Assembly: GCF_020883455.1 (NCBI RefSeq)
Contig: NZ_CP086615.1
Coordinates: forward strand, 2,046,001-2,110,000
Reading direction: 5' to 3'
Origin: Spiribacter halobius
GTDB taxonomy: Bacteria; Pseudomonadota; Gammaproteobacteria; Nitrococcales; Nitrococcaceae
DNA: 64,000 nt
Notes under the pieces: model-generated
Told to the model about the DNA's origin: nothing
The model's input: the letters and a program-made list of their open reading frames with translations, nothing else
The model's database searches: none
Part shown: one piece after another, positions 1 to 64,000 of the stretch
Layout: each line of letters opens with the position of its first letter
How positions within the stretch are numbered: the stretch's first letter is position 1
Made by a program: the position numbers and the translations under genes

Positions 1-514
1 CCAGCCCGTCCAGGGCCGCCCAGATCAGGCAGCGCGCGCGGTCGGGATGGGCCCGGGCGAAGCGGACCAGTGCCAGCCGGATGCGGGCGCCGTGCTCCTC
101 CTGCGCCACCTGCTCGGGGATCGACAGCTGGGGGTCTGCCAGACGCTCGATCACGTCGTCGGCGAGCGGCTGCTGATGGCGGCGCAGCCGCAGCGCGTCG
201 ATCATCACCCGGCGCGCAGTGGTGCGCAGCCACGCCCCGATGCGCGCGGGATCCCGGACCTCATGGGCGTGCCGGATGAGGCGCAGGAAGGTGTCGTGGG
301 TCCAGTCGTCCGCTTCGGCCGCGCTCACCCCCTGGCGGCGGTAGCGTTCGCGGAGCCCGGCGGCGTGCCGGCGGTAGAGGCTGGCCAGCGCACGCTGGCG
401 CTCGTGCGGCCGGCCATGGCGGAGCGCTGCCATCAGTGCGGCGTCGCTCTCGTCCCCGGCGTGACCGCCGTCCATGCGCTGGGCATGGCCGTCCGGCGTC
501 GGTGGTGTCGGCAT
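1..514 (-). CDS. ECF-type RNA polymerase sigma factor (partial, C-terminus off the left edge)
   Basis: This is an open reverse-strand frame of 171 codons that runs off the left edge without a stop. The translation holds a sigma-70 region 2-like stretch: helices around YRRHAAGLRERYRRQG, then EADDWTHDTFLRLIRH, then the core-binding/-10 recognition piece GAWLRTTARRVMIDALRLRR. This layout is that of extracytoplasmic-function sigma factors, which redirect RNA polymerase to small stress regulons. Region 4 would follow but is only begun (EQVAQEEHGARIRLAL) before the edge. The ATG at 514 was chosen because it opens the only long frame and the text before region 2 looks like a short charged leader. 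No anti-sigma gene can be seen because the downstream side is outside the window. The class is fairly sure; the subgroup is not. Confidence 0.72.
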   Translation of the reverse strand, partial: MPTPPTPDGHAQRMDGGHAGDESDAALMAALRHGRPHERQRALASLYRRHAAGLRERYRRQGVSAAEADDWTHDTFLRLIRHAHEVRDPARIGAWLRTTARRVMIDALRLRRHQQPLADDVIERLADPQLSIPEQVAQEEHGARIRLALVRFARAHPDRARCLIWAALDGL

Positions 515-559
515 CGAAGTCTTCCTCCAAGGCTTGTTGTTCTTGGTGCCCGGAGTGGC

Positions 560-586
560 TGCGCAGACGGTCCGAACCGTCCTGCG
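560..586. repeat. inverted repeat upstream of the sigma-factor gene
   Basis: Arms TGCGCAGACGGT and ACCGTCCTGCGCA flank a CCGA loop, with one bulged base. It lies 46 bp before the start codon of the ECF sigma gene, in the gap shared with hsp20. It could be an operator or a small hairpin in the leader. No T-tract follows on either strand, so a terminator is less likely. Confidence 0.4.
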
Positions 587-729
587 CACAGGGACGGCAG
601 GGGAGCGCCTCCGCTAAAGCGGCAGGTGGCAGTGACCGGCGTCAAAGTCGTGGGTTTGTGACGCGGTGCCTGATTGACCGTGCAATCAATCACGCTGCGC
701 ACAGGGTTTCCGCGCCGCCACGGCCGCCG

Positions 730-758
730 CTTGAAGGCTCCCCCACCGACCACCATCT
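730..758 (+). promoter_or_regulatory. possible sigma-32 (heat-shock) promoter for hsp20-lon
   Basis: CTTGAA at 730-735 matches the RpoH -35 element. After 15 bp, CACCATCT at 751-758 matches the RpoH -10 consensus CCCCATnT at all but one defined position. The site sits 56 bp before the hsp20 start codon, and both downstream genes belong to families commonly under heat-shock control. The rest of the 515-813 gap also holds an inverted repeat TGATTG...CAATCA near 670-687. The call is from sequence match only. Confidence 0.5.
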
Positions 759-813
759 CTGGGGGAGTGCGTGCCGGCCGGGGCCGGCTACAGAACGGAT
801 TCAGGAGCGGCGG

Positions 814-1215
814 ATGACCTCACGTGACCTGGAACGCCTGATGTGGGCGGATGCCTGCGAGATGCTCGATCGTGCCGAGCGGCTGCGGCGGCAGTTCTTC
901 CGCCCGGCCAGCGGGGCAGCCACCTCGGTGTGGGAGCCGCCAGTGGACGTCTACCAGAGCGCGGACACGGTCTGGCTGGTGGTCGCCATGCCCGGGGTGT
1001 CCCCGGAAGCCATCGAGGTCAGCGTGCGGGGCAGCGAGCTGGTGGTAAGCGGCGAGCGGGCGTTGCCGGCCGTGGCCCGCGCCGGCTCGGTACGCCGCCT
1101 GGAGATCCCCCACGGCCGCTTCGAGCGGCGACTGACGCTGCCCCCCGGCACCTACCGCCTGGCCGAGCGGTACTGGGAGGACGGCTGCCTGTTCCTCGGC
1201 CTGCAGATCGCCTGA
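814..1215 (+). CDS. Hsp20/alpha-crystallin small heat-shock protein
   Basis: A 133-residue protein of the small heat-shock family, ATP-independent holdases that bind unfolding proteins in the cytoplasm. The alpha-crystallin domain spans about residues 40-133 and includes the typical beta-strand patterns VDVYQSADTVWLVVAMPGV and ELVVSGER, and the late A-x-x-x-x-x-G-x-L-like stretch AERYWEDGCLFLGL. The protein stops right after the domain and lacks the usual I-x-I/V tail that links dimers into larger oligomers, so it may form small assemblies. The start at 814 is preceded by AGGAG at 803-807; the open frame upstream of it is GC-rich read-through. It lies 17 bp before lon and is probably co-transcribed with it, joining holdase and protease functions. 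Confidence 0.88.
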   Translation: MTSRDLERLMWADACEMLDRAERLRRQFFRPASGAATSVWEPPVDVYQSADTVWLVVAMPGVSPEAIEVSVRGSELVVSGERALPAVARAGSVRRLEIPHGRFERRLTLPPGTYRLAERYWEDGCLFLGLQIA

Positions 1216-1232
1216 CGCGGAGTCACGCCACC

Positions 1233-3611
1233 ATGACGGATATCGAACATCACGGCCCGGACGCCGGCCGCCAGCAGCCGCCACTGCCAGACGACGCCCT
1301 CATCCTGCTGCCGGTGCGGGACCTTGTGCTCTTCCCGCAGCTGGTGCTGCCCGTGGGCATCGGACGGCGGCTGTCGGTGGCGGCGGCCCAGCAGGCGGTT
1401 CGCGACGATCGGCCGCTGGGGGTGCTGCTGCAGCGCGAGCGCGAGACCGAGCAGCCCGCCGGCGACGAGCTCTACCCGATGGGCACCGTGGCCAATGTGC
1501 TGCGCTTCGTCTCCGGAGAGGACGGCAACCACCACCTGGTCCTGCAGGGCGTGGAGCGCTTCCGGGTGCGCGAGTACCTTGAGGGCTACCCGTTCCTGGT
1601 CGCCCGGGTGGAGCGCATCCGCGAGGAGCAGCCCGAGGGGCCGGAAACCGAGGCGCGCGTGCTCGCCCTGCGCGAGCGCGCGCTCGAGGCCCTGGAGCTG
1701 CTGCCGCAGGCCCCGCGGGAGCTTGCCGGCGCGATCCGCTCGATCACCGAGCCGGGCCTGCTGGCGGACGCGGTGGCCGGCTATCTCGACCTGTCGCCGG
1801 CGGAGAAGCAGGAGCTGCTCGAGGAGACCGACGTCATCAGCCGGCTCGACCGGGTGCAGTCGCTGCTCGACTACCGCGTCGAGGTGCTGCGGCTGTCGCA
1901 GAAGATCAGCCAGCGCACCCAGGAGACCATGAGCGAGCGCCAGCGCGAGGCGGTGCTGCGCGAGCAGCTGCGCTCGATCCAGCAGGAGCTCGGCGAGGGC
2001 GACGACAAGGGCGAGGAGATCCGCGAGCTGGACCGGCGCATCGGCGAGGCGGGCATGCCCGAGGAGGCCGAGGAGCAGGCGCGCAAGGAGCTCAAGCGCC
2101 TGGAGCGCATGCCCGAGGGGGCCGCCGAGTACTCCATGGTGCGCACCTACCTGGACTGGCTGCTGGAGCTGCCCTGGAGCCAGGCGAGCGAGGAGCACAT
2201 CGATATCGCCCGGGCCCGGGAGATTCTGGACGAGGACCACTACGGCCTGGAGCCGGTGAAGCGGCGCATCCTCGAGCACCTGGCCGTGCGCAAGCTCAAC
2301 CCCGAGGGCAAGAGCCCGATCCTCTGCTTCGTCGGCCCGCCCGGCGTGGGCAAGACCTCCCTCGGCCAGAGCATCGCCCGGGCCACGGGGCGCGAGTTCG
2401 TGCGCGCGAGCCTCGGCGGCGTCCACGACGAGTCCGAGATCCGCGGTCATCGGCGCACCTATATCGGTGCCCTGCCCGGCAAGGTGATCCAGGGCATCCG
2501 CAAGGCCGGCGCCAACAACCCGGTGTTCATGCTCGACGAGATGGACAAGCTCGGCGCCGGCATCCAGGGCGATCCCTCGGCGGCGCTGCTGGAGGTGCTG
2601 GATCCGGCGCAGAACAGCACTTTCCAGGACAACTACCTGGGCGTGACCTTCGACCTCTCGCCGGTGATGTTCATCGGCACCGCCAACGTCCCGGACCAGA
2701 TCCCCGGGCCGCTGCGGGACCGCATGGAGCTCATCGAGCTGCCGGGCTACACCGAGGACGAGAAGGTGGAGATCGCCCGGCGTTACCTGCTGCCGCGCCA
2801 GCGCGAGGCGGCGGGGCTCCGCGAGGAGCAGCTCGAGGTCACCGACGCCGCCCTGCACCGCATCGTCGCCGAGTACACCCGCGAGGCCGGCTGCCGCCAG
2901 CTGGAGCGCCAGCTCGGCGCGGTGGCCCGGCACGTGGCGGTGCGCATCGCCGAGGGCCGCAGCGAGGGGGAGCGCATCGACGCCGACGACCTCCACGATG
3001 CCCTGGGCGCGCCGAAGTACGAGAACGAGGTGGCCATGCGCACCAGCGTGCCCGGCGTGGCCACCGGCCTGGCCTGGACGCCGGTGGGCGGCGATATCCT
3101 GTTCATCGAGGCGAGCCGCTCCGCGGGCAGCGGCCGGCTGATCCTCACCGGCCAGCTCGGCGACGTCATGAAGGAGAGCGCCCAGACCGCGCTCAGCCTG
3201 ATCAAGGCCCGGGCGGACGAGCTGGCGGTGGACGCCGAGGCCCTGCAGAAGGCCGACATCCACGTGCACGTGCCCGCCGGCGCCATCCCCAAGGACGGGC
3301 CCAGCGCCGGGGTGGCCATGTACACTGCCCTGGTGTCCCTGCTCACCGGGCGCTGCGTGCGCGAGAGCGTGGCCATGACCGGCGAGATCACCCTGCGCGG
3401 GCTGGTGCTGCCCGTGGGCGGGATCAAGGAGAAGGTGCTCGCCGCCCAGCGTGCCGGCATCACGACGGTCCTGCTCCCCGCCCGCAACCGCAAGGACTGG
3501 GAGGACATCCCCGAGCACGCCCGGGAGAAGCTGGAATTCCGCTGGATCGACCGCGTCGACGACGCCGTCGAGGCGGCCCTGCAGCCGGCGCCCGAGCCGG
3601 AGCCGGCGTGA
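1233..3611 (+). CDS. lon: ATP-dependent protease La (Lon)
   Basis: A 792-residue LonA protease that unfolds and degrades damaged and short-lived regulatory proteins in the cytoplasm. Domains in order: N-terminal substrate-binding LAN domain beginning [16 protein letters not shown], a long charged coiled region, the AAA+ module with Walker A GPPGVGKT (about 368-375) and Walker B VFMLDEMD, and the C-terminal peptidase domain. The catalytic serine is S691 in PKDGPSAG and the catalytic lysine is K734 in GGIKEK, with the 43-residue spacing of the E. coli enzyme. Length is normal for the family (about 780-810). The start at 1233 gives the expected N-terminus. Its position 17 bp after hsp20 and behind a possible heat-shock promoter fits stress induction. 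The neighbourhood differs from the clpX-lon arrangement common in relatives, so this may be a second Lon paralogue. Confidence 0.96.
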
Positions 3612-3643
3612 CCGGCGCAGCGCCGAAGGAATGGCAGTAGTCA

Positions 3644-3723
3644 GTAGGTCGGCAAGCGCGCAGCGCTCGCCGACAGCCGCGCGGAGCGCGGCCCGCAGAT
3701 TCGCCTGCCGGCGTGTCGGGTAG
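3644..3723. repeat. GTAGGTCG-family interspersed repeat, truncated copy
   Basis: Starts GTAGGTCGGCAAGCGC, continues through the internal palindromes CAGCGCTCG and CCGCGCGGAGCGCGG, and ends at GTGTCGGGTAG, so it lacks about 24 bp of the right terminal arm. It is a near-perfect direct duplicate of the next copy, three bases further on. Confidence 0.8.
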
Positions 3724-3726
3724 GAA

Positions 3727-3830
3727 GTAGGTCGGCAAGCGCGCAGCGCTCGCCGACAGCCGCGCAGAGCGCGGCCCACGGATTCGCCTGCCGGCGTGTC
3801 GGGTAGCGCCTGCGGCGCTTCCCGACCTAC
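3727..3830. repeat. GTAGGTCG-family interspersed repeat, complete copy with terminal inverted repeats
   Basis: This 104-bp unit begins GTAGGTCGGCAAGCGC (3727-3742) and ends GCGCTTCCCGACCTAC (3815-3830). The ends are inverted repeats with one mismatch in 16. The interior has further hairpins (GTCGGGTAGCGCC/GGCGCTTCCCGAC). It lies between the convergent ends of lon and trpB, and its right arm supplies the TAG stop codon of trpB at 3827-3829. It may work as a bidirectional terminator. It has no coding capacity and resembles a MITE- or REPIN-like element. Confidence 0.82.
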
Positions 3831-5185
3831 ACCTGCGGCAGCCCGGACAGCGCCATGGCCTGCTCGGCGTCGCTGGTGTGCTCGTCGCTCAGCCTGCCGG
3901 CGAGATAGTCCGTGTAGGCCTGCATGTCGAAGTGGCCGTGGCCGCAGAGGTTGAACAGCAGCGCCTTTGACTCCCCGGCCTCGCGGCAGCGGATGGCCTC
4001 GTCAATGGTGGCCTTGACCGCGTGGTTCGCCTCCGGCGCCGGGATGATGCCCTCGGCCCGGGCGAACTCCAGGCCCGCGGCGAAGCATTCCAGCTGGCCG
4101 TAGGCGCGGGGCCGGATGTAACCGAGCGCGGTGAGATGGCTCACCTGCGGCGCCATGCCGTGATAGCGCAGGCCGCCGGCGTGGAAGCCCGGCGGCACGA
4201 AGCCCGAACCGAGGGTGTGCATCTTGGTCAGCGGCGTGAGATGCCCGGTATCGCCCCAGTCGTAGGCGAACCGCCCGCGGGTCAGCGTCGGGCAGGCCGC
4301 CGGCTCCACCGCGACGAAGTCCACCTTGCGCCCGCCACGCAGCTGCTCGCCGAGGAAGGGAAAGGCGAGGCCGGCGAAGTTGCTGCCACCGCCGGTGCAG
4401 CCGATGACCATGTCCGGGTAGTCGTCCACCATCTCGAGCTGCACCTGTGCCTCCAGGCCGGCGACGGTCTGGTGCAGGAGCACATGGTTGAGCACGCTGC
4501 CGAGGGCATACTTGGTGTCCTCGCGCTCGGCGGCAAGCTCCACCGCCTCGCTGATGGCGATACCGAGGCTGCCCGTGCTGTCCGGGTGTTCCGCGAGCAC
4601 GGCGCGGCCGGCGGCCGTGGTGTCGCTCGGGCTCGCGATGCAGTGGGCGCCGAAGCTCTCCATGAAGGCCCGGCGATAGGGCTTCTGCTCGTAGCTGACC
4701 CGCACCATGTACACCGCGATCTCGAGCTCGAACATGGCGCCGGCGAGGGCCAGCGACGAGCCCCACTGGCCTGCGCCGGTCTCGGTGGTAATGCGGCGCA
4801 CGCCCTCGGCGTGGTTGTAGAAGGCCTGCGGGATGGCCGTATTCGGCTTGTGGCTGCCGGCCGGACTCACGCCCTCGTACTTGTAGTAGATCCGCGCCGG
4901 GGTCTGCAGCGCGTGCTCGAGGCGCCGGGCGCGATAGAGCGGCGTCGGCCGCCACTGGCGATAGGCGTCACGCACCGGCCCGGGGATCCCGATCTCCCGC
5001 TCGGTGCTCATCTCCTGCTCGATCACCGCGCGCGGGAAGATCGGCGCGAGATCATCGGGTGTGACCGGCTCGTGGGTCTGTGGATTGAGCACCGGCGCCA
5101 GCGGCTCCGGCAGGTCGGCGTTGATGTTGTACCAGTGCCGCGGCAGCTGCGACTCGGCGAGCACGGTCTTCACGGTCTCGGGCAT
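3827..5185 (-). CDS. trpB: TrpB2-type tryptophan synthase beta chain
   Basis: A 452-residue PLP enzyme that condenses indole with L-serine to tryptophan. Length and sequence are of the TrpB2 class: extended N-terminus ([16 protein letters not shown]), the PLP lysine K113 in [19 protein letters not shown], and the glycine-rich phosphate loop GCTGGGSN. The classical TrpB1 is about 400 residues and is coupled to TrpA. TrpB2 enzymes often act without TrpA as indole-scavenging synthases or serve aromatic salvage. No trpA or other tryptophan gene is nearby, which fits a stand-alone role. The start at 5185 gives the full TrpB2 N-terminus. Its last codon lies in an interspersed repeat. Another PLP lyase role is possible but less likely. 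Confidence 0.9.
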
Positions 5186-5285
5186 GACGGCGGACGTCCT
5201 CTTCCGGGGCGTGGGTCCGAGAAGCTATCACGCCAGGCGGTGCCGCGGGGCGTTCGGCTGCCGGGAATTCGCCACGGGGCGGCGC

Positions 5286-6749
5286 TCAGGCCGGGGGCAG
5301 GATGAGGGTTGCGGTGGTGCCTTCGCCGGGCGTGCTGTCGAGGGTGAGGCGGCCGCCGCTCTCGCGGGCGAAGCCGTCGGCCATGCTCAGGCCCAGGCCG
5401 GTGCCGAAGCCGTGGCGGCGGTGGCTGAAAAAGGGCTCCCGGGCGCGGGCGAGCACCTCCGGCGACATGCCGACGCCGGTGTCCCGGAGGGTGATGACGA
5501 CCTCGCCGTCGGCCGTCGTGCCGACGGTGAGGGTGATCGTGCCGGACTCCTCCATGGCCTCGATGGCATTGAGCGCCAGCGCCAGCAGCGAGGTCTCGAG
5601 CAGGGCGGGGTCTGCGATCACCTTGGGAACGCTGGCGGGGAGATCGGCTTCCAGCACCACGTGCCGCGGCAGGTTGGAACGGATCAGCGCTGCCGTGTCC
5701 TGCACCGTTGCCAGCGGGTCGATCTGCTGGGCGACCATCACCCGGCGCCGCGAATAGGTGAGCAGGCGGCGCACCAGGTCGGCGCCATGCTCGGAGGCGC
5801 GCAGGATCGACTCCAGGTAGCCGCGGCTGCGCTCGTCGAGCAGGGCATCGTCCAGCAACAGGTCGGCGGAGGCGGTGATGCGCATGAGCAGGTTGTTGAA
5901 TTCATGGGCGACGCCGCCGGTGATGCGGGTGACGAGCTCCATGCGGCTCGCCTCCAGCAGCTGGCGCTCGCGCCGGCGCTCGTGGGTGACGTCGGCGAGG
6001 ATCCAGACGCGCCCGCTCGCCTGCGCCAGCTCCAGCGGACGGTGCTGCACGAACAGCACCCGCTCGCCGCGGCGCAGATCGGCGCTGCGGGGGTCGTCCG
6101 GGCTGCCATCCAGCGCCAGCCGTTCGCCGGCCTCCGCCGCGTTGTCGGCGCTGCCGATGAATCCACGCATGAGGCGCGAGAACTCGGCCGGGGTCACGCT
6201 ATGCGTCGGCGCTCCCAGCAGGAGCGCGGCGGCCGGGCTCATCACCACCCAACGGGCGCCATCCTCGACAAAGGCGACGCCATGGGGCAGCGCTTCCAGC
6301 ACGCCGAGCAGCAGCGCCGCCGGCGAGAGCGCCCCGGGGGGGCGGGCGGCCTGGCTCAGCAGCATATCCAGGGTGCGGCAGGCGGGCTCCAGCGGAGGTG
6401 CGTCGGGAACCGCATCCGCCCAGGCGAACAGCAGCCGGCAGCGAGACTCCACCGCGCCGACGGGCGGGCCGAACCACAATGCCTGCGGCCGGCCGCCACA
6501 GGCGCTGAGGAGCACGGCGGGGAGTTGCGCCTCCCGGGTGGTCTGCGGCACCGGCGCGGCGAAGGGCGCCAGTGGCGCCGTGGGTACGGTGACCCCGGTG
6601 GCGAGCCTTGCCGTGGGCCATTGCGCCACCACCATGGCGCGCTCGCTCCCGGTGGCGTCCAGCAGCAGCGCGGTGCCGGCGCCGGCCGCCTGCGCCGCTA
6701 TGGCCAGGGCGTCGTCCAGCCGGCCGGGCACGGCGCCGGCGTCGATCAT
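5286..6749 (-). CDS. soluble PAS-domain sensor histidine kinase coupled to an RsbQ-like hydrolase
   Basis: A 487-residue histidine kinase with no membrane segment. Residues 1-140 form a diverged GAF-like region. About 148-260 is a PAS domain (LEALPHGVAFVEDGARWVVM... through VWILADVTHERR). The HisKA box has the phospho-acceptor H282 in GGVAHEFNNLL, and the HATPase domain follows with the N box LNAIEAM and G boxes DTGVGM and GTGLGLS. The H-box is of the HEFNN type. No receiver domain is attached and no response regulator adjoins. The ATG at 6747-6749 overlaps the TGA stop of the hydrolase gene (ATGA), implying translational coupling and joint function. In Bacillus the RsbQ hydrolase works with the PAS-containing RsbP phosphatase; here the PAS partner is a kinase. 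What it phosphorylates cannot be told from the sequence. Confidence 0.88.
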   Translation of the reverse strand: MIDAGAVPGRLDDALAIAAQAAGAGTALLLDATGSERAMVVAQWPTARLATGVTVPTAPLAPFAAPVPQTTREAQLPAVLLSACGGRPQALWFGPPVGAVESRCRLLFAWADAVPDAPPLEPACRTLDMLLSQAARPPGALSPAALLLGVLEALPHGVAFVEDGARWVVMSPAAALLLGAPTHSVTPAEFSRLMRGFIGSADNAAEAGERLALDGSPDDPRSADLRRGERVLFVQHRPLELAQASGRVWILADVTHERRRERQLLEASRMELVTRITGGVAHEFNNLLMRITASADLLLDDALLDERSRGYLESILRASEHGADLVRRLLTYSRRRVMVAQQIDPLATVQDTAALIRSNLPRHVVLEADLPASVPKVIADPALLETSLLALALNAIEAMEESGTITLTVGTTADGEVVITLRDTGVGMSPEVLARAREPFFSHRRHGFGTGLGLSMADGFARESGGRLTLDSTPGEGTTATLILPPA

Positions 6750-7585
6750 GGGGCAGCTCCGCTGCGTGCTGGCGTGTTCACGGGGAGGATCGTGCGCAGC
6801 GTCGACCACACCTCGTCCGGCGCGGAGAGGTGGGGCAGATGCCCGGACGCCTCGATCCGGTGCAGCGTGGCGTGCTGGAGGCTGTTGCGCAGATAGTCGG
6901 CCACCGCGGCCGGGACGGCCATGTCCTGGGAGCTGTGAATCAGATCCACGGGTACCGTCACCGCCGGCAGCAGGTCGCGCACGTCCGACTGGAAGATGGT
7001 GCGTGCCACGCCCACGGCGATGTCCGGGCGCATCGCGCGCAGGCCGTCGCTGAAGATGCGTACCGCTTCCGGCGCGTCGGCATGGATCACTGCGGGGGCG
7101 AAGCCCGCGACCCAGTCCTGATAGGTGGTGCCCATGGCGCGGTAGAGCCCGTCCAGATCCTCCTGGTCGAAGCCGCCGTAGTAGCCGGGGGCGTTCAGGT
7201 AGCGCGGCGAGGGGTTGAGCATGATCAGCCGGCGGAAACGCCAGTGCTGCTCGAGGCTCGCCATGAGCCCGATCATGCCGCCCACCGAGTGCCCGAGGTA
7301 ATAGGCGTCGGTGATCTCCTGCTCCGCGAGCAGGGCCAGGAGGTCGTCGGCGTAGTCACCGACGTGGGTGTAGTCGGCCGGCTCGAAATCCGGATCGGCG
7401 ATGCAGGCGAGGTCGTAGCCGAGGACGCGGAAGCGCGCGTCCAGCCCCGGGCGCAGATAGCGCCAGGAGGTCTGATCGGTGCCGAAGCCGTGGCCGAGGA
7501 TGAGCACCGGCCCGTCGACTCCGCTCCAGGTGGCGTTGAGGCGGCGGGCGTGACGGCCGTCGGCGGGTATCGGGAGGCGGGTCAT
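6746..7585 (-). CDS. RsbQ-like alpha/beta hydrolase (putative small-molecule sensor)
   Basis: A 279-residue alpha/beta hydrolase. The nucleophile elbow GHSVGG gives S100; D221 (SSQDMAVP) and H249 (EASGHLPH) complete the triad, close to the numbering of Bacillus RsbQ (S96, D219, H247). The RsbQ/KAI2/D14 signature is clear in NPSPRYLN followed by YYGGFDQEDL and the four-helix lid. Such proteins hydrolyse or bind a small hydrophobic ligand and signal through a partner protein. The start at 7585 was chosen because the fold begins there; the open frame upstream is non-homologous and crosses a repeat. The gene ends by a four-base overlap with the PAS kinase, so it likely feeds that kinase a signal. 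The family call is strong; the ligand is unknown. Confidence 0.88.
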   Translation of the reverse strand: MTRLPIPADGRHARRLNATWSGVDGPVLILGHGFGTDQTSWRYLRPGLDARFRVLGYDLACIADPDFEPADYTHVGDYADDLLALLAEQEITDAYYLGHSVGGMIGLMASLEQHWRFRRLIMLNPSPRYLNAPGYYGGFDQEDLDGLYRAMGTTYQDWVAGFAPAVIHADAPEAVRIFSDGLRAMRPDIAVGVARTIFQSDVRDLLPAVTVPVDLIHSSQDMAVPAAVADYLRNSLQHATLHRIEASGHLPHLSAPDEVWSTLRTILPVNTPARSGAAP

Positions 7586-7691
7586 GGTCAGCTCCAGGTG
7601 ATCGGAAGATCGGCAACCCCGACCTTGCCTAGTCGAGCACGCCGAGGCTGCCACGACCGCGAACTGGCGCAAAGCAGCAAGCGCCAGCCCG

Positions 7692-7737
7692 CCTGTCTCA
7701 CCGATCCGCGCCCGCAGCGGCGAATCGGTGAGACAGG
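7692..7737. repeat. dispersed CTCACCGAT hairpin, complete copy downstream of pdsS
   Basis: Arms CCTGTCTCACCGAT (7692-7705) and ATCGGTGAGACAGG (7724-7737) are perfectly complementary over 14 bp around an 18-nt GC-rich loop beginning ccgcgcccgc. It lies five bases beyond the stop codon of the minus-strand kinase gene, where it could end its transcript. The same core recurs at 22591, 56055 and as partial copies elsewhere. Confidence 0.85.
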
Positions 7738-7742
7738 TGGGC

Positions 7743-9752
7743 TCAGTCGGGCATATCCCGCAGCAATACCCGGAAGACAGCGCCGCCGCCATCGTCGAGG
7801 CTGGCGGCGCGGACGTTGCCCCCGTGCCGCTCGGCCACCAGGCGCACGATGGTGAGCCCGAGCCCGAGATGCGCCCGCCCGTCGCCGGGGTCCCCCTGCC
7901 GCTGACTGACCAGGGCGTCGAACGGGTCGCTGTCGCCGAAATCCGGAAGCGGCGGCCCCTGGTTGGTGACGCTCAGCACATAGCCGCTCCCCGAGGGCGC
8001 AACGGCAAGGCGTATCCAGCCGCCGTCCGGGCTGAAGCTGGCGGCGTTGTCCACGAGCTTGTCCAGCAGCTGGCCGACCAGCTCGGGTGCACCGTGCAGC
8101 GGACAGGGCGTCGCCGGCAGGTCGAGCTGGATGCGGCGGCCGGGGTAGAGCTGCTGGTAGGCCTCGCCGTAGTCCCGTAGCAGGGCGGCAAGGTCGAAGC
8201 GCTCCGCCGCCGTGTCCGCCAGGCTCTGCTCGATGCGGGTCGCCTCGCTCATGGCACGGAGCAGGGTGCCGAGCCGCTCGGCGCCGGCCTGGGCACGGTC
8301 GAGATAGCGGGTGTCCTCCGCCGTGAGGCGGGTCCGGTCCAGGTTGTCCAGGGAGGAGGTGACGATGGCGAGCGGCGTGCGGAGCTCGTGGGCGAGGCGG
8401 CCGGTGAGGCTGCGGAGGTAAGCCGTGTAGCGGCGCAGGGACTCCAGCGTCTGCCCGAGGCTGCGGGAGAGATCGCCGAGCTCGTCGCCGGCACTGCGCT
8501 CGGGCAGCTCCGGGTCCACCTCGCCGCGGCTGCCGACGGCGCTCGCGGCCGCATCGCGCAGCCCGCGGATGCGCCGCGACAGCCGCCCGGCGAAGGCGAG
8601 CAGCGCGCCAAGGGCGAGGGCAACCGCCAGCAGCACCGCCAGCAGGACCTCGCCCAGTGCCCGCTCGGTGAGCAGCAGCACGCCGTCGCTGGCCTGCTCC
8701 ACAACCAGGGCGCCCCCTCCGGCCAGCGGCTGCGCGGCGCTGATGAGCACACCGCCGGCACCGCCGACGCTCCGCCAGCGGGTGCCGGCCTCGCCAGCGA
8801 GCGCCTGCGCGACCTCCGGGCCGGCTATGCGTGCCCGGGGCCCGCTGCGTTCGGCCGGCGGCGCCAGGGGCGAGGCCAGCAGATAGCGGTAGATCAGGTT
8901 GCGCAGCCAGGGCCGGCCGGGGCCGGTGAGGTCCAGGCTGCCGGCGGCTGCGATCACCCAGCCGCTGCCGTCCAGTACCCAGGCCCGGGTGTGTCGCGGC
9001 AGCAGCTCGTCGACCTGCCTGGCCAGCGCCGCCGCCGGCCGGCGCAGGGTGCGCGTCGCCGCAGGCCGGGCGCGGGGGCCGGTGCCATGCACCGCGCCGG
9101 GCCCCCGGGCGTCCCGATCATGTACGCTCGCCCCCAGGGCCGTCACCTCCGCGCCGCGGGGGATGCGCAGCTCCACCGAGTAGCCCTGCGGCGTCTCCTG
9201 CCACACGCCGGAGATGCGATGGCGCGGGGCATTGCCCTCGACCGGCAGGGCCTGGAAGGCGCCCGGGGCGAGCGGTGCGATCCGGTAGTGCAGCGCCGTC
9301 CCGGCGCGGCGCAGGCGCAGGCGCAGGTGATCGCCGGCGGCCGCCGCGGCACTTGGGGCCGGGCGGTAGCGGCGGCTGTGGTCGCGGGCCTCGATCAGCG
9401 CGACCAGGGCGTCGCCGCGCTCGGCGAGGGCCAGGCGTGGCGGCTCGCCGCTGCGGCCGTCGAGATGGGGCAGGGGGCGCGGGAGGTCCGGCCAGTCCCG
9501 CCATTCGTCGCCGTAGCCGTCGACGCTCAGGGGGCGGTCACTCGGCCAGACCAGGAGGCTGTCCCGGTCGCGGTCGGCGGGCAGGCTGCCCAGGCTTGCC
9601 AGGCTGCGCGCCAGGGCACCGGTGGTGGCGAGCAGGGCCTCTTCCTCCCCGGCGCGCAGCAGCCCTTCCGTGGTGCCCACGAAGCGCCAGGCCGCCCAGG
9701 GCAGCACCAGCAGCACCAGGCTGATCAGCGCGAGCTTGCGTCGCAGGCTCAT
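7743..9752 (-). CDS. pdsS: PdsS-like membrane sensor histidine kinase (proteobacterial dedicated sortase system type)
   Basis: A 669-residue membrane kinase. One transmembrane helix lies at about 8-24, followed by a large periplasmic part (about 25-365) that includes a carbohydrate-binding-like stretch around VDGYGDEWRDWPDLPRP. A second helix is at about 366-388, then a HAMP segment, HisKA with H455 in GRLAHELRTPLA, and HATPase with KLVDNAASFSPDGG and HLGLGLTIV. This layout matches the histidine kinase of the proteobacterial dedicated sortase system. It follows the response regulator by a four-base ATGA overlap at 9749-9752. Envelope-related signalling is likely. No sortase or sortase-target gene is present nearby, so the name reflects family likeness rather than demonstrated partners. 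Confidence 0.8.
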   Translation of the reverse strand: MSLRRKLALISLVLLVLPWAAWRFVGTTEGLLRAGEEEALLATTGALARSLASLGSLPADRDRDSLLVWPSDRPLSVDGYGDEWRDWPDLPRPLPHLDGRSGEPPRLALAERGDALVALIEARDHSRRYRPAPSAAAAAGDHLRLRLRRAGTALHYRIAPLAPGAFQALPVEGNAPRHRISGVWQETPQGYSVELRIPRGAEVTALGASVHDRDARGPGAVHGTGPRARPAATRTLRRPAAALARQVDELLPRHTRAWVLDGSGWVIAAAGSLDLTGPGRPWLRNLIYRYLLASPLAPPAERSGPRARIAGPEVAQALAGEAGTRWRSVGGAGGVLISAAQPLAGGGALVVEQASDGVLLLTERALGEVLLAVLLAVALALGALLAFAGRLSRRIRGLRDAAASAVGSRGEVDPELPERSAGDELGDLSRSLGQTLESLRRYTAYLRSLTGRLAHELRTPLAIVTSSLDNLDRTRLTAEDTRYLDRAQAGAERLGTLLRAMSEATRIEQSLADTAAERFDLAALLRDYGEAYQQLYPGRRIQLDLPATPCPLHGAPELVGQLLDKLVDNAASFSPDGGWIRLAVAPSGSGYVLSVTNQGPPLPDFGDSDPFDALVSQRQGDPGDGRAHLGLGLTIVRLVAERHGGNVRAASLDDGGGAVFRVLLRDMPD

Positions 9753-10438
9753 GCCTGCCAGCGATAGCCGAGGCCGTGCACGGTGCCGATGGCGTCGAAG
9801 GCCGGGTCCACGGCCTGGAACTTCCGCCGGATGCGCTTGATGTGAGAGGTGATGGTGTGGTCGTCGACGACGATCCGCGCCTCGTCCATGAGCTGATCCC
9901 GCGTGCGCACGTGGCCGGGGCGGCGGGCGAGGGCGTGCACCATCCAGAACTCCGTGACCGTCAGCGCCACCGGCTCGCCCTGCCAGCGCAGCTCCAGGCG
10001 CTCCGGGTCCAGCCAGAGTGCGCCGCGCTCGAGGGCATGCTCCTCCACGGCGGCGCCGCGCAGGGCGTCGAGCCGGCGAAACAGGGCGGCGATGCGGGCG
10101 CTGAGCTGTACCAGGCTGATGTCCTTGCCGAGGTAGTCGTCGGCGCCCAGCCGCAGGCCCGAAACCGCATCCAGATCGCTGTCGCGGGCGGTGAGGAAGA
10201 TGATCGGCAGCGCGGTGGAGCGGGCGCGCAGCTCCCGGCAGAGGTCGAAACCGCCCTCGTGCTCGTCGCCGAGGCCGACGTCGATAATCACCAGATCCGG
10301 CAGGGCATCGCGGAACGCGGCCAGGGCCTCGCTGCGGCCCGGGTAGCCACGGACGCGGTAGCCCTGGCGCGCCAGGGCCTCGGCGTAGTTGGCGCGAATG
10401 CTGGCCTCGTCCTCGACGATGGCGATCTCGCGGGGCAT
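9749..10438 (-). CDS. pdsR: PdsR-like response regulator (receiver plus winged-helix DNA-binding)
   Basis: A 229-residue OmpR-family regulator. The receiver domain has acidic residues D10-E11, the phospho-acceptor D53 in VIIDVGLGDE, T in FLTARDSD and the conserved lysine in LGKD. An OmpR-type winged helix follows (LTVTEFWMVHALARRPGHVRTRDQLMD ... ITSHIKRIRRKF). It is the first gene of a two-gene operon with the kinase and is divergent from the OmpA-like gene at 10620, which is therefore a likely target. The 181-bp gap between them should hold its binding site, although no direct repeat stood out there. Confidence 0.86.
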   Translation of the reverse strand: MPREIAIVEDEASIRANYAEALARQGYRVRGYPGRSEALAAFRDALPDLVIIDVGLGDEHEGGFDLCRELRARSTALPIIFLTARDSDLDAVSGLRLGADDYLGKDISLVQLSARIAALFRRLDALRGAAVEEHALERGALWLDPERLELRWQGEPVALTVTEFWMVHALARRPGHVRTRDQLMDEARIVVDDHTITSHIKRIRRKFQAVDPAFDAIGTVHGLGYRWQA

Positions 10439-10619
10439 GGGCCCTCCCGGACCGGTGAAACGATGACTAACCCTGCCACAGGCCCGGTCGGCCGGCCACG
10501 GCGGTCACCTTTTCGCCACAAATCATCAGCGGACTGCCACGGCGCCGCCCGGGCAGCGTCCTCCCGCTGCGGTGTGATGGCCCCGTCGCAAGCCAGTCAA
10601 TCCGCAGAGGAGTTGCACC

Positions 10620-11330
10620 ATGAACCGACGTCGCCTTTACGCTATCGCCCTTGCCGCCGGCCTTGCCGGTGCCCCCCTCGCCGCCGCGGCCGACACCGGC
10701 GGGGACAGCCCCGAGACCGGCTGGGGCTTCGCCGCCGGCGGTCTTGCCGGCGCCGCCCTGGGCGGGCCCGTGGGGCTGCTTGCCGGCGGCATTGTCGGCG
10801 CACTCACCGGCAACGCCATGGACGCCGAGCAGGACCGCCGCGACGCGGCACAGCGCCTCGAGGCCGCGGACCGGCGCGCGGAGCGTCTGGCCGCGGAGCT
10901 CGGGGAGGCCCGGCAGGCCCTTGCGGAGAGCGGCGCGGCCACGCCGCTGGAGGGTCTCGACGGCGCGCTCGCGCTGGATGTGCTGTTCGACACCGGCTCC
11001 GCGGCACTGGACGCCCGGGCCGAGGAGCGGATCGCCCGCGTGGCCCGGGTGCTGGAGCGGTACCCGGAGCTGCAGCTGACGCTCACCGGCCACGCCGACC
11101 GGCGCGGCTCCGCGGAGCGCAACGAGACACTGTCCCGCGAGCGGGCGGAGGCCGTGCGCCGGGTGCTGCTGGAACAGGGCATCGCTGCCGAGCGTCTGCG
11201 CCTGCGGGCCCGTGGCGAGCAGGCGGCCAGCGCGCCGGTGGAGGACCTGGAGGGCCTGGCGCTGGATCGCCGCGTGGCCCTCGAGGTGGGGATGACGCGG
11301 CGCGGACCGGACGTCGCCCAGGGCCGCTGA
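10620..11330 (+). CDS. pdsO: PdsO-like OmpA-family envelope protein
   Basis: A 236-residue exported protein. It has a signal peptide of about 23 residues (ending APLAAAA), a glycine-zipper stretch (AAGGLAGAALGGPVGLLAGGIVGALTG), a charged coiled-coil (about 60-105) and a C-terminal OmpA/peptidoglycan-binding domain with the pattern LDVLFDTGSAALDARAEERIA ... LTLTGHADRRGSAERNETLSRERA. This order is that of the OmpA protein assigned to the proteobacterial dedicated sortase system. AGAGGAG precedes the start codon. It likely anchors to peptidoglycan in the periplasm and is divergent from its probable regulators pdsRS. Confidence 0.8.
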   Translation: MNRRRLYAIALAAGLAGAPLAAAADTGGDSPETGWGFAAGGLAGAALGGPVGLLAGGIVGALTGNAMDAEQDRRDAAQRLEAADRRAERLAAELGEARQALAESGAATPLEGLDGALALDVLFDTGSAALDARAEERIARVARVLERYPELQLTLTGHADRRGSAERNETLSRERAEAVRRVLLEQGIAAERLRLRARGEQAASAPVEDLEGLALDRRVALEVGMTRRGPDVAQGR

Positions 11331-11350
11331 CTGGCCCGCACCCGCCGCTA

Positions 11351-11380
11351 CCGCCCCGTCGCCGCCCGGCGACGGGGCGG
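11351..11380 (+). terminator. strong hairpin after pdsO
   Basis: Arms CCGCCCCGTCGCC and GGCGACGGGGCGG pair perfectly over 13 bp around a GCCC loop, 20 bases after the pdsO stop. The following bases, CTTGCTGT, make only a weak U-tract, so termination may be partial or need Rho. Confidence 0.6.
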
Positions 11381-11482
11381 CTTGCTGTGCGCGCGCCGCT
11401 GCCGCCGGGTGCCGCTCGAGTAGCACGGCCGCGTATGCTGTGCGCGTTCCGCCGCTGGGGCGGGCGACAGGGAGAAGCGGCG

Positions 11483-12109
11483 ATGACCGAGCAGACCGGT
11501 GTCTGGCAGCGATTGTGGCGCACCTTCGTCTCCGGGCTGGGCGTGGTACTGCCCGCGGCCATCACGCTGTACGTGCTGGTCTGGATCGGGGTGCAGGCCG
11601 AGCAGGTGTTCGGTGGCATCGTCCGCGTGATCCTGCCGGAATCCTGGTACCTGCCCGGCCTCGGCATATTCGCTGCCATCGGCTTCATCCTGCTGGTCGG
11701 CATGTTCATGAAGGCCTGGGTGTTCAGCAGCCTCGTCGGTCTCGGCGAGCGGCTGCTGACGCGGATCCCGGTGGTGAAAACCGTCTACGCCGGGCTGCGC
11801 GACCTCACCCGCTTCGTCTCCGAGTCGAGCCGGCAGCAGGAGCGGCTGCAGCGTGTCGTACTGGTGGAGATCGCGTCCGATGTGCACGTGATCGGTTTCA
11901 TCACCGATCGCGCGCCCGCGGAGGGCATGCCCGAGATCGCCGAGGTGTGCGACGAGGAACGGGTTGCCGTATACATGCCCATGGGCTACCAGATCGGCGG
12001 CTATACCCTTTACCTGCCCAAGCATCGCCTGCGCCCCGTGGACATCCCGGTGGAGGATGCCCTGCGCGTGGTACTCACGGCCAACGTCAACCGGCCGACC
12101 CGACGCTGA
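11483..12109 (+). CDS. DUF502 family inner-membrane protein
   Basis: A 208-residue protein of the DUF502 family, whose function is not established. Two transmembrane segments are visible, at about 10-32 (FVSGLGVVLPAAITLYVLVWIGV) and 50-75 (LGIFAAIGFILLVGMF), followed by the family motif RIPVVKTVYAGLRDLT and a soluble domain with GFITDRAPA and YMPMGYQIGGYTLYLP. GGGAGAAG precedes the start at 11483. It lies 18 bp before pldA and may share its transcript. Confidence 0.85.
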   Translation: MTEQTGVWQRLWRTFVSGLGVVLPAAITLYVLVWIGVQAEQVFGGIVRVILPESWYLPGLGIFAAIGFILLVGMFMKAWVFSSLVGLGERLLTRIPVVKTVYAGLRDLTRFVSESSRQQERLQRVVLVEIASDVHVIGFITDRAPAEGMPEIAEVCDEERVAVYMPMGYQIGGYTLYLPKHRLRPVDIPVEDALRVVLTANVNRPTRR

Positions 12110-12127
12110 CGGATGAAAGGGAAACCC

Positions 12128-13126
12128 ATGCCGAAGTGGATGCCGGCCCGCCTTGATGACCGATGCGCAACGCAGGGACGCTCGCTGGACCCGGGTACGC
12201 AGCCGGCGAGCGGTCGAAAACGCGGGCCCGTGGCGATGCTGGTCCTGGCAGGTCTGCTGCCTTCGCTGGCTGCTGCACAGGTGGACGACGCGGCGGACGC
12301 GCCCATCGGTGAGGGGCGCACGCCGCTTGACTCGGAGGCGGAGGGCGAGGGTATCCAGCCGCGCCTCGGGGAGCCGGTGCGCGAGGCACGACCGGTACCG
12401 ACGCCGGGGGAGCCAGGGGCGGCGCTGACCGTCAACGAGCCGATGTATTTCGTGGTCGGCGGGCGCGGCGATACCCGCGCCCGGTTCCAGTTCAGCCTCA
12501 AGTACCGGATCTTCGCCGAGGACGGGCTCGTCGTTGACTGGGTGCCGTGGCTGGAAGACCTCCACTTCGGCTATACCCAGACCGCGCTCTGGAATCTCAG
12601 CGAGGACAGTGAGCCCTTCGAGGACACCAGCTATCGCCCCGGCTTCTTCTGGGACATGACTCCGGAGCTCGGCGGCATCGTCCCGGATATCGCCCGCTTC
12701 GGCTACGAGCACGAGTCCAACGGCCAGGCCGGGGTCGAGTCGCGCAGCCTGGATACGCTGTTCGTCCAGCCGGGCTGGGTCTGGCAGGTGTTCGACCGCC
12801 CGCTCACGTTCGCACCCAAGCTCTACGGCTACATCGACCGGGACGAGCAGAACCGTGACATCGCGGACTTCCGTGGCTATGCGGACATCATCGTGCGCTA
12901 CGGCAGCGAGGACGGCCTGCTCGGCCAGATCATGCTGCGCCAGGGCGCCGCCGCGGACCGCCAGACCCTGCAGCTGGACCTGTCCTACCCCATCCGCCGC
13001 CCGATCTTCGCCCGCACCGGTGGCTACCTCTACCTGCAGGTCTTCGACGGCTACGGCGAAAGCCTTGCGACCTACAACCGGGAGACGGGCCCCCAGGTGC
13101 GCATCGGCTTCGCCATCGTGCGGTAG
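12128..13126 (+). CDS. pldA: outer membrane phospholipase A (OMPLA)
   Basis: A 332-residue outer-membrane beta-barrel phospholipase that hydrolyses phospholipids misplaced in the outer leaflet. The defining motif YEHESNGQ supplies H195 and S197, matching the HxSNG motif of E. coli OMPLA, and aromatic/hydrophobic beta-strands fill the rest (FQFSLKYRIF, LHFGYTQTALWNL, LYGYIDRDEQ, MLRQGAAADRQTLQLDLSYP). A hydrophobic signal segment (MLVLAGLLPSLAAAQ) starts unusually far in, at about residue 37, so the true start could be further downstream. The ATG at 12128 was preferred to 12113 because AAAGG lies at the right distance before it. The barrel likely acts as a calcium-dependent dimer, as known for the family. 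Confidence 0.88.
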   Translation: MPKWMPARLDDRCATQGRSLDPGTQPASGRKRGPVAMLVLAGLLPSLAAAQVDDAADAPIGEGRTPLDSEAEGEGIQPRLGEPVREARPVPTPGEPGAALTVNEPMYFVVGGRGDTRARFQFSLKYRIFAEDGLVVDWVPWLEDLHFGYTQTALWNLSEDSEPFEDTSYRPGFFWDMTPELGGIVPDIARFGYEHESNGQAGVESRSLDTLFVQPGWVWQVFDRPLTFAPKLYGYIDRDEQNRDIADFRGYADIIVRYGSEDGLLGQIMLRQGAAADRQTLQLDLSYPIRRPIFARTGGYLYLQVFDGYGESLATYNRETGPQVRIGFAIVR

Positions 13127-13177
13127 ACGTCGAGCGGTCTGCTATTCTCTGCCGCCGGCAGCCAGGGAGAAGCGAGC

Positions 13178-13810
13178 ATGCAGTCCGCCACCGTCGTGAT
13201 CGATCATCCGCTGGTGCAGCACAAGCTTACCGTGCTGCGGGACCGCGAGACCTCCACGTCGAAGTTTCGTGGGGTGCTGCGGGAGCTCTCGCTGCTGCTC
13301 GCCTACGAGGTCACCCGCGACCTGCCGCTGACCAGCCGTCGCATCGAGACGCCGCTGGAGCCGATGGATGCGCCGGTCCTGGAGGGCAAGAAGCTCTGCT
13401 TCGTGTCCGTGTTGCGCGCCGGTAACGGTCTGCTGGAGGGAATGCTGGATCTGGTGCCCACGGCCCGGGTGGGGCATGTGGGCATGTACCGCGATCCGGA
13501 GACGCTGGAGCCGGTGGAGTACTACTTCAAGGTGCCCGCATCGCTGGACGAGCGCATCGTCATCGTGGTGGACCCGATGCTGGCCACGGGGCATTCGGCG
13601 GCGGGGGCGGTGGATCGCCTGAAGCAGGCCGGCGCCAGGGATATCCGTTTCCTGGCGCTGCTGGCCGCGCCCGAAGGCCTGCGCGCCTTCCATTCCCGCC
13701 ATCCCGACGTGCCGGTCTACACCGCCGCCGTGGACCGCGAGCTCAACGAGAAGGCGTATATCCTGCCCGGGCTCGGAGACGCCGGCGACCGGATGTTCGG
13801 GACCAAGTAA
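13178..13810 (+). CDS. upp: uracil phosphoribosyltransferase
   Basis: A 210-residue enzyme that converts uracil and PRPP to UMP in pyrimidine salvage. The PRPP-binding loop reads [14 protein letters not shown], and the family N-terminus ([16 protein letters not shown]...[12 protein letters not shown]) and the uracil-binding C-terminal region ([25 protein letters not shown]) are complete. AGGGAGAAG precedes the start. No uracil permease follows, unlike the upp-uraA pairs of enteric bacteria. It appears to stand alone. Confidence 0.96.
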
Positions 13811-13823
13811 TCTGCCGCCGCCT

Positions 13824-14218
13824 TCAGCCGCCCGCCAGCGGAGCCACCCCGGCGCCCAGATAGCGCAGATGCGCGCCGCAGCCTGCTTGGCAGTCGGAGG
13901 CGCCGAAGCCGGGGATCGCAATGCGGCCACCCTGGCGCGCGTTCAGGGCGCACTCTTCGATTGCCACCAGACAGACGTCCACCACCTGGCAGTCCGGGTG
14001 CGTGAGCAGATAGTCCACGTGCCAGCGCAGCCGGCGCGGGCGCAAACCCAGATGGCGCTCGAGCCGGGCGCGGGGGTGGCGCCGGGCACTGCCGGTGTAG
14101 ACGTAGCGACCGGGGGCGAGGTGATGCTCGCCCAGCGCGCCGATACGCAGAGGCGGACCGGCCGCTCCAGCCACAGGCACAGCCGGTAGCTGAGCGGCGA
14201 CGCCGTATTGCCCTTCAC
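13824..14218 (-). pseudogene. DUF123 (GIY-YIG-like) gene with an apparent frameshift
   Basis: The C-terminal two thirds reads as DUF123 in one frame: RIGALGEHHLAPGRYVYTGSARRHPRARLERHL...LRWHVDYLLTH. The conserved start of the domain (SYRLCLWLERPVRL) is in another frame, beginning at a GTG at 14216-14218 whose last two bases start the TGA stop of the upstream gene (GTGA overlap). Joining them needs a shift near 14145-14150, where CCTCTG would have to be CCTG. The alternative single-frame reading extends far upstream through low-complexity text that does not resemble the family. DUF123 is a GIY-YIG relative of unproven function. A real inactivating 2-bp change and a sequencing error are both possible. 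Confidence 0.65.
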
Positions 14219-14886
14219 TCCCCGGCGCGGCGCTGTTCCTGGGGGCGCTCCTCGGCGGCCGGCGCATCTGCTGCCGGTCTCTCCGGCTCCGGCGCCCGCT
14301 CCCGTTCAACCTCGGTATCATCGTCTGCGCCGGCTCGACTGCCCTGGTCAGCTTGGCCGGCCCCGGCAGCCCGCTCCGTGTCTGCAGTCTCCGCCGTGGC
14401 GTCGGGCTCGGCGGCTTCGGTGCGCGGGGCGGGCTCGTCCGTCGCGGCGGCCTCGGACGGATGCTCGGCGGGCGCCTCGCCATCCGCGCCGGGGGCCGTC
14501 TCCGGGCGCCGTGCCCCGGTATCGGCGGCGGCATCGATGGGCGGTTCGCCGGGGGTGTCCGGCTGTGGCACGTCCGCCGGTGCGCGGGCCTCCTCGATCA
14601 GGCGGCGGGCCGGCTCCTCGCCGAGGCCGAGACTGCGGGCGCCCTCGGCGAAGTGGAGATAAAGGGCGCGGTAGTCCCGGGAGAGATTGCCGAACAGCGC
14701 CGCCGTGTGCTGGAAGTGATCCTCTACCTGCGAGCGCAGCTCGTCGCGCTCCTTCTGCGTCCGCTCCAGCTCCGAGCGCGTCTCCTGATACTGGCGTTCG
14801 CGCGGTGCCGTCAGCCGGCCGACGAGAAAGCCGATCACCACGGCCACCACGGCGATGGCGAGCATCAGCCACGTCGTCTGCGTCAT
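14215..14886 (-). CDS. zapG: YhcB/ZapG-like (DUF1043) envelope and division protein
   Basis: A 223-residue protein with one N-terminal transmembrane helix (LMLAIAVVAVVIGFLVGRL, about 6-24), a coiled coil (YQETRSELERTQKERDELRSQ) and the family core VEDHFQHTAALFGNLSRDYRALYLHFAEGA. The last hundred residues are a low-complexity tail rich in Ala, Glu and Pro. DUF1043 proteins sit in the inner membrane and link cell division with envelope growth in gammaproteobacteria. They are nearly confined to that class, which supports the taxonomic assignment. The tail is longer than in the E. coli protein (132 residues in total). Its stop overlaps the GTG start of the DUF123 gene. Confidence 0.85.
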   Translation of the reverse strand: MTQTTWLMLAIAVVAVVIGFLVGRLTAPRERQYQETRSELERTQKERDELRSQVEDHFQHTAALFGNLSRDYRALYLHFAEGARSLGLGEEPARRLIEEARAPADVPQPDTPGEPPIDAAADTGARRPETAPGADGEAPAEHPSEAAATDEPAPRTEAAEPDATAETADTERAAGAGQADQGSRAGADDDTEVERERAPEPERPAADAPAAEERPQEQRRAGE

Positions 14887-14973
14887 TGGCGCTCTCCTTG
14901 TTGCGCTGCCCCATCGCAGGGTCCGGATAGCCGACGGTACCCGAATACGGGGGGCGGCGTCTCGGTAGCCGGC

Positions 14974-16860
14974 TCAGACAAGCGGTGCGGCCAGAGGTCG
15001 CACCGGCATCGGCCGGCCCCGCTCCGGCGGCAGCGGCGGCAGAGCCGGGGCGGGTAGCGGCCTGTGGGCGTGTCGCCGCAGGCAGCGCCGATACTCGGCG
15101 AGCACCGGCGCCTGACGCTCCTCCGCCGTGGCAAGCAGCGTCGGGCCCGGCCAGGGCGTGCTGCTCCACCGCACAAGCGGCGCCGCGACCAGCGGCCCGA
15201 ACAGCACCGGCGCGAGCCAGGGCAGAAAGGCCGGCGCCAGCACGGCGGCCAGCGCGCCCCAGGCCAGGGCAAGCACGGTAACCGGCCCGACCCGGCGCCA
15301 CACCTCGCCCCAGGGCAGGGCGCGGGCGTCGCGGTCCTGCGGATCCCAGCTCACGGCCCGACCTGCGGCGATGGTCACGACGAAGGCCGCATGGAAGGCC
15401 ATGGTGAGCGGCGCGATGATCACCGCGAACGCGGCCTCGCCGGCGGCGGCGAGGGTGAGCCGGACGCCCCCGCCGTAGGCCTGCCGCCGCCGCAGCAGCG
15501 CTAGGAGGAGACCGAGTACCTTGGGGACTGCGAGCAGGCCGATGGTCACCGCCAGCAGCGAGCGGATCAGATCCGGCCGGCTCACGGGCCAGTCGGGAAA
15601 GAGCTGGTAGCCGGTGCCGAAGAACTGGGCGGTGGAGACGGCGTTGATCACGGCATCCGCGGTGCTGGCGGCGAGCATCAGCAGCCATAGCAGCGAGGCG
15701 ATGAAGGCAAGGGCGCCGAGGGCGAAATGCAAACGGCTGATGGGGTGCAGGCCGCGGACGGCAAGCAGGCGCAGATGCTGCAGATTACCCTGGCACCAGC
15801 GCCGGTCGCGACGCAGGTAGTCCAGCAGATTGCCCGGCAGCCCCTCGAAGCTGCCGCCGAGCTCCGGCAGCAGCAGCACGCGCCAGCCGGCACGGCGCAG
15901 CAATGCGGCCTCGACGAAGTCGTGGCTGAGGATCTCCCCGCCGAGCGGCGGCCGCCCTGGCAGCGGTGCGAGGCCGCAGTGCTCGGTGAAGGGCCGTATC
16001 CGCAGGATGGCGTTATGGCCCCAGTAGTTGGCGGTATCGCCCTGCCAGAAGGCGAGGCCGTGCGCGAGCATCGGGCTGTAGAGGCTGGCGGCAAGCTGCA
16101 GCAACCGGGCGAACCCCGTCTGCTGGCCGACCGGCAGCGGCACGGTCTGGATCAACCCCGTGTCGGGGTTGGCCTGCATGCGCCGCACCAGGGTTACCAG
16201 TGTCTCGCCCGCCATGACGCTATCCGCATCGAGCACGACCATGTACTCGTAGAGAGCGCCCCAGCGCTGGCAGAACTCGGCGAGATTGCCCGGCTTGCGG
16301 CCGCGGTTGTCCTCGCGATGGCGGTAGTAGAGACCCGGCGGCTCGCCGAGGCGCCGACGCAGCGTCGCCAGGCCTGCGGCTTCCTCGCGCTGGCGCTGCG
16401 GGTCGGTGCTGTCGCTGAGCAGATAGCAGTCGAACCAGGCACCGTGGCCGGTGGCGGCGAGGGAGCGCCAGGTCGCCTCGAGGCCGGCAAGCACGGTGGG
16501 GACGTCCTCGTTGCAGATGGGCATGACCAGCGCCGTCCGGGCCAGCTCCGGCGGTGGCCCGGGTGGCTCGCCACGTCGGCGCAGGGTCAGCGCATGGCGC
16601 CCGAGCAGCTCCAGCAGGAAGCCGATAACCGCGGTCCAGAAGGCCACCGCGAGCCACGTGAAGGTGATGGCGAACAGCACCAGCACAGCGGCCTCCAGCG
16701 GGCGCATGCCGTTGGTGCGAAGGATGTCCAGCATCAGCCGCAGGCCAGCCGCGGCCGTGCCGGCCACCAGCACGAGCATCAGCGCCCGGCGCAGGCCAAG
16801 CGCCGGGATCGGCAGCCGCCAGGCGCTGCCGTCAGGGCTGCTCTTCGGGATACCAGACAT
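14974..16860 (-). CDS. opgH: glucans biosynthesis glucosyltransferase H
   Basis: A 628-residue membrane family-2 glycosyltransferase that polymerises UDP-glucose into the backbone of osmoregulated periplasmic glucans and moves it across the inner membrane. Two N-terminal helices (about 22-46 and 58-85) precede the catalytic domain with ARTALVMPICNED, the DxD motif VLDADSVM, the acceptor region EILSHDFVEAALLRRAGW, and RRWCQGNLQHLRLL. Several further helices follow. It is shorter than E. coli OpgH (about 850 residues), mainly in the N-terminal extension. Its start lies inside the end of opgG (29-bp overlap), so the two are co-translated. Confidence 0.94.
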   Translation of the reverse strand: MSGIPKSSPDGSAWRLPIPALGLRRALMLVLVAGTAAAGLRLMLDILRTNGMRPLEAAVLVLFAITFTWLAVAFWTAVIGFLLELLGRHALTLRRRGEPPGPPPELARTALVMPICNEDVPTVLAGLEATWRSLAATGHGAWFDCYLLSDSTDPQRQREEAAGLATLRRRLGEPPGLYYRHREDNRGRKPGNLAEFCQRWGALYEYMVVLDADSVMAGETLVTLVRRMQANPDTGLIQTVPLPVGQQTGFARLLQLAASLYSPMLAHGLAFWQGDTANYWGHNAILRIRPFTEHCGLAPLPGRPPLGGEILSHDFVEAALLRRAGWRVLLLPELGGSFEGLPGNLLDYLRRDRRWCQGNLQHLRLLAVRGLHPISRLHFALGALAFIASLLWLLMLAASTADAVINAVSTAQFFGTGYQLFPDWPVSRPDLIRSLLAVTIGLLAVPKVLGLLLALLRRRQAYGGGVRLTLAAAGEAAFAVIIAPLTMAFHAAFVVTIAAGRAVSWDPQDRDARALPWGEVWRRVGPVTVLALAWGALAAVLAPAFLPWLAPVLFGPLVAAPLVRWSSTPWPGPTLLATAEERQAPVLAEYRRCLRRHAHRPLPAPALPPLPPERGRPMPVRPLAAPLV

Positions 16861-18418
16861 AGTTCCAGGTCTCGCTTACTCGCTCGCCGCGCAGCGTCAG
16901 GTGCAGTCGCAGGTCGGCGGCCTCGCCGCCCTCCGGGACGAGACGCAAGCCCACACGCCAGAGGGACTGCTCCGGCACCGGCGCGGCCTGCACGTCACGC
17001 ACCTCGCCGCTGCTGCTGGTGACCACCGCGCGCACGGGCTGGCGCGGATCCAGCCCCTCCAGGTCGCCGCCGGCGAAGTCCACCAGGAAGCGTCTATGGG
17101 CACGGGGCGGATCGGCGCTGCTCCCGTTGCCGGCCCAGCCGACCCGCGTGCGCAGGACCCGCCCCAGCGGGGTGCCCCGCTCCCCGGCGAAGGCGGTCAA
17201 CCGGTAGCGATAGCGCCGGCTCTCCCCCGCGGCGGGCGGGTCGTCGGTGCGCCAGTAGGCGGTGATGTTGTCGTTGATCTCACTCAGGGAGGGGATTTCC
17301 AGCAGCTCCACGCTGCCTTCCCCCCAGGGCTCTCCCAGCGGCTCGATCCAGTAGCTCGGCCGCCGCTCGAAGGCGGCCTCCTGATCCAGGTAATGCGCGG
17401 GGTCGCGGTCGCGCTGGAGCAGGCCGAAGCCCTGCAGCGCGCCCGCCTGCAGGGCGCTGACCCGCAGGCGTGGCGGGTTGACCAGCGGGCGCCACACGCG
17501 TTCGTGGGCATTGGTGAGCAGCATGAGGCCGTCGGCATCGTGGACCTCGGGGCGGACGTCATCCACGGCCCGGTTCGTGTGCTCGCCGTGCAGGAAGGTG
17601 CCGGTGAGGGGAGCGACACCGAGCTTGTCGATACCCTCGCGTGCGAACAGTCGCGCATCCACCAGCACGCGGGTGCGGGCACCCGGAACGACATCGAACC
17701 GGTAGGCACCGGTGATGGAGGGGCTGTCCAGCAGCGCGAGCAGGGTGATGCGTGTGGCGTCCGGCGCCGGGCGCAACAGCCAGAAATCCGTGAAGCGGGG
17801 GAACTCCTCGCCGGTTGCCGTGCCGGTGTCCACCGCCAGCCCCCGAGCCGAGAGCCCGGTCACCTGACCGCGGGCGAGTATCCGGAAATACGAGGCGCCG
17901 AGGAAGCCGACCACGGGGTCCTTGTGCCCGGGGCGGTTGAGCGGGTAGTGCAGGGTAAGCCCCGCAAAGCCGAGATCCTCGGGCACGCGCTCCGCCAGCG
18001 CCGAGGCCTCTCCGTCGTAATGGAAGCGATCCGGGCTGAAGGGCACCTCGCGGATGGCCCCATCCACCACCTCATGGATACGCACCCGATCGCGGTAGAC
18101 AAAACCGCGATGGTGGAAGCGCGCCTCGAAAAGCCGCTCGCCATGCCAGAGCCCCCGCTCCGGGCGCGAGCGAATATCCTCGTAGGCGTCGCGCTCGAGC
18201 TCACGCAGGGGCTCGGGCAGGGCGGGCGGATCGCCCTGATAGGGCCGGGTGGCGAGGGTCTGCGCCTCGGCGATCACCGCCTCGAACACGAGCTCGTTGT
18301 CGGGGGTGAGGGCGGGCGCCGCCTCCATGTAGAGCGGGACGGGCGCCGTCGGCTGGCCGTGCGCCAGGCTAACGACGGCGAATAACAGCACCGCCCACAG
18401 GCCGTGGCGTGGACGCAT
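16832..18418 (-). CDS. opgG: periplasmic glucans biosynthesis protein G
   Basis: A 528-residue periplasmic protein with a signal peptide (about 1-21, LWAVLLFAVVSLAHG). The family is recognised from AYEDIRSRPERGLWHG, FHHRGFVYRDRVRIHEV, FLGASYFRILARGQVTGLSARGLAVDTG, EEFPRFTDFWLLRP, YRFDVVPGARTRVLVDARLFAR and the C-terminal immunoglobulin-like part. OpgG shapes or branches the glucan backbone delivered by OpgH. It is the first gene of the minus-strand opgGH operon. A betaine carrier elsewhere in the window gives a second osmoadaptation function. Confidence 0.94.
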   Translation of the reverse strand: MRPRHGLWAVLLFAVVSLAHGQPTAPVPLYMEAAPALTPDNELVFEAVIAEAQTLATRPYQGDPPALPEPLRELERDAYEDIRSRPERGLWHGERLFEARFHHRGFVYRDRVRIHEVVDGAIREVPFSPDRFHYDGEASALAERVPEDLGFAGLTLHYPLNRPGHKDPVVGFLGASYFRILARGQVTGLSARGLAVDTGTATGEEFPRFTDFWLLRPAPDATRITLLALLDSPSITGAYRFDVVPGARTRVLVDARLFAREGIDKLGVAPLTGTFLHGEHTNRAVDDVRPEVHDADGLMLLTNAHERVWRPLVNPPRLRVSALQAGALQGFGLLQRDRDPAHYLDQEAAFERRPSYWIEPLGEPWGEGSVELLEIPSLSEINDNITAYWRTDDPPAAGESRRYRYRLTAFAGERGTPLGRVLRTRVGWAGNGSSADPPRAHRRFLVDFAGGDLEGLDPRQPVRAVVTSSSGEVRDVQAAPVPEQSLWRVGLRLVPEGGEAADLRLHLTLRGERVSETWNYVWYPEEQP

Positions 18419-18591
18419 GGCGACTCCGTTGCTGCCTTCTTCGGGCGCCCCGCCCCCACGGACGGCCCCTCTAGATTAGTGGGGCGCTGGCAGTTGGGCC
18501 AGCGGGACGGGCTTTCTGGCCGATGGACACCGTCGGCCGGCTGAAGTTGCTCTGCCGGAACGCCCGGCATGACGCGGCGGTCGGAGAGAGC

Positions 18592-20244
18592 ATGCCGAAT
18601 CCGAAACCACCGTCACCCGTCGGCGACAGCCTCTGGCCACCGCTACTCGCCTTTCTGGCCCTGCAACTGCTGCTGCTGGCGCCGGAATGGTGGTTGCCGG
18701 GGGGCAGCTGGCTGCAGCCCGCGATAGCGGCCGAAGCGCTCCTGGTGATGGGCCTGCTGCTCGGGCTCACCCGTCGCGAGGCGGGCTGGCTGCCGCCGCT
18801 GCTCGGCGGCGGCCTGGTGCTGGTGGTGGCCCTCGCGCTGTCGGACCTGGCCGCCTACTGGTCACTCGGACGCCCGGTAAACCTCTATCTGGATCTGCCT
18901 CTGCTCGCCTCGGTGGAGCACCTGCTCACCGGCGCCCTCGGGCGGGTCGGCGGCTGGGCCCTGCTGCTTGCCGGGGGCGTTCTTCTGCTTGGCCTGGCGG
19001 CCGGTGCGGGGCTCGCCATGCGCGCGTTGATGCGCCACCACGTCGGCCCGCGACGGCGGCTGCTGGGCGCCCTGCTGGTGGCGGCGGCGGTCGGTGTATA
19101 CGCCATGCGCAACGAGTGGCCCGTGGGCCTGCACTTTGCGGCCCCGGCCGTGGACCGGGTGGCTGCCCAGGGCGAGCGCGTGCTGGCCACCGCCCGCGAG
19201 CGGGAAAGCTTCGCCCGCGCACTGGCCACGCCCTCGGCGCCGGCGGGGCCGGCGTCGTTGCAGCGGCTGCAGGGACGGGACGTGGTGCTGGCGTTCATCG
19301 AGTCCTACGGCGAGAGCGCGGTGCGCGATCCACGCTACGCGCCGGTGGTGCAGGGCGCCCTGGAGCAGCTGGCGGCGGATCTGGACGCGGCCGGGCTGTC
19401 CGTGGTCACGGGCCTGCTGCGCTCGCCGGTGCAGGGCGGGCAGTCCTGGCTCGCCCACGGCTCGCTTCTCAGCGGGCTCTGGCTGGACAACCAGCTGCGC
19501 TACGACCTCTTCCTGGCGAGCCCGCGTTCCTCCCTCATCGACGACCTCGAGGCCGCCGGTCATCACAGCGTGGCGGTGATGCCGGCGCTGACCGCAGCCT
19601 GGCCCCAGGGCCGGCTCTGGGGCTACGACGAGGTGCACGATTATGCAGCCATCGACTATGCCGGCCCGCCGCTTAACTGGGTCACCATGCCGGACCAGTA
19701 CACCTGGCACTACTTCCAGCGGGCCGTGCGGGAGCCGGCGTCGGAGCCCGTATTCGCCGAGCTGGCGCTCATCAGCAGCCACGCGCCCTGGACGCCGATC
19801 CTCCCGGTGCTCCCCGACTGGTCCCGTATCGGCCGCGGCGAGGTGTTCGGGCCCTGGGCCGACGCCGGACCGAGCCCGGGAGAGCTCTGGCGTAATGCGG
19901 AACGGGTGCGCGCCCATTATGCCCAGGCCGTGGCCTACGCGCTGCGCACGGCGGGGGCCTGGAGCGGGCGCTACCTTGGCGAGGAGGCGCTGCTGATCCT
20001 GCTGGGCGATCACCAGCCGGCGCCGTTGATCACCGGCGAAGAGACCTCTCGCGCCGTGCCGGTGCATGTTGTCAGCGCCGACCCTTCCCTGCTGGCGCCG
20101 CTTCGCGAGTTCGGCTTCATGGCAGGCGTTCTCCCGCCGGAGGCGCCCAATGGCCGTCTGGACGACGTGCGCGGCTGGCTGCGGGCGGCTTACGGCGGCG
20201 GACCGGAACGCGGCGTCGCTGTGGCACCATCCACCGCGCAATGA
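18592..20244 (+). CDS. membrane-anchored sulfatase/alkaline-phosphatase-fold protein, possible glucan phosphoglycerol transferase
   Basis: A 550-residue protein with four or five N-terminal transmembrane helices (to about residue 180) and a periplasmic domain of the sulfatase superfamily. Visible active-site pieces are VVLAFIESYGESAV (metal ligand region), the possible nucleophile Ser in GGQSWLAHGSLLSG and the late metal motif LLGDHQPAP. The layout is that of LtaS- and OpgB-type phosphoglycerol or phosphoethanolamine transferases. It is divergent from opgGH, 170 bp away, which suggests it may decorate the glucans, a role held by OpgB in E. coli. The start at 18592 has GGAGAG before it; an in-frame start at 18523 would add a leader that does not look like membrane protein. 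The substrate is inferred only. Confidence 0.75.
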   Translation: MPNPKPPSPVGDSLWPPLLAFLALQLLLLAPEWWLPGGSWLQPAIAAEALLVMGLLLGLTRREAGWLPPLLGGGLVLVVALALSDLAAYWSLGRPVNLYLDLPLLASVEHLLTGALGRVGGWALLLAGGVLLLGLAAGAGLAMRALMRHHVGPRRRLLGALLVAAAVGVYAMRNEWPVGLHFAAPAVDRVAAQGERVLATARERESFARALATPSAPAGPASLQRLQGRDVVLAFIESYGESAVRDPRYAPVVQGALEQLAADLDAAGLSVVTGLLRSPVQGGQSWLAHGSLLSGLWLDNQLRYDLFLASPRSSLIDDLEAAGHHSVAVMPALTAAWPQGRLWGYDEVHDYAAIDYAGPPLNWVTMPDQYTWHYFQRAVREPASEPVFAELALISSHAPWTPILPVLPDWSRIGRGEVFGPWADAGPSPGELWRNAERVRAHYAQAVAYALRTAGAWSGRYLGEEALLILLGDHQPAPLITGEETSRAVPVHVVSADPSLLAPLREFGFMAGVLPPEAPNGRLDDVRGWLRAAYGGGPERGVAVAPSTAQ

Positions 20245-20258
20245 GCAGGAGAGCAGCC

Positions 20259-21437
20259 ATGGACATGGAGCCCATTGTCATCGTCGGCGGCGGCATGGTG
20301 GGGGCCGCCCTGGCCCGGGATCTCGGCCAGCGCGGGCTTGCGGTACGGGTGCTGGAGGCGCAGCCGCCGGCGCCTGTCGCCGCCGGCGAGCCGCCGCGCC
20401 TTCGGGTCTCCGCGCTCAATCGGCGCTCGCTGGACTACCTGGAGTCCCTGGGCGTGCGCGATCGCCTCGACCCGCGCCGACTGGCATCCTTCGATCGCGT
20501 CGAGACCTGGGATGCCGCGGGGGGTGGGCGTCTCGTCTTCGACGCCGGCGAGATCGGCCTGGATGCCTTCGGCTGCTTTCTGGAGAACGACCACCTGCAG
20601 GCAGCCCTGCTGGCAAGTCTGGAGGATACTCCCGGCGTCACCGTCGAGGCCCCCGCCCCGGAGCTCACCCTCACGGCCGATGAAAACGGCCCACGGCTGT
20701 CCATTGCCGGCCGCGGCGCCGTGCAGCCGACCCTGCTGGTGGCCGCCGATGGCGCGCGCTCCCGGGTGCGTGAGGCCGCCGGCATCGGCGTCAGCCGCGG
20801 CGATTACCGCCAGCACGCCGTGGTGGCCACGGTACGCCTCGATCCCCCGGCCGGCACGGTGACCTGGCAGCGGTTCACGCCCGAGGGTCCGCAGGCGCTG
20901 CTGCCGCTGGCGGGCGGGCTGGCATCGCTGGTGTGGTACGTGGATCCGCCCCATGCACGGGAGCTCACGGGCCGGCAGCCCGAGTCCCTGGCGCGCACGG
21001 TGGAGGCTGCCTTTCCCCCGGCCCTCGGGCGCATCACCGAGGTGCTCGCGACCGGCAGCTTCCCGATCACCCGCCTGCACGCGAATCGCTACTGGGCGGC
21101 GGGGACGGTGCTTGTCGGCGACTCTGCCCACGTCATCCATCCACTGGCGGGCCAGGGCGCGAATCTCGGCCTGCGGGACGCGGAGGCGCTGGCGCGCCGA
21201 CTGGCGGAGGCCGCGGCGCGCGGCCTGCCGCCGGACCATCCACCGACCCTGCTCGCCTACGAGCGTGAGCGCCGACGTGACAACCTGCTCATGCAGCAGA
21301 CCATGAGCGCCCTGCACTATGGATTCACCAGCGGTCTCGGGCCGCTGCGGCGGCTGCGCGGTCTCGGCCTGCGCGCTGCCAATGCCGCAGGTCCGCTGAA
21401 GCGCCGTGTTCTCGCCTATGCCGTCAGCGGACGCTGA
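20259..21437 (+). CDS. UbiH/UbiF/VisC-family FAD-dependent ubiquinone hydroxylase
   Basis: A 392-residue flavoprotein monooxygenase. The N-terminal dinucleotide fold reads IVIVGGGMVGAALARDLG; the middle motif DGARSRVREAAGI (DG motif) and the second FAD motif GDSAHVIHPLAGQGANLGLRD are complete. The family hydroxylates the ring of ubiquinone precursors in aerobic synthesis at the membrane face; which carbon is hit cannot be fixed from sequence. The preceding gene stops at 20244; an ATG overlapping that stop (20241) is possible, but the ATG at 20259 has AGGAG at a better spacing. It may therefore share a transcript with the sulfatase-fold gene. Confidence 0.88.
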   Translation: MDMEPIVIVGGGMVGAALARDLGQRGLAVRVLEAQPPAPVAAGEPPRLRVSALNRRSLDYLESLGVRDRLDPRRLASFDRVETWDAAGGGRLVFDAGEIGLDAFGCFLENDHLQAALLASLEDTPGVTVEAPAPELTLTADENGPRLSIAGRGAVQPTLLVAADGARSRVREAAGIGVSRGDYRQHAVVATVRLDPPAGTVTWQRFTPEGPQALLPLAGGLASLVWYVDPPHARELTGRQPESLARTVEAAFPPALGRITEVLATGSFPITRLHANRYWAAGTVLVGDSAHVIHPLAGQGANLGLRDAEALARRLAEAAARGLPPDHPPTLLAYERERRRDNLLMQQTMSALHYGFTSGLGPLRRLRGLGLRAANAAGPLKRRVLAYAVSGR

Positions 21438-21450
21438 CCAGGAGGATCCC

Positions 21451-22557
21451 ATGCGCTGCCTGCCGACCACATTAGCCCTTCTGGTGCTCGCGCTGCCTGC
21501 CGCCGCAGTGGAGCGCAGCGAGGAGGTGGACTTCGAGGTCGAGATCGTCGCCGAAGGCCTGGAGCACCCGTGGGCGCTCGCCTTCCTGCCGGACGGCGAC
21601 ATGCTGGTTACCGAGCGCCCGGGCCGTCTGCTGCGGGTGGCGCCGAATGGCAGCAGCGAGGTGATCGGGGGCGTGCCCGAGGTCATGGCGCGCAATCAGG
21701 GCGGTCTGCTGGACGTGGCGCTGCACCCGGACTTCGCGGATAACCGCCTGGTCTACCTGAGCTATTCGGAGCCGCGCCGCGGCGGCAGCGTCACCGCCGT
21801 CGGCCGCGGTGCCCTGCGCAATGGCGCACTGACAGACTTCGAGGTGATCTTCCGTGCGACGCCGCCGGTGGACAGCAGCAAGCACTTCGGCTCGCGCCTC
21901 GCGTTCGACGGCGACGGCTACCTGTTCGTCACCAGTGGCGAGCGTGGCCGGCGCGAGCACGCCCAGGCCATGGACAAGTACCACGGCAAGGTGATCCGCC
22001 TGCTGCCGGATGGCAGCATCCCCGACGGCAATCCCTACGTCGGCCAGCAGGGCGTCCAGCCCGGCATCTACAGCTACGGCCACCGCAACCCCCAGGGCAT
22101 GATCGTCCACCCGCCGAGCGGCCGCATCTGGGTCAATGAGCACGGCCCCCGGGGCGGGGACGAGGTGAACATTGTCGAGCCGGGGGGCAACTACGGCTGG
22201 CCGGAGGTCACCTACGGCCGAGAATACTATGGCCCCGAGATCGGGCCCGATACCCGCCCCGACGTGGTCGACCCCATACACCAGTGGACCCCGTCCATCG
22301 CACCCTCGGGGATGGCCTGGTACCAGGGCGATGCCTTCCCCGACTGGCGGGGTGATCTGTTCGTCGGCGCCCTCGCGCTGACTCACCTGGCCCGGCTCGA
22401 GCTCGATGGCGAGCGGGTAGTGGGCGAGGAGCGCCTGCTGGAGGACCGCAACTGGCGCATCCGGGATGTACGCGCCGGGCCGGACGGCATGATCTACCTC
22501 CTGGTGGACGCCGCCGACGCGCCGCTCGTGCGCCTGGTGCCGGCGGACGGAGCCTGA
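21451..22557 (+). CDS. exported PQQ-dependent sugar dehydrogenase family protein
   Basis: A 368-residue protein with a signal peptide (about 1-18) and a six-bladed beta-propeller of the soluble glucose dehydrogenase type (Asd/YliI-like). Recognisable segments are LEHPWALAFLPDGDMLVTERPGRL, GLLDVALHPDF, HFGSRLAFDGDGYLFVTSGERG, GIYSYGHRNPQGMIVHP and WVNEHGPRGGDEVN. These enzymes oxidise aldoses in the periplasm using PQQ. Many family members are typed only by similarity, and no pqq genes are in the window. GGAGG at 21441-21445 fixes the start. Confidence 0.87.
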   Translation: MRCLPTTLALLVLALPAAAVERSEEVDFEVEIVAEGLEHPWALAFLPDGDMLVTERPGRLLRVAPNGSSEVIGGVPEVMARNQGGLLDVALHPDFADNRLVYLSYSEPRRGGSVTAVGRGALRNGALTDFEVIFRATPPVDSSKHFGSRLAFDGDGYLFVTSGERGRREHAQAMDKYHGKVIRLLPDGSIPDGNPYVGQQGVQPGIYSYGHRNPQGMIVHPPSGRIWVNEHGPRGGDEVNIVEPGGNYGWPEVTYGREYYGPEIGPDTRPDVVDPIHQWTPSIAPSGMAWYQGDAFPDWRGDLFVGALALTHLARLELDGERVVGEERLLEDRNWRIRDVRAGPDGMIYLLVDAADAPLVRLVPADGA

Positions 22558-22590
22558 TCAGGCATACTGGCCGGCTGGCCTGGCCCGAAT

Positions 22591-22630
22591 ATCTCACCGA
22601 TCCGCGACCGCAGCCGCGAATCGGTGAGAT
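22591..22630. repeat. dispersed CTCACCGAT hairpin, complete copy
   Basis: Arms ATCTCACCGAT (22591-22601) and ATCGGTGAGAT (22620-22630) pair perfectly around a ccgcgaccgcagccgcga loop. The loop is nearly the same as in the copy at 7692, while the outer arm bases differ yet remain paired. It lies between the sugar dehydrogenase stop and the uup start, in a site where it could end the upstream transcript. Confidence 0.85.
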
Positions 22631-22676
22631 GCCCGGGCGTGGCCGCCACCGGCCGATGAGGGAGCCCGTAGCGAAG

Positions 22677-24575
<1,899 letters not shown>

Positions 24576-24577
24576 CC

Positions 24578-25204
24578 GTGAGCGGGAGCGCGCCTACGGA
24601 AGCCCCCAGGGTACCCGCCGCCGAATGCCACGCGGAGATCACGGTGAGGCGCAGCCGGTTCGTCGCCGTGGCGGCGCCGGCAGCCGACCGGAGCGCGGCG
24701 CGGGGCGTGGTGGCGAGTGCGCAGGACCGGCATCCGGGCGCCACGCACCACTGCTGGGCCTGGCAGGGGCAGGGCAGTGCGGCCTCCAGCGACGACGGCG
24801 AGCCCGGCGGTACCGCGGGGCGGCCCATCCTGGGCGTCATCGGCCACAAGGGCATCAGTGATGTGGTGGTCGTGGTGAGCCGCTATTTCGGCGGGGTGAA
24901 ACTCGGCGCCGGCGGACTGGTGCGCGCCTATGCCGGCGCGGCGGAGGCAGTGCTCGCCGACCTGCCGGTGGTGACGGCGGTGCCCATGGCACGCCTGGAG
25001 CTCGCGCTCGGTTTCGCCGATGAGCAGCCGCTAAGGCACTGGCTAGCGTGCCAGGACGGCGCCGAATTGCAGCAGCTGGAATACGGCGAGGGAGTCACTG
25101 CGAGGGTCACTCTGCCGGCGGCAGCGGTGAGCGAGCTGCTGGCCTGGTCCGGGGCGCGGGGCGTCAGTTGCCGGCAGCTCGACGACGCGCCGGCTGCTGG
25201 CTGA
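24578..25204 (+). CDS. yigZ: IMPACT-family protein YigZ
   Basis: A 208-residue protein of the UPF0029/IMPACT family, related to eukaryotic IMPACT, a regulator of translation control. The core motifs are SDDGEPGGTAGRPIL and VVVVVSRYFGGVKLGAGGLVRAYAGAA, followed by a ferredoxin-like C-terminal DUF1949 domain. The GTG at 24578 was chosen because GGAGG lies seven bases before it and the family starts soon after. It is separated from uup by two bases, so they are co-transcribed. Its 3' end overlaps the convergent DUF1289 gene by 41 bp. Confidence 0.9.
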   Translation: MSGSAPTEAPRVPAAECHAEITVRRSRFVAVAAPAADRSAARGVVASAQDRHPGATHHCWAWQGQGSAASSDDGEPGGTAGRPILGVIGHKGISDVVVVVSRYFGGVKLGAGGLVRAYAGAAEAVLADLPVVTAVPMARLELALGFADEQPLRHWLACQDGAELQQLEYGEGVTARVTLPAAAVSELLAWSGARGVSCRQLDDAPAAG

Positions 25205-25712
25205 CCTCGCCCGCGGCCGGACGCTGGCGAGCGCGGTCCGGGCGCATGGCCGTCGCGTGCTCATGGGGTGGCAGCCCCCGCGCCAGGGCCTCGGCCTCGC
25301 GCGCCTTGCGGGCCGCTTTCTTGGCCTTGCGGGCGTGCTTGCGGGCCTTCTTCCAGGCCCTGCGGGCGGCCTTTGCGGCGTCATGGTCCACCACCGGCAG
25401 TGGCGCGTCCGCTGTGAGGGCAGGGGTACCGAGATCGAGGCTGTTGGCCGCCACGCGCACGGGGCTGGCCGGCGCGTGACGCGCGGCGAGCGCGCCGGCC
25501 TGCTTCTTCGCCTTGCGCCGGGCCTTCTTGCTGGGGATGGCCTGATCGCCGAGGGCGGTCACCCGGGCGGCGGCCTGGGTCACAACGTGGCGCCTCTCGG
25601 CCTTGTCCATCCGCTTCCAGCGTTTCTTCTCCGTGCGCAGCCGGCCGCAGGACAGGCAAAGCCCGTCGTTGAACTTGCACACCCCGGTACACGGATTGGA
25701 AGCGGCACCCAT
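25164..25712 (-). CDS. DUF1289 protein with a lysine-rich tail
   Basis: A 182-residue protein. Residues 1-30 are a DUF1289 domain with four spaced cysteines (NPCTGVCKFNDGLCLSCGR), a pattern that may bind metal. The family usually ends soon after. Here it continues into a long basic tail with clusters SKKARRKAKKQAG and AWKKARKHARKAKKAARK, resembling histone-like or other nucleic-acid-binding tails. The function is unknown. The gene is convergent with and overlaps yigZ. Confidence is high for the domain and low for any role. Confidence 0.82.
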   Translation of the reverse strand: MGAASNPCTGVCKFNDGLCLSCGRLRTEKKRWKRMDKAERRHVVTQAAARVTALGDQAIPSKKARRKAKKQAGALAARHAPASPVRVAANSLDLGTPALTADAPLPVVDHDAAKAARRAWKKARKHARKAKKAARKAREAEALARGLPPHEHATAMRPDRARQRPAAGEVSQQPARRRAAGN

Positions 25713-25897
25713 GCAGGCTCCTCGATGCGGCCAGGAATACGAATAACTAGCGTTGCCTACTTCACCGGACTGCGCAACCCTGCGGCCGGTTCCTGCCCGG
25801 TTGGCAATCCCGCCCGCGGCGGCGGCGTGGCGGATTCCCTGAGGCGCGGTGAGCTGTTAGTCTCCCCTGGTCGCGTCACGGCGCGACGACCCATGGC

Positions 25898-26007
25898 GGA
25901 GGCGCCGGTCCCCCCGCGACGATAAGCTGCGAACCCCGTCAGGCCCGGAAGGGAGCAGCGGTAGCAGTGGATTCGGGCGCCGGGGTGTGGCTGGCGCCGA
26001 CGCCTCC
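25898..26007 (+). ncRNA. ffs: bacterial small signal recognition particle RNA (4.5S)
   Basis: The universally conserved SRP loop region is present: GAACCCCGTCAGGCCCGGAA then GGGAGCAGCGGTAGCA (25931-25966). The ends GGAGGCG (25898-25904) and CGCCTCC (26001-26007) pair to close a single long hairpin, giving about 110 nt as in gammaproteobacterial 4.5S RNA. With Ffh it targets membrane proteins to the translocon. It lies 72 bp before dnaX. Ends are estimated from pairing. The rest of the 25713-26078 gap shows no gene. Confidence 0.93.
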
Positions 26008-26078
26008 ATTACCCGCCTGAAGTCCCACCGGGCGATGCTACAATCCTCGCCCCGGCAGCGTTCCAGCTCAGGCACCGC

Positions 26079-27878
26079 ATGACCTACCAGGTCCTCGCTC
26101 GGAAATGGCGCCCCCGCAGCTTTGCGGAGATGGTCGGGCAGTCCCACGTCCTGCGGGCGCTGGGCAACGGCCTTGCCAACGGGCGGCTGCACCATGCGTA
26201 TCTGTTCACCGGTACCCGCGGCGTCGGCAAGACCACCGTGGCGCGCATCCTCGCCAAGTGCCTGAACTGCGAGCGCGACGGCGTCACCGCCGAGCCCTGC
26301 GGCACCTGCGATGCCTGCCGCGAGATCGACCAGGGCCGGTTCGTCGACCTGATCGAGGTGGACGCCGCCTCGCGCACCAAGGTCGAGGACACCCGCGATC
26401 TGCTGGACAACGTCCAGTACGCGCCGACGCGGGGCCGCTTCAAGATCTATCTGGTGGACGAGGTCCACATGCTCTCGGCACACAGCTTCAACGCGTTGCT
26501 GAAGACGCTGGAGGAGCCGCCGCCCCATGTGAAGTTCCTGCTGGCGACGACGGACCCGCAGAAGCTGCCGGTGACCATCCTCTCGCGCTGCCTGCAGTTC
26601 AACCTGAAGCACCTGCCGGCGACGGTCATTCGCGAGCAGCTCGCGCGCATCGCCGAGGCGGAGGGAATCAGCGCCGAGCCCGAGGCCCTGCGCCGGCTCG
26701 CCCGGGCCGCGGACGGCAGCATGCGCGACGCCCTGAGCCTCATGGACCAGGCTATCGCCTTCGGCGGCGGCGCCCTCGGCGAGGACGAGGTGCGCGAGAT
26801 GCTCGGCACCCTGGAGCAGGAGTTCGTGCTGGAGCTGCTGGAGGCGCTGGCGGATCAGGACGGCCCGGCGCTGCTGGCCGTGGTGGAGCGCATGGCCGAG
26901 CGGGCGCCGGATTTCGGTGATGCCCTGGCGGAGCTGCTGGCCCTGCTCCACCAGATGAGCCTGGCGCAGCATGTGCCCGAGGCGGTGGCGGAGGACCTGC
27001 CCGGCCGGGAGCGGCTGCTCGCCCTTGCCGAGCGCCTGGCGCCAGAGGCGGTGCAGCTCTTCTACCAGATCGCGCTCACGGGTCGGCGCGATCTGCCGCT
27101 GGCGCCGGATCCGCGCACCGGCTTCGAGATGACGCTGCTGCGCATGCTGGCCTTCGAGCCGGCGGCCGTGGAGCCGCCGGTTGAGCATGACGGCGGGACC
27201 CGGGCGAGGTCGCCACAGACCCCGCAGCAGGCGCCCGCGGCCCCGGCCTCCACGCCGGCCAGCGGGGCCCGCCGCGCCACCGCACACGGCGCTGCCAGCG
27301 CGTCGGCAGCGGGCGGGACGGCAACAGCCGTGGCGGAGCGCCAGGGGGCGCCGGACCCAGCGGCGGCCTCGCCAGCCGAGCCAGCGCCGGCCCCATCCTC
27401 GGCCGCTGCCGACGAGCCGCCACCCGCCGCGGCCAGGGACTTGCCGCCGTCGGGGCCGCCGGTCGCGGAGCGCGGCCCCGCCGGCGGCGAGGACGGGGAA
27501 GGCGTCGACTGGCACGGCCTGGTGGCGCGCCTGCGCCTCGGCGGCATGGCGCATGCGCTGGCAAGCCATTGCGACTGGGCCGGCCGCGAGGGCGACCGCG
27601 TCCGCCTGCGCATCGATGCGGGGCATGCGCATCTGCTCAACCCCTCCATGCAGGAGCGCCTGCGCGCCGCGCTCGCGCGGCACTTCCAGGCCGAACTGCA
27701 GCTCAGTATCGATGTCGGCGAGGTAAGCGCGGAGACACCGGCGGAGGCACAAAGCCGGAGCTCGGCGGCGCGCGCCGAGGCCGCGCGCGAGGCCATCGAG
27801 CGCGACCCGAACGTGCTTGCGCTGCGCGAGACCTTCGGCGCCGAGGTCATCCCGGATTCCATTCGTCCGGCGGACTGA
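26079..27878 (+). CDS. dnaX: DNA polymerase III subunits gamma/tau
   Basis: A 599-residue clamp-loader ATPase. The N-terminal AAA+ domain has Walker A GTRGVGKTT, the four-cysteine zinc site (CLNCERDG...CGTCDAC), the DExx box LVDEVHML and sensor region. A Pro/Ala-rich linker (about 365-465) precedes the tau-specific C-terminal domain (VDWHGLVARLRLGGMAHALA...), which in tau binds the polymerase alpha subunit. No A-rich slippery site like that of E. coli was seen in the linker, so a frameshift-made gamma is not evident. It heads the conserved dnaX-ybaB-recR operon. Confidence 0.96.
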   Translation: MTYQVLARKWRPRSFAEMVGQSHVLRALGNGLANGRLHHAYLFTGTRGVGKTTVARILAKCLNCERDGVTAEPCGTCDACREIDQGRFVDLIEVDAASRTKVEDTRDLLDNVQYAPTRGRFKIYLVDEVHMLSAHSFNALLKTLEEPPPHVKFLLATTDPQKLPVTILSRCLQFNLKHLPATVIREQLARIAEAEGISAEPEALRRLARAADGSMRDALSLMDQAIAFGGGALGEDEVREMLGTLEQEFVLELLEALADQDGPALLAVVERMAERAPDFGDALAELLALLHQMSLAQHVPEAVAEDLPGRERLLALAERLAPEAVQLFYQIALTGRRDLPLAPDPRTGFEMTLLRMLAFEPAAVEPPVEHDGGTRARSPQTPQQAPAAPASTPASGARRATAHGAASASAAGGTATAVAERQGAPDPAAASPAEPAPAPSSAAADEPPPAAARDLPPSGPPVAERGPAGGEDGEGVDWHGLVARLRLGGMAHALASHCDWAGREGDRVRLRIDAGHAHLLNPSMQERLRAALARHFQAELQLSIDVGEVSAETPAEAQSRSSAARAEAAREAIERDPNVLALRETFGAEVIPDSIRPAD

Positions 27879-27923
27879 CGCCGGGCGGGCCATACCCAAG
27901 GATTCCCACACGGAGAACCAGCC

Positions 27924-28244
27924 ATGCGAGGCGGAATCGGCAACCTGATGAAGCAGGCCCAGAAGATGCAGGAGGAGATGCAGAAGGCTCAGGAGGAGCT
28001 GGCGGAGATGGAGGTCACCGGGCAGGCCGGCGGCGGCATGGTGTCCGTCGTCATGACCGGACGCCACGAGGTGCGCCGCGTGAGCATCGACGAGAGCGTC
28101 TACGACGACCGCGAGATGGTCGAGGACCTGGTGGCGGCGGCCTGCAACGATGCCGTGCAGAAGCTCGAGCACGTCACCAAGGAGAAGATGTCGGGTCTCA
28201 CCGAGGGCATGGGCCTGCCCCCGGGCATGAAGCTGCCCTTCTGA
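27924..28244 (+). CDS. ybaB: YbaB/EbfC nucleoid-associated protein
   Basis: A 106-residue DNA-binding protein of the YbaB/EbfC family. It has a long N-terminal helix ([41 protein letters not shown]) and the typical core [11 protein letters not shown] and [12 protein letters not shown]. The family coats the nucleoid and affects expression and recombination. It lies between dnaX and recR, the usual arrangement; recR begins seven bases after its stop. Confidence 0.96.
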
Positions 28245-28251
28245 GGCGCCG

Positions 28252-28851
28252 ATGGCGTTCTCTCCTCTCGTTCGCGAGCTCATGGAGGCGCTTCGCTGTC
28301 TGCCCGGCGTGGGCCCGAAGTCGGCACAGCGAATGACCTTCCAGCTCCTCCAGCGTGACCGCGGCGGCGCCCGGCGGCTCGCCGAGGCACTCGCGGCCGC
28401 TGCCGACGGCGTGGGCGAGTGCCGGGAGTGCCGCACCCTCACCGAGGAGCCGGTTTGCGCGATCTGCGCGAGCCCCCGGCGCGAGCGCTCGTTGCTCTGC
28501 ATCGTCGAGAACCCGGCAGACGTGAGCGCCGTCGAGGAGGCCACGGACTACGGCGGCCTGTATTTCGTGCTCAAGGGCCGGCTCTCGCCGCTGGACGGCA
28601 TCGGTCCCGCCGAGCTCGGGCTGGACGCACTCGAGTCCCGCTTCGCCGGCGGCGAGGTGCGCGAGATCATCCTGGCCACCAACCCCACGGTGGAGGGGGA
28701 GGCCACGGCCCAGTACGTGGCCGAAATGGCCCGCGCCCGCGGCATCGTGGTGAGCCGCATCGCCCACGGCGTGCCGGTGGGCGGTGACCTCGAATACGTC
28801 GACAGCGGCACGCTCTCCCACGCCTTTGCGGGGCGTCGCGAGTACCGCTAG
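28252..28851 (+). CDS. recR: recombination protein RecR
   Basis: A 199-residue RecFOR-pathway protein that helps load RecA at gaps. It contains the helix-hairpin-helix ([20 protein letters not shown]), the four-cysteine zinc finger ([16 protein letters not shown]), the Toprim domain ([38 protein letters not shown]) and the C-terminal Walker-like [12 protein letters not shown]. Length equals the family norm. It is the last gene of the dnaX operon. Confidence 0.97.
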
Positions 28852-28860
28852 CGTTTGTCC

Positions 28861-28890
28861 GTCTATCTCACCGACCCGCGGCTGCGGGCT
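28861..28890. repeat. partial CTCACCGAT hairpin element (left half) after recR
   Basis: ATCTCACCGACCCGCGGCTG matches the left arm and loop of the dispersed hairpin family but lacks the right arm. A small local stem CCCGC/GCGGG remains. The rest of the 28852-29195 gap holds no convincing gene; it also contains the hairpin at 29029. Confidence 0.55.
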
Positions 28891-29028
28891 GGCTCTCCGG
28901 CATGGGCCAAACGGGACACGGGACGGCGTTTGCCGGCAAGTCAAGGGCTTGACCCGCACCACCCGACTCCATCACGGTTAGCCGGGCAGCGGCGCTGCCT
29001 GTCCCTCCCGAGGGCCGCACGAGGCGGG

Positions 29029-29049
29029 CCCATAAACTACTTTTATGGG
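29029..29049. repeat. small inverted repeat upstream of uspA
   Basis: CCCATAAA and TTTATGGG pair perfectly over 8 bp around CTACT, about 147 bp before the uspA start. It is an AT-rich spot in GC-rich DNA, so an operator is plausible; nothing identifies the binder. Confidence 0.4.
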
Positions 29050-29195
29050 GTATGGCAGTCGCTTGGGGCGGCGATGGCTGCGCCTCGGGCTCTGCGTGGG
29101 GATGTCCGTTCCGGGCAGCGGGTGGTGCCAGCGCAGCTGAAGTCCGGGCGCTTGCCGGCAGTACCCTGCAACACAGGACGCAAGGGAGACCGATC

Positions 29196-29627
29196 ATGTT
29201 CAGAAAAATCATGGTGCCGGTGGATCTGGCGCATACCGAGGCCATCACGCCGGCGCTGACCGCCGCCGCGGACCTCGCGCGCCACTACGGGGCCGAGGTC
29301 TGCTACGTAGGGGTCACGGCCACCACGCCGGGCAGCGTGGCGCGCACGCCGGAGGAGTACGCCCACAAGCTGCAGGCCTTTGCCGAGGATCAGAAGAGTG
29401 AGCATGGACAGGCCGTGTCCTCCCACTGCATCACCTCGCCGGATCCGGTGGCGGACCTGGATGACACCCTGATCCACGCCATCGATGAGGTGGGCGCGGA
29501 TCTGGTGGTCATGGCGACCCATCTGCCGCGGCATCTGGATGCGGTCATGCCCGCCCACGGCGGCAAGATCGCCACCCATACGGACGTGTCCGTGTTCCTC
29601 GTTCGCCCGCCGGCCGGCCAGGCGTAG
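29196..29627 (+). CDS. universal stress protein, UspA family
   Basis: A 143-residue UspA-fold protein. It starts MFRKIMVPVDLAHTE, typical of the family, and has HYGAEVCYVGVT and the late DLVVMATHLPRHLDA...DVSVFLVRP. The nucleotide loop GxxG(9x)GS/T is altered (THLPRHLDAVMPAHGGKIATH), so ATP binding is uncertain. AAGGGAGA precedes the start. It lies 53 bp before a BCCT carrier; in Halomonas a UspA protein (TeaD) modulates an osmolyte transporter, so a similar regulatory role is a reasonable inference. Confidence 0.85.
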   Translation: MFRKIMVPVDLAHTEAITPALTAAADLARHYGAEVCYVGVTATTPGSVARTPEEYAHKLQAFAEDQKSEHGQAVSSHCITSPDPVADLDDTLIHAIDEVGADLVVMATHLPRHLDAVMPAHGGKIATHTDVSVFLVRPPAGQA

Positions 29628-29680
29628 GCGGACGCAGGCGCAGAAGAACTACACGACAGCCTCATCAAGGGAGCCCTATC

Positions 29681-31324
29681 GTGAGTACGCATACCGATAC
29701 CGAAAATGCCCACGCCTCGGCCGGATCCGAGGGGGTGCCGGCCCCGGAGGGCCCGGCCAACCTCATCGACACCGATTACGTCATCGGCCAGGACAACATC
29801 GCCACCAAGGCACTCGGCGTCGACGTCGACCTGCACGGCAAGGTTTTCACCATCTCGTCGCTGCTGATCCTGTTCTTCGTGATCATCACGCTGGCGCTGC
29901 AGGATCAGGCGGGTGCGGTATTCGAGGGGACACGCCAGTGGGTCCTCGATAACTTTGCCTGGTTCTTTCTCTTCTCAGCCAACATTTTCGTCGTCCTTGC
30001 TATCGTGCTGATCTTCACGCCCTTGGCCAGAGTGAGGATCGGCGGGGCTCACGCCAAACCGGACTTCAGCTACGCGGGCTGGTTCGCGATGCTGTTCGCG
30101 GCGGGCATGGGCATCGGGCTGATGTTCTACGCCGTTTCCGAGCCCATCACCCACTTTGGTACGTCTCTCGATGGTGGGGCCTGGGCGCCGCTGGGGGCGG
30201 CCGAGGGCGACGAGCAGGCCGCCAAGTCGCTCGGTATGGCAGCGACGATCTTCCATTGGGGCCTGCACCCCTGGGGCATCTATGCCGTCGTGGCGCTGGC
30301 CCTGGCCCTGTTCTCCTACAACAAGGGACTACCGCTGACCATGCGCTCGATCTTCTACCCGGTCCTCGGGGAGCGCGTGTGGGGCTGGCCCGGGCACGTG
30401 ATCGATATTCTGGCGGTGTTCGCGACGCTCTTCGGCCTTGCGACCTCCCTCGGCATCGGCGCCACCCAGGCCGCCGCTGGGCTGGAATACCTGTTCGACA
30501 TACCCGCCAATAACGTCACCATGGTGTTCCTGATCATGGGCATCACTCTGGTGGCTCTCGGCTCCATCCTGCTCGGGGTGGCCAAGGGCGTGCAGCGGCT
30601 GTCGCAGATCAATATGGGGCTCGCAGCGCTGCTCATGGTGTTCGTGATCCTGGTCGGGCCCACGCTGCTCATCGCGGCCGGCTTCTTCCAGAATCTCGGG
30701 TCCTACGCTGTCAACCTTCCAGCGCTGTCCAATCCATTCGGCCGTGAGGACCAGAACTTCATGGGCGGCTGGACGGCCTTCTACTGGGCGTGGTGGATCT
30801 CCTGGTCACCCTTCGTCGGCATGTTCATCGCACGGGTCAGCCGCGGGCGGACCGTGCGGGAGTTCCTGATCGCCGTGCTGCTGGTGCCTTCCGTGATCTC
30901 GGTGCTCTGGATGACGGCGTTCGGCGAGACCGCGATCAACCAGTACGTGGCCGAGGGCTTCGAGGGCGTGCGCAATGCAAGCCTCGAGCTGCAGCTCTTC
31001 GAGATGCTCGGGCAGCTCCCGCTGGCCGCGATCACCTCGTTCGTCGGCATCGTGCTGGTGATGGTGTTCTTCATCACCTCGTCCGACTCCGGGTCGCTGG
31101 TGATCGACGCCATCACGGCCGGCGGCAAGGTGGACGCACCCAAGCCCCAGCGGGTGTTCTGGGCGCTGATAGAGGGCGCGATCGCCATCGCCCTGCTACT
31201 TGGTGGCGGGCTCACCGCCCTGCAGGCGGCGGTTATCTCCACTGGCCTGCCGTTCACGGTGGTGCTGCTAGTTGCCTGCTACGCCATCGTCAAGGGCCTG
31301 ATGGACGAGCCTCGGGCGGTCTGA
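29681..31324 (+). CDS. BCCT-family compatible-solute (betaine-type) transporter
   Basis: A 547-residue inner-membrane carrier with about twelve helices. Family hallmarks are AGMGIGLMFYAVSEPITHF, HWGLHPWGIYAVVALALA, and the signature WAWWISWSPFVGMFIARVSRGRT. The aromatic-rich helix 8 supports a betaine or similar quaternary amine substrate. The N-terminal tail (about 50 residues, acidic and polar) is long; no long C-terminal osmosensing tail is present. The GTG at 29681 was chosen for the AAGGGAG just before it. It is paired with uspA and closed by a clear terminator. Import of glycine betaine, ectoine or choline under salt stress is likely. Confidence 0.92.
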   Translation: MSTHTDTENAHASAGSEGVPAPEGPANLIDTDYVIGQDNIATKALGVDVDLHGKVFTISSLLILFFVIITLALQDQAGAVFEGTRQWVLDNFAWFFLFSANIFVVLAIVLIFTPLARVRIGGAHAKPDFSYAGWFAMLFAAGMGIGLMFYAVSEPITHFGTSLDGGAWAPLGAAEGDEQAAKSLGMAATIFHWGLHPWGIYAVVALALALFSYNKGLPLTMRSIFYPVLGERVWGWPGHVIDILAVFATLFGLATSLGIGATQAAAGLEYLFDIPANNVTMVFLIMGITLVALGSILLGVAKGVQRLSQINMGLAALLMVFVILVGPTLLIAAGFFQNLGSYAVNLPALSNPFGREDQNFMGGWTAFYWAWWISWSPFVGMFIARVSRGRTVREFLIAVLLVPSVISVLWMTAFGETAINQYVAEGFEGVRNASLELQLFEMLGQLPLAAITSFVGIVLVMVFFITSSDSGSLVIDAITAGGKVDAPKPQRVFWALIEGAIAIALLLGGGLTALQAAVISTGLPFTVVLLVACYAIVKGLMDEPRAV

Positions 31325-31348
31325 CGGCGATCCCACGATCGCATCAAG

Positions 31349-31378
31349 AAAAAGGCGGCCTGCGGGCCGCCTTTTTTT
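31349..31378 (+). terminator. Rho-independent terminator after the BCCT gene
   Basis: GGCGGCC and GGCCGCC pair around TGCG (31354-31371), followed by seven T (31372-31378) and preceded by five or six A. It ends the uspA-BCCT transcript 25 bases after the stop. The upstream A-tract means it could also work from the opposite strand. The 31379-31541 stretch shows no gene. Confidence 0.92.
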
Positions 31379-31541
31379 GGGGGCATGGCGGTGGTGTCCC
31401 TGGAAATCGGAAGCCGCTGGCTTCGCGACGGATGTCGACTGCAGGAGCGGCGCCCGAGCTGCGAATCCGGACTCCGGCAGAGGGCCCGCAGGAAGGGCTC
31501 CGGTCCCGCAGGCAGCGGCAACCCGGAGGCTCGCAGGCGAC

Positions 31542-32267
31542 TCAGCACCAGAGCTCGCCGAGGGGCGTCTCCGGGCCGAGCCGATGCCGGATCTGGGCCT
31601 GCAGGAGCTCGGCGGTTGCGATGGCGTCCACCAGCGCGCTATGGGCCTGGTAGGCGGGGAGATGGTAGCGCTCGCGGCTGTCCCCGAGGCGTATCGAGAG
31701 AGGATCGTGGCCGAGACGCTGGCGCAGCCGTGCACGCCAGGAGAGGCGATGGCGTTTCGCCTCCAGCACCATGGTGTCGATCAGCGGGAAGAACAGATCC
31801 TCGCCGAGCCGCGCGACGACCGCCGCATTCAGGAAACGCCGCTCGATGCGGTGGTAGTGCACCACGGGGACGCGGCCGGCCATGGTGGCGAGCAGCTCCG
31901 GCAGGATTTCGCCGAGATCCGGAGCATTCTCGATGTCGCTGTGGGTAATGTGGTGGAAGGTCACCGAGAGGTCTTCCAGCGCTCGCGGCGGATGCACCAC
32001 CCAGTGCCGGCGCTCGGCGAGCCGGATGCGATCCAGCGTGAACGGCACCAGCCCGATGCTGACGATGGCGTGCTGGTCCGGGTCGAGGCCGGTGGTCTCC
32101 ATGTCCATCGCCACCATGGGTGCCTCGGCGATGGGCGTCTCCGGGGCGGGCAGGGGTGTCGCGTAATACGCGCGCAGCACGTCGCTGCGGGTGTTCTCCG
32201 CCCGGCGTCGGAAGTAATCCGGCCACTGGTGCGTTGTTTCGGGGCGGCCGCGATGCAGGGAAGACAT
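31542..32267 (-). CDS. DEDD-family 3'-5' exonuclease
   Basis: A 241-residue exonuclease of the DnaQ/PolC fold. The first acidic motif is MDMETTGLD. Then come HHITHSDIENAPDL, typical of the Exo I-II region, and the closing motif YQAHSALVDAIATAELLQAQ, which supplies the last acid (DEDDh type). It may process DNA or RNA ends. It lies 18 bp after the cNMP/CBS/DUF294 gene, a pairing seen in many proteobacteria where the two form a signalling unit of unknown output. Confidence 0.85.
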   Translation of the reverse strand: MSSLHRGRPETTHQWPDYFRRRAENTRSDVLRAYYATPLPAPETPIAEAPMVAMDMETTGLDPDQHAIVSIGLVPFTLDRIRLAERRHWVVHPPRALEDLSVTFHHITHSDIENAPDLGEILPELLATMAGRVPVVHYHRIERRFLNAAVVARLGEDLFFPLIDTMVLEAKRHRLSWRARLRQRLGHDPLSIRLGDSRERYHLPAYQAHSALVDAIATAELLQAQIRHRLGPETPLGELWC

Positions 32268-32285
32268 ACGTAAGAGGATAGGCCC

Positions 32286-34190
32286 TCAGCTGGCCCGCGC
32301 CGGCAGCGGATATCGGAAGCGCAGGAACTTCTGGGCGTTGCTCAGCACCTGGAAGGCCTCCTTGAGGTTGCGCCGGTCGCTGTCCGAAACGTTCTCCGGG
32401 ATCACGTTGTTGTCGGGCTCACGATCGTGCTCGATGTCGAACACCTGGTGGCGGATGCGCGTGATGCTCAGGAACTCCAGCGCGTAGCGCAGCCGGTCGC
32501 TCACCCCTGGGCCGAGCAGCTGGGTGCGGTCGATTTCGTCCAGGCGCCGGAACGAGTTCTGGGCGCGTGAGCCGCAGGCGAGCGCATGCACGCGGATCAG
32601 GTCCGTGAGCGGCGCCGTGCCCCGGCGCTTGATGTTGATGGAGTTGTTGTGCTTGCCATCCTGCTCCATCACGAAATCCCGGAAGAAGCCGAGCGGCGGC
32701 GTGCGGTTGAGGGCATTGCGCGCCATGGCGGCGAGAAACCGCTCGTGCTGTGGCGCCTTTTCCGCCACCAGATCCTGCAGCGCCTCCACCAGCCGGTTGT
32801 CGCCATGGCAGGTATCCAGGTCGAAGAAGATGTTCGCGTGCAGCAGCCGTTCCGGCGTGGGCTGCTCGATCCAGCTCGTGAAATAGCGCTTCCACTTGTC
32901 CAGCGGCTGGCGCCAGCGGGCGTTGGTGGCCATCACGCCGCCCTTGCAGTAGCTGTAGCCGCAGGCGGCGAGCCCGTCACTCACGCGCTTGCCAAGCAGG
33001 TAGAAGTACTCGTCGTGCTGCTTGGGGTTGAAATCGTCCGAGAGCACCAGGGCGTTGTCCTGGTCGGTGACCAGGGTCTGCTCGTTACGCGCCATCGAGC
33101 CGAGCGCCATGAAGCAGTAGGGCACCGGGGGCGGGCCCAGCTCCTCCTCGGCGAGCTCCAGCAGGCGGCGGGTGAAGCTGCGGCCGATGGTGGAGAGCGC
33201 ACTGCCCACCATCTGCGAGTCGGCGCCGTCGCGCACCATGCGGGTGAAGGCCGCGCGCACGTCCGGCAGCAGCTCCGCAAGCCCGGCGGCGCTCTTCTGG
33301 CTGAAGATGTTGTCGACGAGATAGAGGCTGCTGCGGGTCTCGTAGCGGATGATGTCCGCCAGCGTGACGATGCCGATGGGCCGGCGCCGGTGGACCACCG
33401 GCAGGTGGTGCACGTTGTTGCGCAGCATGCAGAGCATGGCCTCGTACACCGATTCGTCTGACTGGATGGCAACCAGCCGCTCCCGCACCAGCTCGCTGAG
33501 GGCCGTCTCCGGCGCCAGGCCGGCGGCGACCACCCGGGCGCGGAAGTCATAGTCGGTAATGATGCCGCGCACCTGCCAGAGCCGGCCCTCGCTGTCGGCG
33601 TAGGTGTAGCGCGGGTTGTCGCCGGCGGCATCGACGATGAGCGCCGCCTCGGCATCCTGAGCGTTCATCCGCCGGGCGGCGTCCTGGATGCTGTCTGTCA
33701 TCTCCACGATCAACGGCGGCCGCGCGATGAGCTTGCGCACCCGGGTGATCATCATGTCGTTGTTCTTGCGCTGATCCTCCACCGCTGCCTGCAGGCGGGG
33801 ACGGCCGAGCTCGACGAAGTCGGCGAAGTGGTCCTCGCCCTCGCAGAGCTTCTGGAACACCTCTTCAGGGATGAAGTAGATCAGCGTGTCCTCGATGGCC
33901 ACCGCCGGGAAGCGCACCCGATTGCCGCGCATGAGGCTGTAGTGGCCGAAGATGTCGCCCTCGCCGAGCCGGTCGTAGAGAGCGCCCGTGCGCCGGTAGA
34001 CCTCCACGGCACCGCTGCGCACGTAACAGAGGTGCCCGATGGCCTGGCCGTCCTCGAGGATGGCCGTGCCAGCCCGGAAGTACGCCACCTCGATGCTGCC
34101 GGCGACCTCGTCCAGCAGCTCGTCGGAGATCCGGTCGAACGGTGGAAACCGCCCCATGTGCTGGCGGATCTCGAAGAGTTCGGGGTCCAT
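32286..34190 (-). CDS. cNMP-binding, CBS-pair and DUF294 nucleotidyltransferase-like protein
   Basis: A 634-residue multidomain regulator. About 15-125 is a cyclic-nucleotide-binding fold (HMGRFPPFDRISDELL... GDIFGHYSLMRGNRVRFPAVAIEDTLIYFI). About 155-285 are two CBS motifs (PLIVEMTDSIQDAARRMNAQ; VAIQSDESVYEAMLCMLRNN). Then comes the DUF294 nucleotidyltransferase-like core with GSMARNEQTLVTDQDNAL, holding the GS and DxD metal residues, and a DUF294 C-terminal helical domain. The likely role is second-messenger sensing linked to nucleotidyl transfer; in other bacteria similar genes adjoin acetate transport genes, but none is here. The exonuclease gene follows in the same operon. Confidence 0.88.
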   Translation of the reverse strand: MDPELFEIRQHMGRFPPFDRISDELLDEVAGSIEVAYFRAGTAILEDGQAIGHLCYVRSGAVEVYRRTGALYDRLGEGDIFGHYSLMRGNRVRFPAVAIEDTLIYFIPEEVFQKLCEGEDHFADFVELGRPRLQAAVEDQRKNNDMMITRVRKLIARPPLIVEMTDSIQDAARRMNAQDAEAALIVDAAGDNPRYTYADSEGRLWQVRGIITDYDFRARVVAAGLAPETALSELVRERLVAIQSDESVYEAMLCMLRNNVHHLPVVHRRRPIGIVTLADIIRYETRSSLYLVDNIFSQKSAAGLAELLPDVRAAFTRMVRDGADSQMVGSALSTIGRSFTRRLLELAEEELGPPPVPYCFMALGSMARNEQTLVTDQDNALVLSDDFNPKQHDEYFYLLGKRVSDGLAACGYSYCKGGVMATNARWRQPLDKWKRYFTSWIEQPTPERLLHANIFFDLDTCHGDNRLVEALQDLVAEKAPQHERFLAAMARNALNRTPPLGFFRDFVMEQDGKHNNSINIKRRGTAPLTDLIRVHALACGSRAQNSFRRLDEIDRTQLLGPGVSDRLRYALEFLSITRIRHQVFDIEHDREPDNNVIPENVSDSDRRNLKEAFQVLSNAQKFLRFRYPLPARAS

Positions 34191-34278
34191 CGGGCGTGCC
34201 TCGGGGTTCGGTGCGGGTAGACGTGCAGTGTGCTGATCGGGGCGTGGCGTGTGAAGGTGGGCGCGCGCTGGGCACGCA

Positions 34279-34368
34279 GTTCAAAGTTCTCAGTGCAAAG
34301 TTCAAAGGAAGAACTCGGACCAGGCGGCGGGTTCTCGGTCTTTGAACTCTGAACTGAGGACTTTGAAC
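34279..34368. repeat. AT-rich compound inverted repeat with GTTCAAAG motifs
   Basis: Outer arms GTTCAAAGTTCTCAGT (34279-34294) and ACTGAGGACTTTGAAC (34353-34368) pair 15 of 16. Inner arms AGTTCAAAG (34299-34307) and CTTTGAACT (34340-34348) pair perfectly. The base composition is far more AT-rich than the surroundings. It lies upstream of the DUF294 gene and downstream of cysB. It may be a foreign repeat element or a terminator-like structure. Confidence 0.75.
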
Positions 34369-34369
34369 T

Positions 34370-35399
<1,030 letters not shown>

Positions 35400-35407
35400 C
35401 TATAAGT

Positions 35408-35426
35408 AAAAGGATACATTCCTTTT
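35408..35426. promoter_or_regulatory. palindromic AT-rich site between cysB and cobA
   Basis: AAAAGGA and TCCTTTT flank TACAT in the only AT-rich stretch of the 119-bp divergent gap, close to the cysB start. CysB-type proteins bind degenerate AT-rich sites and regulate their own gene, so this is a plausible CysB operator. The identification is by position and symmetry only. Confidence 0.45.
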
Positions 35427-35494
35427 GCAAATAATGCGGCCCCGTTAATTTACCGGCTTAACCCTGCTGCCCGCCCCTCCGTGGGGTTTACGCC

Positions 35495-36394
35495 ATGCCT
35501 CAGCCGACTGCCACCGACCGCCACACCCGCAAGGCTCTGCGCCGTTCCGCGCCCGGCCGCCCCGGTTCGATGCCGCCGAGCCCGGCCGGGGGCACCGGTG
35601 CTGCCGAACGGGGCGGCGATGGGCGCGGCGAGGTCTACCTGATCGGCGCCGGCCCCGGCGATCCGGACCTTATCACCGTCCGCGGCCTGCGCCTGCTGCA
35701 GGCCGCGGACGTGGTGCTCTACGACCGGCTGGTCGCGCCGGAGCTCATCGCCCGCACCCGCGGTGACGCCGAGCGCCTGTTCGTCGGCAAGCAGCGCGAC
35801 CGCCATGCCGTCCCCCAGGCCGAGATCAACCGCCTGCTCGCCGAGCACGCCCGGGCCGGGCGGCGCGTGGCGCGGCTGAAGGGCGGGGATCCGTTCATCT
35901 TCGGCCGCGGCGGCGAGGAGATCGACACCCTCATGAGCGAGGGCATCCCCTTCCAGGTGGTGCCGGGCGTCACCGCCGCCAGCGGCTGCTCGGCCTACGC
36001 CGGCATCCCGCTCACCCACCGCGACCATGCCCAGGCCTGCGTCTTCGTCACCGGCCACCGCCGCGCCGACGGCGGCCTCGCCGTGGACTTCGAGGCCCTG
36101 GCGAGGCCCGGTCAGACGGTGGTGATCTACATGGGCCTCGGTGGCCTGCCGGAGCTCGCGGCCGGGCTCGCCGACCACGGCCTCGCCGGGGAGACTCCCG
36201 CCGCCGCGGTGGAGCAGGGCACCACCCGCGGGCAGCGCGTGGTCACCGGAACCCTCGCCACCCTGGCCGACCGCGTCCACGCCGCCGGCCTGCAGCCCCC
36301 GGCCCTGGTCATCGTCGGCGAGGTGGTCCGCCTGCGCGAGCGCCTCGCGTGGTTCGAGGCCCGCCAGCCCAAAGCCGCCGCCGCGCCCGCCTGA
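35495..36394 (+). CDS. cobA: uroporphyrinogen-III C-methyltransferase
   Basis: A 299-residue SAM-dependent methyltransferase that makes precorrin-2, the entry to siroheme and corrinoids. After a non-conserved leader of about 45 residues come the family motifs [52 protein letters not shown] and [23 protein letters not shown]. The CysG dehydrogenase/ferrochelatase half is absent, so another gene must supply it. The long leader may mean that the true start is further in, but no clear alternative with a good ribosome site was found. Divergence from cysB suggests regulation by sulfur supply. Confidence 0.93.
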
Positions 36395-36438
36395 GCCCCA
36401 CGGCGCTCCGCCGCGCGATTTTCCGATCCCGTAGATCC

Positions 36439-36601
36439 GTAGGTCGGCAAGCGCGCAGCGCTCGCCGACAGCCGCGCCCAGCGCGGCCGTCCTGGATGAA
36501 AGCAGCCGCGGACTATTCCGATGCCAGCCATTCGCGAGACCTCTGGCCATGATTTCGCCTGCCGGCGTGTCGGGTAGCGCCTGCGGCGCTTCCCGACCTA
36601 C
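36439..36601. repeat. GTAGGTCG-family repeat, copy interrupted by about 60 bp
   Basis: Begins GTAGGTCGGCAAGCGC and ends GCGCTTCCCGACCTAC as at 3727, but between the GCGCGGC and TTCGCCTGCC parts it carries about 60 extra bases (about 36487-36550) unlike the other copies. It lies just after cobA. Another fragment (CGCCTGCCGGCATGTCGGG and following) is at about 36780-36822. Confidence 0.8.
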
Positions 36602-36622
36602 CACGCTGCCCCGTCTGCCGCC

Positions 36623-36704
36623 GTAGGTCGTGCACGGCGAAGCCGTGTGCGACATCCCCTTACCGGCCGGGATGTCGCACACGGCCTTGCCGTGCACGAC
36701 CTAC
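36623..36704. repeat. 82-bp inverted repeat with 36-bp arms
   Basis: The arms at 36623-36658 and 36669-36704 are complementary at 34 of 36 positions around a 10-base spacer. They start GTAGGTCGTGCACGGC and end GCCGTGCACGACCTAC. The first eight bases equal those of the neighbouring repeat family. A related stretch, GCACGGC then GTGGCCGTGTGCGAC, is at about 62703-62726. No coding frame is inside. The rest of the 36395-37064 gap holds no gene that could be supported. Confidence 0.88.
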
Positions 36705-36977
36705 GTGGGGATTCATACCTAACCGCACATAGCGGCCCCAGCCCGGCACGCCGGCCATGCGGCACATTTCGTGCCTGGGTCCGCCTGCCGGCATGTCGGG
36801 TAGCGTGTTTGGCGCTTCCCTAGCAGCCTGTTTCCGGGTTGAGGCTCCGCTATGATGGATTATCTGGCGGGGAGTAATGCCGTGGGGCTTGCCCCGGCTG
36901 CGGAGGGCGTGGTCAGCGCTTCCCTGGCCGTGAGGGACTCGGCCCGCCGCCGGTGACTCCGCGGCCCACCGATCTTT

Positions 36978-36996
36978 GGAAATGGTTCTTATTCCC
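36978..36996 (+). promoter_or_regulatory. possible Fur box before exbB
   Basis: GGAAATGGTTCTTATTCCC matches the 19-bp Fur consensus at 11 positions, including the central AAT...ATT pattern, and stands 69 bp before exbB in an AT-rich patch. TonB energising operons are often iron-regulated. A short palindrome CTCGTA/TACGAG follows at 36997-37012 with two shared edge bases. This is a moderate match only. Confidence 0.4.
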
Positions 36997-37064
36997 TCGT
37001 ATACTTACGAGCTTGCGCCGGCGCTGACTGCCGCTGGCTCGTTCGCCACTGCAGGGTAGTCTTC

Positions 37065-37784
37065 ATGGACACAACCGAGATGTTTGCCTGGGAACGGCTG
37101 GTGGGTTTCTTCGGCGCCGGCGGGCCGGTGGTTGCCATCCTGGCCGTGATGTCGGTCATGGCGCTGACCATCGTGCTGGTCAAGCTCTGGCAGTTCCGCA
37201 GCGCGCGGGTGAGCGACCTGCGCAGCGCCGGCGAGGCGCTGCAGCTGCATCGCGCCGGCCAGTCCGCCGCGGCCGTCGCCCGCGCCGAGCGCTCCCGCAA
37301 CCCCGCCGCGCAGGCCGTCGCGCGCGCCCTGCGCGGGGTCGAGCGCGGGCTGCCGGAGGCGAAGGTGCGCGAGGAGGTAACCCGCTATGGCCGCGGCGCC
37401 CTCGAGTCCCTGCGCACCGGGCTGCGGCCGCTGGAGGTGATCGGCTCGCTGGCCCCTCTGCTCGGGCTTTTCGGCACCGTGCTCGGCATGATCGAGGCCT
37501 TCCGCCAGCTCGAGGCTGCCGGCAACCGGGTGGACCCCTCCGTGCTCTCCGGCGGCATCTGGGAGGCGCTGCTCACCACCGCGGTCGGGCTCGCGGTGGC
37601 CATCCCCGTGGTGGCCCTGCTCAACTGGCTGGAGCGGCGCATCGAGCGCCTGGCGCATCGCATGGACGACTGCGTCACCCAGGTGTTCACGGTGGATCTG
37701 AGCGAGACCGCAAGCGCCCCCAACGAGGACGAGGCCGAGGATGAACCTGCCCGCTTCCGCGCAGCCGGCGTCGCTCGCCGCTGA
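37065..37784 (+). CDS. exbB: ExbB/TolQ/MotA-family proton channel subunit
   Basis: A 239-residue inner-membrane protein with three helices: about 18-43 (GGPVVAILAVMSVMALTIVLVKLWQF), about 120-145 (IGSLAPLLGLFGTVLGMIEAF) and about 163-185 (LLTTAVGLAVAIPVVALLNWL). The GLFGTVLGM and TTAVGLAVAIP patterns define the family. It energises TonB using the proton gradient. It heads the exbB-exbD-exbD-tonB operon. Its last 44 bases overlap the next gene, and the acidic tail EDEAEDEPARF lies in the overlap. Confidence 0.93.
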   Translation: MDTTEMFAWERLVGFFGAGGPVVAILAVMSVMALTIVLVKLWQFRSARVSDLRSAGEALQLHRAGQSAAAVARAERSRNPAAQAVARALRGVERGLPEAKVREEVTRYGRGALESLRTGLRPLEVIGSLAPLLGLFGTVLGMIEAFRQLEAAGNRVDPSVLSGGIWEALLTTAVGLAVAIPVVALLNWLERRIERLAHRMDDCVTQVFTVDLSETASAPNEDEAEDEPARFRAAGVARR

Positions 37785-38169
37785 CCAGCGCCGCCGCCGG
37801 CCGCTGGTCGGCCTCACGCCGCTGATCGATGTCGTCTTCATCCTGCTGGTGTTCTTCATGCTCGCCTCGAGCTTTCTCGACTGGCGCGCCATCGAGCTGA
37901 ATGCCCCCGCCGAGGCGAGCGTGGCGGGCACCCTGGAGGGTGCCCTGCTGATCGAGGTGCGCGCGGACGACCTGCGCCTGGGCGGCGAGGCCATCTCGCT
38001 CGGCGCCGTCGCCCAGGCGGTCCGTGGCCGCCTGGACGAGGCGCCCGACACCCGCGTGCTGGTGCGTCCTGCGGAGGGCGTCGAGCTGCAGCGGGCGGTG
38101 GACGTGCTGGACCGCCTGAGCGCCGCAGGGGTGACGGATCTCTCGCTGATCCGGGCGGGGGCAAGATGA
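37741..38169 (+). CDS. exbD: ExbD-family protein (first copy)
   Basis: A 142-residue protein with a short cytoplasmic leader, one membrane helix (LIDVVFILLVFFMLASSFL, with the conserved aspartate in LIDVVF that carries protons) and a periplasmic domain. It overlaps the end of exbB and its own stop by ATGA with the second exbD. Two different ExbD proteins in one operon imply a mixed ExbD dimer or separate TonB partners. Confidence 0.92.
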   Translation: MNLPASAQPASLAADQRRRRPLVGLTPLIDVVFILLVFFMLASSFLDWRAIELNAPAEASVAGTLEGALLIEVRADDLRLGGEAISLGAVAQAVRGRLDEAPDTRVLVRPAEGVELQRAVDVLDRLSAAGVTDLSLIRAGAR

Positions 38170-38585
38170 TCGGCGAGCCACGGCCCTTTGAGCAGCAGGC
38201 GCGCCCGCGCAACGACGACGAGCGCATATTGCCCCTGATCAATGTCGTTTTCCTGCTGCTGATCTTCTTCATGATTGCCGGTCAGCTCAGCGCCACGGAC
38301 GCCTTCCGCGTGGAGCCGGCGGAGTCGCGCAGCGAGGGCCGCCCGGAGCGCGAGGACATCCTCGTGCTGGTCGGCGCCGACGGCCGGCTTGCCGTGGACG
38401 ACGAGGAGATCGCGCCCGAGGCGCTGGTGGGCAACCTGCGCGAGCGGCTCGAGGGGCAGGACGCGGTCCGCGTCCGGCTCAAGGCCGATGCGCGCGCCGC
38501 GGCCACCGAGGTGGTGGCCATCATGGAGCAGCTACGCAGCGCGGGCGTCGAGCGCCTGCAGCTGCTGACGGTCCCGGAGCGCTGA
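38166..38585 (+). CDS. exbD: ExbD-family protein (second copy)
   Basis: A 139-residue ExbD-like protein. The membrane helix reads [16 protein letters not shown]: the position held by the proton-carrying aspartate in the first copy (LIDVVF) is asparagine here. That change would remove the titratable group if the alignment is right, so this copy may be structural. The periplasmic domain ([20 protein letters not shown]...) is normal. It starts at an ATGA overlap and ends in a TGATG overlap with tonB. Confidence 0.9.
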
Positions 38586-39664
38586 TGGGGCCGTCCCGCT
38601 GGCACTGGCTGCTCGCCCTGCTGGTCGCCCTGCTGCTGCATGTGGTGGCCCTGGCAACGGTGCTTTGGCAGACGCCGCGCAGCGGGGCCGAGAGCGCGGG
38701 GGCCGGGGGGCTGGAGGTCTCCCTGGGGCCGGCCGGCGGGGCGCCGGGCAGCGTCGCGGTAGAGGCGCCGGAGACGGCAGAGACCGAGCCGGCCGCCGAG
38801 AGTCCCGCGGAGGTACCGCCGGAGGCGGCGGAGGCGGAGACGGCCGCGCCGCCCGAGGCGGAACCCGCCGAGGTTGAGCCCCAGGCGCCGCCCGAGGCCC
38901 AGCCGGAGCGCGCCGCCGCCGAGACGCCGGATGTCGCGGAGAGGAGCGAGGCGCCGCGGCCCGAGGAGGTGCTGGCCCTCGCCGAGGAGCCGCCGGAGCC
39001 CGAGCCCGAGCGGGCGAAGCCCAGCGAGCCGGAGACCGCCGAGGCCGAGCCGGTGGAACCGGAGCCCGAGCCCGAGCCGGAGACGGTGGAGGCCATGGAG
39101 CCCGAGCCGGAACCCGAGCCAGAGCCAGAACCCGAACCCGATCCGGAACCCGTCGAGGCCGTGGAGCCGGAACCCGAGCCGGAACCGGAGACGACAGAGG
39201 TGGCCGAGCCGGAGCCCGCCGAGGAGACCCCAACGGAGGCTGCGGAAGCCGCCGAGGCAGTGCCTGAGCGCGAGCAGGTGGCCGCCAGCGAGGCCGGCAG
39301 CGGCGGCGAGGGCGGTACCCGCGACAGCCGCGATCAGGGCAGCGGCGATGACAGCGCGGCCGGCGGCGCCGCCGGGGCGCAGGCCGACTATATCGCCCGG
39401 CTGCGCGCCTGGCTCGAGCGGCACAAGGAGTACCCGCGGCGAGCGCGCTTGCGCCGCCAGGAGGGGGTGGCCACGCTGCGTTTCGTGCTGAATCGGAGAG
39501 GGGAGGTGATCGAGTACGCGCTGGAGCAGAGCTCTGGCCACTCGGCCCTCGACCGCGAGGTGGAGGCCATGATCCAGCGCGCCTCGCCGCTGCCGGCCAT
39601 GCCCGATGACATGAACCGGGAACGTCTGGAGCTGGTGGTCCCGGTCCAGTTCTCACTGCGCTAG
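38585..39664 (+). CDS. tonB: TonB family protein with a long Pro-Glu linker
   Basis: A 359-residue energy transducer. It has an N-terminal membrane anchor ([21 protein letters not shown], about 8-28), a very long periplasm-spanning linker (about 55-235) rich in Glu and Pro with runs of EPEPEP, then a Gly/Ser-rich joint and the C-terminal TonB domain ([45 protein letters not shown]). The YP and S-G-x-x-x-L-D features are normal. It couples the ExbBD motor to outer-membrane receptors. No receptor gene adjoins. Confidence 0.92.
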
Positions 39665-39685
39665 TCAGAATAACGAGGAGCTCCC

Positions 39686-40111
39686 ATGCGATTCGTCAGC
39701 CATCTTCCCGCACTGCTGGTCGGTCTTCTGCTCGCGCTGCCGGCGGTGGCCCAGGCACAGGGCGGGCCCGTGTCCATTCAGCTCAACAAGCTCGAGCCGG
39801 ACGGGGATGCCTGCCGCGCCTACCTGCTGATGGAAAACGGCAGCGACAGCGACTTCGAGAGCCTGAGCCTGGATCTCGTGATGTTCGACAACGACGGCAT
39901 CATCGCCCGGCGCCTTGCCGTAGAGACGGCACCGCTGCCCGCCGGCAAGACCAGCGTCAAGGTGTTCGGCATCAGCGACCTGCCCTGCGGGGAGATCGGC
40001 CGGGTGCTGCTGAACGGCGTCCTCGACTGCGTCGACCAGACCGGGGAGCGGGGCGACTGCCTCGGCCGCATCGCCGTCGATAGCCTGGCCGGGGTTCCGT
40101 TCATCGAGTAG
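39686..40111 (+). CDS. exported hypothetical protein of the TonB operon
   Basis: A 141-residue protein with a clear signal peptide (LLVGLLLALPAVAQAQ, about 8-24) and a soluble beta-rich domain, SIQLNKLEPDGDACRAYLLMENGSDSDFESLSLDLVMFDNDG, with three more cysteines-containing stretches (DLPCGEIG, LDCVDQ, GDCLGR), probably disulfide bonded. It follows tonB by 21 bases with AACGAGGAG before the start, so it belongs to the operon. Its family is not named here; its position suggests a periplasmic role in TonB energising or substrate handling. Confidence 0.8.
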   Translation: MRFVSHLPALLVGLLLALPAVAQAQGGPVSIQLNKLEPDGDACRAYLLMENGSDSDFESLSLDLVMFDNDGIIARRLAVETAPLPAGKTSVKVFGISDLPCGEIGRVLLNGVLDCVDQTGERGDCLGRIAVDSLAGVPFIE

Positions 40112-40296
40112 TGGCTGCGCCTGGCGCCAGTGGCTTCTGTCTGATCCCCCCGTTTCAGCATCTCCGGTGGCGACAGGGCAGCCGCGGGGCGGCGTGTGGT
40201 GCAATCGCTGGCGAGCCTGCTGGAGGGGTCCCGCTTCGAGGGCTTCGATGTGGCGCAGCGCGTGGTGCCCGAGGACTTAAGGACCGGGCGGCGGCG

Positions 40297-40830
40297 TCAG
40301 CAGCCGCCGCCACCGCCATCGCCGATGGCAATCCCGCCCGGCCCCGCCATCAGCGACCAGAGCGCGCCGAGATACAGGGCCAGGCCCCCGTAGCCGACCA
40401 GATCGGCGAGGCTCGCGGTACCGAACAGCGGCGTCTGCGGTCCGAGCCATGCCAGGACGATGCCGGCGAGCATGGCCATGGTCGCCAGGACGCAGAGCCA
40501 CGCGACCCCGCCACGGTTGGCGCCGGTGGCCAGGCCGGAACGCGCCTGGGTCGCCGGCAGGCAGAGACCGCCCAGCAACCAGCACAGGCCGAGCGCGATC
40601 GCCTGCCAGCCCCCCGGCACGCCGGACGCCAGGGCGAACCCGCCGCCCAGGGCGGTGACGGGGCCGGCAAGCAGCAGGCTCACCGCCAGGCGCCTGTGCT
40701 CCCGCGACAGGCTCCGCCCGCGCAGGGCCCGGGCGGCGGCAGCCGCCAGCCGGCCGAGCTTCCACAGCAGGAAGCCGGCCATCACCACGGCGATGCCGGC
40801 GACAACGAGCCATGCCGCTTCCTTGCTCAT
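40297..40830 (-). CDS. small multi-pass membrane protein, function unknown
   Basis: A 177-residue frame from MSKEAAWL with about five hydrophobic segments (WLVVAGIAVVMAGFLLW, VSLLLAGPVTALGGGFALA, IALGLCWLLGGLC, VAWLCVLATMAMLAGIVLAW, LVGYGGLALYLGALWSLM) and a Gly-rich end closing with Cys. No family was recognised. It is convergent with the TonB operon. The 40112-40296 stretch holds no gene that could be supported. Moderately sure that it is real. Confidence 0.55.
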   Translation of the reverse strand: MSKEAAWLVVAGIAVVMAGFLLWKLGRLAAAAARALRGRSLSREHRRLAVSLLLAGPVTALGGGFALASGVPGGWQAIALGLCWLLGGLCLPATQARSGLATGANRGGVAWLCVLATMAMLAGIVLAWLGPQTPLFGTASLADLVGYGGLALYLGALWSLMAGPGGIAIGDGGGGGC

Positions 40831-41008
40831 TGCGGGAGTCTGGCAACGCCCGGGCCCGTGCGGCAAGCGACCGACCTGGAGACACCCCCGCGCCGCTGCC
40901 CTTGCCGGCGCCGCGCCGTGGCCCTATCTGATCGTTACCGGTGATCCTCGACCCGTTTGGATGCAAGGGAGGTGACGCGGATGAGGCGGTCGCTGGAGCC
41001 CAGGAGCG

Positions 41009-41304
41009 ATGCCGCGCCCGCTCGGGCACGCGCACCGGCTGGGGCGCTGGGTGGCGGAACCGGCGTGGCCCTCGCCCCAGGTGGCGCCCGTGACCTGGCA
41101 GCTCGACGGCCAGCGCCGGCTGGTGCCGCCGACGCGGGCCGCGGGCAAGCCCGAGGGGCCGCTCAGCCTGCAGTCGCCGCTCTCGGTGGGGCTGATGGCG
41201 GGCAAGTGGTGCTCCTTGTGCACGCCACGCTGGACGCCTGGGAGGGCCGCGAGCGGGTGGACACCCGCATCCGGAAGGAGAAGATCCCGCGGGGTCTGCG
41301 GTGA
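41009..41304 (+). pseudogene. remnant of a CocE/NonD (peptidase S15-like) hydrolase
   Basis: One frame reads HRLGRWVAEPAWPSPQVAP and PLSLQSPLSVGLMAGKWCS, typical of the region after the catalytic domain in CocE/NonD acylhydrolases. A different frame near the end reads ATLDAWEGRERVDTR followed by KIPRGLR, typical of their C-terminus. The catalytic part, the segment between the two blocks and a common reading frame are missing, so it is a decayed fragment. The whole 40831-41483 gap shows no intact gene. Confidence 0.55.
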
Positions 41305-41483
41305 GCCTTAACCTTCGGCCGCTCCGGTTACCCCTGCAACCATTTGGCCGCCGCCACCCCCGGTGCGCGCGTAAACTCCCGGGCGTGGCCCGTGGTGAGC
41401 GTCAACGGCGACGGCCGGACCGTGCCCCACACCCCGCTGGCGGCGAGGCCGGCCCCTTGGCAGCGAAGCGCAGGCTTGCCCCA

Positions 41484-42548
41484 ATGCCGGGGACGCCTGA
41501 CCGGGTCGGTGGGCCGGCCCGGCGGTCGTGGCGGCGCCGCGGGCTGACGCTGGCAGTTCTCGCCATCGTTTCTCTGACTGCCTGCACCGGCGGGACGCCG
41601 TCGGTCAGGCCCGTGGATACCCCCGCGAGGCCGGTCCCTGAGATGACCTTGCCGGCGGCGGACGGCGAGCGCCTGCCGGCGAGCCGCTGGCTGCCGGCGG
41701 GCCCACCCCGGGGCGTGGTGCTGGCGCTGCACGGCTTTGCCGAGTACCGCGGCGGCTTCTACACGCTGGGCCCGCGCCTCGCCGAGGCCGGCTACGCGGT
41801 GTACGCCTACGATCAGCGCGGCTTTGGGCAGACGGCCCGGCGCGGGTACTGGCCGGGCAGGGCGCAGCTCGTCGCCGACGCGCGCACGGTCCTGGCGCAT
41901 CTGCGGGATCGCTACCCGGGTCGGCCGGTGCATCTGCTCGGGCACAGCATGGGGGGGGCGGTGGCCATGCTGGCGGTGACGGGCGAGGCCGCCGTCACCC
42001 CGGCGAGCACCATCCTGGTTGCGCCCGCCGTGCACGGCTGGGAGTCGCTGCCGCTGCTGCAGCGCTGGGCTCTGCAGGTGGGCAATGCCCTGTTCCCCGG
42101 CTGGCGGCCGCAGCAGCGCTGGGGGCAGCGCCTCGCCGATATCCGCGTCACCGACGATCCCTGGGTGCAGCTGGTGCAGGCTGGCGACCCAGACTATCTG
42201 CGCGCCATCCGGGTGGACATGATCCATGGCGTGGTGACGCTCATGGACCGGGCGCTTGCCGTCGCGGGCGGGTTGCCCGCCCGCACACTCGTGCTCTACG
42301 GCGGCCGGGACGACCTGGTGCCGCGCACCGCCTTCTGCAACCTGCTCGCACGCCTGCCGGCGCCGCCGGCCGGCCCGCGCGTCGCGCTCTACCCGGACGG
42401 GCATCATTACCTGCTGCGCGACCTGCAACGTGAGGCGCCCCTGCGGGACATCGTCGCCTGGCTGGAGGCCGGCCGCCGGCCGACCACGGTGGGTGCCGCG
42501 GTCAGCCGCGAGGAAGCCCGTGACCGGCTCTGCGCGGCGGGCGGGTAG
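41484..42548 (+). CDS. lipoprotein alpha/beta hydrolase, lysophospholipase-like
   Basis: A 354-residue hydrolase. A signal helix (LTLAVLAIVSLTAC) ends in a lipobox LTAC, so the protein should be lipid-anchored. The hydrolase domain has the oxyanion strand VVLALHGFAEYRGGF, the nucleophile GHSMGGAVAM, the acid in LYGGRDDLVP and the histidine in YPDGHHYLL. The sequence is of the monoacylglycerol lipase/lysophospholipase type. With pldA and the patatin gene it is one of three lipid-active hydrolases in the window. The start at 41484 was chosen to place the signal peptide; the open frame before it crosses the decayed region. Confidence 0.8.
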   Translation: MPGTPDRVGGPARRSWRRRGLTLAVLAIVSLTACTGGTPSVRPVDTPARPVPEMTLPAADGERLPASRWLPAGPPRGVVLALHGFAEYRGGFYTLGPRLAEAGYAVYAYDQRGFGQTARRGYWPGRAQLVADARTVLAHLRDRYPGRPVHLLGHSMGGAVAMLAVTGEAAVTPASTILVAPAVHGWESLPLLQRWALQVGNALFPGWRPQQRWGQRLADIRVTDDPWVQLVQAGDPDYLRAIRVDMIHGVVTLMDRALAVAGGLPARTLVLYGGRDDLVPRTAFCNLLARLPAPPAGPRVALYPDGHHYLLRDLQREAPLRDIVAWLEAGRRPTTVGAAVSREEARDRLCAAGG

Positions 42549-42568
42549 CGTGCGCCCTCGCTTCGTGT

Positions 42569-42586
42569 ATCGGTGAGACAGGCGGG
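42569..42586. repeat. half copy of the CTCACCGAT hairpin (right arm) at the end of the ABC operon
   Basis: ATCGGTGAGACAGGCGGGCT matches the right arm and flank of the copy at 7724 almost exactly, but the left arm is absent. It lies next to the stop codon of the last ABC gene, as the complete copy lies next to pdsS. Confidence 0.6.
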
Positions 42587-43588
42587 CTAGCGATGCAGCC
42601 AGCAGGCGCTGTGGTGCCCGGGGCGGGGCTCGAAGTCCGGCGGCGTGTCCACGTCACATAGCCCCGGCATGTGATGCGGGCAGCGGGGATGGAAGCGGCA
42701 GGCCACGGGCGGGGCGATGAGGCTCGGCGGCTCACCGGCCGGAATCGGCCGCTCCCGGCGGGCATTCTCCGGGTCGGGGTCGGCCAGGGCGGCGAGCAGG
42801 GCCTGGGTATAGGGGTGCTGTGGACGGTCGATGAGCTCGTCCACCGGGGCCTCCTCGACGATGCGCCCGGCGTACATGACGAACACGCGGCTCGCGTAGT
42901 GGCGCACGGTGGAGAGGTCGTGGGTGATGAAAGCCAGTGTGAGCTCGCGCTCGCGCTGGATGCGGTGCAGCAGCTCCAGGATCTCCACGCGCACCGAGGC
43001 GTCCAGCATGGAGACCGGCTCGTCGGCGATGAGCAGGCTCGGCGCGAGCACCAGGGCGCGGGCGATGACCACGCGCTGCTGCTGGCCGCCGCTCAGCATG
43101 TGCGGGAACTTGCCGAGGTAGTCGGCGGCGGGGGCGAGGCGCACCTCGGCGAGGGCGGCGGCAATGCGCTCCGCCCGCTCGGCCCTGGGGACGCCGTGGA
43201 CCTTGAGCGGCTCCTCGAGGATGCGGCGCACGTCCATGAACGGGGGCAGGGCGCCGTAGGGGTCCTGCTGCACGTAACCCACCCGGGCGCGATAGCGCTT
43301 GAGGGCGGCGCCACTGAGCGAGCCGAGCGCCTCGCCGTCGCACACCACCTGGCCCGCGCTCGGTCGGTGCAGGCCGAGCAGGGTGCGGGCGAGGGTCGAC
43401 TTGCCGCAGCCACTCTCGCCGACGAAGGCGACGGCTTCGCCGGCGGCGAGCTCGAAGCTCACGCCGTCCACGGCCTGCACGCTGCCGGCGCGCAGGAAGC
43501 CCCAGCGGCGCAGCTCGAAGTGCGTGCGCAGTTCCTGCACGGCGAGGCGCACGCCGCCCGTCGTCGGTGTGTCGGGCCGCATGCTCAT
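42587..43588 (-). CDS. Opp/Dpp-type ABC transporter ATPase (OppF-like)
   Basis: A 333-residue ATPase with Walker A GESGCGKSTLA, Q-loop, signature LSGGQQQRV, LLIADEPVSMLDASVR and H-loop FITHDLST. The C-terminal oligopeptide extension (RFHPRCPHHMPGLCDVDTP) carries the spaced cysteines typical of OppD/F. It overlaps the preceding ATPase gene by four bases and ends the importer operon. It energises uptake together with the OppD-like subunit. Confidence 0.92.
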   Translation of the reverse strand: MSMRPDTPTTGGVRLAVQELRTHFELRRWGFLRAGSVQAVDGVSFELAAGEAVAFVGESGCGKSTLARTLLGLHRPSAGQVVCDGEALGSLSGAALKRYRARVGYVQQDPYGALPPFMDVRRILEEPLKVHGVPRAERAERIAAALAEVRLAPAADYLGKFPHMLSGGQQQRVVIARALVLAPSLLIADEPVSMLDASVRVEILELLHRIQRERELTLAFITHDLSTVRHYASRVFVMYAGRIVEEAPVDELIDRPQHPYTQALLAALADPDPENARRERPIPAGEPPSLIAPPVACRFHPRCPHHMPGLCDVDTPPDFEPRPGHHSACWLHR

Positions 43589-44559
43589 CCGTCGCCGTGC
43601 CCCGCGAACAGCCAGCAGCGGGCGTCGTGGCCGTCGGCCACGCGGAATGCGGGCGGGTCCTCGGCGCAGCGCGCGAAGCGCTGCGGACAGCGCTCGGCGA
43701 AGCGGCAGCCCGCGGGCGGCGCGGCGAGGCTCGGCGGCTCGCCCGGGATGGCCTGCGGCCGCTCCCGCTGCTGCAGGCGCGGCACGCTCGCCATCAGCAG
43801 GCGCGCATACGGGTGTGCGGGCGCCGTGAAGAAGGCCGCCGCGCCCGAGTGCTCGACGATCTGCCCGGCGTACATCAGCGCCACGCGGTCGGCGATCTCG
43901 CTGGAGGTGGCGACGTCGTGGGTGATGAGGATGAAGCTCGTCCCCCGCTCCCGCTTGATGGCCTTCAGCCGGTTCATGATGCTGGCCTGGGTGAGCACGT
44001 CCAGCGCCGAGGTGGGCTCGTCCATGATGACCAGATCCGGCTCGGTGATGAGCGCCATCGCCAGCACCACGCGCTGGCGCATGCCGCCGGAGAGCTCGAA
44101 GGGATAGCGGGCGAGGAAGTCGGTGGACACCCCCACCAGCTCGAAGACCTCCCGCGCCCGGGCGGCGGCCCGCTCGGCGCTTGCGCCACGATGCACCCGC
44201 AGCGGCTCGGCCACCTGCTCGCCGACGCGGACCACCGGGTTCAGCGCGTTCATCGCCGCCTGCATGACGAAGGCGATGCGCTGCCAGCGCACCTCGCGGC
44301 GGAAGCGCTCATCGGAGAGCGGCATGGTGTCCGTGCCGTCGATGGCCACCCGGCCGGCGAGGCGGGCGACGTTGCGCGGCAGCACGCGCAGCAGCGCGCG
44401 GGCGAGCGAGCTCTTGCCGCAGCCGGATTCCCCCAGCACCACCAGCGCCTCGCCGCGGTGGACGGTGAGATCGATGCTGTCCACGGCGCGCACGATGCCG
44501 CCCTGGCTGCGGTAGTGCAGGGTCAGCCCCTCGACGGCGAGCAGCGGCGCCGCGGCCAT
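43585..44559 (-). CDS. Opp/Dpp-type ABC transporter ATPase (OppD-like)
   Basis: A 324-residue ATPase with Walker A GESGCGKSSLA, LSGGMRQRVVLAMAL, VIMDEPTSALD and FILITHDVATSSEIADR, plus the cysteine-bearing C-terminal extension (CRFAERCPQRFARCAEDPP). Its start at 44559 shares one base with the stop of the permease gene (TGATG). Both ATPases of the heteromeric pump are present. Confidence 0.92.
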   Translation of the reverse strand: MAAAPLLAVEGLTLHYRSQGGIVRAVDSIDLTVHRGEALVVLGESGCGKSSLARALLRVLPRNVARLAGRVAIDGTDTMPLSDERFRREVRWQRIAFVMQAAMNALNPVVRVGEQVAEPLRVHRGASAERAAARAREVFELVGVSTDFLARYPFELSGGMRQRVVLAMALITEPDLVIMDEPTSALDVLTQASIMNRLKAIKRERGTSFILITHDVATSSEIADRVALMYAGQIVEHSGAAAFFTAPAHPYARLLMASVPRLQQRERPQAIPGEPPSLAAPPAGCRFAERCPQRFARCAEDPPAFRVADGHDARCWLFAGHGDG

Positions 44560-45890
44560 CACAGGCTCCTCAGCCGCGGGTTGAACACGCGGTCCAGCGC
44601 GAACCCGAGCATGGCGAAGCCGAGCCCGGTGAGCATGAGCAGCGCCGCGGGCTCCAGCACCCAGTAGAAATAGCCGTGATAGAGGGCGCTCTGGTTCTGG
44701 GCGTCGTTGAGCAGCTTGCCCCAGGTGGGCAGCGCGGGATCGCCCAGGCCGAGCACCGCGAGCGACGCCTCGAGGAAGACGAAGGTCGGGATGAGCGTGA
44801 CGAATGTCGGGATGAGCACCGGCAGTATGCGCGGGATCATGTAGCGGAAGATGATGCGTGCATTGCTCGCCCCGTAGGCCTGCGCCGCCTCGATGTAGGG
44901 CGCCTCGCGGATGGGCAGGAGCATTGCGCGGTACATCTTCACGCTTGCCGAGAAGATGCCGAGCGCGATCACCACGCCGAGGATCACCCAGATGCTGGTG
45001 GAGTAGAGGGTCCCGACCATCACCAGCACGGGCAGGATGGGCAGGATCATGTTCACCTCGGTGAGCCGCTGGATCAGCCCGTCCACCCAGCCCCGGTACC
45101 AGACGCCGACGGCGGCGACGATGAGCGTGGTGACGGTGGTGCCCACCGTGGCGATCAGGCCGAAGGCGAGCGCCACCGGCGTGCCCCAGAGCAGCGCGAG
45201 CAGCAGGCTGCGGCGCTGGTGGTCCGTGCCGGCGAGGCCGTGCACCTGGCCGTAGACCACGAGGTCGGCGCTGATGTCGGCGTCTTCCTCGAAGACGATG
45301 GCATCGGCGATGAGCCGGTAGTCGCCGGTCTCGACCACGGGCGGGCCGTTGCCGTTGGGTGCGGCGAACAGCCCGACGTGGGCCGGGGCGCCCAGGCGCC
45401 GCTGCAGTGCCCAGTCCTGGGACAGGGCGATGCGCTCCTCGCGCCCGGACTGGTAGCTGCCAAGGGGGATGCGCCGGCCGTCCGGCGTCTCCCAGGCGAG
45501 GCGCACGAACGGTGCGCGCCGCTCGTACTCGGCCTCGATGAACACGCTCACCTCGCTCGGAAAGTCGCCGGCCTCGAAGCGGAAATCCAGCGGGATGCTG
45601 ATGCGCCGGCCGCCGGGGAAGGCCTCCACGCTGCGTTGGGCCTCCGCCGCGGAGACGGTGAAGGTGGCCGGCCGGTCGCCGCCGAGCAGGCGGTCGGCCC
45701 AGACGGGGCCGGCATTCACCGGATAGCGCTGCCATACCTCGCCGCCGCGCCAGCGCTCCAGCGCCTCGCCGTAGGGGATGGCGATCACGGTGTAGACCGC
45801 CAGCGCCACCAGCAGCACCACGATCGCCGCGCCCGCCACCGCGGACGGGTAGCGGGCAACCTGCCGCAGCCCCGCGCGCCAGCGGCTCAT
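44559..45890 (-). CDS. Opp/Dpp-type ABC permease with a large extracytoplasmic insertion (OppC-like)
   Basis: A 443-residue permease, where about 300 is usual. The first helix (AGAAIVVLLVALAVYTVIA, about 18-38) is followed by an extra soluble domain of about 160 residues (about 40-205, with RRISIPLDFRFEAGDFPSEVSVFIEAEYERR). Then come the normal transport helices and the coupling loop EAAQAYGASNARIIFRYMIPRILP. The insertion should face the periplasm, where it might contact the binding protein. Overlaps of four bases and one base join it to its neighbours. Confidence 0.9.
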   Translation of the reverse strand: MSRWRAGLRQVARYPSAVAGAAIVVLLVALAVYTVIAIPYGEALERWRGGEVWQRYPVNAGPVWADRLLGGDRPATFTVSAAEAQRSVEAFPGGRRISIPLDFRFEAGDFPSEVSVFIEAEYERRAPFVRLAWETPDGRRIPLGSYQSGREERIALSQDWALQRRLGAPAHVGLFAAPNGNGPPVVETGDYRLIADAIVFEEDADISADLVVYGQVHGLAGTDHQRRSLLLALLWGTPVALAFGLIATVGTTVTTLIVAAVGVWYRGWVDGLIQRLTEVNMILPILPVLVMVGTLYSTSIWVILGVVIALGIFSASVKMYRAMLLPIREAPYIEAAQAYGASNARIIFRYMIPRILPVLIPTFVTLIPTFVFLEASLAVLGLGDPALPTWGKLLNDAQNQSALYHGYFYWVLEPAALLMLTGLGFAMLGFALDRVFNPRLRSL

Positions 45891-46993
45891 TCCGGCCCCA
45901 CCCTGACCCGCGGATCGAGGATCGCGTAGAGGATGTCCAGCAGGAACACGGTCGCCGCCAGCAGATAGGCGAAGATCACCACGCCGCCGATGATCACCGG
46001 CGTGTCCCGGTGGCCGATGGCCTGGAAGAGCAGCGTGCCGAGGCCCGGCCAGTTGAACACCTGCTCGAGGATGATGGCGCCGCTCCACAGCCCGATGAGC
46101 ATGAGCAGGAAGCTGGTGACGATGGGGGCAAGCGTCGGGCGCAGGACATAGCGGCGCTGGATGAGGCGCTCGGGCAGGCCCTTGGCCCGGGCCATCTCTA
46201 CGTAGTCCTCGCTGGAGTGGATGAGGAAGAATGTCCGCCAGGAGTAGATGGAGATGAAGATCTGCGAGAGGAACATGGCCGCCACCGGCAGCGCCATGTG
46301 CCGCGCCACGCTCCAGGCGTAGGCGAGGGTGCCCTCGGGCGGCGGCACCGCCACCATGCCGCCCGCGGGGAGCATCGGCCAGACGAAGGCGAAGATAAGG
46401 ATCAGGAAGATGCCGTAGAACCAGCCGGGGGCCGCCGAGCTCGGGGCGAGGCCGATGACCGTGCGGTCCAGGGCACTGCCGTAACGCCGCGAGAGCCGCA
46501 GGGCGATCGCCACCGAGGTGAAGAACACCAGCAGGTTGGCCGTGCCGAACAGCAGCAGCGTGGCCGGCAGGCGCTCGGTGATGATGTCGCCCACCTCGCG
46601 CGAGCCCCGGTCCGAGGTCATCTGCTCGGCGCGGCCGAGATTGAGCCGCATGGCCTGCTCGAGGTAATCGAAGCTGCGCCAGATGAAGGGCTCGTCCAGG
46701 TTCAGCCGCTCCACCTCGAGCTGCACGCGCTCGGCGATGAGCGCGTTGCGCTCGCTCGCGCTCATGTCCGCGAACTGCGGATTGGCCCGCACGGCCTCGG
46801 CCACGGCGGACTCGATCTGCAGCCGGCGGATCTCGTCCACGCGCCCGCCCATGTTGGCGATGACGATGGTGAGATAGACACCCACCAGCACCGTCAGCAG
46901 CAGCGCGAGCGTGCGCTTGACCACGAACACGGCGAGGCGCCGCAGGTCGCGCAGCCGCCCGCCCGGGCTTCGCCGACGTCGCCCGGCGCTCAT
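45887..46993 (-). CDS. Opp/Dpp-type ABC permease (OppB-like)
   Basis: A 368-residue permease with the first helix at about 24-46 (RTLALLLTVLVGVYLTIVIANMG), a charged insertion of about 70 residues after it (QIESAVAEAVRANPQFADMSASER...), the five further helices, and the coupling loop EMARAKGLPERLIQRRYVLRPTLAP. It pairs with the OppC-like subunit. ATGA overlaps link it to the genes on both sides. Confidence 0.92.
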   Translation of the reverse strand: MSAGRRRRSPGGRLRDLRRLAVFVVKRTLALLLTVLVGVYLTIVIANMGGRVDEIRRLQIESAVAEAVRANPQFADMSASERNALIAERVQLEVERLNLDEPFIWRSFDYLEQAMRLNLGRAEQMTSDRGSREVGDIITERLPATLLLFGTANLLVFFTSVAIALRLSRRYGSALDRTVIGLAPSSAAPGWFYGIFLILIFAFVWPMLPAGGMVAVPPPEGTLAYAWSVARHMALPVAAMFLSQIFISIYSWRTFFLIHSSEDYVEMARAKGLPERLIQRRYVLRPTLAPIVTSFLLMLIGLWSGAIILEQVFNWPGLGTLLFQAIGHRDTPVIIGGVVIFAYLLAATVFLLDILYAILDPRVRVGPE

Positions 46994-49494
46994 TGCTGCC
47001 CCTCGGCCTCGGCGGGGACCGTCGCGAAGACATGGCTCGCGAAGCGCGGCAGCGCCACGCGGTGAGAGCGCACGATCACCTCCAGCCGGTTGGCGCCCGC
47101 GCCGAGCTCGGCGATCACCGCCGCCGGTACGCGGATGCGCCAGCTGCCCGGCCGGGGCTCCGCGCCGCCCTGATGCGCGAGCGCGCCGGTGCCGTCGAAG
47201 AGCAGCCAGCTGACCTCCCGAATGGCGGTAACCGGATACGGCTCGCCGCCGGCGGTGATCTCCAGCCGGAAGCTCGCGGCCTGGTCGAGGTCAACGGTGA
47301 TGGGGCCATCCAGGGCCGGCTCGGGGATGGCCACCTCGGCGACGCGCAGCCACTTGTCCGCGGGGTCGGGGAAGTCCTCGTCGCGCGCGAGCACCAGCGA
47401 GCCGGCCACCGCGTGCACCGACTCCAGGAAGAACGGCCCGTCGCCCACCCAGTAATGCCCCCGTGTGTCCCGCCAGGCGTCCAGGGCCTCATAGCGGCGG
47501 GCGGGGCCATCCTCCAGCGTGAACCCCGCCAGGACCCCGGCGAAGGGCACGTAGCCGGCATTGCGGGCGGCGTGGCGATGCCGGTCGAGAATGGGCAGCG
47601 AGGGCCCGGAGACCAGGCTCAGCCAGGGTATGCGGCGGCGATCGGCCTTGTCCGAGGAGAAGGCGAGCTCGCCGGCGGTCTCGGCACGGATGCCGAGGCC
47701 GAGCACGTGCCAGGGCAGTAGCGCCGGGGTGCGTATGGCGGCGATGGTCTCCGCGTCGGGGTAGATCTGGTCGCTGTAGACCTCCACGGTCAGCGGCTCG
47801 CGAGCGACGATCCGCCAGCCGCGGAAATGCTCCAGATAGGCCTCCTGCGCCGGCACGGCGCTGCGGTCGAACAGCGGACTCGCCTCGTCGGCACGGGCGA
47901 ACTGCAGCAACCACGGCAGCATCAGGTCGGCCACCGACATGGGGGCGCCGTCGTGCCAGGCGCGGTCCAGGTAGCCGTCCTCGAAGGTGATCCGGGTGCG
48001 GGTGCGGGCGTCGAGCCCGTCCGGGTGCCGCTCGCCCACGGTGACGAGCGTCCCGTCCTCGGCATCGAAGCCGATCCAGGCCTCCGGTGGCACGGTGATT
48101 TCGGGCGCGGTGGCCAGCGACACCCAGTCGAGGCTGCGCTGGACGGGGGCGCCCTCCGCGACGGTCACCTCCGCGTGCTGAATGCGCTGGGGCCGGAACA
48201 GGCCGGTGAACGGATCCGGAAGCGCGGGTGGATCCTGGGTAGCGCTGATGATCATGCGGTCATACAGCCAGGTGGTGCCGGCCACGGGATTCCACGGGTC
48301 GGTGAGCAGCGAGGGCGTGGCGATGACCACCTCGCCGCCGAGGCGGTCCTCGAAGCGCAGGGTATACGGCCAGAGACGGGAGCCGGCGAGTCCCCCGGCC
48401 AGGTCGGCGGCGAGCTGGACGTCGGCAGCGAAGGGCCACACGCTCAGCTGATCCACCAGCCAGATGCGCACGGAGCTCTCCATGGCAAGCCCCAGGGCCT
48501 GGGCCATGAGCTCGTTGCGCTCGCCCGGCGAGGCGTAGTCCCGGCGCTCCAGCCGGCGCGCCAGCCGATCCAGCGCCGGCGGCGGGTCATAGGCCTGCCA
48601 CAGTGGCGCCGGGCGGCCCTGGGGGGTGTAGAAGTCGGCGAAGTTCTGGGCCTGGTCGCGGTTGATGACCGTGGACACCCAGCCGCCGGTATAGATATGC
48701 CACTGCCCGGCGGCGGGGTCGGCGCCGAGCCACAGCGGTGCCGCCTGGTCGGCGGTGCGGTAGAGCCTGTCCACCGCGAAGCCCACGCCCTCGAGCTGGT
48801 TGGCCACGTAGTCGCCCACTTCGCGCCGGGTATCCTCGGTGCGGATGAGGAGCTTCAGCACCACCGGCTCGCCCTGGTAGTGCCAGGCGCCGTCCCGACG
48901 GGCGGCGCCGAGGTCCTCCATCTCGCGGCGGATCACCCGCTCGGCACGCTCCGGCTGGTAGGCGTACGCGAGCTCCAGAGCCCGAGCCCGGGGCGCGAGG
49001 CGGGCGTAGTCCGGGAAGGCCGTGCTGAGGGGCAGGGTCCGCGGCTCGGCGAGGCCGCCATAGAGCTCGCTGGCGATGTACTCGCGGTCCACCAGCCAGT
49101 TCAGCGCCTCGCGGATGGCGGGGACGGCGAAAGGGTTGAGCTCTCCGGTCTCGAGCTCGGGGCCTGCCGGGTTGAGGGTGAGCTCGGCCGAGGAGCCGTA
49201 GGACAGCGCGTAGTCCACGCGCGGGGCGTTGCGGATCTGGCGCAGGAGGACCGGGCTGGTGATCCCCTGGGCGAGCACATGGCGGGCGCCGGTCTCGATC
49301 TGGCCCACCACCTTGCCGGGGTTGGCGTCCTCGGTGAACACCACCTGGTCCACCAGCGCGCCGCGGCGCTGGGTGGCATCGCCACTGCTGTCCGACTGGG
49401 CGAGCACTGCGCCCGTGCCAAGGGCCAGCAGCGCGGCCAGCGCGATCTGCAACTGGTACAGCGATCGCCCCGTGGTCCGTGTCCAGAGTGCCAT
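46990..49494 (-). CDS. family-5 solute-binding protein of the Opp-like importer
   Basis: An 834-residue exported binding protein with an N-terminal signal/anchor (LQIALAALLALGTGAVLAQ, about 16-34). Family-5 features include NPFAVPAIREALNWLVDREYIASELYGGLA near the start and repeated lobes such as YQPERAERVIRREMEDLGAARRDG. It is much longer than usual (500-600), with an extra C-terminal beta domain (about 715-834; ITVDLDQAASFRLEITAGGEPYPVTAI) that may dock on the unusual permease. The ligand cannot be read from sequence. It is the first transport gene after bhcR, 30 bp away. Confidence 0.86.
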   Translation of the reverse strand: MALWTRTTGRSLYQLQIALAALLALGTGAVLAQSDSSGDATQRRGALVDQVVFTEDANPGKVVGQIETGARHVLAQGITSPVLLRQIRNAPRVDYALSYGSSAELTLNPAGPELETGELNPFAVPAIREALNWLVDREYIASELYGGLAEPRTLPLSTAFPDYARLAPRARALELAYAYQPERAERVIRREMEDLGAARRDGAWHYQGEPVVLKLLIRTEDTRREVGDYVANQLEGVGFAVDRLYRTADQAAPLWLGADPAAGQWHIYTGGWVSTVINRDQAQNFADFYTPQGRPAPLWQAYDPPPALDRLARRLERRDYASPGERNELMAQALGLAMESSVRIWLVDQLSVWPFAADVQLAADLAGGLAGSRLWPYTLRFEDRLGGEVVIATPSLLTDPWNPVAGTTWLYDRMIISATQDPPALPDPFTGLFRPQRIQHAEVTVAEGAPVQRSLDWVSLATAPEITVPPEAWIGFDAEDGTLVTVGERHPDGLDARTRTRITFEDGYLDRAWHDGAPMSVADLMLPWLLQFARADEASPLFDRSAVPAQEAYLEHFRGWRIVAREPLTVEVYSDQIYPDAETIAAIRTPALLPWHVLGLGIRAETAGELAFSSDKADRRRIPWLSLVSGPSLPILDRHRHAARNAGYVPFAGVLAGFTLEDGPARRYEALDAWRDTRGHYWVGDGPFFLESVHAVAGSLVLARDEDFPDPADKWLRVAEVAIPEPALDGPITVDLDQAASFRLEITAGGEPYPVTAIREVSWLLFDGTGALAHQGGAEPRPGSWRIRVPAAVIAELGAGANRLEVIVRSHRVALPRFASHVFATVPAEAEGQQ

Positions 49495-49524
49495 TGCCCC
49501 CGATGGTGCCGTGAATCGGATGCC

Positions 49525-50352
49525 TTAGCGAGGGGGGCGGCCGCCGATGGCCTCGGTAACCTCACGCGCGGCGGAGCGCACCCGCTCGCCGATGTCGGGC
49601 AGGGCAGCGTCGGGGAGGCGCGCGGCGAGGCCCGAGATGGAGATGCCGGCAACGGCCTCGCCGTACTCGTTGAAAATGGCCGCGGCGAGGCAGCGCATGC
49701 CCGTGGTGCTCTCCTCGTTGTCCAGCGCCCAGCCGCGCTGGCGTGTGTGCTGGAGATCGGCCTCGAGCGCGGCGAGAGTGGTTAGCGTGGTGTCCGTAAA
49801 GCGCGACAGGCCCCGCTCGGCGGCGATGGCGCGCAGGCTTGCCGTGCTGCGCTCGGCGAGCAGGGCCTTGCCGATGCCCGAGGCGTGCATATGGCCGCGG
49901 GTGCCCGGGCGGAAGAAGGCGCGGATGGGCTGGTGGGTCTCCACCTGGGAGACGAACACCACCTCGCCCCGGTCCTCGATACCGAGGTTGGAGGTCTCGC
50001 CGGTGGCCTCCACCAGCGCGCGCATGACCGGCCGCGCGGCCTCCACGGTGTTGGTCCGGCGCAGGAAGGCGCTGCCGATGCGGAAGCTCTCCACGCCGAT
50101 GGCCCAGGTCTGGCTGTCCTCCTGGAAGGTGACCATGCCGCGCTGCTGCAGGGTGATGAGCAGCCGGTAGGCGCTGCTCGGCGCCATGTCGAGATCGACG
50201 GCGATCTCCGTGAGGGTGGCCTCGTGTTCCTCCGCGAGCAGGCGCAGCAGCCGCAGGCCACGATCGAGGGCCTGCACGGTGCCGCTCTGGCGCTCCGGCG
50301 CCTCGCTGCGAGGACGGCCGCGCTTGCGGCGCGGGTGCTGGTCTTCACTCAT
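49525..50352 (-). CDS. bhcR: IclR-family regulator of the beta-hydroxyaspartate cycle
   Basis: A 275-residue IclR-type regulator. The N-terminal winged helix reads GTVQALDRGLRLLRLLAEEHEATLTEIAVDLDMAPSSAYRLLITLQQRG, and the effector domain includes HMHASGIGKALLAERS and RGWALDNEESTTGMRCLAAAIFN. In Paracoccus the IclR protein BhcR controls the divergent bhcABCD genes and responds to glyoxylate. The same gene order here supports the name. Unlike a stand-alone regulator, it is co-directional with and 30 bp before the ABC importer, so it may be transcribed with it. Confidence 0.88.
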   Translation of the reverse strand: MSEDQHPRRKRGRPRSEAPERQSGTVQALDRGLRLLRLLAEEHEATLTEIAVDLDMAPSSAYRLLITLQQRGMVTFQEDSQTWAIGVESFRIGSAFLRRTNTVEAARPVMRALVEATGETSNLGIEDRGEVVFVSQVETHQPIRAFFRPGTRGHMHASGIGKALLAERSTASLRAIAAERGLSRFTDTTLTTLAALEADLQHTRQRGWALDNEESTTGMRCLAAAIFNEYGEAVAGISISGLAARLPDAALPDIGERVRSAAREVTEAIGGRPPR

Positions 50353-50449
50353 GGTCCGTCGAATTTTTCATCGCCGCAAAGTGGTCGCTGTGCGAAATAA
50401 CCGGAACGCCCGCCAGGACAGCGTCCGCGGGCTTTCCGGCCCGAGACGA

Positions 50450-50480
50450 AAAACTTTACCGAAAAAATTGGAAAAGTTTT
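50450..50480. promoter_or_regulatory. palindromic operator candidate between bhcR and bhcA
   Basis: AAAACTTT (50450-50457) and AAAGTTTT (50473-50480) form perfect 8-bp arms, with a further CC...GG pair inside (imperfect dyad centred at 50465). This AT-rich patch lies about 45 bp before the bhcA ribosome site (AGGAGGAGA at 50512-50520) and about 100 bp before bhcR. It is the best candidate BhcR site for both directions; IclR proteins bind such palindromes. Confidence 0.6.
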
Positions 50481-50524
50481 CTGCGCCGGTATCCTGAGGA
50501 TAGCAGCGATCAGGAGGAGAGGGC

Positions 50525-51739
50525 ATGCACGACCAGAATCCGGTGTTTCTGCCGGGGCCGACGAACATCCCCGAGCGCCTGCGTCAGGCCATGAGCGGGC
50601 CGAGCCGGGATCACCGCTCGCCGGCCTTCGCGCGCAGCCTTGTGCAGCTGCTGGCGGACATCAAGCCGGTGTTCGGCACCGAGGCGGGGGAGGTGGCCGT
50701 GTTCACGGCGAGCGGCACCGGCGGCTGGGAGACGGCGATCACCAACACCCTCTCGCCAGGAGACCGGGTGCTCGCCGCCCGCCACGGCATGTTCTCCCAG
50801 CGCTGGATCGATCTCTGCGAGCGCCTGGGTCTGGAGGTCCAGGTGATCGACGCGCCCTGGGGCGAGGGCGTGCCGGCGGAGGCCTTCCGGGAGGCGCTGG
50901 CCGCCGACCGTGAGCGGCGCATTCGCGCCGTGCTCGCCGTGCACAACGAGACGGCGACGGGCGTGACCAGCGACATCGGCGCCGTGCGCGCGGCGCTGGA
51001 CGCGGCCGACCACCCGGCGCTGCTGTTCGTCGACGGCGTCAGCTCCATCGGCGCGCTGCCCTTCCACATGGACGCCTGGGGGGTGGACGTTGCCGTCGCC
51101 GGCTCGCAGAAGGGCTTCATGCTGAGCACCGGGCTCGCCATCGTCGCCGTGAGCCCGCGCGCCCGGGCGGCGATGGAGACGGCACGGCTGCCGCGCTGCT
51201 ACTTCGATCTGCGCAGCATGCTGGCGGCGGGCCGGGACGGCAGCTACCCGTACACGCCTGCCGTGCCGCTGCTGGACGGGCTGCGGGAGAGCGTGCACAT
51301 GCTGCTCGCCGAGGGGCTGGAGCAGGTGCACGCCCGTCACCGCCACATTGCGAATGGCGTGCGGCGGGCCGTCGCGGCCTGGGGACTTGAGCTCTGCGCG
51401 CGCCGCCCGGCGCTCTACTCGGATACGGTGACCGCCATCGTGGTGCCGCGGGATTTCGACGCCCGGGCCCTGGTCAACCATGCGAGCGAGGCCTACGGCG
51501 TGAGCTACGGTATCGGTCTGGGGGCGGTGGCGGAGCGGGTGTTCCGCATCGGCCACCTCGGCCATCTCACCGAGGCGATGGCCCTCGCCGGCATCGCCAC
51601 CGCCGAGATGGCCATGCGCGACCTGGGCTATCCGGTGGTGCTCGGCAGCGGTGTGGCCGCCGCCCAGCACGCCTACCAGGTCCGGGCCAGGGGCACGCCG
51701 GAGCCCGCGGAAGCGGTTGCTGCCATGGAGGTCCGCTGA
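50525..51739 (+). CDS. bhcA: aspartate-glyoxylate aminotransferase of the beta-hydroxyaspartate cycle
   Basis: A 404-residue class-V PLP aminotransferase. The start FLPGPTNIPERLRQAM and the PLP lysine K196 in AVAGSQKGFML are diagnostic of the serine-glyoxylate/aspartate-glyoxylate group. In the cycle it converts glyoxylate to glycine with aspartate as donor, regenerating oxaloacetate. The identification rests on its place at the head of bhcA-B-C-D and next to an IclR gene. The stop and the bhcB start share one base (TGATG). A serine-glyoxylate aminotransferase would look similar in isolation. Confidence 0.92.
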   Translation: MHDQNPVFLPGPTNIPERLRQAMSGPSRDHRSPAFARSLVQLLADIKPVFGTEAGEVAVFTASGTGGWETAITNTLSPGDRVLAARHGMFSQRWIDLCERLGLEVQVIDAPWGEGVPAEAFREALAADRERRIRAVLAVHNETATGVTSDIGAVRAALDAADHPALLFVDGVSSIGALPFHMDAWGVDVAVAGSQKGFMLSTGLAIVAVSPRARAAMETARLPRCYFDLRSMLAAGRDGSYPYTPAVPLLDGLRESVHMLLAEGLEQVHARHRHIANGVRRAVAAWGLELCARRPALYSDTVTAIVVPRDFDARALVNHASEAYGVSYGIGLGAVAERVFRIGHLGHLTEAMALAGIATAEMAMRDLGYPVVLGSGVAAAQHAYQVRARGTPEPAEAVAAMEVR

Positions 51740-52689
51740 TGGAGATCCCGACCATCGACGACGTGATCGCCGCCCACGAGCGGATCGCGCCGCACATCCA
51801 CCGCACGCCGGTGCTGACCTCGTCCTGGCTCGACCAGCGCAGCGGGGCGAGGCTCTTCTTCAAGTGCGAGAACTTCCAGAAGGCGGGGGCCTTCAAGGTG
51901 CGCGGGGCGACCAACGCCGTGTTCTCGCTGCCGGATCACCTGCTCGAGAAGGGCGTGGCGACCCACAGCTCCGGCAACCATGCGCTCAGCCTCAGCTACG
52001 CCGCCGGGCGCCGGGGCATCCCCTGCCACGTGGTGATGCCGCACACCGCCCCGCAGGCGAAGAAGGACGCCGTGCGCGCCTATGGCGGGATCATCCGCGA
52101 GTGCGAGCCCTCCACCAGCGCCCGGGAGGCAATGTTCGCCGAGGTCCAGGCCGAGACCGGGGCCGACTTCGTCCACCCCTACAACGACCCGCGGGTGATC
52201 GCCGGCCAGGCCACCTGCTCCCGCGAGCTCATGAGCCAGACCGAGGGCCTCGACATCGTTATCGCGCCCATCGGCGGCGGCGGCATGATCTCGGGCACCT
52301 GCCTGAATCTCGCTGCCACCGCGCCGGAGGTGGCGATCTACGCCGCCGAGCCGGAGCAGGCGGACGATGCGGCGCGCAGCCTGCACGCCGGCCACATCAT
52401 CGCCGACGATGCGCCGCAGACCGTGGCCGACGGGCTCAAGGTGCCGCTCAAGGAGCTCACCTGGCACTTCGTCAGCCGCCACGTCACCGACATCCTCACC
52501 GCCTCCGAGCAGGAGATCATCGACGCCATGCGCCTCACCTGGGCGCGCATGAAGATCGTCATCGAGCCCTCCTGCGCGGTGCCCCTGGCGGTGATCCTCA
52601 AGCACCCGGAGGTCTTCGCCGGCAAGCGGGTCGGCGTGATCATCACCGGCGGCAACGTCGACCTCGACCGGCTGCCCTGGACACAGTAG
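51739..52689 (+). CDS. bhcB: beta-hydroxyaspartate dehydratase
   Basis: A 316-residue PLP enzyme of the serine/threonine dehydratase fold. The PLP lysine is K53 in NFQKAGAFKVRGATNA, followed by SSGNHALSLSYAAG and the phosphate loop APIGGGGMISG. It dehydrates beta-hydroxyaspartate to iminosuccinate. Serine racemase and threonine dehydratase share this fold, but the flanking genes fix the assignment. Translation is coupled to bhcA. Confidence 0.92.
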   Translation: MEIPTIDDVIAAHERIAPHIHRTPVLTSSWLDQRSGARLFFKCENFQKAGAFKVRGATNAVFSLPDHLLEKGVATHSSGNHALSLSYAAGRRGIPCHVVMPHTAPQAKKDAVRAYGGIIRECEPSTSAREAMFAEVQAETGADFVHPYNDPRVIAGQATCSRELMSQTEGLDIVIAPIGGGGMISGTCLNLAATAPEVAIYAAEPEQADDAARSLHAGHIIADDAPQTVADGLKVPLKELTWHFVSRHVTDILTASEQEIIDAMRLTWARMKIVIEPSCAVPLAVILKHPEVFAGKRVGVIITGGNVDLDRLPWTQ

Positions 52690-52703
52690 AGGAGCGCCAA
52701 GCC

Positions 52704-53867
52704 ATGAACGCACCCGTGAACCTCAACGAGCTCGAGGTGGGCTACGACGTGCCGGCCCGCCCGGGCATGGACGCAGCCGACATCCAGACGCCGTGTCTGA
52801 TCCTCGATCTGGATGCGCTGGAGCGCAACATCCGCAAGATGGGCGAATACGCCCGCGAGATGGGCGTGCGCCATCGTCTGCACGGCAAGATGCACAAGTC
52901 CGTGGACGTCGCCCACCTGCAGCAGCGCCTCGGCGGGGCCGTGGGGGTGTGCTGCCAGAAGGTGAGCGAGGCGGAGGTGTTCGCCCGCGGCGGCATCAGG
53001 GACGTCCTCGTGAGCAACCAGGTGCGCGACCCGGCGAAGATCGACCGCCTGGCGCGCCTGCCGGAGCTCGGGGCGCGCACGATCTGCTGCGTGGACGACG
53101 CCGCCAACGTGGACGAGCTCTCCGCCGCCGCCGTGCGCCACGGCACCACCATCGAGTGCCTGGTGGAGATCGACTGCGGCGCGGGGCGCTGCGGCGTGAC
53201 CACCACGCCCGAGGTGGTGGCCATCGCCCGCGCCATCGACGCCGCCGAGGGCCTGCGCTTCGCCGGCCTGCAGGCCTATCAGGGCGCCATGCAGCATCTG
53301 GAGTCCTGGGAGGAGCGCAAGGCCAAGATCGACGCCGCCGTCGCCCAGGTGCGCGAGGCGGTGGATGCCCTGCGCGCCGAGGGCCTGGACTGCGACATCG
53401 TCGGCGGCGGGGGCACAGGCTCCTACTATTTCGAGGCCACCTCGGGTGTCTACAACGAGCTGCAGTGCGGCTCCTACGCGTTCATGGATGCCGACTACGG
53501 CCGCATCCGCGACCGCGAGGGCCGGCGCATCGACGAGGCGGAGTGGGAGAACGCGCTGTTCATCCTCACCTCGGTGATGTCCCACGCCAAGCCGGACAAG
53601 GCCATCTGCGACGCCGGGCTGAAGGCCCAGTCCGTGGACAGCGGCCTGCCGGTGATCTACGGCCGGGACGACGTGGAGTACGTGAAGTGCTCCGACGAGC
53701 ACGGCGTCATCGCCGACCCGCAGGGCGTGCTGCGGATCAACGAGAAGCTGCGCCTGGTGCCCGGCCACTGCGACCCGACCTGTAACGTCCACGACTGGTA
53801 CGTCGGCGTGCGCGGCGACCGGGTGGAGTGTGTCTGGCCGGTATCGGCCCGCGGCAAGGCCTACTGA
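52704..53867 (+). CDS. bhcC: beta-hydroxyaspartate aldolase
   Basis: A 387-residue PLP enzyme of the D-threonine aldolase-like (alanine racemase) fold. The lysine K62 in HGKMHKSVDVAHLQ is the likely PLP anchor; TPCLILDLDALERNIRKMGEYA precedes it, and the C-terminal metal-binding region includes SDEHG and PGHCDPTCN. It condenses glycine with glyoxylate to make beta-hydroxyaspartate, the carbon-joining step of the cycle. It starts 14 bp after bhcB. Confidence 0.92.
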   Translation: MNAPVNLNELEVGYDVPARPGMDAADIQTPCLILDLDALERNIRKMGEYAREMGVRHRLHGKMHKSVDVAHLQQRLGGAVGVCCQKVSEAEVFARGGIRDVLVSNQVRDPAKIDRLARLPELGARTICCVDDAANVDELSAAAVRHGTTIECLVEIDCGAGRCGVTTTPEVVAIARAIDAAEGLRFAGLQAYQGAMQHLESWEERKAKIDAAVAQVREAVDALRAEGLDCDIVGGGGTGSYYFEATSGVYNELQCGSYAFMDADYGRIRDREGRRIDEAEWENALFILTSVMSHAKPDKAICDAGLKAQSVDSGLPVIYGRDDVEYVKCSDEHGVIADPQGVLRINEKLRLVPGHCDPTCNVHDWYVGVRGDRVECVWPVSARGKAY

Positions 53868-53881
53868 GGCGGGAGCGGGCC

Positions 53882-54847
53882 ATGCTGATCGTTTCCGAGG
53901 CCGCGGTGGCGGAGCTGGTGGGCCCGGACGACGCGCTGGCGGCGGTGGAGGCCGTGTTCGCCGGCATGGCGGACGGCACGGCGCGCAACTTCCCCGTGGT
54001 GCGCGAGGCCCTCGGCCATGCCGATGCCCTGTACGGCTTCAAGTCCGGCTTCGACCGCGAGGGCGGGGTGCTGGGTGTGAAGGCGGGCGGCTACTGGCCC
54101 GGGAACGCGGCCCGCGACCTCACCAACCACCAGTCCACGGTGTGTCTGTTCGACCCCGACACAGGCCAGTGCCGGGCGCTGGTGGCGGGCAACCGGCTGA
54201 CGGCGCTGCGCACCGCGGCGGCCGCGGCGGTCTCCATCCGCCACCTGGCACCGCCGGACGCCGCGGTGCTCGGCATCGTCGGGGCCGGCCACCAGGCGGC
54301 CTTCCAGCTGCGCGCCGCCCTGCGCGAGCGGCCCTTTCGCCGGGTGCTCGGCTGGAACCGCCACCCGGAGCGCCTGGAGGGCCTGGCGGCGGTGGCCGCG
54401 GAGGGCGGCCTGCCCTTCGAGTCCGCCGGTCTGGAGCGCCTTGGCCGCGACGCCAACGTGATCATCACCATCACCTCCAGCTTCGAGCCGCTGCTGCGGG
54501 CGGAGCACGTCCAGGGCCCGACGCATATCGCGGCCATGGGCACGGATACCCGTGGCAAGCAGGAGCTGGATCCGGCGCTGGTGGCGCGGGCGGCGTGCTT
54601 TACCGACGAGCCGGAGCAGGCCGCGGCCCTCGGCGAGTGCCAGCATGCGGTCGCCGCCGGCCGGCTCGAGACCGCGGCGATCACCCCCATCGGCGAGGTG
54701 ATCCGCGGGCGCCATCGCGGCCGGGGAGAGGGTGCGGAGCTGACGCTGTTCGACGGTACCGGGGTCGGGCTGCAGGATCTCGCCGTGGCGGCGCTCGCGC
54801 TGCGTCGTGCCGAGGCGCAGGGCATGGCCCGGGAGGTTGCCCTGTAG
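53882..54847 (+). CDS. bhcD: iminosuccinate reductase
   Basis: A 321-residue enzyme of the ornithine cyclodeaminase/mu-crystallin family with the substrate-side YGFKSGFDRE and a Rossmann motif VLGIVGAGHQAAFQLRAAL. In the cycle it reduces iminosuccinate to aspartate with NAD(P)H, regenerating the amino donor for bhcA. Position as the last of four genes in the known order supports the call against other family roles. It starts 14 bp after bhcC. Confidence 0.92.
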   Translation: MLIVSEAAVAELVGPDDALAAVEAVFAGMADGTARNFPVVREALGHADALYGFKSGFDREGGVLGVKAGGYWPGNAARDLTNHQSTVCLFDPDTGQCRALVAGNRLTALRTAAAAAVSIRHLAPPDAAVLGIVGAGHQAAFQLRAALRERPFRRVLGWNRHPERLEGLAAVAAEGGLPFESAGLERLGRDANVIITITSSFEPLLRAEHVQGPTHIAAMGTDTRGKQELDPALVARAACFTDEPEQAAALGECQHAVAAGRLETAAITPIGEVIRGRHRGRGEGAELTLFDGTGVGLQDLAVAALALRRAEAQGMAREVAL

Positions 54848-54959
54848 CCCGCGTTTGCCTTCCGCTCGGGGCGCCGTGGGCGCCGGGCATCGGGGCCTGG
54901 CCGGCCAACAGCGCCAGTCATCGATTTGCGCTTGCGAGGGATTCGTATTTGCACTAACT

Positions 54960-54982
54960 TCCTGCGAGGCAAACTCGCAGGA
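54960..54982 (+). promoter_or_regulatory. hairpin that covers the ribosome site of the HAD gene
   Basis: TCCTGCGAG and CTCGCAGGA pair perfectly over 9 bp around GCAAA. The right arm contains the first four bases of AGGAGG (54979-54984), the ribosome site of the gene starting at 54989. In the mRNA this stem could limit translation and open under some conditions. It lies in the 141-bp gap after bhcD. Confidence 0.5.
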
Positions 54983-54988
54983 GGCCCC

Positions 54989-55723
54989 ATGACCGAGTCC
55001 CGACCCTGGCGTCTGCTGATGGACGTCGAAGGCGTGGTCTTCGATCCGCTACCGGCGGTGGTGGCGGCGCTGCGCCGGGCCCTGCTGCGGGTGGGCCGGC
55101 CGGCGCCGCTGGGGCAGGATCTCGACTGGGTGGCCAGCGTCCCGCTCGGCACCACCCTGGCGACCCTGGTGGGCCACGACGGGCAATGCCGGGCCGCGTT
55201 TCTCGGGCATCTGCAGCACTACTACCGCAGCCAGTCCTGGCGCGGCCTGCCGGCCTACCCGGGTATCGCCGAGGCGCTGCGGCGCCTGCGTCACGAGGCG
55301 GAGGCCGAGATCGTGCTGGTGAGCGCCCACGACATGGACACCGCCTGGCGACAGGCCGTGGACCAGGGCCTGGACGACGTCTTCGACAGCGTCGTCTGCC
55401 CGGAGCGCGGCTGCTGCCCCGAGTGCCGGCAGAAGCTGGTCATCCAGCTCATCCGCGAGAGCAGCGAGAGCCACCGCGTGGCCTGGCTCACGGACATGCC
55501 GGCGGAGCTGGTGCAGGCGCGCCGCCGCGGCGTGATGGGTATTGCCGCGGCCTGGGGCAGGGCACCGCTGCGGGCCATCCGCGGCGGCGAGCCGACGGTG
55601 CTGGCCGAGCGCCCCGAGCAGCTGCCCGATGCGCTGACCCTGCCCCAGGCGTGGCTCGACTCGCTGATGGCGCCCTGGTCGCCGTCGAAGCGGGCGCCTG
55701 CGCCGGTGTCTCCACCCCGCTGA
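54989..55723 (+). CDS. HAD-superfamily protein with a DxE motif (phosphoglycolate-phosphatase-like)
   Basis: A 244-residue HAD-fold protein. Motif I is LLMDVEGVVFD, so the nucleophile D12 is kept but the second acid is E14 instead of Asp. Motif II is VLVSAHD, motif III a lysine in RQKLVIQL, and motif IV is LTDMPAEL. An unusual cysteine cluster (CPERGCCPECR) sits between II and III and may bind metal. The DxE form is known in the MtnC/MASA phosphatases, so activity is not excluded. Its place after the bhc genes suggests a link to phosphoglycolate or another C2 phosphate, but the distance (141 bp) and hairpin leave it a separate unit. The start is set by AGGAGG. Confidence 0.78.
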   Translation: MTESRPWRLLMDVEGVVFDPLPAVVAALRRALLRVGRPAPLGQDLDWVASVPLGTTLATLVGHDGQCRAAFLGHLQHYYRSQSWRGLPAYPGIAEALRRLRHEAEAEIVLVSAHDMDTAWRQAVDQGLDDVFDSVVCPERGCCPECRQKLVIQLIRESSESHRVAWLTDMPAELVQARRRGVMGIAAAWGRAPLRAIRGGEPTVLAERPEQLPDALTLPQAWLDSLMAPWSPSKRAPAPVSPPR

Positions 55724-55767
55724 GGCCGGCACAATTGGCGGCGCGGCCGGTCGCGGGGCGGGCGAGC

Positions 55768-55971
55768 TCAACGACAGCCCCGCCACCACGGCTGCCGGGG
55801 CTGCGTCTCGTCCTGCAGCAGGCGGGCGGCATTCACCCGGTCCTCCAGCTCGGCCCAGGCCATCTCCTCGTCGTCCTGCGCGCGCCACGCCCGCGAGATC
55901 AGCTCCCGTGCCGGCTCCGGGGCTCGGCGCGCGCCCGGCCAGTCGCGTGTGTCCTCGGCTCGCATCCTCAT
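55768..55971 (-). CDS. small hypothetical protein (67 residues)
   Basis: A short frame reading MRMRAEDTRDWPGARRAPEP... with a helical, acidic second half (DDEEMAWAELEDRVNAARLL). AGGAGA lies six bases before the ATG at 55971, a strong ribosome site, which favours a real gene. No family was recognised. It is convergent with the HAD gene. Confidence 0.5.
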   Translation of the reverse strand: MRMRAEDTRDWPGARRAPEPARELISRAWRAQDDEEMAWAELEDRVNAARLLQDETQPRQPWWRGCR

Positions 55972-56054
55972 GGCGTTCTCCTGCCGCGTCCGCGGTCATT
56001 GCCTGACTCCGAGCATCCCGCGCCGCGCCCGGGACGCCAATCGGTACTTGCCCT

Positions 56055-56114
56055 TAACCCGCGTGTCTCACCGATCCGCGCCCGCAGCCGCGACTCGGTG
56101 GGATACGCGGGTTA
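56055..56114. repeat. dispersed CTCACCGAT hairpin, longest copy
   Basis: Arms at 56055-56074 (TAACCCGCGTGTCTCACCGA) and 56095-56114 pair at 18 of 20 positions with the other two as G-T pairs, around the same ccgcgcccgcagccgcga-type loop as the other copies. The outer arm differs from those at 7692 and 22591 yet still pairs. It is in the 55972-56346 gap, which contains no supported gene. Confidence 0.85.
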
Positions 56115-56346
56115 GGTGTCTCCGCGTACGGGCATCAACTAATGCGGGGGAATCCGCTGGCGCTGCCAGCATGCGCAAGCGGGGATGACGGCGTATCGTG
56201 AAGGCTGGCTCGCCGTGCAGGCAGGAGCGCCTCCGGAGCGTCCAACTCGGAGTGGCGAGGCTCACCAGGAACGTAGCGGCACGGTGAGTGCCCTTTCGCC
56301 CATGGATGGCGGCGGGACCCGCGCCGCGATGAACCCGGGAGAGACC

Positions 56347-57474
56347 ATGGCAGGCACAGCAGGGACACCGGAGAGGTTCGAGCGCACGGCGCTGGTGCTG
56401 CAGGGCGGGGGTGCGCTCGGTGCCTTTCACCAGGGCGTCTTCGAGCGGCTCGCCGAGGCTGGCTTCGAGTTCGACTGGCTCGCCGGCACCAGCATCGGCG
56501 CCATCCAGGCGGCGATCCTCGCCGGCAATCCGCCCGAGCATCGGGTCGAGGCGCTGGAGGCGTTCTGGGACCGCATTACGTGGCCCCAACCGCTGCCGGC
56601 CCCGCCACCGGAGCATCCGTGGCGCAAGCCGGTGAACCTGGCGAGCGCCATGGGCACCATGCTCTTCGGCCAGCCGGGCTTCTTCACGCCCCGCCCCGGC
56701 GGGGCCTGGTGGAGCCCGCTGCTGGCCGGCGAGGTGGGGCACTATGACCTGGCGGGGCTCGAGGCGACGCTCACTGACCTGATCGACTTCGACCGCCTGA
56801 ACGACGGCCCGATCCGTCTGAGCCTCGGCGCCGTGGAGGTGGAAACGGGCCGGCAGGTCTACTTCGACAACCGCGAGCGGCGCCTCGACCTGCGCCACGT
56901 AATGGCGAGCGGCGCCCTGCCGCCGGCCTTCCCGGCCGTCGAGATCGACGGCTACAGCTACTGGGACGGGGGGCTGATGTCCAACACGCCCCTCGACGCC
57001 ATCCTGGACGCCGACCCGCGGCGGGACACGCTCTGCTTCCTGGTGGACCTGTTCGATCCCGCCGGGCGCACGCCCGAGGATCTCGACCAGCTCGAGGACC
57101 GGCGCAAGGACATCATCTACGCCAGCCGCTCGCGCGCACAGGTGGCCCATCACCAGCAGCTGCATGCCCTGCGACGCGCCGTCGGCGAGCTCTACCGCGC
57201 GCTACCCCCGGAGCGCCGGGAGGACCCGGCGCTCGCCGCGCTGGCGCGCCTCGGCTGCACCACGCGCATGTGCCTCGTCCATCTGATCTACCGCGGCCAG
57301 GCCTACCGCTCCTGGGCCAAGGATTTCACCTTCCTGCCCCAGACCCTGGCCGATCACCGCCGCTGCGGGCGTCTCGACGCCGAGCTGATGCTGGCCGACC
57401 GTCCCTGGGAGGCGCCCATGCCCGAGCATGAAGGCGTGGTGCTCTACGAGGTGGACAACCAGAAAGCCGTGTAG
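56347..57474 (+). CDS. patatin-like phospholipase with DUF3734 domain
   Basis: A 375-residue esterase. The patatin domain has the oxyanion loop LQGGGALGAFHQGVF, the nucleophile serine in GTSIGAIQ and the aspartate in YWDGGLMSNTPL. A C-terminal DUF3734 region (RMCLVHLIYRGQAYRSWAKDFTFLP) follows. Family members act on phospholipids or hydroxybutyrate oligomers and often sit with polyhydroxybutyrate genes; none is here. GGGAGAG before the ATG at 56347 sets the start; the open frame further upstream is not conserved-looking. Confidence 0.87.
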   Translation: MAGTAGTPERFERTALVLQGGGALGAFHQGVFERLAEAGFEFDWLAGTSIGAIQAAILAGNPPEHRVEALEAFWDRITWPQPLPAPPPEHPWRKPVNLASAMGTMLFGQPGFFTPRPGGAWWSPLLAGEVGHYDLAGLEATLTDLIDFDRLNDGPIRLSLGAVEVETGRQVYFDNRERRLDLRHVMASGALPPAFPAVEIDGYSYWDGGLMSNTPLDAILDADPRRDTLCFLVDLFDPAGRTPEDLDQLEDRRKDIIYASRSRAQVAHHQQLHALRRAVGELYRALPPERREDPALAALARLGCTTRMCLVHLIYRGQAYRSWAKDFTFLPQTLADHRRCGRLDAELMLADRPWEAPMPEHEGVVLYEVDNQKAV

Positions 57475-57598
57475 TTTTCGTGTGGTCGCTTGCGAAACCC
57501 GCCGGCCACGCCGGGGTCGAAGGCAGAGCGGTCGGGCTGCGCTCGACGTTCGTGGTTCGGGTGGGCCTGCCTGGGAGCGGCAAGAGGGTATCGGTGAA

Positions 57599-58384
57599 AT
57601 GATCCGCATCGACGGCGTTTCGAACGCCGACTGCAGGGCCCCGGGTCGATACGGGGTCATGGTGGGCCTGTTGCTGGCGCTGTTGCTGCTCGCCGGCTGC
57701 GCCACCTATGACGACCGTGTTGCGCCGGTGCGCATGCCCACCGAGGAGGCCGGCGCGGTGGACATCGGCGGGGCGCTGGTCAGTGCCCGGGCCTTTGTCG
57801 ACCCCCAGGCCGCCGAGGAGGCCTTCGGGTTCGATATCCGCGGCGCCGGTCTGCTGCCGGTGCAGTTCGTGGTCGACAACCGCAGTGGGGCGGATATCTC
57901 CGTGGAGGGAGAGCGCACCCTGCTCGCCGACCGGGAGGGCAACGCCTGGCCGGTTCTCGAGTCCCGGCGGGCGGCCGAGCGCGTCCGGGAGAGCGTGGCC
58001 GCGGGCGAGAGCATCCAGCAGGGGGCGCGCAGCTCCCTGCTGACGGGCCTGGCCGGCGCCGTGGCCGGGGCGGCGATCGGCATCGTCACCGGCGAGAGCG
58101 CGGGCGAGGGCGCCGCGCGCGGCGCCGCCGCCGGGGCCGCGATCGGCGGCATCGCCGGGGGCGCCTCCGCCTATGCGGGCATCGGGCGCGACATCCAGGA
58201 AGACCTGCGCGAGCAGTCCCTCGCGGACCGGCTCATCGAGGACGGCGAGCTCGCCTATGGCTTTCTGTTCTTCCCGGGGCGGAACGAGGCGGAGTCGGCG
58301 GAGTCCCTGCGGCTCTCGCTGCGCATCGGCGAGGAGACCCGTATTGCCCGGGTGCCGGTGGTGGAGGTGCAGACCGGCCGCTGA
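57599..58384 (+). CDS. glycine-zipper lipoprotein, function unknown
   Basis: A 261-residue protein with a signal helix VMVGLLLALLLLAGC ending in a lipobox LLAGC. A soluble domain (about 45-135) is followed by two glycine-zipper stretches (LTGLAGAVAGAAIGIVTG and AARGAAAGAAIGGIAGGASAYAG) that may enter a membrane, and a C-terminal beta domain. The start at 57599 makes a longer signal region; an alternative start at 57659 just before the helix is equally plausible. No family was recognised. It is 124 bp after the patatin gene. Confidence 0.75.
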   Translation: MIRIDGVSNADCRAPGRYGVMVGLLLALLLLAGCATYDDRVAPVRMPTEEAGAVDIGGALVSARAFVDPQAAEEAFGFDIRGAGLLPVQFVVDNRSGADISVEGERTLLADREGNAWPVLESRRAAERVRESVAAGESIQQGARSSLLTGLAGAVAGAAIGIVTGESAGEGAARGAAAGAAIGGIAGGASAYAGIGRDIQEDLREQSLADRLIEDGELAYGFLFFPGRNEAESAESLRLSLRIGEETRIARVPVVEVQTGR

Positions 58385-58411
58385 GGCGCCCGGCGCCGCC
58401 GGGCCCGGGCA

Positions 58412-58714
58412 TCACGCGAAGAGCAGGTCCCCGTAGCCCCAGATCAGCGTGCCGAGCAGGATGGCCGAGTAGCAGACGTAGGGGATCTGTCGCCAGAACA
58501 GCCAGCTGCCGTCCGTACGGCCGGTCTCCCGCAGATGGCGCCGCCGGTACTCCACCGCCGCCGAGAACAGTACCATCAGCGAACCGGAGCGCTGGAACCA
58601 CTCACCGTCGCCGGTGGCCATGCTGGCAGCGAGCGAGATCATCGCCGGGCCCATGGCGAGCAGCATGAGCGTGATCTCGGCGGCATGGCTCTCGTGCAGC
58701 AGAATGCGCCTCAC
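58412..58714 (-). CDS. small membrane protein, function unknown
   Basis: A 100-residue protein with three hydrophobic segments (ITLMLLAMGPAMISLAASM; SGSLMVLFSAAVEY; VCYSAILLGTLIWGYGDLLF). The GTG at 58714 was chosen because GGGAGG lies seven bases before it; the long frame upstream (to 58801) is not needed. It is convergent with the lipoprotein gene. No family recognised. Confidence 0.6.
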   Translation of the reverse strand: MRRILLHESHAAEITLMLLAMGPAMISLAASMATGDGEWFQRSGSLMVLFSAAVEYRRRHLRETGRTDGSWLFWRQIPYVCYSAILLGTLIWGYGDLLFA

Positions 58715-58800
58715 CACCTGCCTCCCCTCGATCCAGGGTATGCGCTGGCCATGCGACAGCGTAGCGCCTGGCGCGCGACTGGCTATCCGCAGTCGCCGCA

Positions 58801-58830
58801 ATCCGCGCCCGCCGCCGTGAATCGGTGGGC
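58801..58830. repeat. degenerate CTCACCGAT hairpin fragment
   Basis: ATCCGCGCCCGCCGCCGTGA then ATCGGTGGGCAGG matches the loop and right arm of the dispersed hairpin, with the left arm degraded. It lies just beyond the stop of the minus-strand chrA gene, the same relative place as at pdsS. Confidence 0.5.
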
Positions 58831-58844
58831 AGGGGTCATCCCCC

Positions 58845-60059
58845 TCAGATCAGGTCCACCAGCACCGCGCCCGCCACGGTCAGAGCGACGATCAGCCAGG
58901 GCGGCAGGCGCCACACCGCAAGCAGCGCGAAGGCCGTGAGCGCCAGGGCGAAGTCCTCGGGCCCGCGCACCGCACTGGTCCAGACCGGCTGGTAGAGCGC
59001 GGCGCCGAGGATGCCCACCACCGCGGCGTTGGTGCCGGCCATCACCGCCCGTGCGGGCTGCAGCGCGCGCAGCCGGTCCCAGAACGGCAGCACGCCGAGG
59101 AGCAGCAGCATGCCCGGCAGAAAGATGCCACCGAGGGCCAGCGCCGCGCCGAGCAGGGAACCCCCGGTCGGGCTCATCACGGCGCCGAGGTAGGCGGAGA
59201 AGGTGAACAGCGGCCCGGGAATGGCCTGGGCGGCGCCATAGCCGGCGAGGAACGCGTCCGCACCGACCAGGCCGGTGGCCACCACCCGCGACTCCAGCAG
59301 CGGCAGCACCACGTGCCCGCCGCCGAAGACCAGGGCCCCGGCCCGGTAGAAGATCTCGAACAGCGCGAGCAGCGGCGTGGGCCAGGCGAGCAGCAGCAGG
59401 GGCAGTCCGAGCAGCAGCGCCGCGAAGACGGCGAGCAGGGCCGAGCCCGCGCGTGGCGAGAGCGCGACGCCGAGATGGCTGCCGTCGGTGGCCGCGACGT
59501 CCCGGCACAGCCAGCGGCCCGCCAGCGCGCCGGCCAGGATGGCGGCGATCTGCGCGAACGCGCCGGGCAGGAACACGACGATCAGCACCGCCGCCACGGC
59601 AATGCCGGCCCGCTCCCGGTCCGGGCAGAGGCTGCGCGCCATGCCCCAGACGGCGTGCGCCACCACGGCTACGGCGACAAGCTTGAGCCCGTGGATGACG
59701 CTCTGCCCCAGCGGCCCGCCGAAGGCATCCGCGCCGAGGGCGAACGCGAAGAGCAGCAGCGCCGAGGGCAGGGTGAAGGCCGCCCAGGCGAGCAGCGCCC
59801 CGGGCAGCCCCGCGCGCAGCAGCCCGAGCGCGAAGCCCACCTGGCTGCTCGCCGGCCCGGGCAGGAACTGGCAGAGGGCGACCAGGTCGGCATAGCTCGT
59901 CTCCGACACCCAGCGCCGGCGCTGCACGAGCTCGTCGCGGAAATACCCCAGATGCGCGATGGGGCCGCCGAAGGACGTCAGCCCGAGCTTGAGAAAGGCG
60001 CGGAACACCTCGCCCGGGGTGCCGGCATCGTCATGACGCGCCCTCTGGTCACCGCTCAC
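58845..60059 (-). CDS. chrA: ChrA-family chromate transporter
   Basis: A 404-residue inner-membrane protein made of two homologous halves, the long-chain ChrA form. The first half has FLKLGLTSFGGPIAHLGYFRDE and ALCQFLPGPASSQVGFALG; the second has AGALVFGGGHVVLPLLE and GYGAAQAIPGPLFTFSAYLG. ChrA proteins export chromate. A sulfate-related gene (cysB) is elsewhere in the window, but none adjoins. The GTG at 60059 was chosen because the family begins soon after; the open frame extends up to 60107. The 60060-60318 gap contains no supported gene. Confidence 0.9.
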   Translation of the reverse strand: MSGDQRARHDDAGTPGEVFRAFLKLGLTSFGGPIAHLGYFRDELVQRRRWVSETSYADLVALCQFLPGPASSQVGFALGLLRAGLPGALLAWAAFTLPSALLLFAFALGADAFGGPLGQSVIHGLKLVAVAVVAHAVWGMARSLCPDRERAGIAVAAVLIVVFLPGAFAQIAAILAGALAGRWLCRDVAATDGSHLGVALSPRAGSALLAVFAALLLGLPLLLLAWPTPLLALFEIFYRAGALVFGGGHVVLPLLESRVVATGLVGADAFLAGYGAAQAIPGPLFTFSAYLGAVMSPTGGSLLGAALALGGIFLPGMLLLLGVLPFWDRLRALQPARAVMAGTNAAVVGILGAALYQPVWTSAVRGPEDFALALTAFALLAVWRLPPWLIVALTVAGAVLVDLI

Positions 60060-60318
60060 CGCATAGCCCCCATATCCAGCGCCAGCCGGAGCGGCCGAGG
60101 GTAGCAACTGACGATGGCGCGGTCCTGTCGCGACGGCAAGCGATCAGGGGCGTGCGCGGAGAAGCGCTCCCCGGGGGCGTTCATGCCCGCCGCGCCGTGG
60201 GCGCCGGCGGGGCCGGCCGTGTTCATGGTTGCCGACAGGCGGGCGCCTCAGTCGCAGGACGTTTCCCGGCCGCGACAGCCCCACCGCGGCCGCTACGCCT
60301 GATGGCAGCGGGCTGCGT

Positions 60319-60669
60319 TCAGACTGGCGGGAAGAGCGACCGCAGGTCCAGCGGACTACCGGCTGGCGTCGGAAGGGGCACGTTGGCCAGATCGTGGACG
60401 GCCTCCTGGGTCAGGTACCCAGCCGCTGCGGGCTCGGCGTATCGCTCCAGCCGGCGCTGCTCGGGGTCCACCAGCCACGCCTCCGGGATGCCAAAGCGGG
60501 CATGGAGGGGAAGCTTTGCGTCGCAGTCATATGTCAGCGAACTGCCGGCGACCTCGATGACCAGAAAAACTTCTCCCGGCTGGGGATGGGAAGCGCGGTA
60601 GAAGTCCGGGCGCGGGTGAAGCAGTGCCAGGTCCGGCTGGCCTCCCTGGCGGCTTGAGATGACCAGCAT
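60319..60669 (-). pseudogene. 5'-truncated Uma2 (DUF820) nuclease-like gene
   Basis: A 116-residue frame holding only the second half of a Uma2 domain: QPDLALLHPRPDFYRASHP, GEVFLVIEVAGSSLTYDCDAK and FGIPEAWLVDPEQRRLERY, with the PD-(D/E)xK-like acids PD, E and K. The usual first 70 or so residues are missing and the open frame upstream (to 60828) does not resemble the family. It is therefore likely a fragment, although a shortened protein may be made. Uma2 genes multiply in some genomes and their role is unclear. Confidence 0.65.
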
Positions 60670-60875
60670 GACCGCGCCGGATGGTGCTCGCACGTCCGGC
60701 GCCGGCGGCGGGTTCCGGCCGTCGGCGCCGCGCGCGGTCCCGCCGGCGCCCGGGCGTGCCGTGCAGCCGTCCCGACAGACCGCGGAGATGTCACCTGATC
60801 GGCGAGCGCATGGGCGCGCATCGCGCAAGCCGGTATGCTCTGCGGCCCGAGTAAATGCCGGGGCAGGAGTTCACG

Positions 60876-62696
60876 GTGCAGGCTTCCATGGATAACGCTC
60901 AGAGCAGCTGGCAGGCGTTGCTGCGGCTGCTGCGCTACGCCCGCGGCTACCGGCGGCGGATCGCCGCGGCGGTGGCCTGCTCGACCGTCAACAAGCTCTT
61001 CGACATTGCCCCGGAGATCCTCATCGGCATTGCCATCGACGTGGTGGTGAACCGCGAGGACAGCTTCGTCGCCTCCCTCGGGCTCACCGAGCCGGGCCAG
61101 CAGATCGCCGCGCTCGCCGTGCTCACCTTCTTCATCTGGGCCGGGGAGTCGCTGTTCGAGTACGCCTACATGCTGCTCTGGCGCAACCTCGCCCAGCGCC
61201 TGCAGGCGGACCTGCGCCAGGACGCCTACGAGCATCTGCAGCGCCAGGAGATGGCCTTCTTCGAGCGTCGCAGCACCGGCGATCTGGTGGCCGTGCTCAA
61301 CGACGACGTCAACCAGCTCGAGCGTTTTCTCGACGGTGGCGCCAACGATCTGGTGCAGGTTCTGGTCACGGTGCTCGCCGTGGGCGGGGTGTTCTTCCTG
61401 CTCTCGCCGCTGATCGCGCTGCTGGCCTTCACGCCGGTGCCCCTGATCGTCTGGGGTGCGTTCTTTTTCCAGCGCCGGGCGGCGCCGCGCTACAACGCCG
61501 TGCGCGCCCAGGTCGGCGCGCTCGCCAACCGGCTCGCCAACAACATCGGGGGCATGGCCACCATCAAGAGCTTCACCGCCGAGGGCCGCGAGGCCGAGCG
61601 CCTGCGCGCCGAGAGCGAGGCCTACGTGGCAGCCAACCGGCAGGCCATCGCGGTGAGCTCGGCGTTCATCCCGGTAATCCGCATGGCCATCCTCTCCGGG
61701 TTCCTGCTCACCTTCACCGTGGGTGGCTTCCAGGTGCTGAACGGGCAGCTCAACGTCGGGGCGTACGGGGTGCTGGTGTTCCTCACCCAGCGCCTGCTCT
61801 GGCCGTTGACCGGGCTCGCCCAGACCATCGACCTGTTCGAGCGGGCGATGGCGAGCACGCGGCGCATCCTCGATCTGATGGCGATACCGGTGGGGGCGGC
61901 CGCCGGCGGCGATCGCCGCCTGCCCGAGCCGGTGCGGGGCGAGGTGAGCTTCGAGACCGTCACGTTCCGCTACCCGGAGAGTGGCGCCGGGGTGGCAGGC
62001 GTTAGCCTGCATCTCCCCGCGGGGCGCACCCTGGCGCTGGTGGGTGCCACGGGCTCCGGCAAGTCGACCCTGGTCAAGTTGCTGCTCCGCTTCCAGGTTC
62101 CGGATGCGGGGCGCATCCTCATCGACGGCGTGCCGGTGGAGACGCTGACCCTCGACTCGCTGCGTGGCGCCATCGGCCTGGTCAGCCAGGACGTGTTCCT
62201 GTTCGAGGGCAGCATTCGGGACAACATCGCCTACGGCCGCCCGGATGCCGACGACGCCGACATCGAGCGCGCAGCCCGCCAGGCCGAGGCGTGGGAGTTC
62301 ATCGAGCGCCTACCCCACGGACTGGACACCGCCGTCGGCGAGCGCGGCGTGCGCCTCTCCGGTGGCCAGCGCCAGCGGCTCTCGCTCGCCCGTGCGCTGC
62401 TCAAGGACCCGCCCATCCTCGTGCTGGATGAGGCGACCAGCGCGGTGGACAACGAGACCGAAGCAGCCATTCAGCGCTCGCTGGCCCATCTCTCCCATGA
62501 CCGTACCGTGATCGTGATTGCCCATCGTCTCTCCACCATCGTGGGTGCGGACGAGATTGTGGTGCTGGAGGCGGGGCGGATTGCCGAGCGCGGGGACCAC
62601 GCGTCGCTGCTGGCCCGGAACGGTCTCTATGCCGCCCAGTGGCGGGTGCAGACCGGGGGCGCCGCGGAGATGGAGGCCCATAGCGCTGCCAGGTAG
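60876..62696 (+). CDS. MsbA-like ABC exporter (fused permease-ATPase)
   Basis: A 606-residue half-transporter. Six helices in the N-terminal membrane domain (about 25-310; VLTFFIWAGESLFEYAYMLLW, LVQVLVTVLAVGGVFFLLSPLIALLAF and others) are followed by a cassette with Walker A GATGSGKST, Q-loop VSQDVFLFEGSIRDNIAYG, signature LSGGQRQRLSLARALL, ILVLDEATSAVDN and the H-loop IAHRLST. It likely exports a lipid or drug. The start was set at the GTG 60876 (AGGAG six bases before); the ATG at 60855 lacks a ribosome site. A TetR regulator follows after 180 bp. Confidence 0.92.
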   Translation: MQASMDNAQSSWQALLRLLRYARGYRRRIAAAVACSTVNKLFDIAPEILIGIAIDVVVNREDSFVASLGLTEPGQQIAALAVLTFFIWAGESLFEYAYMLLWRNLAQRLQADLRQDAYEHLQRQEMAFFERRSTGDLVAVLNDDVNQLERFLDGGANDLVQVLVTVLAVGGVFFLLSPLIALLAFTPVPLIVWGAFFFQRRAAPRYNAVRAQVGALANRLANNIGGMATIKSFTAEGREAERLRAESEAYVAANRQAIAVSSAFIPVIRMAILSGFLLTFTVGGFQVLNGQLNVGAYGVLVFLTQRLLWPLTGLAQTIDLFERAMASTRRILDLMAIPVGAAAGGDRRLPEPVRGEVSFETVTFRYPESGAGVAGVSLHLPAGRTLALVGATGSGKSTLVKLLLRFQVPDAGRILIDGVPVETLTLDSLRGAIGLVSQDVFLFEGSIRDNIAYGRPDADDADIERAARQAEAWEFIERLPHGLDTAVGERGVRLSGGQRQRLSLARALLKDPPILVLDEATSAVDNETEAAIQRSLAHLSHDRTVIVIAHRLSTIVGADEIVVLEAGRIAERGDHASLLARNGLYAAQWRVQTGGAAEMEAHSAAR

Positions 62697-62702
62697 GCCA
62701 TG

Positions 62703-62726
62703 CACGGCGTGGCCGTGTGCGACGCT
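62703..62726. repeat. fragment related to the 36-bp inverted-repeat family
   Basis: GCACGGCGTGGCCGTGTGCG matches the inner arm of the element at 36623 (GCACGGCGAAGCCGTGTGCG) at 18 of 20 positions. The outer GTAGGTCG end and the second arm are missing. Confidence 0.55.
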
Positions 62727-62877
62727 ACACGCGAACTTCAGCGTTGACGGTGCCTTGGGCCGGGTGCGGGCGGCGTTGAAGCCCCCTTGGCAGGCCCGCT
62801 GCCCACGAGTGTGAGAGCATGGGGCAGGCGCCAGATGGCGCGAGTCACGATAACCGCGGCTTCGAGGCAGGCAGCCG

Positions 62878-63609
62878 GTGAGTGATACCCAGCGCAGCGT
62901 CCAGGAGCGTGACCCGGCCGGCCAGCGGCGCCGCCTGCCCGGGGAAAGGCGGCGTGCGCTCATCGTGGAGGCCGCGGCGGAGCGTTTCGCCGCGCAGGGA
63001 TTCGGACTCTCCACCCGGGAGCTCGCCCGAGGCATGGGCGTGACGCAGGCTCTGCTCTACCGCTACTTCCCCTCGAAGGAGGCGCTGGTGGAGGCGGTGT
63101 TCGAGGCGGTCTTCGTGGACCGCTGGCGCCCCGAGTGGAGCGAGCGTCTCGGTGAGCACAAGGAACCCCTGGAGAACCGCCTTACCCGCTTCTACGAGTC
63201 GTTCCTGGCCAGCCGTACCGCCGTGTCCATGCGGCTGTTCATGCGCGGTGCGCTGGACGGGCAGGCATTTCCCGAGCGCTACACCCGCGCTCTCGACGAG
63301 CGGATCCTGCGTCCGGTAGTGGACGCGCTCCGGCAGGATGCCGGTCTGCCGGAACTCGCGCGCGAGCCGCTGCTTAACGGCGAGCGGGAGCTTGCCATGG
63401 TGCTGCACGGCGGGATCGTCTTCCTCGCCATTCGCAAGCACATCTATGGGACGCCGCTACCTGACGACTGCGCGGAGCACGTGTTGCTGCAGGTGCGCAC
63501 CTTTCTCGGCGGCGCGCCCCAGGTGCTGCAGAGCCTGCACTCGCCGGAATCGCCACAGATCCTGCGCATGCCGGTGCTCCGCGCACCGGACGCGATCACT
63601 CGCCCTTGA
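62878..63609 (+). CDS. TetR-family regulator
   Basis: A 243-residue regulator with the N-terminal helix-turn-helix RRALIVEAAAERFAAQGFGLSTRELARGMGVTQALLYRYFPSKEALVEAVFE, the canonical TetR pattern. The C-terminal ligand domain is less conserved. The GTG start at 62878 follows no strong ribosome site, so the exact start is not sure. It may control the MsbA-like exporter before it; the gap (62697-62877) has a degenerate GTGCACGGC repeat fragment and no clear operator. Its end overlaps the convergent P460 gene by 14 bp. Confidence 0.88.
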   Translation: MSDTQRSVQERDPAGQRRRLPGERRRALIVEAAAERFAAQGFGLSTRELARGMGVTQALLYRYFPSKEALVEAVFEAVFVDRWRPEWSERLGEHKEPLENRLTRFYESFLASRTAVSMRLFMRGALDGQAFPERYTRALDERILRPVVDALRQDAGLPELAREPLLNGERELAMVLHGGIVFLAIRKHIYGTPLPDDCAEHVLLQVRTFLGGAPQVLQSLHSPESPQILRMPVLRAPDAITRP

Positions 63610-64000
63610 CGCGTTCCACGAAGGGGGCGGTGGTGAAGGTGTAGTCCTGGTCCGCGACGGATCTGTGGCACTCGAAGCAGGCGTCCATGCTGCGATCGCT
63701 GCGGCGTGCGCCGTCCGGTCGGAACCACGCGTACTCCCAGTCGCCGTTGCGCTTCTCGGGCGGATAGATTTCGCCCCAGCCGGCACGCTTCTCCTGGACG
63801 AAGACATTCGTGACCTCCGTGCCCGGCAGAAAGCGGCCGTTGGCGTCGGTGAGCGGTTGGCCGTCGTCGCCGAGCCGTGCGAGATGATCCTCCATGACCA
63901 CGACCGTGCCATCGGGCAGCGGTGCGCCGGGCCTCGCCATGGCCAGCGCGTCCGGGGCGACATAGAGGAAGCGGACGATGGGCGGTTCCCGTTCGGGCTT
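63596..64000 (-). CDS. cytochrome P460 family protein (partial, N-terminus off the right edge)
   Basis: An open reverse frame of 135 codons reaching the window edge. The text shows RFLYVAPDALA, PLPDGTVVVMEDH and the heme-binding motif CFECH, as in P460 c-type cytochromes, with KRNGDWEYAWFRPDGARR and the end DQDYTFTTAPFVERVKG. P460 proteins oxidise hydroxylamine or nitric oxide in the periplasm, although many relatives are detoxifying or of unknown use. The signal peptide lies off the edge. It is convergent with the TetR gene. Confidence 0.85.
   Translation of the reverse strand, partial: KPEREPPIVRFLYVAPDALAMARPGAPLPDGTVVVMEDHLARLGDDGQPLTDANGRFLPGTEVTNVFVQEKRAGWGEIYPPEKRNGDWEYAWFRPDGARRSDRSMDACFECHRSVADQDYTFTTAPFVERVKGE

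Follow-up and report, generated by a model that had tools for sequence, protein, structure and literature searches.

The closest described system is the RsbQ/RsbP-PAS module. Nadezhdin, Brody, and Price (2011; PMC3183031) counted 45 RsbQ-type hydrolases (that of B. subtilis and those of 44 homologous pairs) whose genes immediately precede the genes of RsbP-PAS proteins; the outputs of the latter are a phosphatase, a histidine kinase, or a diguanylate cyclase, and histidine kinase outputs are described for Gram-negative bacteria. The general idea of an RsbQ hydrolase with a PAS partner that carries kinase, cyclase, or phosphatase outputs is therefore already published. For the B. subtilis proteins, it was shown that RsbQ contacts RsbP-PAS and that this contact needs the F-alpha helix, whose conserved residues are F55, Y/H59, and P62 (RsbP numbering); the RsbP-PAS domain lacks the DIT motif, and an enzyme that delivers its product by contact is one of the two models offered for RsbQ (PMC3183031). 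RsbQ is also usually taken to be the bacterial ancestor of the plant KAI2 family, as stated in a passage of PMC10504578 that cites Wang et al. 2022.

Here, we compare with these systems a hydrolase-kinase gene pair from a 64,000-nucleotide stretch of the Spiribacter halobius genome (NZ_CP086615.1, positions 2,046,001 to 2,110,000; here called the window). Judged by its sequence features, the GAF-PAS (class II) form to which this pair belongs is a rare second version of the RsbQ-type module.

Gene arrangement and kinase domains

Both genes lie on the minus strand, and the hydrolase stop codon and the kinase start codon share ATGA (GAGCTGCCCCATGATCGACG), as an earlier sequence-only reading of this DNA had noted in proposing translational coupling. 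The features are as follows, with their basis in parentheses.

6746..7585, minus strand: alpha/beta hydrolase of the KAI2/D14/RsbQ superfamily, 279 amino acids, ATG start, triad S100/D221/H249 (sequence)
5286..6749, minus strand: putatively soluble histidine kinase, 487 amino acids, GAF-like + PAS + HisKA + HATPase_c (sequence, domain matches, model)
6746..6749, minus strand: ATGA overlap of the hydrolase stop TGA and the kinase start ATG (sequence)
6333..6722, minus strand: predicted GAF-like domain, kinase residues ~10 to 139, the most N-terminal part (AF2 model, class II profile)
5985..6323, minus strand: predicted PAS domain ending in DVT (DIT motif), kinase residues 143 to 255 (AF2 model, alignment)
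5745..5927, minus strand: HisKA dimerization/phosphoacceptor domain, kinase residues 275 to 335, H282 in AHEFNN (Pfam)
5289..5612, minus strand: HATPase_c catalytic domain, kinase residues 380 to 486 (Pfam)
7686..7743, no strand assigned: inverted repeat whose arms are 24 nt long and 92% complementary, located at the end of the pdsS-like gene upstream (sequence)

The inverted repeat probably separates the pdsS-like transcript from the hydrolase-kinase transcript, presumably by acting as a terminator; it is not among the sites listed by the terminator scan.

The HisKA and HATPase_c domains exceed their Pfam cut-offs, and the H-box AHEFNN occupies residues 281 to 286, in agreement with the earlier naming of H282 as the phosphoacceptor. 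A scan of 19-residue windows along the kinase found none that looks transmembrane (best mean hydropathy, 1.63), which makes it plausible that the kinase is soluble, as had been proposed. No Pfam PAS model matched the kinase; its PAS domain was assigned from the alignment of the family and from the predicted fold. In a shallow-alignment AlphaFold model of residues 1 to 255 (pLDDT, 72; mostly 57 to 80 in the GAF part), the order of helices and strands is GAF-like at about residues 10 to 134 and PAS-like at 143 to 255. Structural alignment places GAF domains on residues 4 to 139 (Z, 8.4 to 9.3 over 114 to 130 residues) and PAS/LOV domains on residues 140 to 255 (Z, 8.3 to 9.4), and the best Foldseek match to residues 1 to 255 is 2ykh, the sensor region of a sensor kinase (E = 2.6e-6). 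The model supports the GAF assignment at residues ~10 to 139 with moderate confidence. The PAS domain recognized by the sequence-only reading is thus borne out by alignment and predicted fold at 143 to 255, while the GAF-like region of about 140 residues that comes before it had been missed.

The kinase is an orphan in its genome. As had been noted, it has no response regulator of its own alongside: the only regulator nearby (9749..10438) was considered as a partner and rejected, since it belongs with its own kinase (7743..9752) and matches the sortase-associated PdsR model above the cut-off. That neighboring stretch (7743..11330) is an observation in its own right, as the regulator scores above the cut-off for PdsR (TIGR03787), and the kinase and an OmpA-like protein resemble PdsS and PdsO below cut-off; neither the dedicated sortase (TIGR03784) nor its target (TIGR03788) has a match in the complete genome. 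In the search for an orphan regulator that the sequence-only reading had suggested, the genome gave 51 receiver domains and 29 HisKA matches; for 23 of the receivers the nearest HisKA domain is over 3 kb away, and position therefore singles out none of them as the partner.

Comparison with the RsbQ/RsbP-PAS module

The pair might be read as an ordinary member of the published module with a histidine kinase output. It has in common with the module the hydrolase superfamily, the gene order, with a triad-bearing hydrolase directly upstream of its partner, and the overlap, and histidine kinase outputs are described for Gram-negative bacteria. The partner, however, lacks the features by which RsbP-PAS is recognized. 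A profile of 15 RsbP-PAS partners scored 0.1 bits on the window kinase with filters off, compared with about 70 to 189 bits for RsbP-PAS partners themselves, and the F-alpha motif F-x3-[HY]-x2-P, present in 9 of the 15 RsbP-PAS partners, occurs in 0 of 12 GAF-PAS partners and is absent from the window kinase. The PAS domain is not N-terminal, and it ends in DVT at residues 253 to 255. Because of the profile score, the DVT ending, and the missing F-alpha motif, the window pair is not a member of the RsbQ/RsbP-PAS module as defined; since the hydrolase also falls outside the RsbQ-containing clade and differs from it at diagnostic residues (see below), we regard ordinary membership as improbable.

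Two loci of the published module deserve mention on their own account. A single open frame in L071 (598..2352, minus strand) fuses an RsbQ-type hydrolase, RsbP-PAS, and GGDEF and is thus a natural fusion of that module, and in a genome of the window's family (L027, 6797..9407), an RsbP-PAS gene lies upstream of the hydrolase gene and overlaps it, the reverse of the usual order.

Distribution of GAF-PAS pairs

Loci were fetched by the hydrolase alone and then sorted by partner type into two sets. In the RsbP-PAS set, the hydrolase adjoins a protein matching the RsbP-PAS profile in 38 loci. A hydrolase with a GAF-PAS partner was found in 12 further loci from Bacteroidota, Alpha- and Betaproteobacteria, and metagenome-assembled genomes (MAGs). 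The partners are hybrid kinases in Hufsiella, Mucilaginibacter, and a MAG labeled Beijerinckiaceae; kinases in two Pedobacter; and GGDEF proteins on plasmids of Sphingosinicella and Novosphingobium. Pairs were also found in Paludibacterium and two proteobacterial MAGs, with GGDEF-EAL outputs in Paludibacterium and L020, and in two genomes of another class of the window's phylum, one with GGDEF and one with a kinase. Overlapping genes occur in the window pair, L017, L019 (ATGA), L031 (GTGA), and L030.

The GAF-PAS partners form a class separate from RsbP-PAS. Leave-one-out GAF-PAS profiles recovered 10 of 10 members (E, 1e-15 to 3e-66) and gave no match at all to RsbP-PAS proteins, and none of the partner proteins matched both profiles. 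The window kinase was matched over residues 13 to 255 by a GAF-PAS profile built without it (E = 1e-17). Its sensory region is divergent, with 16 to 24% identity to other members and departures from the class consensus at S171, E162, A165, and H183. Within the class, mean pairwise identity is 0.31 for PAS versus 0.18 for GAF.

The association of this sensory region with the hydrolase is tight. When 376 genomes of another class (taken as Alphaproteobacteria) were scanned with the GAF-PAS profile, only two full-length matches were obtained (E about 1e-35), neither of them was in the profile, and both directly adjoin a hydrolase; the remaining matches were partial (1e-12 or worse), and the flanks examined around them contain no hydrolase. 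These data bear on the possibility that the hydrolase is merely cotranscribed with an unrelated kinase as its chance neighbor. The window's order offers no check from close kin, since 54 of its genomes held no other GAF-PAS-class pair and the four other hydrolases there are of the RsbP-PAS class. Nevertheless, several phyla have the pair, joined to different output domains, and the independent profile scan found the full-length sensory region only beside a hydrolase; on the strength of this recurrence and of the reciprocal scan, we reject coincidence as highly improbable.

The class is very sporadic in distribution. Of 398 genomes sampled from the window's phylum, 19 have the hydrolase family, and the GAF-PAS region was seen in just one, the genome that contains the window, in a first pass that scored at most six candidates per genome and may rarely miss a member. 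A plasmid search with the window kinase sensory region, which is too divergent a query for this purpose, gave no match, nor did phage records. The outcome that the sequence-only reading had named as refuting, a pair not conserved in other genomes, did not come about: the pair recurs in distant bacteria, though as a different, GAF-PAS class that is very sporadic and has no other example among the genomes sampled from the order. Within the literature searched, which covers a minority of subscription papers, we found no description of a GAF-PAS partner for RsbQ/KAI2-type hydrolases, which is weak evidence of novelty.

Two gene annotations in this set call for comment. The Sphingosinicella diguanylate cyclase (L030, 5273..6556) appears to be annotated about 300 bases short, as starting from an in-frame ATG within the hydrolase gene brings back a GAF-like domain. 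An unlisted GGDEF gene runs across the origin of plasmid pP6W2 (from L031 position 5277 to the end of the record, continuing in L050) and has a GTGA overlap with the hydrolase gene. Elsewhere, the hydrolases of L032, L083, and L084 fall near the GAF-PAS/plant side of the tree and adjoin no recognized signaling partner; because these stand alone, it appears that the hydrolase can work without a GAF-PAS partner.

Hydrolase fold and phylogeny

S100, D221, and H249 do not vary among the 22 hydrolase sequences aligned, which upholds the triad first read from the sequence. The predicted model (pLDDT, 91) superposes on KAI2, D14, and DLK2 at about 1.1 to 1.5 A, and model and alignment together identify an alpha/beta fold of the KAI2/D14 type with a Ser-Asp-His triad; the fold has no power to separate KAI2 from RsbQ, as the Z values tie (RsbQ also scores 39.1). 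In sequence, plant KAI2 and D14, together with a reconstructed ancestral plant protein, come closest among solved chains (228 bits; E about 1e-66), and B. subtilis RsbQ is more distant (147 bits; E = 6e-42). The SPRYLN and YYGGF motifs are present at residues 126 and 135, as had been reported, but SPRYLN is the KAI2/D14 form, and B. subtilis RsbQ has SPCYLN. The description of the hydrolase as RsbQ-like is thus supported as to family and not as to branch.

Hydrolase trees were computed under a site-mixture model with the root not fixed, the larger set having four added rows. RsbP-PAS-class hydrolases and RsbQ form one well-supported group in two trees (support, 99/96 and 99/93), the window hydrolase lies outside this clade, and a single change on the tree is enough to account for which hydrolases have RsbP-PAS and which have GAF-PAS partners. 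Five alignment columns are diagnostic, with T36, F178, L182, V193, and V224 in the GAF-PAS class and C, L, F, F, and A, respectively, in the RsbP-PAS class; the window hydrolase carries all five GAF-PAS-class residues, and in six plant receptors all or almost all of these columns show the residue of the GAF-PAS class. The plant receptors group with proteobacterial GAF-PAS-class hydrolases with bootstrap/SH-aLRT values of 99/95 (88/87 in the larger set) in these unrooted trees, and forcing them to the RsbQ side cost about 24 log units, with p values of 0.052 and 0.025 in AU tests. This is suggestive of a place for plant KAI2 and D14 somewhere on the GAF-PAS side. Deinococcus hydrolases form a long branch of their own, and the gene for one of them (L036, 1231..6789) overlaps the gene for a PAS protein upstream and that for a membrane-type diguanylate cyclase downstream, which is perhaps a third partner type.

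Discussion

Our results lead us to favor, as the probable reading, that the hydrolase senses a ligand and passes the signal to the GAF-PAS kinase by touching it. The pair would form a two-protein cytoplasmic sensor in which the hydrolase binds, and probably slowly hydrolyzes, a small molecule, and the occupied or altered hydrolase would then touch the kinase and change its activity, as is proposed for RsbQ and known for KAI2 and D14. The kinase is presumably dimeric, with its GAF-PAS region in the place of the RsbP-PAS domain, and the change would travel through the linker to H282, from which phosphate would pass to a response regulator encoded elsewhere. The better conservation of PAS than of GAF within the class suggests that PAS is the likelier contact or common element. 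A physical association of the two halves is supported by the L071 frame of the sister class, in which hydrolase, RsbP-PAS, and GGDEF make up one chain. The output is probably a phosphorelay, given that the GAF-PAS pair of Pedobacter is followed by a receiver-kinase and then by a single-domain response regulator. What weighs against this reading is the divergence of the window kinase in its sensory region, the existence of lone hydrolases close to the clade, and the moderate confidence of the GAF part of the model.

Alternatively, the hydrolase could be an enzyme of metabolism that either produces or breaks down a diffusible ligand, which the GAF or PAS domain would then sense with no contact between the two proteins. 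The intact triad would fit such a role, as would the nature of GAF and PAS domains as classic small-molecule pockets, and product delivery by an enzyme, though by contact, is among the models offered for RsbQ. The pairing of the same two parts across different outputs, the overlapping genes, and the natural fusion in the sister class nevertheless favor contact, and we consider signaling through a diffusible product rather unlikely.

If signaling to a GAF-PAS partner is indeed what these hydrolases do, then a single family of hydrolase receptors has been connected to no fewer than two kinds of sensory region and to several outputs. We also put forward, tentatively and at somewhat less than an even chance, that the bacterial hydrolases nearest to KAI2 and D14 are those of the rare GAF-PAS-partner lineage and not RsbQ, and that the plant receptors may derive from the hydrolase member of these bacterial pairs, or have a common ancestor with it, rather than with RsbQ itself. 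Which ligand KAI2 naturally binds and what the receptor family was first used for are open questions in the field; should these nearer relatives in bacteria turn out to signal to GAF-PAS kinases and to diguanylate cyclases, they would offer tractable bacterial systems in which to study the ligand, the contact surface, and the direction of the signal.

Compared with known systems, the window pair has in common with the RsbQ/RsbP-PAS module a hydrolase gene directly upstream, swappable outputs (histidine kinase and GGDEF), and an intact triad. It differs in its partner, which has an N-terminal GAF-like domain and a DIT-ending PAS domain without the F-alpha motif in place of RsbP-PAS, and in its hydrolase (T36/F178/L182/V193/V224 as opposed to C/L/F/F/A in the RsbQ class).

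The best Foldseek match of the kinase, 2ykh, and also 2ykf are structures that we take to be of a PdtaS-type sensor kinase with a GAF-PAS sensor region. The likeness to these kinases covers the sensor region alone, at 15 to 17% identity and a TM score of 0.26 to 0.29, and no hydrolase partner is known for them.

The nearest solved relatives of the window hydrolase are the plant proteins KAI2, D14, and DLK2, with which it has diagnostic residues in common; identity is 40 to 47% for KAI2 and D14, with a fold match of about 1.2 to 1.5 A, and 32% for DLK2, at 1.1 A. While these plant proteins act in karrikin and strigolactone signaling via the F-box protein MAX2 and SMXL targets, the window hydrolase is paired with a kinase.
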